DNA of 51,924 nt from Gammaproteobacteria bacterium (GTDB taxonomy: Bacteria; Pseudomonadota; Gammaproteobacteria; JAADJB01), in contig JAADJB010000001.1 of assembly GCA_013151035.1 (NCBI GenBank), positions 1 through 51,924 on the forward strand, written 5' to 3'. Every line of letters begins with the position of its first letter. The first letter of the stretch is position 1. The notes under the pieces were generated by a model. That model was not told the origin of the DNA. It ran no database searches and saw only the letters and a program-made list of their open reading frames with translations. This document shows, in pieces, positions 1 through 51,924 of this stretch. The position numbers and the translations under genes are program-made.

Positions 1-159
1 TTTCTTTATGTTGATGGTATGTTGAACTTCCATCATGGCGCATTACGACGCCGTATTAAAGGGGGGAGGAGACCATCTCATCACCCTACCTCGGTTCGGA
101 GTGTGCCTGTGCTCTATCAGTGCTATATTATGTCATCGCTATTAATTCTGAGAACAAAC

Positions 160-447
160 ATGAGTGAAAATAAAGCCTCCAAAGAAGAACAAATCCTGCG
201 GGTAATGAAACGCGTGTTGACCGATGTCGCTAAAGATACCTTCACCCGCCCTGGCTTCAAACATCAATTATCGGACAATACCATACAAGGCATACGTGAT
301 TGTCTATCGTTGATTACCGTACGTGAGCACGAGCTAATAGAAGATTCCGGACGTAGCCACGACCATCGCCCACGCTATACGGATGAACCGAGTAGCAATG
401 TTATCGTGCAACTGGACACTTCGGGCAATAAAGGTAAAAATTCATAA
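160..447 (+). CDS. Small conserved hypothetical protein (95 aa)
   Basis: I do not recognise a defined function. The 95-residue product is hydrophilic, with a helical first half (LRVMKRVLTDVAKDT, then a segment around residues 35-60 with IRDCLSLITVREHEL) and a polar tail. It has no signal peptide or membrane segment. Proteins of this look occur in other gammaproteobacteria and are sometimes labelled segregation/condensation protein A, but they are far too short to be ScpA and I would not use that name. The start at 160 (MSENK) is preferred: the longer reading frame from 19 begins in arginine-rich, low-complexity translation typical of non-coding DNA. The glutamate dehydrogenase gene follows 32 bases later on the same strand, so co-transcription is possible. 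Confidence 0.6.
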   Translation: MSENKASKEEQILRVMKRVLTDVAKDTFTRPGFKHQLSDNTIQGIRDCLSLITVREHELIEDSGRSHDHRPRYTDEPSSNVIVQLDTSGNKGKNS

Positions 448-479
448 GTAGCCCCATACCCACATAAAGGATCATGCCC

Positions 480-1895
480 ATGTCACAACCCGAACTCTCC
501 TTCTGTCAAAATGTTCAGCACATGTCTAATCGAGCGTTTCATGCCATGGGTCTGGAACCACATGTTGCAGAGGCCATCCAGAGCTGCAACTCTGTATTGC
601 AGGTTCGCTTTCCAGTCAAGATTCGTGGCAAAATCGAAATATTCACTGGCTGGCGTGCCGTGCATAGCACCCATCGTCTGCCTGCCAAAGGTGGTATCCG
701 CTACGCCCCTCATGCCGACCAGGATGAGGTTGAGGCGCTCGCCGCCTTAATGACCTACAAGTGTGCATTGGTTGATGTCCCCTTCGGGGGTTCAAAAGGT
801 GCATTGGTCATTGACCCTGCCAATTATGATCGTGACGAGATGCAGGCCATCACCCGGCGCTTCACGGTAGAACTGGTACGCAAGGGCTTTCTGAGCCCAT
901 CCGAGAATGTCCCTGCCCCCGACATGGGCACCGGTCAACGTGAGATGGCATGGATTGCCGATACTTATAAACATCTACACCCGGAAGACATCAATTATCA
1001 AGCCTGTGTTACCGGAAAACCCCTGCATCAAGGCGGTATTCAAGGACGCATTGAGGCGACGGGGCGCGGTGTGCAATATGCCATTCGTGAGTTCTTCCGT
1101 CACCCGGAGGATATCAGTAAGGCTGGGCTAAGTGCAGGCATTGCTGGAAAGCGTGTTGTAATACAAGGGCTGGGTAATGTGGGTTACCATGCCGCACGCG
1201 CTCTGTCTCAAGAGGATGGTGCCGTTATCATCGCCGTTATCGAACGTGACGGGGTGGTCTACAATGAGAAGGGTATCGATATTGATGATCTGCACACCCA
1301 CATCGTAGAGAACGGCACCATCACCGGTTGTCCCTGTTGTGAATATAATGAAGATGGTGCTGCTGCCCTGGAAATGGAATGTGACATCCTGATCCCTGCT
1401 GCCCTGGAGGGACAGATCACCAGCGAGAATGCCGAACGCATACAGGCCAAGCTCATTGTTGAAGCCGCTAATGGCCCGGTCACCTTTGGTGCCGATCAAA
1501 TCCTGAAGAAACGGGGCATCATCATGTTACCTGATCTTTATGTTAATGCCGGCGGTGTCACCGTATCCTATTTTGAATGGATTAGAAACATCTCCCACAT
1601 CCGTTTTGGCCGTATGCAACGCCGACATGATGAAATACGCAATAACCAATACGCAGCCCTACTGGAAAAGGCAACGGGTACTAATATACAGGATATGGAA
1701 CGTCAGGGCTTTGTGCGTGGTGCAGGCGAGATTGATCTGGTGCTTTCGGGACTAGATGACACCATGCGTCTGGCCTATCAGGAGATGCGTAACGCCATAA
1801 TAGAAACCCCCGAGATCGAGGATCTACGCACCGCCGCCTATGTGATTGCCATTCGCAAAATTGCCCGCTCCTATATTGATGTGGGTGTATTCTAG
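480..1895 (+). CDS. gdhA: Glu/Leu/Phe/Val-type dehydrogenase, probable glutamate dehydrogenase
   Basis: Catalyses reversible oxidative deamination of glutamate to 2-oxoglutarate and ammonium in the cytoplasm, linking nitrogen and central carbon metabolism. The 471-residue product has the family signature LPAKGGIRYAPHAD (residues 68-80), then TYKCALVDVPFGGSKG, which holds the substrate-binding lysine (about 94) and the catalytic lysine (about 106). A Rossmann dinucleotide site GLGNVGYHAA lies near residue 222. An insert with a CPCCEY motif lies near residue 285. Length is usual for the hexameric family. ATG 480 is chosen over ATG 474 because the ribosome-binding site AAAGGA at 466-471 sits 8 bases from it. 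Leucine or phenylalanine dehydrogenase is possible from the fold alone; glutamate is favoured by length. Confidence 0.85.
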   Translation: MSQPELSFCQNVQHMSNRAFHAMGLEPHVAEAIQSCNSVLQVRFPVKIRGKIEIFTGWRAVHSTHRLPAKGGIRYAPHADQDEVEALAALMTYKCALVDVPFGGSKGALVIDPANYDRDEMQAITRRFTVELVRKGFLSPSENVPAPDMGTGQREMAWIADTYKHLHPEDINYQACVTGKPLHQGGIQGRIEATGRGVQYAIREFFRHPEDISKAGLSAGIAGKRVVIQGLGNVGYHAARALSQEDGAVIIAVIERDGVVYNEKGIDIDDLHTHIVENGTITGCPCCEYNEDGAAALEMECDILIPAALEGQITSENAERIQAKLIVEAANGPVTFGADQILKKRGIIMLPDLYVNAGGVTVSYFEWIRNISHIRFGRMQRRHDEIRNNQYAALLEKATGTNIQDMERQGFVRGAGEIDLVLSGLDDTMRLAYQEMRNAIIETPEIEDLRTAAYVIAIRKIARSYIDVGVF

Positions 1896-1910
1896 GTAAA
1901 GTGCTGAGCG

Positions 1911-2213
1911 ATGATTGATATTGTCCCCTGGATTATCCTGATCTTCATCGCCTGGTTCTGGCTTGATAGTTTGAGTGCGCGAGAAAATGCCAACACAATA
2001 TGTAATACATTCTGCGAGCGTCAGGGAGTTAAATTTCTCGATGGCACGGTAGCCGCACGTAGCATCAGACTCAAACGCAATTCACAGGGCCGCATTAACC
2101 TACGCCGCATATACCACTTTGAATACAGTAATACCGGTGAAACACGTCACGAAGGGATTATCATTATGCTAGGAAACCAAATTGAGGCATTTCATCTGGC
2201 GGCTAAGGAATAA
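1911..2213 (+). CDS. DUF3301 family small membrane-anchored protein
   Basis: A 100-residue protein with one N-terminal transmembrane segment (about residues 4-22, IVPWIILIFIAWFWLDSL) followed by a basic soluble domain. The pattern ANTICNTFCERQGVKFLDGTV, then SIRLKRNSQGRINLRRIYHFEYS, matches the gammaproteobacterial DUF3301 family, whose function is unknown. The two cysteines at about residues 30 and 34 belong to the conserved start of that domain. It begins 15 bases after the glutamate dehydrogenase gene and is probably co-transcribed with it. Confidence 0.72.
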   Translation: MIDIVPWIILIFIAWFWLDSLSARENANTICNTFCERQGVKFLDGTVAARSIRLKRNSQGRINLRRIYHFEYSNTGETRHEGIIIMLGNQIEAFHLAAKE

Positions 2214-2215
2214 AT

Positions 2216-2241
2216 ATTGGTGTGTGATCCGCACCCTACCC
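2216..2241 (+). repeat. Degenerate copy of the GTAGGGTGCGC palindromic repeat (locus 1)
   Basis: The stretch TTGGTGTGTGATCCGCACCC resembles the TGGTGCGTGGTACGCACCCTACC half-unit found at ten other loci in this window, with several mismatches that spoil the hairpin. It sits directly after the DUF3301 stop codon. It looks like a decayed copy. Confidence 0.55.
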
Positions 2242-2302
2242 ATGGGACATACTCTACCGTGGTGCCTCCCCTGCAATTGTGGTACTTTAACAAGGAATCT
2301 TG

Positions 2303-2506
2303 ATGGACGAACAAAACAATGATCTCCTGCTGCGCATCAATGAATTACAGCTGGAGCACCAGGATCTGGATGATCTGCTCAAGCGCATTATGCTAGATAC
2401 CGCTATCGATCAACTACAGATATGCCGCATCAAAAAGAGAAAGTTGCTATTAAAGGATATTATTGCAAAACTGGAAAGCAAACTCATCCCTGACCTGGAT
2501 GCCTGA
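2303..2506 (+). CDS. YdcH family (DUF465) small coiled-coil protein
   Basis: A 67-residue acidic and basic helical protein. The pattern LEHQDLDDLLKR near residue 20 and QICRIKKRKLLLKDIIAKLE near residue 45 is the DUF465/YdcH signature, a two-helix hairpin of unknown function common in proteobacteria. ATG 2303 is chosen over the TTG one codon earlier; AAGGA at 2292-2296 lies 6 bases upstream of it. Confidence 0.78.
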   Translation: MDEQNNDLLLRINELQLEHQDLDDLLKRIMLDTAIDQLQICRIKKRKLLLKDIIAKLESKLIPDLDA

Positions 2507-2532
2507 TAAACAACAACTGAAAGACTGAAACC

Positions 2533-2772
2533 ATGCCTTATTTTATCTACAAAATCACCCCTGCACCCAAACCCTTGTTAAAAACACTGGATCTGCTGGA
2601 TCGCTTTGATGTCTTCAAGGATGCAAAGAATGCTGCGCGCGAGATGCGCAAAAATAAACCCGCCGAGGATAACCATGAGTTCAAGGTCATCTTTGCCGGT
2701 ACAGAACTAGAGGCCGAGGAGACCCTGATGCAGGTGCGTGAAAAAACCGTCGTCAGGGAATGGGAAAAATAA
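2533..2772 (+). CDS. Conserved hypothetical protein (79 aa)
   Basis: Not assigned to a named function. The product begins MPYFIYKITPAPKPLLKTL and continues as a helix with many charges (DVFKDAKNAAREMRKNKP), then a short strand-rich part (HEFKVIFAGTELEAEETLMQ). No cysteines, signal or membrane segment are seen. Compact proteins of this type (YFIYKI start, FKDAK..AR) are found in other sulfur-oxidising gammaproteobacteria next to DUF465 genes, which is the arrangement here. It lies 26 bases after the YdcH gene and 2 bases before the next gene, pointing to one operon. Confidence 0.6.
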   Translation: MPYFIYKITPAPKPLLKTLDLLDRFDVFKDAKNAAREMRKNKPAEDNHEFKVIFAGTELEAEETLMQVREKTVVREWEK

Positions 2773-2774
2773 CC

Positions 2775-2999
2775 ATGTCCAAAAAGATAATGCTGTTACC
2801 TGCCAGCAACTCGAAAGATATCAGGCTATTACTAATCCCGGATGACTATGAGGAACACGAAGCATATCGCACTGTTACCGGCCTGATTGCCAAGGTTGAA
2901 GAAGAATACCCGGACTCCGGCTGGGAGGAACTGGCGGATACTCTGGAGGATCATGGCTTTATCCCACAGCAATTTATCCTGGGACCGGAACCCACTTAG
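2775..2999 (+). CDS. Conserved hypothetical protein (74 aa)
   Basis: An acidic 74-residue cytoplasmic protein of unknown function. Its first part has alternating hydrophobics (KKIMLLPASNSKDIRLLLIP) and the rest is helical (EEHEAYRTVTGLIAKVEEE, then WEELADTLEDHGFIPQQFIL). ATG 2775 is preferred over the frame start at 2760, which would overlap the preceding gene. The stop codon is followed at once by a strong ribosome-binding sequence for the next gene, so translation of the two is probably coupled. Confidence 0.55.
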   Translation: MSKKIMLLPASNSKDIRLLLIPDDYEEHEAYRTVTGLIAKVEEEYPDSGWEELADTLEDHGFIPQQFILGPEPT

Positions 3000-3012
3000 G
3001 GAGGGCGCAGTC

Positions 3013-4155
3013 ATTAACCGACAAGCCATCCAGCAAGACCTAAGAGACTTCAAGATCGAGAATCATATGTTGCGTTATAGCAGCTTCATTCCTCGTTTTT
3101 ATAATTTTTGCAAGACACTGGGGCTAACTCCCGGCAAGATCATCCCCTCACGTGCATTCTGTTCGGATGAAAGCCAGGGCTATCCCATCATCCTGATTGC
3201 CAAACACTTTGGTGCCTTCCCTTTTAATCATGGCCACGTTGGTGGTATTGTCGCAACTGACCGACATGGTCCTCATGCCACACACGGCAAAGATGCTGTT
3301 ATCATCCAGGCCAGCCATGTCGGCTATGATCCACAGACCCGAACCTTTGGTGACTATCGTCGATTACAGACTGCCAATAATGATATCAGCACTAATTGTG
3401 GCAAGATTGAGAGCGTACTCAACTGGTATTTGGAAGAATACGAATTTGCCCGCAACAATATTTTTCTGCACAAGAAAGAGGGACAATACCATGTCATCAT
3501 CGATAATCAGCTGATAGAAAAACAAAAAGCAGCCGGACTCGAATTATACCAAGACAAGATTATTCAATATGATGAATACGGTTATCCCCGTTGCACACAA
3601 AGCTGGAGCACAGCAAAAGGTTATCTTGCCACCCCCGAATTTGTTCATAAAATGAATATAGACAGTTGGCAGGAACAACACAAGACACCCATCATGGATC
3701 AACTGAGTCCTGAATTATTCAGTTTCAAAAAAGAGATGCAGTATGATAAGGAAGGTCGTGACCATCTGGAAATAAACCTTCTCAGCCAGATGCCTGTCAT
3801 TATCTGTTCAGCCAACCCGATGTTGGCTGCTGCCTGCATCAACACCCGCATTGAGTTTGAACGCAGTTTCCGCAGCATCATCAAGGAACATGCCTACAAA
3901 AATAAAAATGTAGTTTTGATATCCGGCCTGAATATTGACATATCACCACAACAGGGGCAACTTTTCCCGTTAACTAAATTTGTCCCCTGGGCGGCATCGG
4001 TGCACCGGGAAGATGGCAGCTACACGCTAATGGAACAAGAAGAATTATGGCAGACCCTGCTTGAGCAGGAAGAGAATAACAATGATGAGATTGATCTCGA
4101 AAAGGCGATTCAGCTAATGAAGGATGTGGAAGAGATTCATATCCATTTTGATTAA
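3013..4155 (+). CDS. Probable LCIB/LCIC-like beta-carbonic anhydrase family protein
   Basis: Interconversion of CO2 and bicarbonate is the likely role, inferred from family resemblance. About residues 45-135 carry the layout of the LCIB-type beta-carbonic anhydrase domain: a cysteine followed by SDE (C50), a glycine-rich loop (HFGAFPFNHGHVGGI), a histidine in ASHVGYDP (H102), a GDYRR segment, and a second cysteine in NCGKI (C129). Cys, His and Cys would be the zinc ligands, and D52 the partner aspartate. About 230 further residues form a C-terminal region I do not recognise. The start is uncertain. AGGGAGG at 2998-3004 points to the rare start codon ATT at 3013; ATG 3067 is downstream, and ATG 2887 or 2953 would overlap the preceding gene. 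Inorganic-carbon supply fits the nearby cbbQO and Calvin genes. Confidence 0.62.
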   Translation: MNRQAIQQDLRDFKIENHMLRYSSFIPRFYNFCKTLGLTPGKIIPSRAFCSDESQGYPIILIAKHFGAFPFNHGHVGGIVATDRHGPHATHGKDAVIIQASHVGYDPQTRTFGDYRRLQTANNDISTNCGKIESVLNWYLEEYEFARNNIFLHKKEGQYHVIIDNQLIEKQKAAGLELYQDKIIQYDEYGYPRCTQSWSTAKGYLATPEFVHKMNIDSWQEQHKTPIMDQLSPELFSFKKEMQYDKEGRDHLEINLLSQMPVIICSANPMLAAACINTRIEFERSFRSIIKEHAYKNKNVVLISGLNIDISPQQGQLFPLTKFVPWAASVHREDGSYTLMEQEELWQTLLEQEENNNDEIDLEKAIQLMKDVEEIHIHFD

Positions 4156-4175
4156 AGAACTCAATGAACCTCTAA

Positions 4176-4532
4176 TCAAAACAATATCAACCACCAAACC
4201 ACCGGCACCTGTATCAGTGCAATCAATACCGCAGCTGAAGCGATATCCTTGGCGCGACCGGACAGTTCATGTTGTTCACTGCCAATACGATCCACCACAC
4301 TCTCTATTGCTGAATTAAGCAGCTCCACAATCAGCACCAGGAACAGACTCCCGATCAACAATGCACGCTCCACCCCATTGTCAGACCACATAAAAACCAG
4401 CGGCAATAAAATTGCACAAGCTATCAGTTCCTGTCGAAATGCGGCCTCGGATTGCCATGCCGCCTTTAGACCCTGCACAGAATATAATGCCGCATACAAA
4501 ATACGGGAAAGACCTCTACGTTTTTCAGTCAT
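4176..4532 (-). CDS. dgkA: Diacylglycerol kinase (membrane, DgkA type)
   Basis: Phosphorylates diacylglycerol to phosphatidic acid in the inner membrane, recycling the lipid left after glycerophosphate transfer to periplasmic glucans. The 118-residue product has an N-terminal amphipathic helix, three membrane segments, and the family signature from ELLNSAIESVVDR through GRAKDIASAAV (about residues 68-103) that contains the catalytic glutamates. Length equals the usual DgkA size. Its ATG overlaps the end of the upstream phosphoglycerol transferase gene by 8 bases. That is functionally sensible, because the transferase releases diacylglycerol. Confidence 0.93.
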   Translation of the reverse strand: MTEKRRGLSRILYAALYSVQGLKAAWQSEAAFRQELIACAILLPLVFMWSDNGVERALLIGSLFLVLIVELLNSAIESVVDRIGSEQHELSGRAKDIASAAVLIALIQVPVVWWLILF

Positions 4533-6516
4533 GCGGATCAGCCACTCCCTTAATATTCGATGGCGCCACCCATTGATTCAAATGATGACCATAAATATAA
4601 CTACCCCCCTGATAATAAGCTAGCGCACGTTGCATAGAGATATCATCCTTATCAGCAGCAATAACCAGAGATTCCTTATCCTCAGGTTTTATCTGTTGAC
4701 TAAGAATTTTCTTTGGACTAATTATCGATAATAAACCTTTTGTATATAAGCCCAGGTGCTGATAATTACCTATAAGGGCGCGTTCATCCTCCGCTCTCAT
4801 GGACAAGATATCCTTGCCAAAGAAATTAGAGGTGTAGTCCACTCCCAACAGCGCCAACAAAGTCGGTGCCACATCAATCTGGCTGGCAATCTTGTCAACA
4901 TGCTGCGCCTTTATATAACGCGGGCTATAGATGAAAAAAGGAATATGATACTTTCTGACAGGTAACGCCATCTTGCCCGCACTACCTGCGGTATGATCGG
5001 ACATAAAGACAAACAGGGTACTATCAAACCAGGGCTTACTGCGTGCCCGTTCGATAAAATCACCAATCGCCCAGTCGGTGTACTTGATGGCACCATGACG
5101 ACCACTACCCGAAGGAATATCAATACGACCACTCGGATAGGTATAGGGTCGATGATTAGAGGTTGTCATAATGTGATAAAAAAAGGGCTTCCCTTGTACA
5201 AAGGCCTCATCAGCTGATGCCAGTGCTGCTGTGTAGAGGTATTCATCAGACATTCCCCAGGCATTAGCAAAACCAATCATCTCATCCGGCACACTGGATC
5301 GGTCCACAATACGATAACCATTACCGCTAAAAAAGGCATTCATATTATCAAAATAACCAAAACCGCCATAATGAAAAGCAACATCATAACCCTGTGCAGC
5401 AAGGACATTACCCAACGACCACATATCAGACTCTCGTCCTAGACGCTTAACAATAGAACGACCGGGTGTCGGTGGTATCGACAGGGTAACCGCCTCAAGT
5501 CCGCGCGTAGTCCGTGTACCGACAGCATAAAAACGATCAAAAGACAGACTCTTTTGTAGCAAGCCATCAAGATAAGGCGTGAGCCTTCGTTTACCACCAA
5601 AGTGGGTCAAGGCATTGGCATTCAGACTTTCTATCATCACCAGCATAATATTCAGTCGATCCCCAACAGCCTTATCATTTTTGATCTGGCGACGGATACT
5701 GAATAATTCATTATCACTGTAATGAGCGTTGGCCTCCAGCACCTCCTTACGCAAGATCATTGATGCCTGCTGATCATCCAAAGTAAAATAAAACCCGGAA
5801 TACTCCAGCTCATTATTTCGAAAGGCAGCAAAAAACTGGTAGGGCCCATTGGACAACAACTCCTTCTGATAATGGTTATTCGGGATATCCCTTAAATTAG
5901 AATCCAGCAAGACATAACTCACCAGTGGCAACAACCAGAGTATCAAGGCAAAAACACTGCGCCGACGCAGGGACTCATATTGCTCCAGTCCCTGTTCGAT
6001 AAACGGCATTGCTAGTCGATAGATTCCAGCCGTAATAAACAACAGCACAAACAGGATGGTAAAGACCGGATAGGACTCCAGGATATTATTGGTCACCTCT
6101 CGTCGGTAGACCAGATAATCAACCGAGATAAAATTAAAACGAACCTGAAACTCCAGCCAGAATAATATCTCTGCCACCACAATAAAAAGCAGACCGTATA
6201 TCACAGCGAAACAACAAAGACGCACCCACCATCGGTTAGCCCAGGAATGCCACAGGCGTTCAGGTAATAACAATAAGTAGAGGTTAACGGGTATCAGCGC
6301 GTAGCCAAAGAATGCGATGTCATACAGGAGACCTCCTGCATAAACAGCCATCACCGTCGATAAATCAAGCTCCGCATCAACCGGGCTCATAAAGGCAAGA
6401 AGGGTTCGCGTTATAGCGAAGATCAACATTGCGACAACAAAGATCACCGCAACCAGGCGATAGCGTGATGATAGCGGTGTTGTCATACCACCTGTTTTTT
6501 TATTATTACTCACCAC
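4525..6516 (-). CDS. LTA synthase family / phosphoglycerol transferase membrane protein
   Basis: Likely transfers phosphoglycerol from phosphatidylglycerol to a periplasmic glucan or similar acceptor. The 663-residue protein has about five N-terminal membrane segments in the first 200 residues, then a large periplasmic sulfatase-fold domain. The metal and nucleophile region is recognisable: IMLVMIESLNA near residue 290, the threonine-rich GTRTTRGLEAVTLS near 335, FFYHIMTTSNHRPY near 450 and FVFMSDHTAG near 505. The organism is Gram-negative, so an OpgB-like role is more likely than lipoteichoic acid synthesis. The GTG at 6516 is used; ATG 6486 (MTTPL) is an equally plausible start. It overlaps dgkA. 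Confidence 0.82.
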   Translation of the reverse strand: MVSNNKKTGGMTTPLSSRYRLVAVIFVVAMLIFAITRTLLAFMSPVDAELDLSTVMAVYAGGLLYDIAFFGYALIPVNLYLLLLPERLWHSWANRWWVRLCCFAVIYGLLFIVVAEILFWLEFQVRFNFISVDYLVYRREVTNNILESYPVFTILFVLLFITAGIYRLAMPFIEQGLEQYESLRRRSVFALILWLLPLVSYVLLDSNLRDIPNNHYQKELLSNGPYQFFAAFRNNELEYSGFYFTLDDQQASMILRKEVLEANAHYSDNELFSIRRQIKNDKAVGDRLNIMLVMIESLNANALTHFGGKRRLTPYLDGLLQKSLSFDRFYAVGTRTTRGLEAVTLSIPPTPGRSIVKRLGRESDMWSLGNVLAAQGYDVAFHYGGFGYFDNMNAFFSGNGYRIVDRSSVPDEMIGFANAWGMSDEYLYTAALASADEAFVQGKPFFYHIMTTSNHRPYTYPSGRIDIPSGSGRHGAIKYTDWAIGDFIERARSKPWFDSTLFVFMSDHTAGSAGKMALPVRKYHIPFFIYSPRYIKAQHVDKIASQIDVAPTLLALLGVDYTSNFFGKDILSMRAEDERALIGNYQHLGLYTKGLLSIISPKKILSQQIKPEDKESLVIAADKDDISMQRALAYYQGGSYIYGHHLNQWVAPSNIKGVADPHD

Positions 6517-6532
6517 TGCTGCCCCAGTAAGG

Positions 6533-6654
6533 TCGAGACAGGAATTGCTCTCCTTCTAACAGAGACCCGCCGTGAATACATCCCTGTAGGCTCGATGCCC
6601 GCGTCCATGCGGGCATCGGTCTCTGTTAGAGAAGAACAATCCCTATCTCTTGAG
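6533..6654. repeat. Palindromic repeat, GCCGTGAATACATCC family, copy 1
   Basis: A 120-base element with imperfect inverted arms of about 35 bases (including CTAACAGAGACC at 6556-6567 and GGTCTCTGTTAG at 6618-6629) and an inner hairpin GATGCCCGC-GTCCAT-GCGGGCATC. The loop side holds GCCGTGAATACATCC and TGTAGGCTCGATG. A second copy with the same order of parts lies at 37465-37584. It sits upstream of the phosphoglycerol transferase gene and beyond the stop of yjbQ, and may act as a transcript boundary. Confidence 0.85.
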
Positions 6655-6672
6655 TTAACGGGACAGTAATGA

Positions 6673-7089
6673 TTATTCACCATAAATCGTCACCATAACC
6701 TGGCGTTTATTTGACTGTGCGCGATGTTCCCACAGATAAATACTCTGCCAGTTACCCAAACCACATTGCCCATCACTAACAGGAATGGTGAGATCGGGAT
6801 TAGTCAACACGGTTCGGATATGCGCAGGCATATCATCGATACCTTCATTCTGATGTCGAAAACGATCATCGCCATCCGGGATCAGATCAGACATGAAGGT
6901 CTCCAGATCATGCCGCACATCGGGGTCGGCATTCTCACACAACATTAATGAGGCACTGGTATGCTGAATAAGAAGATTGCATACCCCCAATGAGATACCG
7001 GATTCACGAATAAGTGCCTGCACCTTGCAGGTAATATCAATGGTGGAACGCCCCTGGGTTGCTATAACTAAAATTTCCTGTTTTACCAT
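6673..7089 (-). CDS. yjbQ: YjbQ family protein (UPF0047, thiamine-phosphate-synthase-like)
   Basis: A 138-residue member of the YjbQ/UPF0047 family, for which weak secondary thiamin-phosphate synthase activity has been described; the true role is unsettled. Visible signatures are LIQHTSASLMLCENADPDV (about 45-63), the acidic metal-site region RHQNEGIDDMPAHI, and the glycine-rich end GQCGLGNWQSIYLWEHR. Histidines and glutamates in these blocks form the metal site in homologues. ATG 7089 gives the standard family length of 138; the upstream TTG at 7110 has no ribosome-binding site. It follows the thioredoxin gene closely, on the same strand. Confidence 0.9.
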   Translation of the reverse strand: MVKQEILVIATQGRSTIDITCKVQALIRESGISLGVCNLLIQHTSASLMLCENADPDVRHDLETFMSDLIPDGDDRFRHQNEGIDDMPAHIRTVLTNPDLTIPVSDGQCGLGNWQSIYLWEHRAQSNKRQVMVTIYGE

Positions 7090-7116
7090 ACCTTTTATAT
7101 CCCGTTCCAAGCAAAC

Positions 7117-7464
7117 TTAACGATGCTGATCAATCAGATTACGCACAAAACCCAGTGGTTTGGCACCACTGAAACGCTCCACTTCTTCACCCTTGGCAAA
7201 CAGAATAATAGTAGGGAAACCGCGTGCATGATAACGACCGGCAATCTTCATATTCCTACCCTCGTCCACCTCAATCTTGGCCAATGCTACAGACCCCTTA
7301 TGCTCTTCAACCAATTGCGCAAGAATTGGCGCAATCACAATACAGGGCGGACACCAGTCAGCCCACATGTCCAGTAACACCAATTGCTGATGAGAGCGTT
7401 GTATCACCTGCTCTTCAAAGTCTTCCAGGTTGATATCAAAAATATTTTCGTTCTGTCCAGTCAT
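7117..7464 (-). CDS. Thioredoxin-family protein with WCPPC active site
   Basis: A 115-residue cytoplasmic thioredoxin-fold protein. The redox motif WADWCPPCIVIAP lies at about residues 34-46, and the cis-proline loop appears as RGFPTIILF near 82-90. The active site has CPPC instead of the CGPC of classical thioredoxin 1, which usually shifts redox potential or partner choice. No signal peptide is present. It may serve a specialised disulfide-reduction role, but the partner is not visible; neighbours are yjbQ and the cbbO-like gene. Confidence 0.88.
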   Translation of the reverse strand: MTGQNENIFDINLEDFEEQVIQRSHQQLVLLDMWADWCPPCIVIAPILAQLVEEHKGSVALAKIEVDEGRNMKIAGRYHARGFPTIILFAKGEEVERFSGAKPLGFVRNLIDQHR

Positions 7465-7495
7465 AATTACCGCTCTTCATATTCATTTAAAAACC

Positions 7496-7543
7496 TTGGT
7501 GCGCAGTGCGCACCCTACCTGTAAAGTGCGCACCACGCACCAT
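7496..7543. repeat. GTAGGGTGCGC palindromic repeat, locus 2
   Basis: Two half-units: GGTGCGCAGTGCGCACCC then, after a short spacer, GTGCGCACCACGCACCATT. Each can form a hairpin. It fills the gap between the stop of the VWA gene and the start of the thioredoxin gene, both on the minus strand. Confidence 0.8.
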
Positions 7544-7547
7544 TCCA

Positions 7548-9665
7548 TTAAGCCGTGGTTAAACGTCGATAAATCTCCGACACCTTCAACGGTAACTTGC
7601 GCACATCATCCAGCACGGCATAATTCACCGCGCCGTACATGTGTGGCAGATAATCAGCACCCTCGGTATCAATAGTAATACAAAAGGGATGTATCCCTTC
7701 CTGTCGTGCTTCAATAAGAGCCTGTCGCGTATCCTCAATACCATAGGCTCCACGATAACCGTCATAGTCATCCGGCTTACCATCCGACAAGGTAATCAAC
7801 AGACGCGTACGCGCCTCTTGCTCATTCAACAAATAACTGAAATGCCGAATCGCCACACCCATACGAGTATAATCACGCGGACTAATACCACTGATACGGG
7901 CACGCACCTCATTATCATACGCATCATCAAAGGACTTGATACGATAGACTTCACAGCGTTTACGCGTCATCCCGGAGAAACCATAAATCGCATAGCGATC
8001 ACCGAGTGACTCCAGCGACTCACACAACAACACCAGCGCCTCACGTTCGGCATCATTGATCCAGCCCTTGGTAGAACCACTCATATCGACCATAATCAGT
8101 GCTGCAATATTACGATCCAGCCGTCGCTTGCGGGTGAACAAACGATCACTCATCTCCAGCCCGCTACGCACATCCGCATACGCCTCAACCAGCGCATCAA
8201 TATCGACATCATCTCCGAAGGGCTGTTTTCTAAGCAGGCGATCCTCGCCACGCAAGGCCTCAAAACTACGCCGTAACTCAGCAATCAAACCGTGATACTT
8301 TTTCAAGGTGTCGGCGACAAAACCATCATGTACCGGATGCACCTCCAGCTCACGCAACACTGCCCAATTCTTGCGATAATATTTACGATTAAAATCCCAC
8401 TCATTATACAAGAAGGCACCCTCCTCATGATAGGTCCCCTTCCACACGTCCTCGGGGTTCAATGCCTCCTCTTCAATCACGCCGGCATAATAACCCCCAT
8501 CACCGGCGGCATGCAGATATTCATCCGGGATCATACCGAGATCTTGCATGATCGATGCCAGTGTGCCTTTGACGTCATCCGGGGGTGCCATCAATTGACC
8601 TTCCAGCTCAAATACCTGGTTCATCTCGCCTGACTCACTTTCAACCGTACGCAATTCAATCGTTGGTAACACATTGGCAAGCACATCCTCTTCATCCTGT
8701 GCCTGTTGGTATTCATCCGCCATCTGCGCCAGCGTCTTGCGAAAACCCGAGTAATCCTGCGCCAGACGGGCATCACGCACCGCCTTGACCTTATCAGGGA
8801 ATAACTCTCCTTGATAAGGCAACACAACAGGGGTAACACTGACATACAGACTATGCAGCAATTCCACAACAGACTCGACACAAGCATCAACATGTTCAAG
8901 CTTTTCCAACACCCGTGGTGGCACTTGTAACTCAGGCTGCAAGCCAGCCTTGATGAGTTGCATCTGTCGATAGATACCAGGTAGATCGCGTGCAATGCAA
9001 GCATCTAAACGCACGGTTTCCAACATATAAAACAGAGCCAATGCCCGATCAGGATTGGCATAAACCAGTAAGACCTGTTCCAGGTCAATGCGCCAGGTGC
9101 CATACATGCACTGCGCCCATTGATGCACCGCCAACACCTTATAATGATCAAAGTGTTCAGCACGATTATCGCCATGACTAATATATTCAGGCAAAAAAAT
9201 GGTCTCGGTATCAGTGTAGACCGTCTCACCCACGGTAATCTTCAACGCACGTCCACCGAGTCCACAGACAAAGGTCTCTAGCACCTGACGCACCGATTCA
9301 AGACCCAGCGCATTTTTACGTCGTTCCCGTTGCGCGGAGAATTCATCCAGTGATTGAATAACGCATACCGCCGCATGTAGACCGGAGGTGTCGTAGACAT
9401 CCATACAATGCACCAGCCACGACTCAACACCCTCTTCATTCATACACTGAAGGGCACGATTCGCATGGGCAATAAACTGATAGGCAAGCCCCGAACTGGT
9501 GCGTGCAGTCGCCTCGGCCCAATGCAGGACAAATTCCTGTTGTGCACGACTCAGACCAACGACCACATCGATAGTCTCATCTGCTTCAACATCCGACATC
9601 AGGATGACGGCAATACGTTCATGCAGGATATCAGGTGTTAGTGGTGCTTGGGCAGGGCGAGGCAT
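7548..9665 (-). CDS. cbbO: CbbO/NorD-type von Willebrand factor A domain protein
   Basis: Probable adaptor of a MoxR-type AAA+ activase. In autotrophs CbbO binds Rubisco and works with CbbQ to remove inhibitory sugar phosphates; the related NorD pairs with NorQ for nitric oxide reductase. The 705-residue product has a helical N-terminal two-thirds and a C-terminal VWA domain whose metal site (MIDAS) DMSGS lies near residue 525, followed by FSGMTRKRC and ITLSDGKPDDYDGYRG. Length and order match CbbO. The cbbQ-like gene lies 42 bases upstream on the same strand. No norBC or Rubisco gene is in the window. The autotrophic setting makes CbbO the better name, but NorD is not excluded. Confidence 0.78.
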   Translation of the reverse strand: MPRPAQAPLTPDILHERIAVILMSDVEADETIDVVVGLSRAQQEFVLHWAEATARTSSGLAYQFIAHANRALQCMNEEGVESWLVHCMDVYDTSGLHAAVCVIQSLDEFSAQRERRKNALGLESVRQVLETFVCGLGGRALKITVGETVYTDTETIFLPEYISHGDNRAEHFDHYKVLAVHQWAQCMYGTWRIDLEQVLLVYANPDRALALFYMLETVRLDACIARDLPGIYRQMQLIKAGLQPELQVPPRVLEKLEHVDACVESVVELLHSLYVSVTPVVLPYQGELFPDKVKAVRDARLAQDYSGFRKTLAQMADEYQQAQDEEDVLANVLPTIELRTVESESGEMNQVFELEGQLMAPPDDVKGTLASIMQDLGMIPDEYLHAAGDGGYYAGVIEEEALNPEDVWKGTYHEEGAFLYNEWDFNRKYYRKNWAVLRELEVHPVHDGFVADTLKKYHGLIAELRRSFEALRGEDRLLRKQPFGDDVDIDALVEAYADVRSGLEMSDRLFTRKRRLDRNIAALIMVDMSGSTKGWINDAEREALVLLCESLESLGDRYAIYGFSGMTRKRCEVYRIKSFDDAYDNEVRARISGISPRDYTRMGVAIRHFSYLLNEQEARTRLLITLSDGKPDDYDGYRGAYGIEDTRQALIEARQEGIHPFCITIDTEGADYLPHMYGAVNYAVLDDVRKLPLKVSEIYRRLTTA

Positions 9666-9681
9666 AGATAGTTCCTATTTA

Positions 9682-9706
9682 TTTCAAGGGGTCAGAGCTC
9701 TTGAAA
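9682..9706. repeat. GGGGTCAGAGCTCTTGAAA repeat, single unit
   Basis: One unit of the sequence that forms the large palindromes at 43554-43610 and 44493-44568. The unit is itself an imperfect palindrome (TTTCAAG ... CTTGAAA). It fills most of the gap between cbbQ and cbbO, ending about 17 bases before the cbbO start codon. Confidence 0.8.
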
Positions 9707-9707
9707 G

Positions 9708-10523
9708 TTAAAAAACAGCTGCACTTAACTCACTAACGGCGGCCAGCATCTCGGGATCATCGGTTAATGCCTGGGCAATACAGGCACGACAGGCGGTTGC
9801 CGGGGCAATCCCGTCGACCATTAATTTGGCGGCATGCACCAACAGGCGGGTACTTGCGCCTTCTTCCAGACCGCTACCTTTGAGATTGCGCGTCATTTGT
9901 GCAAAACGCACCAGTTGATGTGCCTGATCCAGATCTATCCCAGTTTCCTTACTGACTATCATCGCTTCCAGCTCGGCACTCGGATAATCGAACTCCAGTG
10001 CCACAAAACGCTGACGGGTACTCTGTTTGAGATCCTTGAGAATACTTTGATAGCCTGGGTTATAGGATATTGCCAGACAGAACTCCGGCCCCGATTCCAG
10101 TAACTCACCGGATTTTTCCATCGGTAACATGCGGCGATCATCCGCCAGTGGGTGAATAACGACTGTTGTGTCCTTGCGCGCCTCTACCACTTCATCCAGG
10201 TAGCAGATGGCACCATTACGCACGGCGCGTGCCAAGGGCCCATCGACCCAGAGAGTTTCACCTGCCGTTACCAAAAACCTTCCCACCAGATCCGAAGCGG
10301 TCAGATCATCATGGCAAGACACCGTAATCAATGGTCGTTGCAGCCGCCATGCCATGTATTCCATAAAACGAGTCTTGCCACAACCTGTGGGGCCTTTCAG
10401 CAATAATGGAATCTGGTTACGATAGGCACTTTCAAACAGTGCAATCTCATCACCGACAGGTTCGTAATAAGGTTCTTCACGAAGAATGTTTTCTTCAATC
10501 TTTAATGCGCGTGCCTGTGTCAT
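9708..10523 (-). CDS. cbbQ: CbbQ/NirQ/NorQ-type MoxR AAA+ ATPase
   Basis: Ring-forming AAA+ ATPase that drives activation of a partner enzyme; in CO2-fixing bacteria this is Rubisco. The 271-residue product has Walker A GPTGCGKT (residues 44-51), Walker [12 protein letters not shown] near 106-116, a sensor region AISYNPGYQ and an arginine-finger-type segment [16 protein letters not shown]. The length is normal for the CbbQ/NorQ branch. ATG 10523 (MTQAR) is chosen over the frame start at 10583, which gives an unlikely N-terminal extension. It is the first gene of the cbbQ-cbbO pair. NirQ/NorQ have the same sequence features, so the choice rests on context. Confidence 0.8.
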
Positions 10524-10590
10524 GTGAGAGTCTCTTGCCTTAATACTTGAGTAAATCACTTGGTTAAAGGCGCATTCTAGCATAGATTAT

Positions 10591-10614
10591 TTGGTGCGTG
10601 GTACGCACTCTACC
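10591..10614. repeat. GTAGGGTGCGC palindromic repeat, locus 3 (single half-unit)
   Basis: One half-unit, TTGGTGCGTGGTACGCACTC followed by TACC, able to form a short hairpin. It lies in the divergent intergenic region between cbbQ and qmoA, upstream of cbbQ. Confidence 0.75.
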
Positions 10615-10846
10615 TTTCACACCTATACATTTATTCTATCCCAGCATTCGGAGATTCGATAAAAAACCTCTCATTGTCGCTAGCCTCTATACCATAGATA
10701 CTGTATTGTATACGCGTTAAATGTCGTTGATAAACGATCCAAATTCTCGAGCAAGCTCCGGTTACAATTCAAACGAATCGGCAGGGGCATACTCTAAACA
10801 AACTGAATAACAGTTATCCATGTTGTTATTCACAGGAGGAAGAACC
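10615..10846. other. Divergent intergenic region between cbbQ and qmoA
   Basis: The whole gap from 10524 to 10846 is 323 bases and carries no coding frame I can support. It holds one palindromic half-unit, a candidate qmo promoter, and the AT-rich near-palindrome TATACCATAGATACTGTATTG at about 10688-10708. That near-palindrome could be an operator, but I cannot match it to a known regulator. The qmoA ribosome-binding site AGGAGGAAG is at its end. Confidence 0.45.
10674..10702 (+). promoter_or_regulatory. Candidate sigma-70 promoter for the qmo operon
   Basis: TTGTCG at 10674-10679 and GATACT at 10697-10702 are separated by 17 bases; each matches the consensus at four of six positions. The start of qmoA is about 145 bases downstream, so there would be a long leader. 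The match is modest and untested. Confidence 0.3.
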
Positions 10847-12133
10847 ATGTCTGAGGTAATCGCAACCAACCAGACCATTCTGGTGGTAGGCGGAGGCATT
10901 AGCGGTCTATCAGCAGCCCTGGAGGCCGCGGAATGTGGCAAACAGGTGATACTGGTTGAAAAGAACCCGTCTCTAGGTGGCCGAGTTAGCCAACTCTACA
11001 AATATTTCCCCAAGCTTTGTATCCCTTCCTGTGGCATGGAGATCAATCTACGCCGCTTAAAGGCGAATAAGAACCTGCGTATCCTGACCATGGCTGAGGT
11101 TAGCACGGTTGAAGGCGACGCCGGTAATTACAGCGTCATCATCAAGACCAGCCCACGTTATGTCAATGCCAACTGTACCGCCTGCGGTGCCTGTGGTGAT
11201 GTGGTCGAGACCGAATTTGATAATGCCTACGACTTTGACAAGAGCAAACGCAAGGGCGCTTATCTCCCGTTTGATATGGCCTATCCACAACGTTATGTAC
11301 TGGATTCACGTATTATCGGCACCGATGAGGCTGAAGCCGCCAAGGCCGCCTGTAAATATGGTGCCATTGATCTGGACGAACAGGCAACAGAGACCACACT
11401 TAATGTCGGTGCCATCATCTGGGCCACCGGCTGGCGTCCTTATGATGCCAACAAGATTCAACCTTATGGCTATGATCGTTATGACAACGTGATCACCAGC
11501 CTGGAATTTGAACGCATGTTAGACCCACAGGGCCCAACCGGCGGCAAGATCCAGCGTCCATCCGATGGTGCCACACCGAGCAATATCGCCTTCATTCAGT
11601 GCGCCGGTTCGCGTGACCGTAACCATCTAAAACATTGTTCACGCGTCTGCTGCATGGCAACCCTGAAGCAGACCACCTATCTGGCTGAACAGCTGGAAGG
11701 GGATTACAAAGCATCGGTCTACTATATTGATATCCGCGCCATTGACCGTATCGATGACTTCCATCGTAAGGTTAAGGAAGATGAGCATGTCACCTTCATC
11801 AAGTCCAAGGTTGCCAACATCACCGAGGATCGTGATACCCGTAACCCAGTGTTAAATGGTGTCGACACCGAAGGCTACCATCGTTACAGCAACCCGCATG
11901 ACCTCGTTGTGCTGGCGATTGGCATGGAGCCCAGTGTTGCAGCGGATAGCCTGCCAACACAGGTGACTGTCAACGAGCATGGCTTCATTGATGCCGATGA
12001 CAGCGATCAGGGTATCTTCGCCGCCGGTTGTTCAAGCGATGCGCTGGACGTTAACCGTGCCGTACAAAATGCGACCGCTAGTGCACTTCGTGCCATTCAG
12101 GTCATTAATAAAGTCTCCAGGGCAGAGGGTTAA
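10847..12133 (+). CDS. qmoA: QmoA-type HdrA-like flavoprotein
   Basis: FAD and iron-sulfur subunit of a quinone-interacting oxidoreductase that exchanges electrons with APS reductase, or of a related Hdr complex. The 428-residue product starts with a FAD-binding site VVGGGISGLSAALEA (about residues 12-26), has CIPSCGMEINLRRL near 59-72, a cysteine cluster NCTACGACGD near 107-116, and HCSRVCCMATLKQ near 262-274, all typical of the HdrA/QmoA group. ATG 10847 follows AGGAGG with good spacing; the frame start at 10820 does not. It is the first gene of a four-gene unit, 3 bases ahead of qmoB. Confidence 0.85.
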   Translation: MSEVIATNQTILVVGGGISGLSAALEAAECGKQVILVEKNPSLGGRVSQLYKYFPKLCIPSCGMEINLRRLKANKNLRILTMAEVSTVEGDAGNYSVIIKTSPRYVNANCTACGACGDVVETEFDNAYDFDKSKRKGAYLPFDMAYPQRYVLDSRIIGTDEAEAAKAACKYGAIDLDEQATETTLNVGAIIWATGWRPYDANKIQPYGYDRYDNVITSLEFERMLDPQGPTGGKIQRPSDGATPSNIAFIQCAGSRDRNHLKHCSRVCCMATLKQTTYLAEQLEGDYKASVYYIDIRAIDRIDDFHRKVKEDEHVTFIKSKVANITEDRDTRNPVLNGVDTEGYHRYSNPHDLVVLAIGMEPSVAADSLPTQVTVNEHGFIDADDSDQGIFAAGCSSDALDVNRAVQNATASALRAIQVINKVSRAEG

Positions 12134-12136
12134 GTT

Positions 12137-14359
12137 ATGTCTGACATGAAGATCGGAACCTATATCTGTAAGGGCTGTGACATTGAGTCACGTCTGGATT
12201 GTTCACAACTTGCCACCACCGCAACACGCGATGGCAAGTCCGCTATTACTAAAGAGCATGATTTCCTGTGTAACGCCGAAGGTGTTGCCATGATTCAGAG
12301 TGATATTGACAACGAAGGTGTTAATCGCGTTGTTATCGCTGCCTGTTCGCGTCGTTCAAAGGTTGAGGCCTTTAGCTTCGAGAATGTCGTCATTATCCGC
12401 ACCAACCTGCGCGAAGGCGTGATCCGTGTGCGCCCTGATAATGAGGAATCCCGCGAAACCACGCAGGAAATGGGTGATGACTACATCCGCATGGGCTGTG
12501 CTGAGGCGAAGTATTCCACACCACCATCCAATAGCGGCGAGAGTGAGGGTAACGCCAGCATCCTGATCGTTGGTGGCGGTATCTCCGGCATGACGGCAGC
12601 AATTGAGGCCTCTAAAACCGGTTACAAGTCCAGCCTGATTGAGAAGAGTGACCACTTAGGTGGTGCCGCAGCTGATTTCAGCAAGCGTATCCCTTCCCGT
12701 GCCCCGTTTGATGGCCCGCAGGACACCGGCATTGCCGCAATGATTGCGACTATCGAGTCTGATGACAATATTACCGTGCATCTAAACTCCACCGTCAGCA
12801 AGACCAGTGGTGCGCCGGGTCGTTTCTCGGCTGATATCAGCGTTGAATCCGGCTCTACTGTCACTGAAAACTTTGGTGCCATCATCATGGCATCCGGCTT
12901 CACACCTTATGATGCCAATCAACTGACTGAATTCAGTTACAAGGACAGTCCTGACGTCATTGATCAGATGGAACTCGAACGTCTGGTTAAGGCTGCCGAT
13001 GGCGGTGCTATCAAGCGTCCATCCGATGGCAAAGAAATCAGCAGCGTTGTTTTTGTACAGTGTGCCGGTCAACGTAGTGAGAAAGAAGGCCATCTGCCTT
13101 ACTGTTCCGGTCATTGTTGTCTGACCTCGATCAAACAGGCCAGTTACTTCAAGGATCAGAACTCAGCGATTGATACCAATATTATCTATACCGATCTGCG
13201 CACCCCCGGTGCCGGTGGTGAGGATTTCTACCGCAGCGGTCAGGATCGCGGCATTACCTTCACCAAGGGTGAAGTGAGTGAGGTCAGTGTTTCAGGTGGT
13301 GATGTACAGGTTAAATTCAAGGATCTGATCCTCAACGAAGAGGTGAATAGCTCGGTTGATCTGGTGGTGCTGGCAACCGGTCTGCTGCCAAACTCGGGGG
13401 TTGATATCTCATTACCCGCCGTCGCTACCGACGATGAAGCCGCACCTGAGGTGACCGTTGATTCCATTCTTAACCTGGATTATCGCCAGGGCAAGGATCT
13501 GCCTCACTTGAAGCATGGCTTTAATGACTCTCACTTTATCTGTTTCCCTTATGAGACCCGTCGTACCGGTATCTACACCGCCGGCCCTGTACGCCGTCCC
13601 ATGGACATGGCACAGGCAATGGAGGATGCAACCGGTGCGACACTGAAGGCAATACAGGCGCTGGAGAATTCCAAAATTGGTCGAGCCGCACATCCACGTT
13701 CCGGTGATCTATCCTTCCCAACCTTCCGCAAGGAAGGCTGTACCCAGTGTAAACGCTGCACAGTCGAGTGCCCGTTTGGTGCTATCGACGAAGATGAAAA
13801 GGGTTACCCGGTCTACAATGAGGCGCGTTGTCGTCGCTGTGGTACCTGTATGGGTGCCTGTCCGGTACGTGTTATCTCGTTTGAGAACTATTCCGTGGAG
13901 ACCGTTGGTCAACAGATCAAGACCGTTGATATCCCGGATGAGTTCGATGAAAAACCACGTATCCTGGTACTCGCCTGTGAAAACGATGCCTACCCGGCAC
14001 TGGATATGGCCGCCAGTAATGGCAACCATTACAGTCAATGGACGCGAGTGATCCCACTACGCTGCCTCGGCAGCACCAGCACCATCTGGATCACCGATGC
14101 ATTGAACAGTGGTTATGACGGCATTATCCTGATGGGTTGCAAGAAGGGTGACGACTACCAGTGTCACTTCGTCAAGGGTTCCGAACTAGCTCACGAACGT
14201 ATGGGCAAGATTGATGAGACCTTGAAGACACTGAATCTGGAGACAGAGCGTGTCGAGACCTACGAGATCGCAATCACCGATATCGAACGTGCACCACGAC
14301 TGATTAACGAGATGGCTGAAACCATTGACAAGATCGGCATGAGTCCATTCAAGTTCTAA
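12137..14359 (+). CDS. qmoB: QmoB-type HdrA-like flavoprotein with ferredoxin and MvhD-like domain
   Basis: Second flavoprotein of the Qmo complex, passing electrons through FAD and iron-sulfur clusters. The 740-residue product has a distinct N-terminal domain beginning with TYICKGCDIESRLDC, a FAD site ILIVGGGISGMTAAIEA near residue 145, a cysteine block YCSGHCCLTSIKQ near 322, a double [4Fe-4S] ferredoxin region (CTQCKRCTVECPFG and CRRCGTCMGACPVR, about 534-575), and a C-terminal MvhD-like electron-transfer domain starting near 620 (ILVLACENDAYPAL). Domain order matches QmoB. It starts 3 bases after qmoA, so translation is probably coupled. Confidence 0.87.
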   Translation: MSDMKIGTYICKGCDIESRLDCSQLATTATRDGKSAITKEHDFLCNAEGVAMIQSDIDNEGVNRVVIAACSRRSKVEAFSFENVVIIRTNLREGVIRVRPDNEESRETTQEMGDDYIRMGCAEAKYSTPPSNSGESEGNASILIVGGGISGMTAAIEASKTGYKSSLIEKSDHLGGAAADFSKRIPSRAPFDGPQDTGIAAMIATIESDDNITVHLNSTVSKTSGAPGRFSADISVESGSTVTENFGAIIMASGFTPYDANQLTEFSYKDSPDVIDQMELERLVKAADGGAIKRPSDGKEISSVVFVQCAGQRSEKEGHLPYCSGHCCLTSIKQASYFKDQNSAIDTNIIYTDLRTPGAGGEDFYRSGQDRGITFTKGEVSEVSVSGGDVQVKFKDLILNEEVNSSVDLVVLATGLLPNSGVDISLPAVATDDEAAPEVTVDSILNLDYRQGKDLPHLKHGFNDSHFICFPYETRRTGIYTAGPVRRPMDMAQAMEDATGATLKAIQALENSKIGRAAHPRSGDLSFPTFRKEGCTQCKRCTVECPFGAIDEDEKGYPVYNEARCRRCGTCMGACPVRVISFENYSVETVGQQIKTVDIPDEFDEKPRILVLACENDAYPALDMAASNGNHYSQWTRVIPLRCLGSTSTIWITDALNSGYDGIILMGCKKGDDYQCHFVKGSELAHERMGKIDETLKTLNLETERVETYEIAITDIERAPRLINEMAETIDKIGMSPFKF

Positions 14360-14378
14360 TGTTATTTAGATGATAATC

Positions 14379-14400
14379 TGACGTAAGATACCTTACGTCA
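14379..14400 (+). other. Intercistronic hairpin between qmoB and hdrC
   Basis: TGACGTAAG (14379-14387) and CTTACGTCA (14392-14400) form a perfect 9-base-pair stem with a 4-base loop. No U-tract follows, so it is unlikely to be a terminator. It may stabilise the upstream message or balance expression of qmoAB against hdrCB. Confidence 0.55.
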
Positions 14401-14445
14401 ATGCTGGAGGTAACACGGAGCAATTCGTGCCTACGGGAGCATAAT

Positions 14446-15063
14446 ATGAGTAATGCAGTAGTAGAAAAATATCGCAACAACTTCCTCAAGGAAGTTGCCG
14501 ACAATGTTGAAGAAGGTGAATGGGTACGCATGTGTATGCAGTGCGGCGTATGTGCCGGCTCCTGCCCCATGGGGCCCCATTGGGATCACCCGCCACAAGA
14601 GCTGTTCATGATGATTCGTGCCGGTAAACGTGACGAGGTATTGAGTTCCAATTCCATGTGGATGTGTACCTCCTGTTACAACTGTATCGTGCGTTGCCCA
14701 CGTGAGTTACCCATCACTCATATCATGCATGGTCTGGCGCATTATGCCAAGAAGCTCGGCATTGCACCGAAGAATCAGCCCACCGCCAAGTTTGCCCAGT
14801 TATTCTGGGACAACCTGACCAAGACCGGTCGTGTTAACGAACTACGTCTGGGCATACAACTGTATTTCATGAATGGCTTTGCCGAAGGTATCAAGACCTC
14901 GCTGAAGATGAAGGATGTTGGTATGGGCATGATGATGACCAAACGCATGAGCCCAATGGAGTTCTTCGTAGGGCATAGCTGTAAAGACAAGAGCGGTTTA
15001 CACGCCATCCTCAAGAAGGCGCAGGAAATCGAAGACAACAAGATGGCACAAGCAGGAAACTGA
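14446..15063 (+). CDS. hdrC: HdrC-like iron-sulfur subunit (4Fe-4S dicluster)
   Basis: Iron-sulfur electron carrier that links the QmoAB flavoproteins to the HdrB-like subunit. The 205-residue product has two [4Fe-4S] motifs, CMQCGVCAGSCPMG near residues 28-41 and CTSCYNCIVRCPRELP near 75-90, and no membrane segments. In classical QmoC this domain is fused to a membrane cytochrome b; here it stands alone, as in HdrC. ATG 14446 follows GGGAGC with good spacing; the frame start at 14401 is ignored. It is followed 11 bases later by the hdrB-like gene. Confidence 0.85.
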   Translation: MSNAVVEKYRNNFLKEVADNVEEGEWVRMCMQCGVCAGSCPMGPHWDHPPQELFMMIRAGKRDEVLSSNSMWMCTSCYNCIVRCPRELPITHIMHGLAHYAKKLGIAPKNQPTAKFAQLFWDNLTKTGRVNELRLGIQLYFMNGFAEGIKTSLKMKDVGMGMMMTKRMSPMEFFVGHSCKDKSGLHAILKKAQEIEDNKMAQAGN

Positions 15064-15074
15064 GGAAATACATC

Positions 15075-15974
15075 ATGGCGAAGAAAGAATATTCATATTA
15101 CCCGGGTTGTTCCTCACAAAAAGCAGCCTCTGCCTCCAACTACCAGACCTCGGTCAATAATATCTGTGATACGCTGGATATCCAGCTCAACGAGATCCCG
15201 GACTGGAACTGTTGTTCGGCATCCATCGGTTATGCCGGTGGTGGTGAACTCCCGCGTATGGCATTGTCTGCCCGTAACCTGGCATTGAGTGAACAGGCCA
15301 ATCCGACACAAGACATTGTAGCCACCTGTGCTGCCTGCTGGCTCGCTACCAAGGAGACGCAGGAGCGCCTGCATCAGGACGATGGACTGATGACCGAGAC
15401 CAACCAGATATTGGCCGAGGCCGGTCTAAGCGTTAAGGCAAACCAGAATGTACGTCACATGGTTGAGGTATTGATCGAAGACTTCGGTTTTGACGGCCTG
15501 GGCGCACCGGTCAAGAAACCACTGGAAGGCATCAAGATCGCCGGCTATGTCGGTTGTCAGACCAATCGTCCCTTTGGTATTGATGGTGAATCCTTTGAGA
15601 ACCCTAAATACCTGGACAAGATGATCGAGACTATGGGTGCTGAGGCCTGTGGCGACTACGAGAAGAAGGTATCCTGTTGTGGTGGTGCCTTAGCCTTCTC
15701 CGAGCCTGAAAAGAGCCAGGAGCTGATCAAGGGTATTATTGAATCCGCCTATGATAATGGCGCTGATATGATTGCAACACCCTGCCCGGTTTGTCAGTTA
15801 AACGTCGAAGTCTATCAGGGTCAGATCAACCAGAAGTATGGCACCAAGTTTGATATCCCAGTGGTCTATTACAGCCAGCTAATGAGTGTTGCCTATGGCG
15901 GCAATGTTAAGCAGGCGGGACTGGATGGACAGATCATCCGTGCCAAACAGCTGGAAGATATTGCCGGAAAATAG
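15075..15974 (+). CDS. hdrB: HdrB-like subunit with two CCG domains
   Basis: Catalytic-type subunit of the heterodisulfide-reductase family. The 299-residue product has two cysteine-rich CCG domains: the first with YYPGCSS (about 8-14), WNCCSAS and CAACW, the second with GYVGCQTNRPF, SCCGGALAFS and TPCPVCQLNV (about 155-245). In methanogen HdrB these cysteines bind two noncubane [4Fe-4S] clusters. No membrane segment is present. The ribosome-binding site GAGGAAA overlaps the hdrC stop region. As the last gene of qmoA-qmoB-hdrC-hdrB it suggests a soluble Qmo/Hdr complex; the electron acceptor cannot be told from sequence. Confidence 0.87.
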   Translation: MAKKEYSYYPGCSSQKAASASNYQTSVNNICDTLDIQLNEIPDWNCCSASIGYAGGGELPRMALSARNLALSEQANPTQDIVATCAACWLATKETQERLHQDDGLMTETNQILAEAGLSVKANQNVRHMVEVLIEDFGFDGLGAPVKKPLEGIKIAGYVGCQTNRPFGIDGESFENPKYLDKMIETMGAEACGDYEKKVSCCGGALAFSEPEKSQELIKGIIESAYDNGADMIATPCPVCQLNVEVYQGQINQKYGTKFDIPVVYYSQLMSVAYGGNVKQAGLDGQIIRAKQLEDIAGK

Positions 15975-15991
15975 CAAGCCAGAGACAAAAT

Positions 15992-16026
15992 AAGGGGGAA
16001 GAGCTAACGCTCTTCCCCCTTTTTTA
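15992..16026 (+). terminator. Rho-independent terminator after hdrB
   Basis: Stem AAGGGGGAAGAG / CTCTTCCCCCTT with loop CTAACG, followed by a T-run (TTTTTATT). It lies 17 bases after the hdrB stop codon and ends the qmo operon. A near copy of the same hairpin lies in the other orientation at 17503-17535. Confidence 0.9.
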
Positions 16027-16076
16027 TTGCTGCGTGGTACGCACCCTACCGGTAGGGTGTGCATTGCGCACCATTG
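16026..16076. repeat. GTAGGGTGCGC palindromic repeat, locus 4 (full inverted pair)
   Basis: GCTGCGTGGTACGCACCC joins directly to the inverted unit GGTAGGGTGTGCATTGCGCA, giving a long hairpin. It fills the gap between the hdrB terminator and the end of the hipA-like gene. Confidence 0.85.
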
Positions 16077-16080
16077 TTAA

Positions 16081-17409
16081 TTACCTGCTATTCAACCGAA
16101 TCCTTGCTGCATTCTTCTCTGCAATGCGCCTGAAAGGATCAGATACCCTTTGATCCTCCGCGATGCACTCCCAAAACCCACTAGCAACCTCACCCGATGA
16201 TTGCCACAGTGCTAAATGCTGCATTGGCCTGACTGGCAAAATAAAATTACGTTCAATAATCTCACCACGTACCGGTGCATAGATCATTGGCAACATATCG
16301 TAGGCTGGGAGTAATTTAAAACCGGTATTACCTGGCGCCAGACTCAGGTTACCAAGATGCATATCCGTATTACCAATCCAGTGTCCATACAATTCATTCC
16401 AGATACAATCATGTTCATCATCTAAACTGATCAATTTTTTCTGATACATTTGATGCATTACCTTCGACCATCCCTGTGCCAGGCCAACAAATTCAGCATC
16501 AATGGCCAACAGTGAAATCATCGGCATTCGCCCCGATGCACCAACACGATCAAAACGCTGACTCTCAAGAAATACACGTCCGGAAAATTGAAATAACTGC
16601 GTATTGGCAGTGGCCCTGCCTGCTTGCTGCATAGCACTCAGCGCATGATATTCACAAATCAACAAATCCTGCCAACGACGTGCCTCAGGCGAATCACCGG
16701 CGGGAGAATACTTAACAATGGCATGACCTTTATCACGCGTATAAACTGTAAACTTCTGATGTTCCCCACCCGCAGATGAGCCACCTTGCCACTGGCTCAA
16801 GATTGCATTTGCACGATCCGGGTACTCAGATTCACGATCATCGACCACATCCAGCGACCGATGCTGAAAGGCATGTAACGCTGAATCACCTAAAATAAGA
16901 TGCCCGGGCAAGTCATAACCTTCCTGCATTAAATAACGACCGACCTGATCGACAGACCAGTATCTGGCATCCGCAGGATATCCCAGACGCGAAGCAAAAC
17001 TGCGTGCAATCTGCCGCCCCATAAACCCTTCCGGACGAAGATCATCAAAGATATAAGGTAATGAGGGATACATAGCATTATTATCACAGCCCTTTAACCA
17101 ACAACTAGTGCTCTCTGTTTCAATATAGAATTGATCACATCCTATCCCATGCAGGTTTGCCAACTGTTGTGGCAGACCCTTTTCATCAATAGCATAGACT
17201 GGGATTTCACCCTGCACACCAAATATCGAGCGAGATAGTGCATAGCGTGTTGAACGTGCGCGACCTATTCGCAGTATTTTCGAAGCTTCCTTGCCTACCA
17301 ACCTGGATAATGATGGCTGACTGATCCCAAGCTGAGCCTGTAACTGCGTTGATGAAAATACGGCAGCATCGCTCAACAAACGAATTAAACGCTCTGATAG
17401 AGTCGGCAT
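16081..17409 (-). CDS. yjjJ: HipA-family Ser/Thr kinase, YjjJ/HipH type (stand-alone toxin-like)
   Basis: Probable HipA-type protein kinase. In E. coli the counterpart YjjJ (HipH) is toxic when overproduced. The 442-residue product starts with a winged-helix domain (about residues 1-60, with SSTQLQAQLGISQPSLSRL), then the HipA fold: the loop GGSSAGGEHQKFTVYT near 220 and the catalytic segment GHWIGNTDMHLGNLSL near 345-360 with the expected Asp and Asn. The fused DNA-binding domain distinguishes it from two-gene hipBA; no hipB-like gene is adjacent. ATG 17409 (MPTLSE) is chosen. It stands between the Qmo operon and the Calvin genes, bracketed by similar terminators. Confidence 0.85.
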   Translation of the reverse strand: MPTLSERLIRLLSDAAVFSSTQLQAQLGISQPSLSRLVGKEASKILRIGRARSTRYALSRSIFGVQGEIPVYAIDEKGLPQQLANLHGIGCDQFYIETESTSCWLKGCDNNAMYPSLPYIFDDLRPEGFMGRQIARSFASRLGYPADARYWSVDQVGRYLMQEGYDLPGHLILGDSALHAFQHRSLDVVDDRESEYPDRANAILSQWQGGSSAGGEHQKFTVYTRDKGHAIVKYSPAGDSPEARRWQDLLICEYHALSAMQQAGRATANTQLFQFSGRVFLESQRFDRVGASGRMPMISLLAIDAEFVGLAQGWSKVMHQMYQKKLISLDDEHDCIWNELYGHWIGNTDMHLGNLSLAPGNTGFKLLPAYDMLPMIYAPVRGEIIERNFILPVRPMQHLALWQSSGEVASGFWECIAEDQRVSDPFRRIAEKNAARIRLNSR

Positions 17410-17502
17410 GAATAGATACCAGAATAGATACAATAAGGTTATATTAGACCAATACAGCCTTATTGGTCAATATTAATTCATTTTTTGAATAGATAAATAA
17501 AA

Positions 17503-17535
17503 AAGGGGGGAGAGCTAATGCCCTCCCCCCTTATT
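17503..17535 (-). terminator. Rho-independent terminator of the fba transcript
   Basis: On the minus strand the stem AAGGGGGGAG / CTCCCCCCTT is followed by a T-run, placing it downstream of fba. Its core (GGGGGGAG ... CTCCCCCC with an AGCT/TAGC-type loop) closely resembles the hdrB terminator at 15992, in opposite orientation. Confidence 0.85.
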
Positions 17536-17536
17536 T

Positions 17537-17595
17537 ATTGGTGCGTAGTACGCACCCTACCAAATATCCACCGTAGGGTGCGCATTGCGCACCAT
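17537..17595. repeat. GTAGGGTGCGC palindromic repeat, locus 5 (inverted pair)
   Basis: TTGGTGCGTAGTACGCACCC, then a short AT-rich spacer, then GTAGGGTGCGCATTGCGCACC. It lies between the fba stop codon and the fba terminator. Confidence 0.85.
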
Positions 17596-17608
17596 TTTTT
17601 TGTACCGT

Positions 17609-18673
17609 CTACTTAATGGTTGGATCCAACTCACCCGAGGCATAACGCTCAAACATGGCCTCTAAAGAGATTACCTTGATCTTGCTGCCCATACCGGCAC
17701 AACCAAAGGACTCATAACGATTCTTACAGATCTCTGTCATACCGTTAGTGGCTTCCTTGAGGAACTTGCGTGGATCAAAGTTGGACTTGTTCTGTTCCAG
17801 ATGACGGCGCACAGAACCGGTTGATGCCATACGCAGATCGGTATCAATATTCACCTTACGCACACCATTCTTAATGCCTTCAACGATCTCTCCAACAGGT
17901 ACACCATAGGTCTGCCCCATATCACCACCGAAATCATTAATCACCTTCAGCCATTCCTGCGGCACAGAGGATGAACCATGCATCACCAAATGAGTGTTCG
18001 GGATACGCGCATGAATCTCCTTGATACGGTCAATACGCAGGATTTCACCCGTTGGCTCCTTGGTGAACTTGTAGGCACCATGAGAGGTACCAATCGCAAT
18101 CGCGAGGGCATCAACGCCGGTCTTCTTAACAAAGTCAGCGGCTTCATCCGGGTCAGTCAACAACAGATCCAGATCCAGCTTGCCTTCGGCACCATGGCCA
18201 TCTTCCTCACCCATCTCACCGGTTTCCAGTGAACCCAAGCAACCTAACTCACCTTCAACTGATACACCACCCGCATGCGCCATCTCAACCACCTGACGCG
18301 TCACATTGACGTTATATTCAAAGGAAGAAGGGGTCTTGGCATCAGCCTCCAGCGAGCCATCCATCATAACTGAGGAGAAGCCACTTTGTAGTGAACGCAG
18401 ACAAACATCCGGTGAAGCACCATGATCCTGATGCATACAGATCGGAATATTCGGATAGGTCTCAATCGCCGCCAGAATCAGGTGACGCAGGAAGGGTTCG
18501 CCAGCATAACCACGGGCACCCGCAGAACCCTGCATGATAACCGGGCTATCGGTCTCGGATGCAGCACGCATGATGGCATGCACCTGCTCCATATTGTTTA
18601 CATTAAATGCAGGTAAACCATAGCTATGTTCTGCAGCATGATCCAGTAATTGTCGAAGTGAAACTAATGCCAT
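17609..18673 (-). CDS. fba: Fructose-bisphosphate aldolase, class II (Calvin-cycle type)
   Basis: Condenses dihydroxyacetone phosphate with glyceraldehyde 3-phosphate to fructose 1,6-bisphosphate; class II enzymes of this subtype also make sedoheptulose bisphosphate in the Calvin cycle. The 354-residue product shows [13 protein letters not shown] near residue 18, the zinc site in [10 protein letters not shown] near 78-87, GTSHGAYKF near 198 and [12 protein letters not shown] near 230, with DTDLRMA near 277. Length fits the CbbA/Fba class II group. It is last in a co-oriented run tkt, gap, pgk, pyk, fba and ends at a terminator. Confidence 0.95.
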
Positions 18674-18765
18674 TATGCTCTCCTAAAATGTCTATTCTTA
18701 AAATATTTATACTACTCTACGCCATAACAGACATAGAATATGCTTACTAATTCAATTGTTATTAC

Positions 18766-20211
18766 TCAGGTCTTGCACAGACCACCAACACAGATGATCT
18801 TCATCGCATTGGTACCACCCTCTACACCACTGAGATCACCCTTGGTAAGGATAACCCGATCACCGTCACGCACCGCGCCACGACGCACCAGCTCATCAAT
18901 CGCCTCCTGGTTAATCTCCGCATGATCCGTTGTTGTCACATCAAAACTCACCGGATAAACACCGCGATACATGGTCACCTTTCTACGCGTCTCCACATGC
19001 CGTGTCAGGGCATAGATCGGAATACCTGAACTCACACGTGACATCCACAAGGGGGTTGAACCTGATTCTGTCAAGGTGGCAATCGCCTTTACATTCAACT
19101 GATTAGCGGTATACATCGCGGCCTTGGCAATAGCCTCATCAATACTCTTGAACTCGGCATAGGTACGACGATCAACCGCCAGCGTACCACGCTGTAATTC
19201 AGCCTCACGACAGATACGCACCATCGCCTCAACCGCCTTGACCGGGTATTTACCGGTGGCTGTCTCAGCCGATAACATCACTGCATCAGTGCCGTCAATT
19301 ACCGCATTGGCAACATCAAACACCTCGGCGCGTGTTGGTATCGGGCTATCAACCATCGACTGCATCATCTGGGTTGCCGTAATTGCCACACGATCCTGGG
19401 CACGCGACATCTTGATAATACGCTTTTGTACAGCGGGTAACTCAGCATCACCAATCTCTACACCCAAATCACCACGTGCAATCATCACGACATCCGTCGC
19501 CTCAATAATCGCTTCCAGCTCATCGAGTGCCTCGGCACGTTCAATCTTGGCAACAATACCACCGTGACCACCTGCGGCACGCAATAAACGACGCGCCTCA
19601 TGAATATCTTCAGCATTACGCGGGAAGGAAACGGCGATGTAATCCGCCTGCATATCGGCAGCAATCTTGATATCAGCCCGATCCTTATCGGTAATCGCTC
19701 CAGCAGAAAGACCACCACCCTGGCGGTTAATGCCCTTGTTATTCGAGAGCTCACCACCCACTACAACACGGCAGCGAATCTCCTGATCAATAACCTCATC
19801 CACCCACAGTACAATGGCACCATCATCCAGTAACAAGGTGTCACCACGGCGGACATCATCGGTTAACGCCTTATACATGATACCCACCCGTTCCTGGGTG
19901 CCCTCGGTGGAGGATAGTGCCGCATCCAGCACAAATTGATCACCATCGTTCAATGTGATTTTGCCGTCAATAAAACGTTCAATGCGAATCTTGGGACCTT
20001 GCAAATCAGCCAACACACCGACCTGGCGACCATGCGCACGCGCACGATTACGCACCGTCTCGGCACGCCTGATATGATCCTCAGCACTACCATGTGAAAA
20101 ATTCACGCGTACGACATCTACACCCGCCTGAATAAGGTCATCCAGAACCTTGGGGTCATCGGTAGCTGGCCCCAAAGTGGCAACAATCTTGGTTCGTTTC
20201 ATCATGGACAT
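18766..20211 (-). CDS. pyk: Pyruvate kinase
   Basis: Transfers phosphate from phosphoenolpyruvate to ADP, giving pyruvate and ATP. The 481-residue product starts KRTKIVATLGPATDD, has VVRVNFSHGSAEDH near 34-47, ADLQGPKIRIERF near 68, the active-site block VAKIERAEALDELE and MIARGDLGVEIGDAELP (about 220-255), and ITATQMMQSM near 275. Length is that of bacterial pyruvate kinases with the C-terminal domain intact. It lies between pgk and fba. Its presence inside a Calvin-cycle run gives a route from fixed carbon to pyruvate. Confidence 0.96.
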   Translation of the reverse strand: MSMMKRTKIVATLGPATDDPKVLDDLIQAGVDVVRVNFSHGSAEDHIRRAETVRNRARAHGRQVGVLADLQGPKIRIERFIDGKITLNDGDQFVLDAALSSTEGTQERVGIMYKALTDDVRRGDTLLLDDGAIVLWVDEVIDQEIRCRVVVGGELSNNKGINRQGGGLSAGAITDKDRADIKIAADMQADYIAVSFPRNAEDIHEARRLLRAAGGHGGIVAKIERAEALDELEAIIEATDVVMIARGDLGVEIGDAELPAVQKRIIKMSRAQDRVAITATQMMQSMVDSPIPTRAEVFDVANAVIDGTDAVMLSAETATGKYPVKAVEAMVRICREAELQRGTLAVDRRTYAEFKSIDEAIAKAAMYTANQLNVKAIATLTESGSTPLWMSRVSSGIPIYALTRHVETRRKVTMYRGVYPVSFDVTTTDHAEINQEAIDELVRRGAVRDGDRVILTKGDLSGVEGGTNAMKIICVGGLCKT

Positions 20212-20248
20212 TGCCTACTCACTCTCGGTTAGTGTGAAAAAATATCAA

Positions 20249-21436
20249 TCAGGAAGCCTCAGCAGCTCGTTTTTCCAGCATGGCGACAGCGGGTAAGGTC
20301 TTGCCTTCAAGGAATTCGAGAAAGGCGCCACCGGCTGTCGAGATATAAGACACCTTATCATAGATATCATATTTTTGAATGGCAGCAATGGTATCACCAC
20401 CACCGGCAAGAGAAAAACCATCGGCATTGGCAATCGCCATTGCCACTGTTTTAGTCCCCTCACCAAACTGATCAAACTCAAATACGCCCACCGGGCCGTT
20501 CCAGATAATAGTGCCTGCCTTACTGATAATATCAGCCAGCTCTTGTGCGGATTTTGGCCCAATATCAAAAATCATATCATCATCAGAAGCATCGCCCGCA
20601 GCCTTCAATACAGCCGGTTCATTCTCATCAAACTGCTTACCACAAACAATATCAACGGCAATGGGGATTGAGGCACCGCGTGCATCCATCTTTTTAACCA
20701 GGGCTTTAGCGGTATCCACTAAATCATCTTCACACAGCGACTTGCCCACATTGTTACCCATTGCCTTGAGGAAGGTATTGGCGATACCGCCACCCACTAC
20801 TAATTGATCAACCTTCTCGGACAATGCTTCGAGCACGGTCAACTTGGTTGACACCTTGGAGCCACCCACAATCGCCACCATTGGACGAGCAGGATTAGCC
20901 AAGGCACTATTCAGTGCATCCAGTTCACCACTCAGCAGGATACCGGCACAGGCTATTGGTGCAAACACACCCGCACCATGCGTCGAAGCCTGGGCACGAT
21001 GTGAGGTACCAAAGGCATCCATCACATAGACATCACATAGACTGGCATATTGTTTTGCCAGTGCCTCATCATCCTTTTTCTCACCGGCATTAAAGCGTAC
21101 ATTTTCCAGCAGCACGACATCACCCGAAGCAACCTCAGGGGCATTATCCAGATAACCCTTAATCAATGGTACCGTCTTACCCAACTTGGCAGACATCACA
21201 TCCGCAATCGGCTGCATGGAGTTAGCCTCATCCACCACACCCTCTTCAGGACGACCACGATGTGACATCACCATCACCGAGGCACCTGCCTTCATGCAGT
21301 GTTCAATGCTGGGCATTGATGCGGTAATACGCGCATCCGATGTTACCTTGCCATCCTTAACAGGGACATTCATATCCGCACGGATCAAAACACGCTTACC
21401 CGCCAGATCCAGATCCGTCAGCTTGATAAAAGCCAT
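20249..21436 (-). CDS. pgk: Phosphoglycerate kinase
   Basis: Phosphorylates 3-phosphoglycerate with ATP (Calvin direction) or the reverse in glycolysis. The 395-residue product has the N-terminal signature [17 protein letters not shown] near residues 13-29, [11 protein letters not shown] near 57, [13 protein letters not shown] near 155, [16 protein letters not shown] near 190, and the nucleotide-binding end [13 protein letters not shown] near 345. All are as expected for a full-length enzyme. It lies 37 bases upstream of pyk and is separated from gap by a 270-base gap filled with hairpins. Confidence 0.97.
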
Positions 21437-21512
21437 GATGTAACTCCTAAATTATATTTTTTCAAAACTGTTTGGTAAACCCCATCAGGGCTTAACAAAC
21501 ACCTTTAATAAT

Positions 21513-21542
21513 TAACTGACCCGAACCATTTCGGGTCAGTTA
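21513..21542 (-). terminator. Stem-loop between gap and pgk
   Basis: TAACTGACCCGAA and TTCGGGTCAGTTA form a perfect 13-base-pair stem with a short loop. The U-tract on the minus strand is weak. It may act as a partial terminator or processing site that separates gap from pgk expression. Confidence 0.5.
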
Positions 21543-21583
21543 AAGATCAGTAAATCAGAATTTTTCTTAAACTCTGGTTCACT

Positions 21584-21706
21584 CTGAGTGAGAGATTTGC
21601 GTTCAGAGCAAGGCGCGGAAGTCATTTGAGCGCGGAGCGTACAACTAGTACGTGAGCACTCAAATCACTTCCGCAACGCCGCTATGGGCGCAAAGATCCA
21701 CTCATC
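21584..21706. repeat. Long imperfect hairpin, GAGCGCGGAGCGTAC family
   Basis: Arms of about 55 bases pair with mismatches: GCGGAAGTCATTTGAGCG at 21614-21631 against the complement of CTCAAATCACTTCCGC near 21659-21674, extending outward to GAGTGAGAGATTTGCG and CGCAAAGATCCACTC. It occupies the space up to the gap stop codon. I see one copy in the window. Confidence 0.75.
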
Positions 21707-22732
<1,026 letters not shown>

Positions 22733-22756
22733 TTAAAATAAATTATTTGTAGACTT

Positions 22757-24730
22757 TTACAGTATGCCTTCTACTGTCTTAACCACATTCTCTACAGTAA
22801 AACCAAATTCCTTAAATAGCTGGCCAGCCGGGGCAGATTCACCGAAGTGATTGATACCCACTACTGCATCAGCATACTTGTACCAGGCATCAGGAACAGC
22901 GGCTTCAACAGCAACCGTTGGAACACCCTTAATCAATACAGAGGAGCGATAGGCATCATCCTGGGCATCAAATAAATTCGTTGATGGCATGGAAACCACA
23001 CGAATCTTCTTACCTGACATGGCCTCAGCCGCACCGGTTGCCAAAGCAATCTCGGAACCGGTACCAATAATGATGGCATCCGGTGTACCTTCACAATCTT
23101 TCAGAATATAACCACCCTTGGCAATATCAGCAATCTGGGCATCCGTACGTTCATTATGCGGCAGACCCTGACGCGAGAAGATCAGTGTAGAAGGACCATC
23201 CTTACGTTCAATAGCCTGCGCCCAACAGACCGCTGATTCAACCGCATCACAGGGCCGCCATACCGCCATATTAGGAATCATGCGCAGAGTAGGGATTTGT
23301 TCAACAGGCTGATGAGTCGGGCCATCTTCACCCAGACCGATAGAGTCATGGGAGTAAACAAAGATGCTTTGAATCTTCATCAAGGCCGCCATACGCAAGG
23401 CATTACGTGCATATTCCGAGAACATCAGGAAGGTGGCGCCAAAGGGAATCAAACCACCGTGCAAGGTCATGCCATTCATAATGGCAGACATAGCAAACTC
23501 ACGCACACCATAATTCAGATAGTTGGCATCGTCATTATTAATCATTGGCTTGTAACCTGACCATTCGGTCAGATTTGAACAACCCAGATCAGCAGAACCA
23601 CCAAACATCTCGGGAACCATGGGTGAATAGGCTTCGATAGCCGCCAATGATGCCTGACGTGTGGCAGGGCTCTTGGCATCGGCATTGACAGAGGCAATAT
23701 AAGCCGCTGATTTCTCTGCCCAGTCGGCAGGCAGATCACCGGCTATGCGACGCTCATATTCAGCAGCCAGCTCAGGATGCGCTGACTTATAGGCAGCAAA
23801 CTTGTCATTCCATGCCGCCTCGGTAGTCGCACCCTTTTCCTTTGCATCCCAACCGGCGTAGACATCGGCAGGCACTTCAAATGCCGCATGATCCCAACCT
23901 AAAGCGGCCTTGGTCAGATTAATTTCTTCTTCACCCAGTGGCGCACCATGGCAGGCATGTGAACCGGCCTTATTAGGCGAGCCAAAGCCAATCGTGGTCT
24001 TACAACAAATCAGCGTAGGCTTGTCGGTCATTGCCTTAGCGGCATCAATCGCCTTGACGAGTGATTCAGCATCATGCCCATCAACATCGGCAATCACATG
24101 CCAGCCGTAAGAGTCAAAACGTTTAGGGGTGTCATCAGTAAACCAGCCTTCAACATTACCATCAATCGAGATACCATTATCATCCCAGAAGGCAATCAGC
24201 TTACCCAACCCGAGAGTACCGGCAAGGGAACAAGCCTCATGCGAGATACCTTCCATCAAACAACCATCACCCATAAAGACATAGGTATTATGATCAACGA
24301 TATCGTGACCCTTCTGGTTGAAGTGACCGGCTAATGCCTTTTCAGCAATCGCCATGCCGACACCATTAGTAATACCTTGACCTAAGGGCCCGGTTGTCGT
24401 CTCAACACCCGGTGCATAACCGTATTCAGGATGCCCTGGTGTTTTTGAATGTAACTGACGGAAGTTTTTCAGATCATCAATACTCAGATCGTAACCGGTT
24501 AAATGCAACAGTGAATAGATCAGCATTGAGCCATGACCATTTGACAGGATAAAGCGATCACGGTTAGACCAGTTCGGGTTGGTCGGGTTATGATTCATAT
24601 AACCATTCCACAAAACCTCAGCGATATCCGCCATGCCCATAGGTGCGCCCGGGTGACCTGAATTGGCCTTCTGTACTGCATCCATACTCAGAGCACGGAC
24701 TGCATTAGCTAGTTCTTTACGCGATGACAT
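22757..24730 (-). CDS. tkt: Transketolase
   Basis: Thiamin-diphosphate enzyme moving two-carbon units between sugar phosphates; needed to regenerate ribulose 1,5-bisphosphate. The 657-residue product shows [20 protein letters not shown] near residues 21-40, the ThDP motif [18 protein letters not shown] near 155-172 with the following Nx[14 protein letters not shown] near 375, and [19 protein letters not shown] near 460-478. Full length. A good ribosome-binding site GGAGGAAG precedes the ATG. It is the first of the run tkt-gap-pgk-pyk-fba and is preceded by a 404-base gap. Confidence 0.97.
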
Positions 24731-25134
24731 CGCTTCCTCCTACAATATTGAAAATATAAATAATCACATAAACCATTAGCCATCATTGCAGGCTAATCAT
24801 TCAGTAAAAAATACCGCTACCGGATATAAAACCCAGCATCAAGATTCCTCATGTGTCTATGTTGGAAACACACAGAGCACAGCATTTTCGCTTACTTGGA
24901 CACATTCAGCAACCGAAAAAACATCTAACCCCTGAAACAGGCTCTCTAAACAAAGCCACTCAGAAATAATGGCATCACCGCCAAAAGACCAAAAAAACAC
25001 CGGAAAACGGGGCTGACAGGGGCTAAATCAAGTCATTATTAGTCATCTTATCGATTATACTGGCTAATGGGGGCATTAGATAATTCAATTGATTTAAGGT
25101 AGAACGTACCTCCCCGGTCTGTCCGATAATGAAT
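24731..25134. other. 404-base gap upstream of transketolase
   Basis: No coding frame that I can support. It is AT-rich, with several direct and inverted short repeats, and holds the candidate tkt promoter at about 25054-25101. A long untranslated leader for the Calvin transcript is the likely reading; I see no recognisable riboswitch. Confidence 0.4.
25054..25101 (-). promoter_or_regulatory. Candidate promoter and LysR-type site for the Calvin operon
   Basis: On the minus strand there is a perfect -10 hexamer TATAAT at 25059-25054 but no good -35. Just upstream lies the AT-rich palindrome TTAGATAATTCAATTGATTT, with TTA/TAA ends of the kind LysR-type regulators such as CbbR bind. A weak -35 next to such a site fits an activator-dependent promoter, but this is inference. 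Confidence 0.3.
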
Positions 25135-25638
25135 CTAATGGCAACCGGGTTTGGCAGAGGCCTGCTGTTGTTCGAGATTATCCAGCTCAGTCTCCTCAAT
25201 ATAATGGATAAATGCTCGCTTTAGCTCGGCAGCCAGACCACCACCCAGCGTCTCTCCGCTGTTTTCTATCGTTGCCTCAATCTGTTCAACCGTTGCCTGT
25301 AACAAATCGTAGGTAATCACGATACGATCGGTTTCAACCACAACTGCCTCAATCCCCATCATCGCTTCCAGCGCCGCCACAATAACAGCCGACTGATCTA
25401 CACTTAAGGCAGCCTTCAGTTTTAATACTCTCTTTTTAAGAGTCGCATGCCCGGCGTGCTCAAGTGAGGAATCATTATATCCACCCACATATAAAAGAGG
25501 ATTGGCCTCAAAACGATCCCGGCACTGGCGCGAACAAAAGGCATAGGCATGACCTTTATACTCTATGGCATGGCTATCGTCATCAACCACCATGTGACAC
25601 ACCAGGTCTTCCATCTGTTTTTTATCCAAAATCGTCAC
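25135..25638 (-). CDS. YHS-domain protein with C-terminal HMA-like domain
   Basis: Possible metal-binding protein of unknown role. The 167-residue product begins with a YHS domain: DLVCHMVVDDDSHAIEYKG (about residues 11-29) and FCSRQCRDRFEANPLLY, whose cysteines would bind metal. Its second half (VIVAALEAMMGIEAVVV, YDLLQATVEQIEATIENSG) has the beta-alpha-beta pattern of a heavy-metal-associated domain but lacks the CxxC motif. The tail ends PGCH. GTG 25638 is chosen because GAGGGG lies 7 bases upstream; the TTG at 25653 would overlap the P-II stop. It is third in an operon with the P-II gene. Confidence 0.65.
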   Translation of the reverse strand: MTILDKKQMEDLVCHMVVDDDSHAIEYKGHAYAFCSRQCRDRFEANPLLYVGGYNDSSLEHAGHATLKKRVLKLKAALSVDQSAVIVAALEAMMGIEAVVVETDRIVITYDLLQATVEQIEATIENSGETLGGGLAAELKRAFIHYIEETELDNLEQQQASAKPGCH

Positions 25639-25649
25639 AAACAAGCCCC

Positions 25650-25970
25650 TCAATCGGCATCAAACAGCTGTCCGGAACGAATATGATACAACGACTCAAC
25701 TGGTAAAACAGCAATAATACCATCGCCTTTTATCCCGGTATAAGCCACCTCCATAATCGCCTGAACAACCTCATCAACTTTGTTAGCCGCAATAAATATC
25801 TCAATACGCGCCTGCGCCGAAGTCCAGTCGCTCTCAAAGAAATTAGGCACCTGGCCATAGCCCTTCACCTTGGTCACACTGACACCCGGCACGCTAATTT
25901 GCTTAAGTCTTATCTCAACCGCCTCCAGCTTCGAGGGCTGGATAATCGCTGTCACCTTTCTGTAATCCAT
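25650..25970 (-). CDS. Divergent P-II family signalling protein
   Basis: Small trimeric regulator that senses nucleotides and metabolites. The 106-residue product keeps the fold: KVTAIIQPSKLEAVEIRLKQ at the start, VTKVKGYGQ near 32-40, ARIEIFIAANKVDEVVQAIM near 55-74, and the phosphate-binding block TGIKGDGIIAVLPVESLYHIRSG near 78-100. The T-loop (about 39-53, GQVPNFFESDWTSA) is short and has no tyrosine at the uridylylation site, so it is not a normal GlnB/GlnK. It resembles P-II-like proteins that serve transporters, metals or carboxysomes. It sits between an exported protein and a YHS protein, upstream of the Calvin genes. Confidence 0.82.
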   Translation of the reverse strand: MDYRKVTAIIQPSKLEAVEIRLKQISVPGVSVTKVKGYGQVPNFFESDWTSAQARIEIFIAANKVDEVVQAIMEVAYTGIKGDGIIAVLPVESLYHIRSGQLFDAD

Positions 25971-26003
25971 AATTTCTCCTTAAAATATTCAGACAAAATA
26001 TCT

Positions 26004-26432
26004 TCACTCAACAACCGCCGTCTGATGACCGTCACCTGCAGGTAAAGGTATCGTTTCCAGCGGCCTGGAATCTTTTTGATCAACCTCCCATACAATAGGT
26101 TCCTTACGATCGGACATATAGACCTTAGCTGTACCACGAATGGCATTCAGGTTTTCCGGTGCGGGAGATAGACTCACTCTCCGCTTAACACCTGTTTGAG
26201 TATCAATCACCACCAGACTATCATCTTTTTTGCTGCTTACAAACAAATCACTGCCAGAAGCATAACGCCCATCGCGGGGTACCTGCGTATTCTTGGGGGC
26301 ATCCACAGCAACCACTTGATTGGCCAACCCCAAGGGGATATAGACAATCGGTGACACCAAAGGGGGATCTGCCAACAAGATACCAGGGGCAATCACACAA
26401 ACCGCCAATATAAATTTCATCATATTCATCAT
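26004..26432 (-). CDS. Small exported protein with beta-propeller-like repeats
   Basis: Function not known. The 142-residue product has an N-terminal signal peptide (MKFILAVCVIAPGILLA, cleavage near residue 21) and then strand-rich sequence with repeats reminiscent of YVTN/NHL propellers (SDLFVSSKKDDSLVVIDTQT, AKVYMSDRKEPIVWEVDQ). It is too short for a complete propeller, so it could be a fragment or an oligomeric module. ATG 26432 has AGGAG 6 bases upstream. It is the first gene of a three-gene operon with the P-II and YHS genes, 33 bases ahead of P-II. Confidence 0.6.
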   Translation of the reverse strand: MMNMMKFILAVCVIAPGILLADPPLVSPIVYIPLGLANQVVAVDAPKNTQVPRDGRYASGSDLFVSSKKDDSLVVIDTQTGVKRRVSLSPAPENLNAIRGTAKVYMSDRKEPIVWEVDQKDSRPLETIPLPAGDGHQTAVVE

Positions 26433-26452
26433 AATGGTCTCCTCTACGATTA

Positions 26453-26481
26453 AGAATAGAACCCATTCCTACCAAATTCAA
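26453..26481 (-). promoter_or_regulatory. Candidate sigma-70 promoter for the exported protein/P-II/YHS operon
   Basis: On the minus strand TTGAAT (26481-26476) and TATTCT (26458-26453) are separated by 17 bases. The first gene starts 21 bases after the -10, leaving a short leader that contains the ribosome-binding site. Each hexamer matches four of six consensus bases. Confidence 0.42.
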
Positions 26482-26546
26482 TACGTTAAAACCTCAAAAA
26501 AGATTTGAATCATTAAAAAAATATAGCAAATATTCCCCTGTTTATG

Positions 26547-26573
26547 TAATGTTACGCAAAGATGAGCCGACAA
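26547..26573 (+). promoter_or_regulatory. Sigma-28 (FliA) promoter of the chemoreceptor gene
   Basis: TAATGTTA at 26547-26554, 11 bases, then GCCGACAA at 26566-26573. The enteric sigma-28 consensus is TAAAGTTT-N11-GCCGATAA, so the match is six of eight and seven of eight with exact spacing. The start codon of the receptor gene is about 78 bases downstream. This ties the receptor to flagellar gene control. Confidence 0.65.
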
Positions 26574-26651
26574 AGGCTCCATTGACCAATAAATTATAGA
26601 GACCATACTTAACAACAAGTTCACTACTGAAAGCTTTTAAGGAACTTCTCA

Positions 26652-28679
26652 ATGACTGATCTATTTCGTAACATGTCCATTAGAAACCAACTCTGGATGG
26701 GCTTCCTTCTCATCCTGGCAATATTATTATTCATCTCCCTGTACACAGTAAACCGCCTTAATCAACTCAATGATGGCATCAGCGAGGTCACTGAAAAGAT
26801 CCAACCCGTTGTGCTCACGGCACAACACCTGGAAAGTGAAATTGAGGCCGCCAGTAACGGATTAGGCTTTTACCTGCTAACCAAAGAAGATTCTTATAAA
26901 GATCGCTATCTATCGCACCTGGACACAACCCTCCAACTCATCAATCAACTCGCTCAATTTGGTTTTGTCACTGAAAACAAGAGCTATCAGTCGCAGGTAG
27001 CGGGCATCAGCAATGACCTGGATAAACTATCCGCTTACCGGGTGCAAATGGTTGATCTGGTCAACGACAATGTGAAAAATATACCGGCACTAAAAATTGC
27101 TACCGAAAGGGCCAGTCCCATCGCCCAGGAGATTCAAGGGTTAGTGGCACAAATGATCGAGTCCGATTATGACGAGGACAATGCCGATGGTTCCAGAAAT
27201 GAATTAAGGCATACCATCTACGATCTTCGATTCTATATCTCACAATTATTCAGTGAGGTAAGAAACTTTCTAGCATTTCGTTCGAACATTAATGTACGTA
27301 ATCTGGTAACCATACACGAGGTTATCGCCCGTAAAATTAATATAATAACCGCCAATAGTGACTTATATACCTTCGAGCAGGAGGAAAACATGGAAAGACT
27401 GGTGGTAATCTATGCTACCTATAAGAAACTTCTCACTGAAATAACCGATGTTCACGGATCAGACCGCTACCGCACAGATGCCTGGCTGGTAAAGCACGAG
27501 ATCGGCCAACTGGAAGACACGATTGAAATCAATCTTAACACCCTTGTTGACCAGTTAAAATCCGTCATTACCAGCACCAGTAATGCCCTTCAGGAACAAG
27601 CCTCTGATGCCAGCACCAAGGTTATATCGGGTACGACCTTTGGCATACTGGCCGGCCTTCTGGTTGCATTTTTCATGGCAAAGATCATTATTGCACCCAT
27701 AAATAACGCCGTTAACGCCATGAAAGACCTGGCAGAAGGCGAAGGCGATCTGACCCACCGCCTGGATGACCGAGGAACATCAGAAATGGCCATGCTGGCA
27801 AAAGGTTTCAACAGCTTTGCCAGCAAGGTACAAGCACTGGTCTCACAACTGGCAGGAGGGGTTGGCAACTTATCATCCGTGGTCAGCGATGTCTCCAATA
27901 TTGTTGATCAAACCCAGGTCGGATCACAACAGCAACAAGAACAGACCGAGCAGGTCGCTACTGCCATTACCGAAATGACAGCCACCGTACAAGAGGTTGC
28001 CACCAACGCCAATCAAGCCGCAGATGCCGCGCAACAGGCTGATCAGAATGCCCGCTCAGGTCAACAGGTGGTGACCGAAACCATCTCATCGATCAACGCC
28101 CTGGCGGGTGAGATTGAAACAGGATCCAATGTTATCAATAAGTTATCTCAGGATGCCGATTCCATTGGCTCGGTATTGGATGTCATCAAGGGTATTGCTG
28201 AACAAACCAATCTGTTGGCACTGAATGCCGCCATTGAGGCCGCCCGTGCAGGTGAACAAGGGCGTGGATTCGCCGTAGTGGCGGATGAGGTACGCACCCT
28301 CGCCAGCCGTACCCAGGAATCAACCACCGAGATTGAGGCTATGATATCAAGCCTGCAGGCGCAAGCACAAGCCGCTGTGACAGCCATAACCCAGGGGCAG
28401 GAAAAGGCACACACCAGTGTTGAAAGTGCCTCCAATGCCGGTAATTCGCTCAATGAAATCACCGAGTCTATTACCACTATCAGTAATATGAATTTTCAGA
28501 TTGCCACCGCCTCCGAGGAACAGAGTGCCGTCTCTGAAGAGATTAATCGCAACATTGTTAATATCAGCAACGTTGCCGAGGAAAATGCCCAGGCCTCTAA
28601 TCAACTGGCAAATGCCAGTGACAATCTGGCGCAACTGGCAACTGAGTTACAGCAGTTGGTTTCACAGTTTAAATATTAA
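26652..28679 (+). CDS. Methyl-accepting chemotaxis protein
   Basis: Membrane chemoreceptor that signals to CheA. The 675-residue product has a first membrane segment near residues 15-33 ([20 protein letters not shown]), a helical periplasmic sensor of about 290 residues with no recognised ligand motif, a second membrane segment near 325-347, a HAMP domain around [20 protein letters not shown], and a cytoplasmic signalling domain with the hairpin tip [20 protein letters not shown] near 517-536 and [15 protein letters not shown] after it. No CheR-tethering pentapeptide is seen at the C-terminus. AAGGAA precedes the ATG. No che genes are adjacent. Confidence 0.95.
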
Positions 28680-28690
28680 ACGTCAAACAA

Positions 28691-28771
28691 ATGGTGCGCA
28701 GTGCGCACCCTACCAACGTCAAAACAAACAATGACACGTATCACACCGGTAGGGTGCGTATTACGCACCAA
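28691..28771. repeat. GTAGGGTGCGC palindromic repeat, locus 6 (inverted pair)
   Basis: ATGGTGCGCAGTGCGCACCC at 28691-28710 and the inverted partner GGTAGGGTGCGTATTACGCA at 28748-28767. The right unit overlaps the end of the thioredoxin-like gene and contains its stop codon. Confidence 0.85.
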
Positions 28772-29333
28772 CCACCCCATTCGATTTCCACTTGATAGAA
28801 CAACCCATGCTCGGGATCTGCTCCGCAGGTCCTTTGCCGCTACGCGCCACCTCTAGCATAGACTCATACAAATCACGCCTCACATCAGCGGCGGCGGTCT
28901 CTTTACGACTGGCATCCAGGCGACCTCGGTACTGTAGCTCAAGCTCGGCGTTATAACCAAAGAAATCCGGTGTACATACCGCACCATAGGCCTTAGCTAC
29001 TGACTGAGTCTCATCGAACAAATAAGGAAAAGGAAAGCCCCATTGCTCAGCAACGATTTTCATATTATCAAAACCATCCTCGGCATAATCCACCGGATCA
29101 TTTGACATAATTGCTACACTATTAATCCCCTCATCCATCAAGGCTCGCGTATCACGCACCAGACGTTCATGTATCGCCTTAACATAGGGGCAATGATTAC
29201 AGATAAACATCACTAACAGACCCTTTTCACCCTTACAGTCATCCAGGGTCCATATCTTGCCATCAGTACCCGGCAATTCAAAATCAATCGCCGCCTTACC
29301 AAAATTACATACAGGTGTTTCCAGACTAACCAT
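28761..29333 (-). CDS. Thioredoxin-family (AhpC/TSA-like redoxin) protein
   Basis: A 190-residue cytoplasmic redoxin-fold protein. FELPGTDGKIWTLDD near residue 18 starts the AhpC/TSA-like domain, and the cysteine pair is in FICNHCPYVKAIHERLVRD near 45-63. This CxxC form is typical of a widespread thioredoxin-like family of unknown substrate. IAIM-type core strands and VCTPDFFGYNAELELQYRG near 125-143 complete the fold. ATG 29333 (MVSLETP) has GGAGG 9 bases upstream; the ATG at 29342 abuts it. The last residues and the stop codon are encoded inside a palindromic repeat. Confidence 0.85.
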   Translation of the reverse strand: MVSLETPVCNFGKAAIDFELPGTDGKIWTLDDCKGEKGLLVMFICNHCPYVKAIHERLVRDTRALMDEGINSVAIMSNDPVDYAEDGFDNMKIVAEQWGFPFPYLFDETQSVAKAYGAVCTPDFFGYNAELELQYRGRLDASRKETAAADVRRDLYESMLEVARSGKGPAEQIPSMGCSIKWKSNGVVGA

Positions 29334-29550
29334 GCAAACCATCCTCCACAGAGAAAAATATCAAAAAAAACTAAGGAATATTTATATTAGCCGATGTTAA
29401 CTCAACTTACACAAACATAAACCCACCAAATAACATAGGATACACAACGACCCTGGACTAACAATCAACATAAAAAAAGTATACAATCCAGTGCATATTC
29501 TCACATAGAATATACAGAATTCAGCAAAACACAGCCAGAATGGAAAATAT

Positions 29551-30711
29551 ATGAGCACTAGTCACCTCTTCACCTCAGAGTCTGTTTCTGAAGGGCATCC
29601 TGACAAGATTGCCGACCAAATATCCGATGCGGTACTGGATGCGATCCTGGAACAAGATCCTAAAGCGCGTGTCGCCTGTGAGACCATGGTCAAGACCGGC
29701 ATGGTTATTGTTGCCGGTGAAGTCACCACCAGTGCCTGGGTTGATATTGAGGCTATTACACGCCAAACCGTGAGAGAAATTGGCTATAACAGCTCCGAGA
29801 TCGGCTTTGATGCTGAATCTTGTGCTGTTCTCAATGCCATTGGCAAGCAATCAGTAGATATTGCCATGGGTGTAGATAAGGGTGACGACCACGAGCAGGG
29901 AGCGGGAGATCAGGGTTTGATGTTTGGCTATGCCACCAACGAAACTGATGTCCTTATGCCAGCCCCTATTACTTATTCACATTTACTGGTACAGCGTCAG
30001 GCAGCGGAACGCAAAAACGGCTCTTTGCCCTGGTTACGTCCTGATGCCAAGAGTCAGGTGACCTTTCGCTATGAAGACAACAAACCAGTAGGTATTGATA
30101 CCGTAGTGCTATCCACCCAGCATGACCCGGAAATCGAACTAGAGGCCTTGAAAGAGGCTGTGATGGATCAAATTATCCTGCCAGTTTTACCTGAAGAATG
30201 GATTAGCAAGGACACCAAGTTCTTTATTAATCCAACCGGCCGTTTCGTTATTGGTGGCCCGGTGGGTGATTGTGGCCTCACTGGACGCAAGATTATTGTC
30301 GATACCTACGGTGGTGCTGCCCGCCACGGTGGTGGTGCCTTCTCCGGCAAAGATCCTAGTAAGGTTGATCGTTCAGCCGCCTATGCCGGACGCTATGTTG
30401 CCAAGAATATTGTTGCCGCCGGGATTGCGGATCGTTGTGAGATTCAGGTCTCTTACGCGATTGGCGTTGCCGAACCGACATCCATTAGCGTCAATACCTT
30501 TGGCACTGGCAAGATTGCAGACCCAGCCATCGTGAAGTTGATCCGCGAACACTTTGACCTGCGCCCGCGCGGGCTTATCGTCATGCTCGACCTGTTACGA
30601 CCCATCTACAAAGCAACCGCCGCCTACGGGCATTTTGGTCGTGAACAAGATGATTTTACCTGGGAACGTACAGATAAAGCAGAAACACTGAAGGATGCCG
30701 CAGGCCTATAA
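29551..30711 (+). CDS. metK: S-adenosylmethionine synthase
   Basis: Makes S-adenosylmethionine from methionine and ATP. The 386-residue product shows [20 protein letters not shown] at residues 8-27, [16 protein letters not shown] near 117-132, and the phosphate-binding loop [19 protein letters not shown] near 258-276. It is full length and first of metK-ahcY-metF, the activated-methyl cycle. The 208-base region upstream is AT-rich; I found no SAM riboswitch in it. Confidence 0.98.
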
Positions 30712-30723
30712 ACTTAAAATGAC

Positions 30724-30791
30724 ATCCCCGCACAGGCGGGGATCCATATAAAACCACATTATCATAGATAGATTCCCGCCTACACGGGAAT
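30724..30791. repeat. Two short hairpins of the ATTCCCGCCTACACGGGAAT type
   Basis: ATCCCCGCACAGGCGGGGAT at 30724-30743 and ATTCCCGCCTACACGGGAAT at 30772-30791. These are a common dispersed proteobacterial repeat type. They fill the gap between metK and ahcY. A related stretch, CCTCGCGTAGGCGGGAATCC, lies at 32282-32301 ahead of metF. Confidence 0.7.
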
Positions 30792-30817
30792 AAAAAAACT
30801 TAATACTGGAGAACCTG

Positions 30818-32212
30818 ATGAGCAAGCAAGATTACAAAGTCGCTGATATTAGTCTAGCCGACTGGGGCCATAAAGAAATTCGTATCGCTGAGACCGAAAT
30901 GCCGGGACTGATGGCCATCCGTGACAAATACCGCAGTGAGCAACCCTTAAAGGGCACCCGTATTGCCGGTAGTCTGCACATGACGATTCAAACCGCGGTA
31001 TTAATCGAGACCCTGATTGATCTCGGTGCCGAGGTACGCTGGTCCTCTTGCAATATCTTTTCCACCCAGGATCACGCCGCCGCTGCCATTGCTGCACAGG
31101 ACATCCCAGTCTTTGCCTACAAGGGCGAGAGCCTGGATGAATTCTGGAACTATACGCACAAGATCATGGAATGGGCCGAAGGTGGTCCAAACATGATCCT
31201 TGATGATGGTGGTGATGCTACCTTACTGCTAATCCTGGGCTCAAAGGCGGAAAAAGATATCAGCATCCTGGACAAGCCTGAGAGCGAAGAAGAGATCGCC
31301 CTGTTTGGTACCATCCGTGAACGTCTGAAACAGGATCCGACCTGGTATTCCACACGACGTGACAATATCCGTGGTGTCACCGAAGAGACGACCACCGGCG
31401 TACATCGCCTCTATCAGATGCAAAAGGATGGTGAACTGCCCTTCCCTGCTATCAACGTCAATGACTCGGTGACCAAATCCAAGTTTGATAATCTCTATGG
31501 TTGCCGTGAATCACTGGTCGATGGCATCAAACGCGCCACCGACGTGATGATTGCTGGCAAGATCTGCGTGGTATTGGGCTATGGTGATGTTGGCAAGGGC
31601 TGCGCACAATCACTGCGTGGACTGGGTGCCACCGTATGGGTCACCGAGATTGATCCTATCTGCGCCTTACAGGCCGCAATGGAGGGTTTCCGCGTAGTAC
31701 ATATGGATGACGCGGCATCAATGGGCAATATCTTTGTCACCACTACTGGCAACTTCCACGTCATCAATCATGACCACATGGCAGCCATGAAGAATCAGGC
31801 TATTGTCTGTAATATTGGTCACTTCGACAATGAGATTGATGTTGCCAGTCTGAATGATTATAAATGGGAAAACATCAAACCTCAGGTTGATCATATTATC
31901 TTCCCGGATGGTAAACGCATTATCATGTTAGCCGAAGGTCGCCTGGTCAATCTGGGCTGTGCCACCGGCCACCCTAGCTTTGTTATGTCCAATTCCTTCA
32001 CCAATCAGGTATTGGCACAGATGGAACTATGGAGCAAACCAGACGAATATGGTAATGATGTCTATATCCTGCCTAAGGAACTGGATGAAGAGGTCGCACG
32101 CCTGCATCTGGATCAATTGGGTGTTAACATGACAAAACTATCCGAACAACAATCTGAGTACCTGAATATACCGATTGATGGGCCTTATAAACCGAATCAC
32201 TATCGTTATTAA
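30818..32212 (+). CDS. ahcY: Adenosylhomocysteinase
   Basis: Hydrolyses S-adenosylhomocysteine to adenosine and homocysteine, relieving inhibition of methyltransferases. The 464-residue product contains [20 protein letters not shown] near residue 51, the NAD site [20 protein letters not shown] near 251-270, [19 protein letters not shown] near 218-236, and the C-terminal PFKPNHYRY-type end ([10 protein letters not shown]) with the conserved Lys and Tyr that reach the neighbouring subunit. ATG 30818 is preceded by CTGGAG. It sits between metK and metF. Confidence 0.98.
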
Positions 32213-32215
32213 TTA

Positions 32216-32301
32216 TTGGTGCGTGGTACGCACCCTACCAAATAATGCACAACGGGTAGGGTGCGCACTCCACTCATTCATCCTCGCGTAGGCGGGAATC
32301 C
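32216..32301. repeat. GTAGGGTGCGC repeat, locus 7, followed by an ATTCCCGC-type unit
   Basis: TTGGTGCGTGGTACGCACCC starts 5 bases after the ahcY stop, then GGGTAGGGTGCGCACTC, then CCTCGCGTAGGCGGGAATCC. Two unrelated repeat types thus sit head to tail between ahcY and metF. Confidence 0.78.
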
Positions 32302-32320
32302 ACAGAACGGAATAGCAACC

Positions 32321-33169
32321 ATGACCTCGCAACAAAAGCCTGAACTTAGCTTGGAACTTTTTCCACCAAAGACTGAAGCTGGCATCGAGAAACTGCACAC
32401 CAACTGTGAGCAGATGATGGTGCTGAAACCAAAGTTCTTTTCTGTCACCTATGGTGCTGGTGGCTCGACCCAGGAGCGCACCTTTGATACTGTACAGAGT
32501 GTGCAACAGACCTTTAACATAGAAACCGCACCGCATTTATCCTGTATTGGCTCCACCAAGGAAAGCATCCTCAAGATACTCTTGCACTATAAAGAGCAAG
32601 GCATCAAACACATTGTTGCCTTACGCGGCGACATGCCTTCGGGTATGCGTGAGGCGGGTGAATTCCGTTATGCTAATGAACTGGTTGAATTTATTCGCAC
32701 AGAAACTGGCGACCATTTTCATATCGAGGTTGCCGCCTATCCGGAATTTCATCCACAAGCAAACAGTGCTCAGGAAGACCTGCTTAATTTCAAACGCAAG
32801 GCCGAGGCGGGTGCTGACAGCGCAATAACACAGTATTTTTATAATCCAGCTGCCTATCTTCATTTTGTCGATCAATGTGAAAAACTGGGTCTAAAGCTAC
32901 CCATCATCCCAGGCATCATGCCCATTACCAACTACACCTCTCTAATTCGCTTCTCTGATATGTGTGGTGCCGAGATACCACGCTGGATCCGTAAGCGTCT
33001 GGAGTCTTATGGTGAAGACATGGAGTCCTTACGCGCCTTTGGCGAAGAGGTCGTCAGCGAACTCTGCAATCAACTGTTGAGCGCGGGCGCACCCGGTCTA
33101 CATTTCTACACCATGAACCAGGCTGCCCCAACATTAGCTATCTGCAAAAACCTGAACCTGCCAACCTAA
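32321..33169 (+). CDS. metF: Methylenetetrahydrofolate reductase
   Basis: Flavoenzyme that reduces 5,10-methylene-THF to 5-methyl-THF, supplying the methyl group for methionine synthesis. The 282-residue product begins ELSLELFPPKTEAGIEKL, with FFSVTYGAGGSTQERT near 47-62, HIVALRGDMPSG near 100-111, and the FAD/THF region AGADSAITQYFYNP near 165-178. ATG 32321 is chosen because the frame upstream (from 32261) is translated repeat sequence. The ribosome-binding site is weak. With metK and ahcY it completes most of the methyl cycle; methionine synthase is not in the window. Confidence 0.96.
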   Translation: MTSQQKPELSLELFPPKTEAGIEKLHTNCEQMMVLKPKFFSVTYGAGGSTQERTFDTVQSVQQTFNIETAPHLSCIGSTKESILKILLHYKEQGIKHIVALRGDMPSGMREAGEFRYANELVEFIRTETGDHFHIEVAAYPEFHPQANSAQEDLLNFKRKAEAGADSAITQYFYNPAAYLHFVDQCEKLGLKLPIIPGIMPITNYTSLIRFSDMCGAEIPRWIRKRLESYGEDMESLRAFGEEVVSELCNQLLSAGAPGLHFYTMNQAAPTLAICKNLNLPT

Positions 33170-33189
33170 AAACAAAAGGGGTCAAGTCT

Positions 33190-33924
33190 ATGCGTATTCC
33201 CCGAATATACCATCTCGATAATCTACACAGTGATCAGACCATTACCCTGGAGGCTCAGACATCTCTGCATATCAGCAAGGTATTACGCATGGAGACAGGG
33301 CAGCCTTTACGCGTATTCAATGGCCGGGGTGGTGAATATGACGCTTGTTTAAGCCGTTCACACAAACAGGCATCCGAGATTAAAATCGGACAGTTTCACC
33401 CCGATCAATATACGCCTAAATTAAACCTGACCCTGATACAGGGGATATCCAGAAGTGACCGCATGGATCTAACGCTACAGAAATCTGTTGAGTTAGGAGC
33501 TAACCGAATCATCCCGGTGTGGACACAATATAGTCAGCGACACCTGGATCGCCTACGCATGCAAAAACGTCAGCAACATTGGCAATCCATTATTATTAAT
33601 GCCTGTGAGCAATGTGGTCAGAATCGACTCCCCCTGTTGGCTCCGGCACAGAAATATCCCGCATGGATAGACCAGCACGATGCTGATGAAACGTTATTAA
33701 TATTAGATCCTGAAGGCAGTCATAAACTGACTGATATACAACAACCAAAAGGTAATATCAATATACTTATTGGCCCTGAAGGGGGGCTATCCGGTGAGGA
33801 GCATCAACAAGCCTTGCAACAAGGGGCTATCCCGATACGTCTGGGTTCATTGGTGCTGCGTACGGAAACGGCGGCACTGGCTACGTTAAGTGCACTGCAG
33901 GCTTTGTGGGGGGATTTTTCTTAA
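33190..33924 (+). CDS. rsmE: 16S rRNA m3U1498 methyltransferase RsmE
   Basis: Methylates N3 of uridine 1498 in 16S rRNA using S-adenosylmethionine. The 244-residue SPOUT-family product starts MRIPRIYHLDNL, has a PUA-like N-terminal domain (VFNGRGGEYDACL near 38-50), QGISRSDRMDLTLQKSVELG near 86-105, and the knot region ILIGPEGGLSGEEHQQAL near 194-211 with LGSLVLRTETAALATLSAL. The start at 33190 is preceded by AAGGGG, which is part of a truncated GGGGTCA-type repeat. It follows metF by 20 bases. Confidence 0.95.
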   Translation: MRIPRIYHLDNLHSDQTITLEAQTSLHISKVLRMETGQPLRVFNGRGGEYDACLSRSHKQASEIKIGQFHPDQYTPKLNLTLIQGISRSDRMDLTLQKSVELGANRIIPVWTQYSQRHLDRLRMQKRQQHWQSIIINACEQCGQNRLPLLAPAQKYPAWIDQHDADETLLILDPEGSHKLTDIQQPKGNINILIGPEGGLSGEEHQQALQQGAIPIRLGSLVLRTETAALATLSALQALWGDFS

Positions 33925-33934
33925 CGAGGACAGT

Positions 33935-34006
33935 GGTACGTTCTAACGGGGGACAGAGGAGAGGGGCTCGTTTAAGGCCTGGGGTACGCTCTAACGGGGG
34001 ACAGAG
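33935..34006 (+). repeat. Direct repeat TCTAACGGGGGACAGAG (two copies)
   Basis: GGTACGTTCTAACGGGGGAC at 33935-33954 and GGTACGCTCTAACGGGGGAC at 33983-34002, each continuing CAGAG or AGAG, 48 bases apart. A CTGTCCCCGGC stretch follows at 34020-34030 that could pair with the GGGGGACAG part. They lie between the convergent rsmE and CheB-like genes. Confidence 0.75.
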
Positions 34007-34041
34007 CCAAAAACCGGCGCTGTCCCCGGCTTGTGCCGGCC

Positions 34042-34983
34042 TTAGATTAGTGGTTTTTTTAGGTAATTAACCAGCTGATCAGCTAAGGCCTCGGGGCTTC
34101 CGCTGAAGCTCACCACGCCGCTACTTCGTGCTTCATCAGGCAAGCGACTCATGGCACAACTTACTGAGTCCTGTGCCCACACCACACCACCCGAATGATG
34201 AATCTGCTGGCAACCTTCACTAATATCATGTTCCAGGCCACTAAAAATAATGACACCGGCATCTTTACCGTAGCAGCGTGCCACCTCAACCATTGCCTGA
34301 TTAAGATCCAGCGATTGATCACTCGCGGGTACAGAAAAATCCATCACTCCGGTATGATCAATAGTAAACAAACGTCTGGACGGCAACATCATCAATGAGT
34401 TGGCCATCAAACTCTGACCACCCGATGCCATTCTGATATTAAGAAAAGAAAAGCGTGTCATCTGTTCAACCATCAATGACTGCAACACCTCACCCACCTG
34501 TTGCACCAGGATAAACGCCACCGGTAGATACTCCGGTAACTGCTGCAAGAAACGCTTGATTGCCTGTGGCCCACCTAATGAGGCGAGCATGACAAAGACT
34601 TTGCTCGGTGCTGAGGTATTCATCATAGCATCCTCAGGAACCAGTTTTACCGGAGAATTGCTCATCATTATCTGATCGTCTTCAGTCGGTGTCATGGATG
34701 AATGATGCCGTAACAATAGATGTAATTTATCGAGCAGACCTTCACACCAGGACTCTCCGCCCCTGATCTCACCTTCATTGAACAACACCGGAATCATTGA
34801 AAACTGGATCAACTCATCAAATTGGGATTCCTCCAAGCCGGGTAAATCAACCAATAGCACCTCTGCCAAGGCGTGAACCTCAGCCCCTGGTTGCTGCTCC
34901 AGCACCTGTAAGCCATGCGCTTGCAACAAGCCTTGCAGCTGATCCTTCCGATCTTTATCTTGCGCAATTAAAGCAATCTTCAC
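34042..34983 (-). CDS. CheB-like methylesterase-family protein lacking the catalytic histidine
   Basis: Related to the chemoreceptor methylesterase CheB, perhaps ChpB of the pilus chemosensory system. The 313-residue product has a degenerate receiver-like N-terminal part and a C-terminal CheB domain. The nucleophile serine survives in MLASLGGPQAIKRF (about 145) and an aspartate in GLEHDISEG (about 250), but the usual QH catalytic histidine is replaced: the segment reads ILVQQVGEVLQ. GTG 34983 (MKIALIAQDKDRK) is chosen; it looks like a receiver start, while the TTG at 35016 adds an odd extension. No other chemotaxis gene is next to it. Confidence 0.7.
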   Translation of the reverse strand: MKIALIAQDKDRKDQLQGLLQAHGLQVLEQQPGAEVHALAEVLLVDLPGLEESQFDELIQFSMIPVLFNEGEIRGGESWCEGLLDKLHLLLRHHSSMTPTEDDQIMMSNSPVKLVPEDAMMNTSAPSKVFVMLASLGGPQAIKRFLQQLPEYLPVAFILVQQVGEVLQSLMVEQMTRFSFLNIRMASGGQSLMANSLMMLPSRRLFTIDHTGVMDFSVPASDQSLDLNQAMVEVARCYGKDAGVIIFSGLEHDISEGCQQIHHSGGVVWAQDSVSCAMSRLPDEARSSGVVSFSGSPEALADQLVNYLKKPLI

Positions 34984-35031
34984 AATAACATCCCATTTGT
35001 TAGTCTCTACTATCAATGATTATTCTTTTTA

Positions 35032-35055
35032 TTGGTGCGTGGTACGCATCCTACC
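35032..35055. repeat. GTAGGGTGCGC palindromic repeat, locus 8 (half-unit)
   Basis: TTGGTGCGTGGTACGCATCC followed by TACCC, one half-unit with one change from consensus, in the divergent gap between the CheB-like gene and gshA. Confidence 0.78.
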
Positions 35056-35179
35056 CAAGAATTGTATTTTACATGGATTACCTCCTTCATGGAAATGAGA
35101 ACAGGATAAAAAACGCACCGCCTACTTTTTTTCGGTACAATAGAGCCCTCTTCAACATAATTTGGAGTCCTGCCTGCGT

Positions 35180-36484
35180 ATGAGCACCAACCCTTTGCCA
35201 ACCGTTCCTCACCTGACCACTGCCCTCAATGGCCCACTGGAAGAACTGGAACAACTGTTACTCACCCACCAGAGTTGTATCGAGACCTGGTTGCGTAGCG
35301 AATGGCTAAAGACACCCGCACCCTTTTATACCTCGGTTGATCTACGCAATTCCGGCTTTAAACTATCCCCGGTTGATACCAACCTGTTCCCGGCAGGCTT
35401 CAATAATCTAAACCCAGCCTTCCTGCCGCTCTGTATACAGGTGATGCAAACCATGCTGGAAAAGGCCTGCGAAGATGCCCGTAATATCCTGCTGATACCG
35501 GAAAACCATACTCGCAATCTGTTTTACCTGGAGAGCCTGGTAACACTCCGGGATATCATCAGCAAGGCAGGCTACCATGTGCGTATTGGCAGTCTGATCC
35601 CTGACCTGCAAGAGGCGACAACCCTTGACCTGCCCTCCGGCAAACAGGTCTGTCTGGAGCCCATCCAACGAATAAATGGGCGTATCTATGTTGACGACTT
35701 TGATCCCTGCCTGATCCTGCTCAACAATGATTTAATCGAGGGCCTACCCGATATCCTGCAAGGCCTCCAGCAAATGATCCTGCCACCACCGGCACTGGGC
35801 TGGTCCGACCGGCTAAAGTCTGATCATTTTACTCACTACCAACAGGTAGCTGAAGAATTCTCCAGGCTAATTGACATTGACCCCTGGCTCATCAATCCTC
35901 TGTTCAGGAATTGTGGTGAGCTTAATATCATGCAAACAGGAGACAGTGATTGCCTGGCTAAAAACGTTGCCCCGTTACTGGAAAATATTCAGAAAAAATA
36001 TGATGAATACGGTATCACCAAAAAACCCTTCGTCATCATCAAGGCGGATGCCGGCACCTATGGCATGGGCATCATCACCGCCCACAGCGTCGATGAAGTA
36101 CGTCAACTCAATCGCAAGCAACGCACCAAACTGGCATCCACCAAGGGCGGGCATAGCGTCAGCAAGGTGCTCATTCAAGAAGGTGTCTACACCTTCGAGA
36201 CCTGGGGTAAAGAGGAATCAGTTGCTGAACCCGTGGTATACATGATCGATCATTTTGTTGTCGGCGGCTTCTACCGGGTGCATACCAGTCGTGGAATCAA
36301 TGAAAACCTCAATGCCCCCGGCATGCACTTTCAACCACTGGCCTTTGTTGAATCCTGTAATAACCCGGATCAAACTCAGGAACCTGATGCCGAGCCCAAT
36401 CGCTTTTATGCCTACGGCGTTATCTCTCGCCTCGCCATGCTGGCAGCGGCCAGAGAGATTGCCGAACACACCACCTCAGAATAG
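35180..36484 (+). CDS. gshA: Glutamate-cysteine ligase, non-classical proteobacterial type
   Basis: First step of glutathione synthesis, joining glutamate and cysteine with ATP. The 434-residue product is not like E. coli GshA; it matches the type described from Acidithiobacillus ferrooxidans and other chemolithotrophs, with YTSVDLRNSGFKLSPVDTNL near residues 50-70, FPAGFNNLNPAF after it, LLIPENHTRNLFYLESL near 108, and the ATP-binding stretch IIKADAGTYGMGIITA near 290-305. ATG 35180 is used; GGAG at 35164-35167 is rather far upstream. gshB follows 8 bases later, confirming the pathway. Confidence 0.88.
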   Translation: MSTNPLPTVPHLTTALNGPLEELEQLLLTHQSCIETWLRSEWLKTPAPFYTSVDLRNSGFKLSPVDTNLFPAGFNNLNPAFLPLCIQVMQTMLEKACEDARNILLIPENHTRNLFYLESLVTLRDIISKAGYHVRIGSLIPDLQEATTLDLPSGKQVCLEPIQRINGRIYVDDFDPCLILLNNDLIEGLPDILQGLQQMILPPPALGWSDRLKSDHFTHYQQVAEEFSRLIDIDPWLINPLFRNCGELNIMQTGDSDCLAKNVAPLLENIQKKYDEYGITKKPFVIIKADAGTYGMGIITAHSVDEVRQLNRKQRTKLASTKGGHSVSKVLIQEGVYTFETWGKEESVAEPVVYMIDHFVVGGFYRVHTSRGINENLNAPGMHFQPLAFVESCNNPDQTQEPDAEPNRFYAYGVISRLAMLAAAREIAEHTTSE

Positions 36485-36492
36485 ATAATACG

Positions 36493-37461
36493 ATGAAACA
36501 ACTCGGTATCGTCATGGACCCCATCCAGTCCATCAAACCCTATAAAGACAGCAGTCTTGCCATGTTACTGGCAGCACAAGCACGAGGGTTTGAGTTACTC
36601 TATATGGAGCAAGGTGATCTATTTATGCGTGATGGCGTCGCTTATGCCCACATGCAACCACTCACCGTGCGCGACAACAACGATGACTGGTTCAAGCTGG
36701 GGGAGACTAAAAAAGCCCCCCTGCACAAACTCCAGGTTATCCTCATGCGCAAGGATCCACCAGTAGATATGGAATTTATCTACACCACTTACCTGCTGGA
36801 ATATGCTGCGGCACGTGGCACCCTGGTGGTTAATCAACCCAGTAGCCTGCGTGATGTCAATGAGAAACTGTATACCGCCTGGTTCCCGCAGTGTACGCCA
36901 CCGACATTGGTGACACGCAATGCCGGGTTGATTCGCGAGTTCCTGCATGAACATCAAAAAATCGTATTAAAACCATTGGATGCCATGGGGGGCGAGCTAG
37001 TATTTTGCCTGCATCAGGACGACCTCAATGCCAGCGTCATTATTGAGACACTAACCCAACATGGTCAACGACAGGCTATGATTCAACGTTTCATCCCGGA
37101 GATAAGCGCCGGGGATAAACGTATACTGATGATTGATGGTGAACCCATCCCCTATGCGTTGGCAAGGATACCCGCCAAGGGTGAGGCACGTGCTAACCTG
37201 GCAGCCGGTGGGCGTGGTGAGGGGATTGAATTGAGTGAGAGAGACCGCTGGATCTGCCAACAAGTGGGGCCGGTGTTACGCGAAAAGGGTTTGTTGTTTG
37301 TTGGTCTCGATGTTATCGGCGATTACCTTACCGAGATTAATGTCACTAGCCCCACCTGCATCCGTGAATTGGACAAACTCTATGACCTGGATATTGCTGG
37401 TCAGCTTATTGATTGTATCCAAAAGATCACACCCCAACCGAATGCTCCGCTAACAGCATAA
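36493..37461 (+). CDS. gshB: Glutathione synthase
   Basis: Adds glycine to gamma-glutamylcysteine with ATP. The 322-residue ATP-grasp product starts MKQLGIVMDPIQSIKPYKDS, has VILMRKDPPVDMEFIYTTYL near residue 81-100, the ATP-grasp lysines in KIVLKPLDAMGGELVF near 154-169, and RANLAAGGRGEGIELSERD near 234-252, ending with TEINVTSPTCIREL near 284. Full length. It is paired with gshA. A GCCGTGAATACATCC-type repeat follows the stop codon. Confidence 0.96.
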   Translation: MKQLGIVMDPIQSIKPYKDSSLAMLLAAQARGFELLYMEQGDLFMRDGVAYAHMQPLTVRDNNDDWFKLGETKKAPLHKLQVILMRKDPPVDMEFIYTTYLLEYAAARGTLVVNQPSSLRDVNEKLYTAWFPQCTPPTLVTRNAGLIREFLHEHQKIVLKPLDAMGGELVFCLHQDDLNASVIIETLTQHGQRQAMIQRFIPEISAGDKRILMIDGEPIPYALARIPAKGEARANLAAGGRGEGIELSERDRWICQQVGPVLREKGLLFVGLDVIGDYLTEINVTSPTCIRELDKLYDLDIAGQLIDCIQKITPQPNAPLTA

Positions 37462-37464
37462 AAC

Positions 37465-37584
37465 CGAGACATGCATAACTCCTCTTTAGCAAAGACACGC
37501 CGTGAATACATCCATGTAGGCTCGATGGCCGCATCCCTGCGGCCATCGGTCTCTGCTAAAGAGGAGTCATCCCTGTCTCTCCGA
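37465..37584. repeat. Palindromic repeat, GCCGTGAATACATCC family, copy 2
   Basis: Same structure as copy 1 at 6533-6654: outer arms (ACTCCTCTTTAGC at 37478-37490 against GCTAAAGAGGAGT at 37555-37567), shared core CGCCGTGAATACATCCATGT, and inner hairpin GATGGCCGC-ATCCCT-GCGGCCATC. The right end overlaps the probable start region of the apbE gene. Confidence 0.85.
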
Positions 37585-38619
37585 GCTAAAGTTGCATGGA
37601 TACTTATACTATTCATAATCCTGACAGCCTGCCAAACCAATAATAACACCCTCACCCGTAGCCAGTTCCTGGCCTTTGGCACCATCATCGACATCAGCAT
37701 TTATGGTGTTACCAAACCCCGCGCACAACAGGCCATTGACGAACTCGAACAGCGTTTTAAACAATGGCATCAGGCATGGCACCCATGGCAGGGCAATGGT
37801 GATCTATATCAACTCAATCAGGCACTAGGCCGCGGTGAGAACGTCACCATCCCACCCTCTCTGCAACCCCTGTTCCAACAAGCAACAGAACTATCTAAAC
37901 GCAGCCAGGGGCTATTTGATCCCGCCATCGGAACGATCATTCGAGCCTGGGGGTTCAGCCAGGATGCCGCTCCGGTTAAACCGCCGTCCGATAAAAAAAT
38001 CAAGCAACTCCTTAGTCAACACATCAGTCTGGCAGAATTAAATCAGGAACCCGATCAGCTCAACAGCCAGGGTCACCCCGTACAACTTGATTTTGGTGCC
38101 TATGCCAAGGGTTATGCTATTGATCTGGCGATAGCCTATCTACAACAACAAGGTATCGACAATGCCATCATCAATGCCGGTGGTGATCTGCGTGCGATTG
38201 GCCGACATGGTGAACGCCCCTGGCGTATTGGTATTCGCCACCCACGGCAACCTGGTATTCTGGCAGCGATTGATATCGAACAGGATATGAGTGTCTTTAC
38301 TTCGGGTGATTATGAGCGCAACTTCAGCTATGAAGGTAAGAACTACCATCACATCATTGACCCACGCACAGGCTATCCCGCCCGGCAAACACGTTCGGTC
38401 ACGGTAATACATTCGAATGCCGCAACCGCCGATGCCGCTGCCACCGCCCTGTTTATTGCCGGACCACAACATTGGCAGGAGATAGCAAAGGCAATGAGGG
38501 TGCAGGATGTAATGTTGATTGATGCCCAGGGACAAATTCAACTCAGTCCCACAATGCAAAAACATGTGCAGTTCACAGAATCCGGCAGCCACACCATCAT
38601 CGTCAGTCAAGCGCCATGA
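37573..38619 (+). CDS. apbE: FAD:protein FMN transferase (ApbE), lipoprotein
   Basis: Covalently attaches FMN to a threonine of partner redox proteins such as Rnf or Nqr subunits. The product has a lipoprotein signal with lipobox ILTAC, then QFLAFGTIIDISIYG, GLFDPAIGTIIRAWGF, QLDFGAYAKGYAIDLAIAYL and INAGGDLRAIGRHG, all ApbE signatures, and HHIIDPRTGYPARQTRSVTV near the end. Start choice is uncertain. CTG 37573 gives a normal short signal peptide and has GAGGAG 6 bases upstream; the ATGs at 37471 and 37525 lie inside the palindromic repeat and would translate it. From CTG the length is 348. Confidence 0.85.
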   Translation: MSLRAKVAWILILFIILTACQTNNNTLTRSQFLAFGTIIDISIYGVTKPRAQQAIDELEQRFKQWHQAWHPWQGNGDLYQLNQALGRGENVTIPPSLQPLFQQATELSKRSQGLFDPAIGTIIRAWGFSQDAAPVKPPSDKKIKQLLSQHISLAELNQEPDQLNSQGHPVQLDFGAYAKGYAIDLAIAYLQQQGIDNAIINAGGDLRAIGRHGERPWRIGIRHPRQPGILAAIDIEQDMSVFTSGDYERNFSYEGKNYHHIIDPRTGYPARQTRSVTVIHSNAATADAAATALFIAGPQHWQEIAKAMRVQDVMLIDAQGQIQLSPTMQKHVQFTESGSHTIIVSQAP

Positions 38620-38628
38620 GGTCAGCAC

Positions 38629-38985
38629 ATGAAAACTGCTGACTATCTCATTCTTATTTTTGCCTTAGCTCTCATCTACACCCTGTTTTACCGCTTCTGG
38701 GGCAGCGGAGAAAACGGGCAATATGTTATCATCCAGACAGCCGATGAAAAACGTCAATATAGCCTGCAACATGATCAGGATATTTATGTAACCGGCCCCC
38801 TGGGGGGAAGCCACCTACAGATCAAGTCCGGGCGGGTACGCTTTGTCGAATCACCCTGCCCCAACAAGGTCTGTATCCGCCATGGCTGGCTGGAAAGACA
38901 GGGAGCTGTTAGTGCCTGCGTACCGAATCAGGTCATGATTAATATTACCGGGGATAATCAGGAATATGATGCCATCATCTTTTAA
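38629..38985 (+). CDS. NusG domain II-containing membrane-anchored protein
   Basis: A 118-residue protein with an N-terminal membrane segment (about residues 5-23) and an extracytoplasmic NusG-II domain, recognised from the ESPCPNKVCIRHGWLERQGA stretch near 82-101 with two cysteines and PNQVMINI after it. Such proteins typically accompany apbE and a Gx transporter and are linked to flavinylated redox systems; the precise role is unknown. The gene lies 9 bases after apbE and directly before a perfect palindrome. Confidence 0.8.
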   Translation: MKTADYLILIFALALIYTLFYRFWGSGENGQYVIIQTADEKRQYSLQHDQDIYVTGPLGGSHLQIKSGRVRFVESPCPNKVCIRHGWLERQGAVSACVPNQVMINITGDNQEYDAIIF

Positions 38986-38986
38986 T

Positions 38987-39039
38987 AACCGGGGTCAGAC
39001 CACGATTAATCTTAGATTAATCGTGGTCTGACCCCGGTT
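38987..39039. repeat. Perfect 25-bp palindrome, GGGGTCAGACCACGATTAATC type
   Basis: AACCGGGGTCAGACCACGAT plus TAATC (38987-39011) pairs perfectly with its inverse complement at 39015-39039 around a 3-base loop TTA. It fills essentially the whole gap between the NusG-II and Gx genes. The GGGGTCAGA end is shared with the GGGGTCAGAGCTC repeats elsewhere in the window. Confidence 0.92.
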
Positions 39040-39044
39040 TAATT

Positions 39045-39548
39045 ATGATACAAACGACCAAAGATGATTACCGTATTGCCGGGCTTGCTGCGCTGGCAAT
39101 CAGCATTCATATTGCCGAGGCGGCCTTTCCCAGCCCGATACCCGGCATCAAACCCGGCCTTGCCAATATCATCACGATTGCCGCATTGCTTCGTTTCGGC
39201 TGGTCAACGGCTCTCTGGATTAGTCTGCTACGTGTATTTGTTGGCAGTATTGTACTCGGCACCTTCTTGAGCCCAACCTTTATACTGAGTCTTAGTGGAG
39301 CCATTAGCAGCATCCTGATCCTCGGTCTGGCACAATACCTGCCCGGCAAAGGGGCGGGGCCTGTGGGTTACTCCATACTGGCAGCATTGGCGCATATGGC
39401 TGGTCAGTTCACCAGTGCCTGGTTATTATTCATCCCCCACCCGGCATTATTCAACCTGCTACCCGTATTAATGAGTGCCGCCCTGATCTTTGGTATCATC
39501 AACGGTATTATTGTCTCTGGCATGCTAGGAAAGCGACAAAAAACATGA
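39045..39548 (+). CDS. Gx transporter family protein (HepT/HepS component I-like)
   Basis: An integral membrane protein of 167 residues with about five hydrophobic segments. The pattern AAFPSPIPGIKPGLANIITI near residues 25-44 and FGWSTALWISLLRVFVGSIV after it is that of the Gx transporter group, often annotated heptaprenyl diphosphate synthase component I; a small-molecule (vitamin or flavin-related) transport role is suspected. It follows apbE and the NusG-II gene, a recurrent trio. The start lies 5 bases after the palindrome; its ribosome-binding site is poor. Confidence 0.82.
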   Translation: MIQTTKDDYRIAGLAALAISIHIAEAAFPSPIPGIKPGLANIITIAALLRFGWSTALWISLLRVFVGSIVLGTFLSPTFILSLSGAISSILILGLAQYLPGKGAGPVGYSILAALAHMAGQFTSAWLLFIPHPALFNLLPVLMSAALIFGIINGIIVSGMLGKRQKT

Positions 39549-40381
39549 CGGCCCATTACTACACTGATAATCAAAACGACTCCTTATTGCTCGGCCTGTT
39601 GCTGGCGGCAATCCTGCATGTATTATTGATTGTCGGCATTACCTTTACCCCGGATCAACGGGAACAGAGACAGGATCATCCGGTTATTGATATTCACCTG
39701 GCCGCCAAACAGGAGAGCCCCGAGATCAAGGATGCCAAATACCTGGCTCAAAGCAATCAGGAAGGTCGCAGTGAAAGTCAGCAGGAGATCCCACCACAAA
39801 AGCGGCGCATGGTTAAAAGCAGCGGCATACCGCAGGAACAAAAGAGCAACCAGCTTCCTCGCGTGCTAACCAGCCAACAATCCGAAAAAAAGATTGAGAC
39901 CACCCTGCCCGACCCGCTAAAACCGCCCGAGAAAAAGGCCATCACCGGCGCAGAATTGATTAACCGAAGTATGGAGTTAATCCAGCTTGATGAACAACTC
40001 CAGCAAGACCTGCATGCCTATGCAGAGATGCCAAAACAGACTTATATTTCTACCCGCACCAAGGAATATGCTTATGCCAACTATATGAGTGAGTGGGTCA
40101 ATAAGGTCGAGCGCGTCGGCAATCTAAACTACCCCGATCAAGTCAGGCGCAAGGCACTCACCGGAAACCTGCTACTCGATGTCGCCATCAAACCTAATGG
40201 CAAAATACTAAGCGTCAAGGTGCTGCGTTCCTCTGGCAGTCGCGTCATGGATGATGCTGCCATACACATCGTCCACCTATCGGCTCCCTTTGCCCCTTTC
40301 TCCAAAAACATACGAAAAAAAACCGACATCTTGCATATCACACGCACCTGGGAATTTGTTAATGGCGATGTATTACGATGA
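39545..40381 (+). CDS. tonB: TonB-family energy transducer
   Basis: Couples the proton motive force at the inner membrane to outer-membrane transporters. The 278-residue product has one N-terminal membrane helix (about 14-33, LLLGLLLAAILHVLLIVGIT), a long charged linker rich in Gln, Glu, Lys and Pro, and a C-terminal TonB domain with LNYPDQVRRKALTGNLLLDV near 195-214, PNGKILSVKVLRSSGSRVMD and a final TRTWEF. It starts inside the Gx stop codon (ATGA overlap) and its own stop overlaps the ruvX start. The position upstream of ruvX-pyrR matches the Pseudomonas tonB3 neighbourhood. Confidence 0.88.
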   Translation: MTAHYYTDNQNDSLLLGLLLAAILHVLLIVGITFTPDQREQRQDHPVIDIHLAAKQESPEIKDAKYLAQSNQEGRSESQQEIPPQKRRMVKSSGIPQEQKSNQLPRVLTSQQSEKKIETTLPDPLKPPEKKAITGAELINRSMELIQLDEQLQQDLHAYAEMPKQTYISTRTKEYAYANYMSEWVNKVERVGNLNYPDQVRRKALTGNLLLDVAIKPNGKILSVKVLRSSGSRVMDDAAIHIVHLSAPFAPFSKNIRKKTDILHITRTWEFVNGDVLR

Positions 40382-40815
40382 CCACTCAGACTCAAACCGC
40401 ACTGGGATTCGACTATGGTCGTAAGCGTATCGGGATTGCCATTGGACAGACCCTGACCCAAACTGCCCGTGCCCTGAACATTCTCCCGGCACGCGATGGA
40501 AAACCCCAATGGCATGAAGTCGAAAAGCTGATACGCGAGTGGCGACCTGATCTATTAATTGTTGGCCTGCCCCTACATATGGATGGCAGTGAACACCAAA
40601 TCACCATCGAAGCACGGCGGTTTTCCCGACAATTAGAAGGGCGTTATCGACTACCCGTGATATTACAGGATGAACGTCTGAGCTCATGGGCAGTTGAACA
40701 AGCGCTAAAGACATCCCCTAAAACAGAAACAAGTGGTAAGATAGATCATCTGTCTGCACAGCTTATTGTGCAGGATTGGTTACAAACACAAACAACAAAA
40801 GAAGATGATGAATAA
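40378..40815 (+). CDS. ruvX: Holliday junction resolvase-like RuvX (YqgF)
   Basis: RNase H-fold nuclease homologue implicated in 16S rRNA 5' end maturation and Holliday junction resolution. The 145-residue product has ALGFDYGRKRIGIAIGQT near residues 8-25, LLIVGLPLHMDGSEHQ near 58-73, and LQDERLSSWAVEQAL near 97-111. Length is typical. Its ATG overlaps the tonB stop by 4 bases, and pyrR starts within its last codons, so the genes are translationally coupled. Confidence 0.94.
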   Translation: MTTQTQTALGFDYGRKRIGIAIGQTLTQTARALNILPARDGKPQWHEVEKLIREWRPDLLIVGLPLHMDGSEHQITIEARRFSRQLEGRYRLPVILQDERLSSWAVEQALKTSPKTETSGKIDHLSAQLIVQDWLQTQTTKEDDE

Positions 40816-41311
40816 TCAGGATATCGAACAACTGCTGGATAACATGGTCAACGAGCTACAGCAGCAGCTACAACAACGCCAGATTAAAGATCCGATAATG
40901 ATCGGCATTCACCGTGGCGGAGTCTGGATTGCACAACGCCTGCATGAAAAAATGGGGCTTGATAGCGCTCTGGGCAGCCTGGATATCTCCTTCTACCGGG
41001 ATGATTTTACCCGTATCGGCATGAACCCTCAGGTACAACCCTCTGAACTCCCTATGAGCATTGATGACCAACACATCATCCTGATTGATGATGTGTTGCA
41101 TACCGGGCGCACCATCCGCGCGGCGATGAATGAACTATTTGACTATGGTCGTCCTGCCTCCATACTGCTCGCCGTACTGGTCGAACGTAACGCCCATGAA
41201 CTGCCCATACAGGCCGATGTGATCGGCAAACGGTTACAGTTAAACAACGATGAACACATTAAACTGACAGGCCCTGCGCCACTGGAACTGGTACTACAAA
41301 AGATATCATGA
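40808..41311 (+). CDS. pyrR: PyrR bifunctional regulator / uracil phosphoribosyltransferase
   Basis: PRTase-fold protein; in Bacillus it binds pyr mRNA, in Gram-negatives its role is less clear. The 167-residue product carries [17 protein letters not shown] near residue 26-42, ISFYRDDF near 66, and the PRPP motif [20 protein letters not shown] near 95-114. The start is ATG 40808 or 40805, inside the ruvX end. pyrB follows with a 4-base overlap, as in Pseudomonas. No PyrR-binding attenuator is evident. Confidence 0.9.
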
Positions 41312-42282
41312 GTCAGACCAACCTACAGATAGATCAACAGGGTAAACTCAAACACTTCCTCTCTATTGAAGGTCTCAATCGACAATTATTAATCGATATT
41401 CTGGACACCGCAGAATCCTTCTCCGGGGTTGCTGAACAAAGCGTCAAGAAGGTTCCTCTATTACGTGGTCGCACCATTGTAAATCTGTTTTTTGAGGCCA
41501 GCACCCGCACTCGCACCACCTTTGAAGTCGCCGCCAAACGTCTGTCTGCCGATGTCCTCAATCTGAACATCAGCGCATCCAGCACGATCAAGGGTGAATC
41601 CCTGCTTGATACCCTGCGCAACCTGGAGGCAATGAACTGTGATATGTTTGTCGTGCGCCACGGTGATAGTGGTGCCGCCCACTTTATTGCGCGCCATGTC
41701 GCGCCTCATGTCAGCGTAATCAATGCCGGGGATGGTCGACATGCACACCCAACCCAGGCCATGCTCGATATGTTTACCATTCGCCGCCACAAGGGTGATG
41801 ACTTTGGTCGACTACGGGTTGCCATTGTTGGCGACTTGCTACACTCACGAGTGGCACGTTCCCAGATCCATGCCCTCAATCTACTGAATACTGGCGAGGT
41901 GCGCGTTGTCGCACCGAAGACTCTGTTACCCAAATATGCTGAAGACCTGGGGGTCAAGATTTACCATGATATGGATGAAGGCATCAACGATGCCGATGTC
42001 ATCATTATGTTGCGACTACAAAGAGAGCGCATGAAAGGTGCGCGACTGCCCAGTGAGCATGAATATTTCCAACTCTACGGTCTCACCGAAAAACGCATGC
42101 AATACGCACAGAAGGATGTATTAGTGATGCACCCCGGCCCCATTAATCGCGGTGTCGAGATTGAATCCAGGGTGGCTGATGGCCCTCATTCAGTCATCCT
42201 GCAACAGGTTACCCACGGCATCGCGGTACGCATGGCGGTGATGTCGATGGCGATGCAGACGCAGGGTAGCAGCCATGAATAA
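41308..42282 (+). CDS. pyrB: Aspartate carbamoyltransferase catalytic subunit
   Basis: Condenses aspartate and carbamoyl phosphate, the committed step of pyrimidine synthesis. The 324-residue product has the carbamoyl-phosphate motif [19 protein letters not shown] near residues 57-75, [20 protein letters not shown] near 139-158, and [14 protein letters not shown] near 276-289. There is no pyrI. The adjacent degenerate dihydroorotase gene, which it overlaps by 8 bases, indicates the class of dodecameric ATCases that need a PyrX partner. Confidence 0.97.
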
Positions 42283-43573
42283 TACTATTCATATTCAGCA
42301 AGGACGACTGATCGACCCCGCCAATGCCATTGATCAAATCCAGGACCTATTTATTGCCGATAGCAAGGTCGTTGCGCTGGGTGATGCACCCGAGGACTGG
42401 CATGCCGACCGGACCATTGATGCCACTGGCATGATCGTGTGTCCGGGGCTGATCGACTTGTGCGCCAACCTGCGTGAACCCGGTCTGGAACATAAAGCAA
42501 CCATACAAAGCGAGACCCGCGCCGCTGCCGCTGCCGGGATTACCACGCTCTGTTGCCCGCCCGACACCAATCCGGTGATTGACACCCCGGCGGTACTAGA
42601 ACTCATCAAACAACGGGCCGAAGATGCCGCGGCAGCCAGGGTTATCGGTATCGGTGCCTTAACCCGTAAATTGCAAGGTAAGGAACTCAGTGAAATGGGT
42701 GCTCTGCAAAAGGCCGGTTGCCCTGCCCTCAGTAATCAACGTGGGAGCGCGGATAATTTACAGGTGACACGCTTAGCCATGGAGTATGCCAGTAGTTTTG
42801 GTATTACCTTGTTCCTGCATGCAGAAGATCCCTGTCTGGCCGATCATGGCTGCGCCCATGAAGGTCGTATTGCCACCCGCCTGGGTCTACCGGCTATCCC
42901 GGCAGCGGCCGAAACCGCTGCGGTTGCTCAGTACCTTGCGCTAATTGAAGAGACGGGTGTGCGTGCTCATTTCTGTCGCATCAGCACCCGACGCGGCGCA
43001 CAAATGATTGCACGCGCCCATTATGAAGGCGTGCGTGTCAGTGCCGATGTCGCGATGCATCAACTATTCCTCAGTGAGATGGATATTGCTGATTTTAACC
43101 CTCACTGCCATGTACGCCCACCGCTACGCACACAACGTGACCGGGACAGCCTGCGTGCCGCCGTTGCCGACGGCGTCATCATGGCGATCTGTTCCGACCA
43201 TCAACCGCATGAAGACGATGCCAAACTGGCTCCCTTTCCAGCAACCGAGCCAGGCATATCAGCGATTGATAGTCTGTTAGGGCTAGGGATGCGACTGGTG
43301 GAGGAAAATATCCTCAGCATCAACACCCTGATCGAGCGACTAACCAGTGGCCCGGCAAGTATCCTCGGACTGGATTCAGGTAAGCTGCAAGTGGGGCAAC
43401 GAGCGGATATCTGCATCTTTGATCCACAACAAGATTGGATACTGAACCAGCAAAGCATGCGTAGCCAAGGCAAAAATACACCCTTTATGGGCTGGGAGTT
43501 CAGAGGGCAGGTCTATTACACACTGGTTGATGGCATAATCGTACACCAAAAACCAAGGGGTCAGAGCTCTTGA
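42275..43573 (+). CDS. pyrX: Inactive dihydroorotase homologue PyrX (PyrC')
   Basis: Dihydroorotase-fold protein that in Pseudomonas is catalytically dead but required to assemble aspartate carbamoyltransferase. The 432-residue product is full length and keeps [15 protein letters not shown] and the general fold, but the metal-binding HxH of active enzymes is replaced by Cys63-Ala-Asn65 in [13 protein letters not shown], matching the PyrX pattern. An active dihydroorotase should exist elsewhere in the genome. The last six codons and the stop lie within a GGGGTCAGAGCTC palindrome, so the C-terminus KPRGQSS is repeat-derived. Confidence 0.88.
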
Positions 43574-43610
43574 AAAACAGATGTTCCATTTCAAGAGCTC
43601 TGACCCCTTG
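43554..43610. repeat. GGGGTCAGAGCTCTTGAAA palindrome, copy A
   Basis: Arms of 22 bases (43554-43575 and 43589-43610), perfect, around a 13-base loop. The left arm contains the pyrX stop codon; the loop contains the ATG of the next gene, and the right arm is read as its first codons. Confidence 0.92.
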
Positions 43611-44489
43611 AAAAACAATAAACAACATCGTGATAGCATCTTTGTTGAGGATGCCGAGATTCTTTCCCACCAGGGCTTTGCCGGTGACCAATATGTCATC
43701 CGACTACAGGCACCGGAGTGTGCGCGTCATGCCCATGCGGGCTCCTTTGTTCATATTCGTTGTGCTGAACGCCTGCCAATGAGGCGACCCTTATCTCTAT
43801 TACGCTGTGATCCGCAGGCGGGTTGGATCGAGATTCTGTACAAGGCTCTGGGTGAAGGGACGCGTGAACTAACACAACGTAAACCCGGTGAACAACTCAG
43901 CGTCATGGGCCCCATTGGAAAGCCTTTTAAGCCCAGTGAAGGACGTGATCTACCCGTACTGATCGGGGGTGGCGTGGGTATGCCGCCGATGATTTTCCTG
44001 GCATTGGAAATGAAACAGCACGACACTCATCAACCGCTAGTGGTAATGGGTTCCGAGGTTCCCTTTCCGTTCAAGATAATACCCTCCAGCATCATGGTGC
44101 CCGGTCTACCCGACGGAGTGATTGCTGCCATGCCTATGCTAGATGACAAGGACATTGCCAGCCGTCTGTGTAGTCTGCAAGATTATGCTGGTTGTCACCA
44201 GGGCTATGTCACCGATCTGGTACGTCTGTGGCTAGAACAACTGGATAACAGCGAACATCAACGCGTAGAATTCTTTGCCTGCGGCCCCCATGCCATGCTG
44301 GAAGCCGTTGCACGACTGGCTCGGGAATATGACCTGCCTTGTCAGGTATCACTGGAAGAACACATGGCCTGTGCTGTGGGTGGCTGCGCGGGTTGTACCG
44401 TCCCGATCACCACTAAAGAGGGTGTTGCTATGAAGCGGGTCTGTGTTGATGGCCCGGTATTCGATGCCTATGAGGTTTTTTCGGAGTAA
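43581..44489 (+). CDS. Dihydroorotate dehydrogenase electron-transfer-like subunit (PyrK family)
   Basis: Iron-sulfur flavoprotein of the ferredoxin-NADP reductase superfamily. The 302-residue product has an FAD-binding part (HAGSFVHIRCAERLPMRRPL near residues 52-71), an NAD-type segment (PVLIGGGVGMPPMIFLALEM near 128-147) and a C-terminal [2Fe-2S] motif EEHMACAVGGCAGCTVPI near 260-277 followed by KRVCVDGPVF. These are PyrK signatures. No pyrD is adjacent, so partner and acceptor are unknown. The first ten residues (MFHFKSSDPL) come from the palindrome; a TTG at 43608 is an alternative start. It follows pyrX. Confidence 0.85.
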   Translation: MFHFKSSDPLKNNKQHRDSIFVEDAEILSHQGFAGDQYVIRLQAPECARHAHAGSFVHIRCAERLPMRRPLSLLRCDPQAGWIEILYKALGEGTRELTQRKPGEQLSVMGPIGKPFKPSEGRDLPVLIGGGVGMPPMIFLALEMKQHDTHQPLVVMGSEVPFPFKIIPSSIMVPGLPDGVIAAMPMLDDKDIASRLCSLQDYAGCHQGYVTDLVRLWLEQLDNSEHQRVEFFACGPHAMLEAVARLAREYDLPCQVSLEEHMACAVGGCAGCTVPITTKEGVAMKRVCVDGPVFDAYEVFSE

Positions 44490-44492
44490 AAA

Positions 44493-44568
44493 TTTCAAGG
44501 GGTCAGAGCTCTTGAAAAATTCTATGTGAATCACTTTAAGGCATTTCAAGAGCTCTGACCCCTTGAAA
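44493..44568. repeat. GGGGTCAGAGCTCTTGAAA palindrome, copy B
   Basis: Perfect 25-base arms at 44493-44517 and 44544-44568 around a 26-base loop. It fills the gap between the convergent PyrK-like gene and pilT, where it could act as a bidirectional transcription barrier. Confidence 0.92.
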
Positions 44569-44570
44569 TA

Positions 44571-45608
44571 CTAACTAAACATATCCTTGTTTACGGCCTT
44601 ACCCATTGCCGCTTGCTTGCTCACGATACCGGCGGCGACCAACTCCTTCAGGTTTTGATCCAGGGTCTGCATACCCACACCGGCTCCGGTCTGAATTGCT
44701 GAATACATCTGTGCAATCTTGTCCTCACGAATCAGGTTACGTATTGCCGGAGTACCCACCATAATCTCATGGGCAGCGACACGACCACCGCCATTACGCT
44801 TCAACAAGGTCTGCGATATGACTGAACGCAGGGATTCAGACAACATCGAGCGCACCATACTTTTTTCGGCAGCAGGAAACACATCGACGATACGGTCAAT
44901 GGTCTTGGAGGCTGAACTGGTATGCAAGGTGCCAAACACCAGATGCCCGGTCTCGGCAGCAGTCAGTGCCAGACGAATCGTCTCCAGATCACGCATCTCA
45001 CCCACCAGAATAATATCCGGATCTTCACGCAGGGCAGAGCGCAGCGCAGCATTAAAACTCAGGGTGTCCCGATGTACCTCACGCTGATTAATCAAAGACT
45101 TTTTACTCTTGTGTACAAATTCAATCGGATCTTCTACCGTCAGGATATGTGCGGCATGATTCTCGTTTAAATAATCCACCATTGCTGCCAGGGTAGTGGA
45201 TTTACCCGAACCGGTAGGCCCTGTTACCAATACCAGACCCCGCGGCTGCTCGGAAATCTTCTTGAAGATTGACGGCGCCTTCAAATCCTCCAGTGATAAA
45301 ATATCAGAGGGAATGGTTCGAAATACCGCACCTGCACCACGATTATGATTAAAAGCATTGACACGAAAACGCGCCAGACCAGGAATTTCAAAAGAGAAAT
45401 CAGTCTCCAGAAACTCCTCATAATCCTTGCGTTGCTTATCATTCATAATGTCATAGATCAGACCATGGACTGTCTTGTGATCCATCTCCGGGATATTGAT
45501 CTTACGAATATCACCATCGACGCGAATCATTGGCGGCAAACCCGCTGACAAATGCAGATCGGAAGAGTTATTTTGTACACCAAAGGCCAGTAATTCTGAA
45601 ATATCCAT
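44571..45608 (-). CDS. pilT: Type IV pilus retraction ATPase PilT
   Basis: Hexameric ATPase that depolymerises type IV pili for twitching motility. The 345-residue product begins DISELLAFGVQNNSSDLHLS, has Walker A GPTGSGKSTT near residue 130-139, the Asp box TVEDPIEFVHKSKKSLINQRE near 157-177, Walker B DIILVGEMRDLETIRLAL near 196-213 and the His box TGHLVFGTLHTSSA near 217-230, all in PilT order. AIRNLIREDKIAQMYS near the end is a PilT feature. No pilU is next to it. Confidence 0.95.
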   Translation of the reverse strand: MDISELLAFGVQNNSSDLHLSAGLPPMIRVDGDIRKINIPEMDHKTVHGLIYDIMNDKQRKDYEEFLETDFSFEIPGLARFRVNAFNHNRGAGAVFRTIPSDILSLEDLKAPSIFKKISEQPRGLVLVTGPTGSGKSTTLAAMVDYLNENHAAHILTVEDPIEFVHKSKKSLINQREVHRDTLSFNAALRSALREDPDIILVGEMRDLETIRLALTAAETGHLVFGTLHTSSASKTIDRIVDVFPAAEKSMVRSMLSESLRSVISQTLLKRNGGGRVAAHEIMVGTPAIRNLIREDKIAQMYSAIQTGAGVGMQTLDQNLKELVAAGIVSKQAAMGKAVNKDMFS

Positions 45609-45688
45609 ACATGATCACCCTGTTAAAAAATATTGGTCATTGCTGAAGATAACATAAACATATCACACCATCACCAGAAGGTCTCTCA

Positions 45689-46159
45689 TTAATCTGCTAC
45701 CCGTACAACACGCATAATATTAATCACATCCTGTTGCCAACGAACGAATATTGGCTGCAATGATGGTTCACTATACATCTGCATAAGCTGCTTCGGATTG
45801 AGTGTCACCAGTAAAGTCTCTTCACCCTCGGCAAAGATCACAATCTTTAATGGTAAATAAGGAATCAGTGACGGGTATTTTTTCCTCAGAAATTCAATCT
45901 CGCTACCCTTACCAAAGAATACCAGACGGTAACGATCGGTCTTGAAACCACTCTTGCTCAAACCAACATCGACCCGCTGTACCCTGGACACCTGATAACC
46001 CTGCACCTTGATGGCATCTTGTAGATTCACCATAGTGGTCGGAAAATCCTGTTGTGAACGAATCATAATCAATTCATCAGTCACCACAGCCTGCGACACC
46101 ACTGGAAGCAGCAACAAACTAATAAAAAGTAGCTGTAATGAAGTCACGTTTCTCATCAC
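45689..46159 (-). CDS. Exported DUF302 domain protein
   Basis: A 156-residue protein with a signal peptide (about residues 1-24, ending SQA) and a DUF302 domain: LQDAIKVQGYQVSRVQRVDV near 47-66, YRLVFFGKGSEIEFL near 77 and LPLKIVIFAEGEETLLVTLN near 102-121. The biochemical function of DUF302 is unknown; it is frequent near redox genes of sulfur bacteria. GTG 46159 or ATG 46156 is the start, touching the stop of the upstream cytochrome-DUF302 gene, so the two are translationally coupled. Confidence 0.8.
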   Translation of the reverse strand: MMRNVTSLQLLFISLLLLPVVSQAVVTDELIMIRSQQDFPTTMVNLQDAIKVQGYQVSRVQRVDVGLSKSGFKTDRYRLVFFGKGSEIEFLRKKYPSLIPYLPLKIVIFAEGEETLLVTLNPKQLMQMYSEPSLQPIFVRWQQDVINIMRVVRVAD

Positions 46160-47196
46160 AGTGTTGCCTCTTCCATAATTGAGCGATAAAGTTCTGTCAT
46201 CTCATCACAGGCGGTATCGAGCTGTTCGTTGTTGAATAGCACACTCAGACGTTTGGGATTCACACTCATCACCTGAACCTGCCCTGCCTGCTCAACAACA
46301 GTGATTCGACAAGGCAGGAACACACCTACCCGTGGATCCAACGCTAATGCTTCATAAAGAAAATTAAAATTACAGAAATATACCACCTGTTGTTGCTGTG
46401 ACTCATCTTCTTTATCCACAAACCCGGCATTAACAGCCTGGGTGCGAATCAATCTAAAATTGATCCCCTCTGCAGCCCGTTTTATATTGTTTAGTGTGGT
46501 ATCAAAATCATAGGGGGAATCGTAGATCAACATTGCGGGTTCAGCCACATCGCTAATATTAGAGAATAATGGCTGTTGTAAACCACGAAGATAAGACACG
46601 ATGTCCTTCACATCCATATCAGTAAGTCCGAGGATGCTGGCTGGCTGCATGGGGGTGTTCTTTCGTCCCTGTAGAATAATACGCTTTAGCATCAAATCCG
46701 ATACCGATGCCAAAAAACCGGGATTACTTAAAGACGGGGCTATCACAGGCAAGTCACGAGCACGCGAAAAACGTAGCCCCGTACCTTTGCCACCATGTGC
46801 CTGTTGACCATGACAGGCAACACAATACTCTGTGAAAATACGCTTGCCGCGCACAGAATCCGCTTGAATCGGGGTATCATCCCACTGCGCTGGCAGCGCT
46901 TTACCCCACGCACGAATAAAACCAACAATGGCATCTACCTCTGCCTCGGACAATGAAGCAAAGGCGGGCATAATACGTCCTGGTCGACCATGACGAATGC
47001 TGCGCCTTAGATATTCATCGGGTGACTGCTGCAAAAACTGCTGATTGGATAGAGGGATACCTACCCCGCCAGCACCATTATTGCCATGACATACCGCGCA
47101 GTTTTCCTCATACAACAAACGACCGTCTGCCGCATGCAGTATCACCGGGAACAGTAACAACACGATCAGTCTGAAATATATCTTCAGGTTTAACAT
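46156..47196 (-). CDS. Di-haem cytochrome c fused to a DUF302 domain
   Basis: A periplasmic electron carrier with two class I cytochrome domains and a C-terminal DUF302 domain in one chain of 346 residues. A signal peptide (residues 1-22, NLKIYFRLIVLLLFPVILHA) is followed by CAVCHG at about 33-38, with MPAF as likely axial Met, then CVACHG at about 125-130 with MQP, then a DUF302 part from about 225 to the end (FRLIRTQAVNAGFVDKEDES, LPCRITVVEQAGQVQVMSVN). ATG 47196 is chosen; the longer frame from 47268 adds sequence lying in a repeat. It is upstream of a second DUF302 gene. Confidence 0.85.
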   Translation of the reverse strand: MLNLKIYFRLIVLLLFPVILHAADGRLLYEENCAVCHGNNGAGGVGIPLSNQQFLQQSPDEYLRRSIRHGRPGRIMPAFASLSEAEVDAIVGFIRAWGKALPAQWDDTPIQADSVRGKRIFTEYCVACHGQQAHGGKGTGLRFSRARDLPVIAPSLSNPGFLASVSDLMLKRIILQGRKNTPMQPASILGLTDMDVKDIVSYLRGLQQPLFSNISDVAEPAMLIYDSPYDFDTTLNNIKRAAEGINFRLIRTQAVNAGFVDKEDESQQQQVVYFCNFNFLYEALALDPRVGVFLPCRITVVEQAGQVQVMSVNPKRLSVLFNNEQLDTACDEMTELYRSIMEEATL

Positions 47197-47276
47197 GACT
47201 TTGTAATGTAGCCCAGATACGGATGTTTTACCATAGATAAAATTATGCGATAATGCACGCACCTTCATTGGTGCAA

Positions 47277-47328
47277 TTGGTGCGTAATACGCACCCTACC
47301 ATCTTACATGATACGCACCCTACCATCT
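47277..47328. repeat. GTAGGGTGCGC palindromic repeat, locus 9 (tandem half-units)
   Basis: TTGGTGCGTAATACGCACCC followed by TACC, then a second partial unit ATGATACGCACCCTACC. The two partial units are in direct rather than inverted order. They lie in the divergent gap between the cytochrome gene and the ABC-F gene. Confidence 0.8.
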
Positions 47329-47343
47329 TATGGAATTAACACA

Positions 47344-48936
47344 TTGATCTCAACAGCAAATATCACCATGCAATTCGGGGCAAAACCCCTGTTTGAAAAT
47401 ATCTCGGTCAAATTTGGCAACGGCAACCGTTACGGCCTGATTGGTGCCAACGGTTGCGGCAAATCCACCTTTATGAAGATTCTGGGTGACGATCTGGTGC
47501 CCAGCTCAGGCACCGTCACCACTGATCCGAATGAACGTATCGGTAAGCTCAAGCAGGATCAGTTTGCCTATGAAGAGTTCACTGTCCTCGACACCGTTAT
47601 CATGGGGCACGAAGAACTATGGCAGATCAAGGCGGAACGTGATCGTATCTACGGCCTGCCCGAGATGAGCGAAGAGGACGGCATGAAGGTGGCTGAACTG
47701 GAGGTCGAATTCGCTGAACTGGATGGCTATACCGCTGAATCCCGTGCTGGTGAATTATTACTAGGTCTGGATATCCCGCTGCAACAACACACCGGCCCCA
47801 TGAGTGCGGTTGCGCCCGGCATGAAACTACGCGTATTACTGGCGCAGGCACTGTTTTCTGACCCGGATATTATGCTGCTGGATGAGCCAACCAATAACCT
47901 CGACATCAACACCATCCGTTGGCTGGAGACCATTCTCAACGAACGCAACTGCACCATGATTATTATCTCGCATGATCGTCACTTTCTGAATAGTGTCTGC
48001 ACCCACATGGCTGATCTTGACTACGGTGAACTACGCCTGTTCCCAGGCAATTATGATGAGTATATGATTGCAGCCACCCAGGTACGCGAACGTATGCAGG
48101 CTAACAACGCCAAGAAAAAGGCACAGATTGCTGAACTACAATCCTTTGTCAGTCGTTTCTCTGCCAATGCATCAAAGGCAAAACAGGCGACCTCGCGCGC
48201 CAAACGAATTGAAAAGATCAAATTGGATGATATCAAACCATCCAGTCGCCAAAACCCCTATATTCGTTTTGAACAGGATAAAAAACTCTACCGTCTGGCG
48301 GTCGAGGTCACGGATATTGCTAATGGCTACGATGATAAACCCCTGTTTAGAGGCCTTAACATGCCGATCGAAGTCGGTGAACGTGTCGCTATTATTGGCC
48401 CTAATGGCATCGGCAAGACCACTCTGCTGCGCACCCTGGTCAATGATCTGCCCACCATAGAAGGCGAGATCAAGTGGTCAGAAAATGCCACTATCGGTTA
48501 TTTCGCCCAGGATCATGCCGCTGACTTTGAAAATGACATGAACCTGTATGACTGGATGGATCTGTGGAGCCAGGACAATGATGATGAACAAGTCATCCGT
48601 GGCACCCTGGGGCGACTGTTGTTTTCGCAGGATGACATCAATAAATCAACCACTATCATCTCCGGTGGTGAGCAGGGTCGCATGTTATTTGGCAAACTAA
48701 TGCTACAACGACCCAATATCCTGGTTATGGATGAACCCACCAATCACCTGGATATGGAATCTATCGAATCCCTTAACCTCGCCCTGGATAACTACCCCGG
48801 CACCCTGATCTTCGTCAGTCATGACCGCGAGTTTGTTTCCTCCCTTGCCACTCGTATCATTGAAATGAGTGCCGATGGCCTGGTCAACTACAGTGGCAGT
48901 TATGAGGATTATTTAAAGAGCCAGGAACAGGAGTAA
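47344..48936 (+). CDS. ybiT: ABC-F family ATPase (YbiT-like)
   Basis: Cytoplasmic ABC-F protein that acts on ribosomes; no membrane domain. The 530-residue product has two nucleotide-binding domains: the first with [20 protein letters not shown] (about 35-54) and [18 protein letters not shown] near 178, the second with [20 protein letters not shown] near 348 and [20 protein letters not shown] near 438, [17 protein letters not shown] near 462. The linker between them is rich in Lys and Arg. TTG 47344 gives 530 residues, equal to E. coli YbiT and with a matching N-terminus; ATG 47308 would translate a repeat. Confidence 0.92.
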
Positions 48937-48937
48937 G

Positions 48938-49495
48938 ATGGAAAACGATGCAAGACCTGACCCCATTATACTGACTCGTAACTGGTTGGTGTCGGTGGTG
49001 GTGGGTCTCGATCTATGCCCTTTTGCGCGCAAACCGTTACAGGAAGATCGTGTTCAGTTCCAGCTTAGTCATGCACAAGACATGGAAGAAAGCCTGCTGG
49101 CGCTGATTGAGGCCTGTAAGCAACTGGATCAGGATGATACCATCGAGACCATCCTACTCATCTACCCGGATCACTGGCAAGACTTTTATCACTATCTGGA
49201 TCTAGTGGAGATGGCCGACAGCATCCTGGTTGATCAGGGTTATGAAGGCACCTATCAAGTCGCTAGTTTTCATCCCGATTACTGCTTTAATGACGCTGAT
49301 TTCGATGACGCGTCTAATTATACCAACCGTTCCCCCTACCCCATGCTACATCTGATCCGCGAACAAAGTCTGGAACAAGCGATTGCACACCACCCTGATC
49401 CAGAGTCTATCCCGGATAGAAATATTGAACTGACACGCAGTATGGGGTGTGAGAAGATGCAGGCATTGTTAGCGGCATGCAAAAATACACAATAA
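48938..49495 (+). CDS. DUF1415 family protein
   Basis: Conserved cytoplasmic protein of unknown function. The 185-residue product shows NWLVSVVVGLDLCPFARKPL near residues 16-35, YPDHWQDFYHYLDLVEMAD near 87-105, VASFHPDYCFNDADFDDASN near 109-128 and NRSPYPMLHLIREQSLEQAI near 129-148, the DUF1415 pattern. It starts 1 base after the ABC-F stop codon, so it is probably in the same operon. Length is usual for the family. Confidence 0.9.
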   Translation: MENDARPDPIILTRNWLVSVVVGLDLCPFARKPLQEDRVQFQLSHAQDMEESLLALIEACKQLDQDDTIETILLIYPDHWQDFYHYLDLVEMADSILVDQGYEGTYQVASFHPDYCFNDADFDDASNYTNRSPYPMLHLIREQSLEQAIAHHPDPESIPDRNIELTRSMGCEKMQALLAACKNTQ

Positions 49496-49497
49496 TA

Positions 49498-49572
49498 ATG
49501 CGTAGTATCCGTAGGGTGCGCATTGCGCACCAACACATGCAAGAATAATGGTGCGTGGTACGCACCCTACCA
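49498..49572. repeat. GTAGGGTGCGC palindromic repeat, locus 10
   Basis: Two half-units, GTAGGGTGCGCATTGCGCAC at 49511-49530 and TGGTGCGTGGTACGCACCC near 49549-49567, with a short spacer. Here the order of the half-units is reversed relative to most loci. The gap lies between the DUF1415 and MOSC genes. Confidence 0.82.
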
Positions 49573-49581
49573 GGCGACTCC

Positions 49582-50379
49582 ATGAATAAGCTTATTATCA
49601 GTGAAATCAACATCTACCCGGTTAAATCAATGGGGCAGATTAGCCTGCAACAAAGCCAGGTAGAAGGCTATGGTCTGCACCTTGACCGGCGCTGGATGCT
49701 GGTTGACTCTGATGGTTTGATGCTGACCCAACGCAAGCTACCTCGCATGGGGCTTATCCAACCCTCATTTCAACAAGAACAACTCATACTGTCAGCCGAT
49801 GGACAGGATGACATGATTATTCCGCATATCGATAGCAAACAACGAAGCGAAGTACAGGTGTGGAATGATCACTGTCAGGCACTGGACTGCGGTGATCCGG
49901 CTGCTCTATGGCTAGGACAATTCCTTGATATCCAATGCAGGCTAGTCTACTTTCCGCAGAATGAACAACGCCAGGTTGATCTCGACTATGCTCAACCGGG
50001 TGACCACACAGCCTTTAGTGATGGCTTCCCTTTTCTTTTAATCTCGCAGGCATCACTGGATGGTCTCAATAACCGTCTTGAGACACCCATTGAGATGAAG
50101 CGTTTCCGACCCAATATTGTTGTCAGGGGCTGCCAACCTCATGCCGAGGATGACTGGCAGGGAATTGTGATTAACGGGATCGAGTTTCGTATTGTAAAGC
50201 CCTGTAGTCGTTGCATCATCCCTAATATTGAACCCGCTACAGCTATCATCCAGAAGGAACCGGCGAATACCCTTGCTGGCTACCGTAAAAAGAACCACAG
50301 GATCTTTTTTGGACAAAATATGATTGCACAGCAGCGTGGAAAGATCACTATCAATGATAACGTAGAAATTTTAAACTGA
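49582..50379 (+). CDS. MOSC domain protein (YcbX/mARC-like)
   Basis: Probable molybdenum-cofactor enzyme of the mARC/YcbX group, which reduces N-hydroxylated compounds. The 265-residue product has an N-terminal beta-barrel (EINIYPVKSMGQISLQQSQV near residues 7-26, YGLHLDRRWMLVDSDG near 31) and a MOSC domain with FRPNIVVRGCQPHAEDDWQG near 174-193 and the likely cofactor-binding cysteine in VKPCSRCIIPNI near 206-217. The C-terminal ferredoxin domain of E. coli YcbX is absent. ATG 49582 is preferred over the frame start in the repeat. Confidence 0.87.
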   Translation: MNKLIISEINIYPVKSMGQISLQQSQVEGYGLHLDRRWMLVDSDGLMLTQRKLPRMGLIQPSFQQEQLILSADGQDDMIIPHIDSKQRSEVQVWNDHCQALDCGDPAALWLGQFLDIQCRLVYFPQNEQRQVDLDYAQPGDHTAFSDGFPFLLISQASLDGLNNRLETPIEMKRFRPNIVVRGCQPHAEDDWQGIVINGIEFRIVKPCSRCIIPNIEPATAIIQKEPANTLAGYRKKNHRIFFGQNMIAQQRGKITINDNVEILN

Positions 50380-50384
50380 CCAAT

Positions 50385-50858
50385 ATGAATAAACTAACCA
50401 ACACATTACTCACCGTCTGCGTTCTGCATAGCGGCATGGTTATGGCAGACAATGAACTTTATACTGATATCAGTGATGTCACACTCAAATTTTCAGGTGA
50501 GGTATCGGATAACTGCCTGCCACATCCTGGGCAACTGATGCAACTGGCAGAACAAAAACTGGCTAAAAAACGGATCAAGACCGACACGGAAAGTCTGAAC
50601 GTCATCCATTTTCAACTCAGTGGTCGCAGTGTTGCCAGCTTTGATGGGAAAAAACTCTGTGCCGGAATACTTGAGATCAAGTTTGAACGTTATATTGTCG
50701 CCGTCTACCCGATCAAATTCCAGGAGAGCCTGAGTATTGATTCCTGGAAAACCAATATCATCGTCAATTATAACGACTTTGGGCAACAGCTATTACAAGC
50801 CGAAGACAGCATCATTGATGCATTGATCCAGAAGATACAACAAGGACGAGAGGATTAA
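50385..50858 (+). CDS. Small exported hypothetical protein
   Basis: I do not recognise a family. The 157-residue product has a signal peptide (KLTNTLLTVCVLHSGMVMA, cleavage near residue 22) and a mature domain of about 135 residues with alternating strands and helices (VTLKFSGEVSDNCLP, LNVIHFQLSGRSVASFDGKK, LEIKFERYIVAVYPIKFQES). Two cysteines in the mature part could form a disulfide. It lies 5 bases after the MOSC gene and probably shares its transcript; it ends just before a repeat. Confidence 0.6.
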   Translation: MNKLTNTLLTVCVLHSGMVMADNELYTDISDVTLKFSGEVSDNCLPHPGQLMQLAEQKLAKKRIKTDTESLNVIHFQLSGRSVASFDGKKLCAGILEIKFERYIVAVYPIKFQESLSIDSWKTNIIVNYNDFGQQLLQAEDSIIDALIQKIQQGRED

Positions 50859-50862
50859 GACA

Positions 50863-50932
50863 ATGGTGCGTAGTACGCACCCTACCCAATAACACCCAAT
50901 ACCCCCCCGGTAGGGTGCGCATTGCGCACCAA
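50863..50932. repeat. GTAGGGTGCGC palindromic repeat, locus 11 (inverted pair)
   Basis: ATGGTGCGTAGTACGCACCC at 50863-50882 and GGTAGGGTGCGCATTGCGCA at 50909-50928, in inverted order around a C-rich spacer. It lies 5 bases after the stop of the small exported protein. Confidence 0.86.
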
Positions 50933-50947
50933 CAAATATCACAGACA

Positions 50948-50980
50948 TAAAAAAACCCCGCCAAAGTAGCGGGGTTTTTT
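50948..50980. terminator. Bidirectional rho-independent terminator
   Basis: AAAAAACCCCGC / GCGGGGTTTTTT with loop CAAAGTA gives a strong hairpin with a T-run on both strands. It serves the convergent small exported protein gene and the YadA-like gene. Confidence 0.92.
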
Positions 50981-51008
50981 AATCAGGTGTTAAGCCTGTT
51001 CCTGTAGA

Positions 51009-51924
51009 CTACCAGGAGATAGCTGCACCTGCACCCACTACCAGTGAACCACCACCAGAGCCGAATGAACGACCAACGCTAGCCTTAACTGCAGTGTTAT
51101 TACGCAGTCTCATGCTACCACCAACGGCCAATGCTCTTCTGCTATTGAAGCTACCTACACCAACACCGAAGTTGAAGTGTGTACCATCAACCATGGCAGG
51201 GATGTTACCCATCGCAGCCATGGTAGCAATACCACCGGACATATCTCTTTCAAGATCTTTTAACTGCCCGTAGTTAATCGCATCGTACTTGCTGGTACCA
51301 TTCGCTATACCAGTAACCTTGGAAGGACCACCCGTTACTGTATCAGCAAAGGTTGCTCCATTATTATCCAAAGTAAAGGTTGTTGAGGTTGTACCACCAG
51401 ACAATGTGGTTGAGTTTGCACCGATAGTCAAACCATGGCCCGCACCGACACCATTCGTCAGACTAATCGTTGTATCGTTAATGGTAAGACCACCACCGTT
51501 ACCCGTTGTATTCTGAATGCTGATACCCGCGTTATTCAAGCTTAGAATGCTACCGTTATCTGAACTTGTTGCAGTAAAGTTACCATCGGTCATTACTGAT
51601 CCAGCACTAACCATCACTTCAGCCGTTCCACCGCCTGCATTAATCGTTGTTGCTGTAGAGTTGATCAGAGTGCTTGCACCAGTTACCACGAGGGTATCTG
51701 TTACCTCATTACCAAGGGTAATTGCATCTGAATTGATCGCTGTCGTTGCACCATCAATAACCAGAGTATCGGCTGAATTAGTATTACCAATCATGGTTGT
51801 TGCTGATGTAATATTGGTTACTGCACCACTCAACGTCGTCAGCGCACTGGAAATCTCAGTGTTGGCTCCACTCAGGTTGGTGTCCGCACTGGTGATATCC
51901 GTTACCGCACCGCTCAGAGTCGTC
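51009..51924 (-). CDS. YadA-like trimeric autotransporter adhesin, C-terminal part (5' end outside window)
   Basis: Surface adhesin secreted by a type V (Vc) system. The reading frame is open to the window edge, so only the C-terminal part (about 305 residues) is seen. It shows stalk repeats of 14 residues (LSGAVTDITSADTN, LSGANTEISSALTT, LSGAVTNITSATTM), then glycine, threonine and asparagine-rich head-like sequence, a neck region YDAINYGQLKDLERDMSGG, and the membrane anchor (FGVGVGSFNSRRALAVGGSM, NTAVKASVGRSFGSGGGSLV) ending in GAAISW. The internal frame start at 51833 is a TTG inside the repeats and not the real start. Confidence 0.9.
   Translation of the reverse strand, partial: TTLSGAVTDITSADTNLSGANTEISSALTTLSGAVTNITSATTMIGNTNSADTLVIDGATTAINSDAITLGNEVTDTLVVTGASTLINSTATTINAGGGTAEVMVSAGSVMTDGNFTATSSDNGSILSLNNAGISIQNTTGNGGGLTINDTTISLTNGVGAGHGLTIGANSTTLSGGTTSTTFTLDNNGATFADTVTGGPSKVTGIANGTSKYDAINYGQLKDLERDMSGGIATMAAMGNIPAMVDGTHFNFGVGVGSFNSRRALAVGGSMRLRNNTAVKASVGRSFGSGGGSLVVGAGAAISW
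51797..51924 (-). repeat. 42-bp tandem coding repeats in the YadA-like stalk
   Basis: Three successive 14-codon units encode LSGAVT/NT..ITSA-type sequence and continue beyond the window edge. Such arrays are prone to copy-number change and to collapse in assemblies. Confidence 0.75.

Follow-up and report, generated by a model that had tools for sequence, protein, structure and literature searches.

The analysed window is the whole 51,924-nt stretch of contig JAADJB010000001.1 (positions 1-51,924, forward strand) from assembly GCA_013151035.1 of a Gammaproteobacteria bacterium (JAADJB01). At 3013-4155 on the forward strand, stop codon included, it contains a gene for a protein of 380 amino acids that is a bacterial relative of LCIB, as judged from the open reading frame, Pfam, an alignment of relatives and a structural model, and probably a carbonic anhydrase, not described before, that belongs to the carbon-supply machinery of bacteria. 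The genome has one copy of the gene, and neither a signal nor a membrane segment was seen in the product. Translation likely starts at an ATT codon (3013-3015), based on a Shine-Dalgarno-like GGAGGG read from the sequence at 3000-3005 on the same strand, 7 bases 5' of the ATT, and on the relatives, whose ATG starts lie within about 2 residues of the resulting N-terminus. Directly upstream is an open reading frame of 79 amino acids with its stop codon at 2997-2999. An in-frame ATG at 2953 was rejected as a start because it would overlap with this upstream frame, and another at 3067 because it would remove residues present in the relatives. The gene apparently uses the rare start codon ATT after a strong GGAGGG, and no alternative start fits the N-terminus of the relatives.

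A Pfam scan of the protein returned a single family, LCIB_C_CA (PF18599), with an E value of 7.2e-6 and 25.9 bits against a gathering score of 25. The match spans residues 22-161 and covers all three putative zinc ligands, and it is the significant profile hit on which the initial annotation, in proposing an LCIB-type enzyme, had made that proposal depend. Taken alone this match is marginal, as it exceeds the gathering score by less than one bit and the same gene reached 20.9 bits, below the cut-off, in a six-frame search of the genome. At the level of the family, however, the assignment is firm, since 49 of 52 relatives match PF18599 at E <= 0.1, with a best E value of 7.5e-9. NCBIfam contained no model for the window protein, and sequence searches against PDB chains (phmmer, a whole-family profile and an N-terminal profile) gave chance matches alone. 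The Pfam scan likewise showed no match to the classical beta-carbonic anhydrases (Pro_CA, PF00484) at E <= 1, to DabA (PF10070) or to the CsoSCA domain.

Within the Pfam match, the conserved Cys, Asp, His, Cys site of the LCIB/LCIC group is present. C50-S51-D52 (3160-3168, forward strand), in which the TGT codon of C50 (3160-3162) is followed by SDE, would provide the first zinc ligand and the catalytic Asp, while H102 (3316-3318, forward strand) in HVGYDP and C129 (3397-3399, forward strand) in NCGKI are the presumed further ligands, all by homology to LCIB and the beta-carbonic anhydrases. These motifs, together with GDYRR, occupy exactly the positions in 3013-4155 that had been assigned to them previously, and they do not occur there by chance. 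C50, D52, H102 and C129 are unchanged in 52/52 aligned sequences, as are R47, R84 and R117 and, in the C-terminal half, P269, D309, S311 and P325-A327. The invariance of the presumed ligands and of the Asp suggests that zinc chemistry is kept throughout the family. In beta-carbonic anhydrases and DabA, an Asp assists a Cys-His-Cys zinc site (PMC13144422). By analogy, the zinc would be bound between C50, H102 and C129, with D52 orienting the water on the zinc and taking a proton from it, giving the reaction CO2 + H2O <-> HCO3- + H+.

The structure predicted by AlphaFold from the protein's own family alignment (mean pLDDT 86.8, pTM 0.86) matches LCIB-type structures over almost the whole chain. 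Foldseek against the PDB gave eight matches below 1e-3 (E 4e-7 to 5e-4), seven of them chains of PtLCIB4, LCIB or LCIC and one titled 'CCM related protein'. VIA-align placed PtLCIB4 first (Z 19.8, rmsd 3.1, 219/241 residues), followed by LCIB (Z 16.4) and LCIC (Z 16.2), with classical beta-carbonic anhydrases next at Z 7-8. The predicted model thus has the overall LCIB fold (VIA Z 16-20), and the earlier suggestion to compare it with LCIB/LCIC structures yielded a strong match, although sequence identity in the structural alignments is low (10-17%). No match below E 0.001 was found for the model in a viral structure library. Given this whole-chain match to a zinc-site family, it is unlikely that C50, H102 and C129 lie far apart in the predicted fold. 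Three lines of evidence, the Pfam match, the unchanged site residues and the predicted fold, thus support membership of the LCIB family.

The aligned span of the model, residues 14-347, also changes the view of the rest of the protein. The initial annotation had described about 230 extra residues after the carbonic anhydrase domain as a region of unknown nature that may be a new partner domain. The residues are real, but they do not follow the domain, as the LCIB fold extends to about residue 347, and the appended partner domain was rejected on the same grounds: the supposed C-terminal region is the second half of the carbonic anhydrase fold. The first half (about residues 14-147; 3052-3453, forward strand), delimited by Pfam and the model, holds the presumed zinc site, and the second half (about residues 251-347; 3763-4053, forward strand), delimited by the alignment and the model, is conserved and contains GLNIDISP and FVPWAA. 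Between them lies a family-specific insertion (about residues 148-250; 3454-3762, forward strand), which is mostly beta, belongs to the least conserved parts of the protein and has borders estimated from the aligned ranges. About 100 residues of the model have no counterpart here in algal LCIB, and the insertion is a constant feature of the bacterial family. Among 398 genomes of the phylum, no bacterial PF18599 member free of the insertion, the borders of which are approximate, was found, the own genome being the sole match. When predicted alone, the insertion retained the same elements (pLDDT 75.6), and searches with this lone model found no known fold (Foldseek best E 0.85, VIA best Z 3.4); as the model is moderately confident, the insertion could still have one. 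Our inference is a role in interaction or regulation.

An LCIB fold with an intact site is no guarantee of catalysis, as recombinant Chlamydomonas LCIB/LCIC is inactive. Alternatively, the protein could be catalytically silent or conditional and act as a sensor of CO2/HCO3- or as a regulator of SulP, DabA or Rubisco, with the insertion as its contact surface. Chlamydomonas LCIB, LCIC and their complex show no activity in vitro (PMC8825250), the insertion is constant across the family, the neighbouring genes encode transporters and a LysR/CbbR-type regulator, and an unregulated cytosolic carbonic anhydrase would, by the theory of CO2-concentrating mechanisms, be counterproductive in cells with carboxysomes. 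In contrast, all 52 aligned sequences keep the presumed ligands and the Asp, and the diatom proteins PtLCIB3 and PtLCIB4, the latter being the best structural match, have been described as constitutively active (PMC9614477). With inactive Chlamydomonas proteins on one side and active PtLCIB3/4 on the other, an inactive or conditional enzyme stays a serious rival, even if clearly the less likely one, to the active carbonic anhydrase preferred here.

Scanning the genomes of 84,980 species yielded 57 relatives, of which the full-length ones show 42-56% identity; the 52 sequences in the alignment are all essentially full-length, with 42-55% identity to the window protein. The carriers, mainly chemolithoautotrophs, are labelled Thiobacillus, Hydrogenophilales, Thiotrichales, Sedimenticola, Nitrospirae, Nitrospinota, Desulfobacteraceae, Verrucomicrobia and others; as most of them are MAGs, single labels may be binning errors. 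Such an error is likely for the copy of an 'Aquificaceae' MAG (L050), which is very close to that of a Leucothrix MAG. Some MAGs (JALSLX, DQSN) contain two divergent LCIB copies (L029 with L044, L041 with L048), recalling the algal LCIB/LCIC pair. No relative was found on plasmids. The family is uncommon, as a full-length member occurs in 1 of 398 genomes of the phylum sample, namely the own genome.

The genes that surround these relatives point to inorganic carbon. SulP permeases flank LCIB in 15 of 57 loci, often within 100-320 bp, and the observed 12 of 47 loci compare with 0.71 expected by chance given how many SulP genes each carrier genome has, uncorrected for relatedness. On the tree, the SulP-neighbour state changed at least 7 times and appears in beta-/gammaproteobacterial and Nitrospirae/Nitrospinota branches. 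Other recurrent neighbours are PF00361 antiporter-type subunits and an RHH protein (10 loci each), CbbO-like proteins (7), LysR (6), DabA (5), CbbQ and the Rubisco large subunit (4 each) and Sbt_1 (SbtA; 2). DabA and SbtA are established DIC carriers. The protein could nevertheless be a general housekeeping carbonic anhydrase that is not specially tied to carbon fixation, its neighbourhoods reflecting a few related genomes: many loci, that of the window included, have no DIC gene directly adjoining LCIB, and the Thiobacillus-like clade provides most of the SulP neighbours. Such an explanation appears improbable, as SulP neighbours also occur under Sedimenticola, Lamprocystis, Nitrospirae and Nitrospinaceae labels and Rubisco or LysR in other branches, a classical beta-carbonic anhydrase is already encoded in the own genome, and the rarity of the family fits a housekeeping enzyme poorly.

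The presence of Thiobacillus among the carriers also raises the idea of a zinc hydrolase of LCIB fold that acts on a different small molecule, for instance COS or CS2, which would suit a sulfur-oxidising lifestyle, since a clade D beta-carbonic anhydrase from Thiobacillus thioparus hydrolyses COS (PMC13098186). The identified neighbours, however, encode bicarbonate carriers, Rubisco and cbbR-type regulators, with no COS or thiocyanate genes among them, and the family extends to Nitrospirae, Verrucomicrobia and Nitrospinota labels; a COS or CS2 hydrolase is thus the least probable of the alternatives considered, and a carbonic anhydrase remains the preferred reading.

Two further features of these neighbourhoods were observed. 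In SulP proteins of about 700 amino acids beside LCIB (L033:3767-5893, L040:3765-5915), the two parts of the transport core are separated by an insertion of some 130 residues that looks coiled-coil-like by eye, and their Pfam match is split; SulP proteins of similar lengths stand beside LCIB in L025, L023, L042 and L045; this insertion could possibly be a docking element. A small RHH_9 gene lies convergent to LCIB, mostly at a distance of 27-170 bp, in L023 (3480-3740), L025 (7155-7382) and eight more loci, in Thiobacillus-type genomes.

Rubisco genes lie near LCIB in some of these loci. In L005, one of the two relatives nearest to the window protein by path, a LysR-LCIB pair adjoins CbbO, CbbQ, RbcS and RbcL. 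In L038, CsoS2, RbcS and RbcL lie on one strand and LysR-LCIB diverges from them; the LysR-type protein has CbbR as its best NCBIfam match (234 bits, below the strict cut-off), and a SulP gene is present as well. Both L038 and L046 are carboxysome loci with CsoSCA and BMC-type shell proteins. LCIB as a substitute for the carboxysomal enzyme was rejected on account of this CsoSCA, which makes LCIB an additional carbonic anhydrase there. Across the family, a Rubisco match over the cut-off was found in 33 of 50 carrier genomes compared to 116 of 398 genomes in the phylum sample. The remaining 17, some with Desulfobacteraceae, Nitrospirae and Verrucomicrobia labels, show that the role is not strictly linked to Rubisco. 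Nitrospirae, Nitrospinota and Desulfobacteraceae are lineages known for other carbon-fixation pathways, and as many of these 17 carriers are labelled as such lineages, their distribution points to inorganic-carbon supply more generally.

The genome of the organism itself, which looks like that of a sulfur-oxidising chemolithoautotroph, encodes form I and form II Rubisco loci with CbbQ/CbbO and LysR, three SulP genes and one classical beta-carbonic anhydrase (Pro_CA, contig C42), and it showed no match to DabA or to BMC shell proteins. The enzyme may be redundant, given this second carbonic anhydrase. In the window, fba, pyk, pgk, gap and tkt are located at 17.6-24.7 kb, and a Calvin cycle coded nearby, as noted before, is fair with respect to fba, pgk, gap and tkt. 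No DIC transporter adjoins LCIB in the window, and the transporter link rests on the relatives. The previously suggested role in supplying or trapping CO2/HCO3- gains support from the gene neighbourhoods of these relatives and from the two Rubisco genes of the own genome. A third CbbQ/CbbO-like pair lies in the window at 7548-10583 on the reverse strand, apart from Rubisco, and adjoins an Hdr/Qmo-like cluster (10820-15974); its CbbQ is 60% identical to that of the Rubisco locus, and the similarity of the CbbO-like protein is clear only in the C-terminal part (28%). This pair may activate something other than Rubisco.

Based on these observations, the protein can be read, with a probability of roughly three in four, as a zinc carbonic anhydrase from the LCIB (theta/beta-like) family that is located in the cytoplasm and works in the supply of inorganic carbon. 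In cells without carboxysomes, a cytosolic carbonic anhydrase can supply CO2 from imported HCO3-; in cells with carboxysomes, it would deplete the HCO3- pool if it were neither regulated nor mainly active in CO2 hydration. In the own organism, LCIB would most likely equilibrate or trap inorganic carbon arriving through SulP-type carriers or by diffusion of CO2, near free Rubisco. In the carboxysome-bearing relatives, where a separate CsoSCA is present, LCIB would act outside the carboxysome and probably convert CO2 to HCO3- in a recapture of the kind proposed for algal LCIB (PMC9122830; PMC8825250).

LCIB was first described as a new group of beta-carbonic anhydrases and later placed among the theta-carbonic anhydrases (PMC7215798). 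With PtLCIB4 of Phaeodactylum tricornutum (PDB 5b5y) and LCIB/LCIC, the window protein shares the Pfam family, the fold of the whole chain and the Cys-Asp/His/Cys order, and it has a Gly/His-rich stretch resembling the CGHR domain named for theta-carbonic anhydrases. The family differs from these proteins in being bacterial, mostly from chemolithoautotrophs, and in the roughly 100 extra residues of its beta-rich mid-fold insertion, and its genes neighbour those for SulP, Dab, Sbt and Rubisco. DabA resembles it in the proposed task of DIC supply, in a beta-carbonic anhydrase-like Cys-His-Cys site with an Asp (PMC13144422) and sometimes in sharing the locus, but has about 1000 amino acids, is assigned to another family in Pfam and functions together with a membrane partner. 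CsoSCA and the iota-carbonic anhydrases are likewise encoded with Rubisco in chemolithoautotrophs, although CsoSCA coexists with LCIB in the same carboxysome loci and the iota type has an unrelated fold (PMC8132391). The classical beta-carbonic anhydrases share the Cys-His-Cys site and a distant similarity in fold (Nce103 Z 8.2), but are represented by a separate Pro_CA gene in the own genome, and the window protein has no Pro_CA match. In the literature searched, which excluded the founding LCIB structure paper (PMC5187666) and a paper on a new carboxysomal carbonic anhydrase (PMC11409652), no description of a bacterial LCIB beside DIC transporters was found, and LCIB is absent from three of the papers searched, on the DIC toolkit of chemolithoautotrophs or on microbial carbonic anhydrases (PMC10880623, PMC13098186, PMC12628692).

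The family and its core fold are therefore known, the insertion and the genomic setting are new, and the lineage is a different one. Perhaps, though this is a tentative and rather doubtful extension, these proteins form a bacterial LCIB/theta branch whose insertion docks on the SulP/Dab or Rubisco system, a pyrenoid-free module with which chemolithoautotrophs recapture CO2; algal LCIB could possibly have its origin in such a branch. LCIB is central to the algal CO2-concentrating mechanism and yet puzzling, as it has a carbonic anhydrase site while the Chlamydomonas protein shows no activity in vitro. A bacterial LCIB with genetic links to bicarbonate carriers, DabA and Rubisco would offer simpler genetic hosts in which to study the function, direction and partners of LCIB, and it would extend the set of proteins with which chemolithoautotrophs handle inorganic carbon by one not yet on record.
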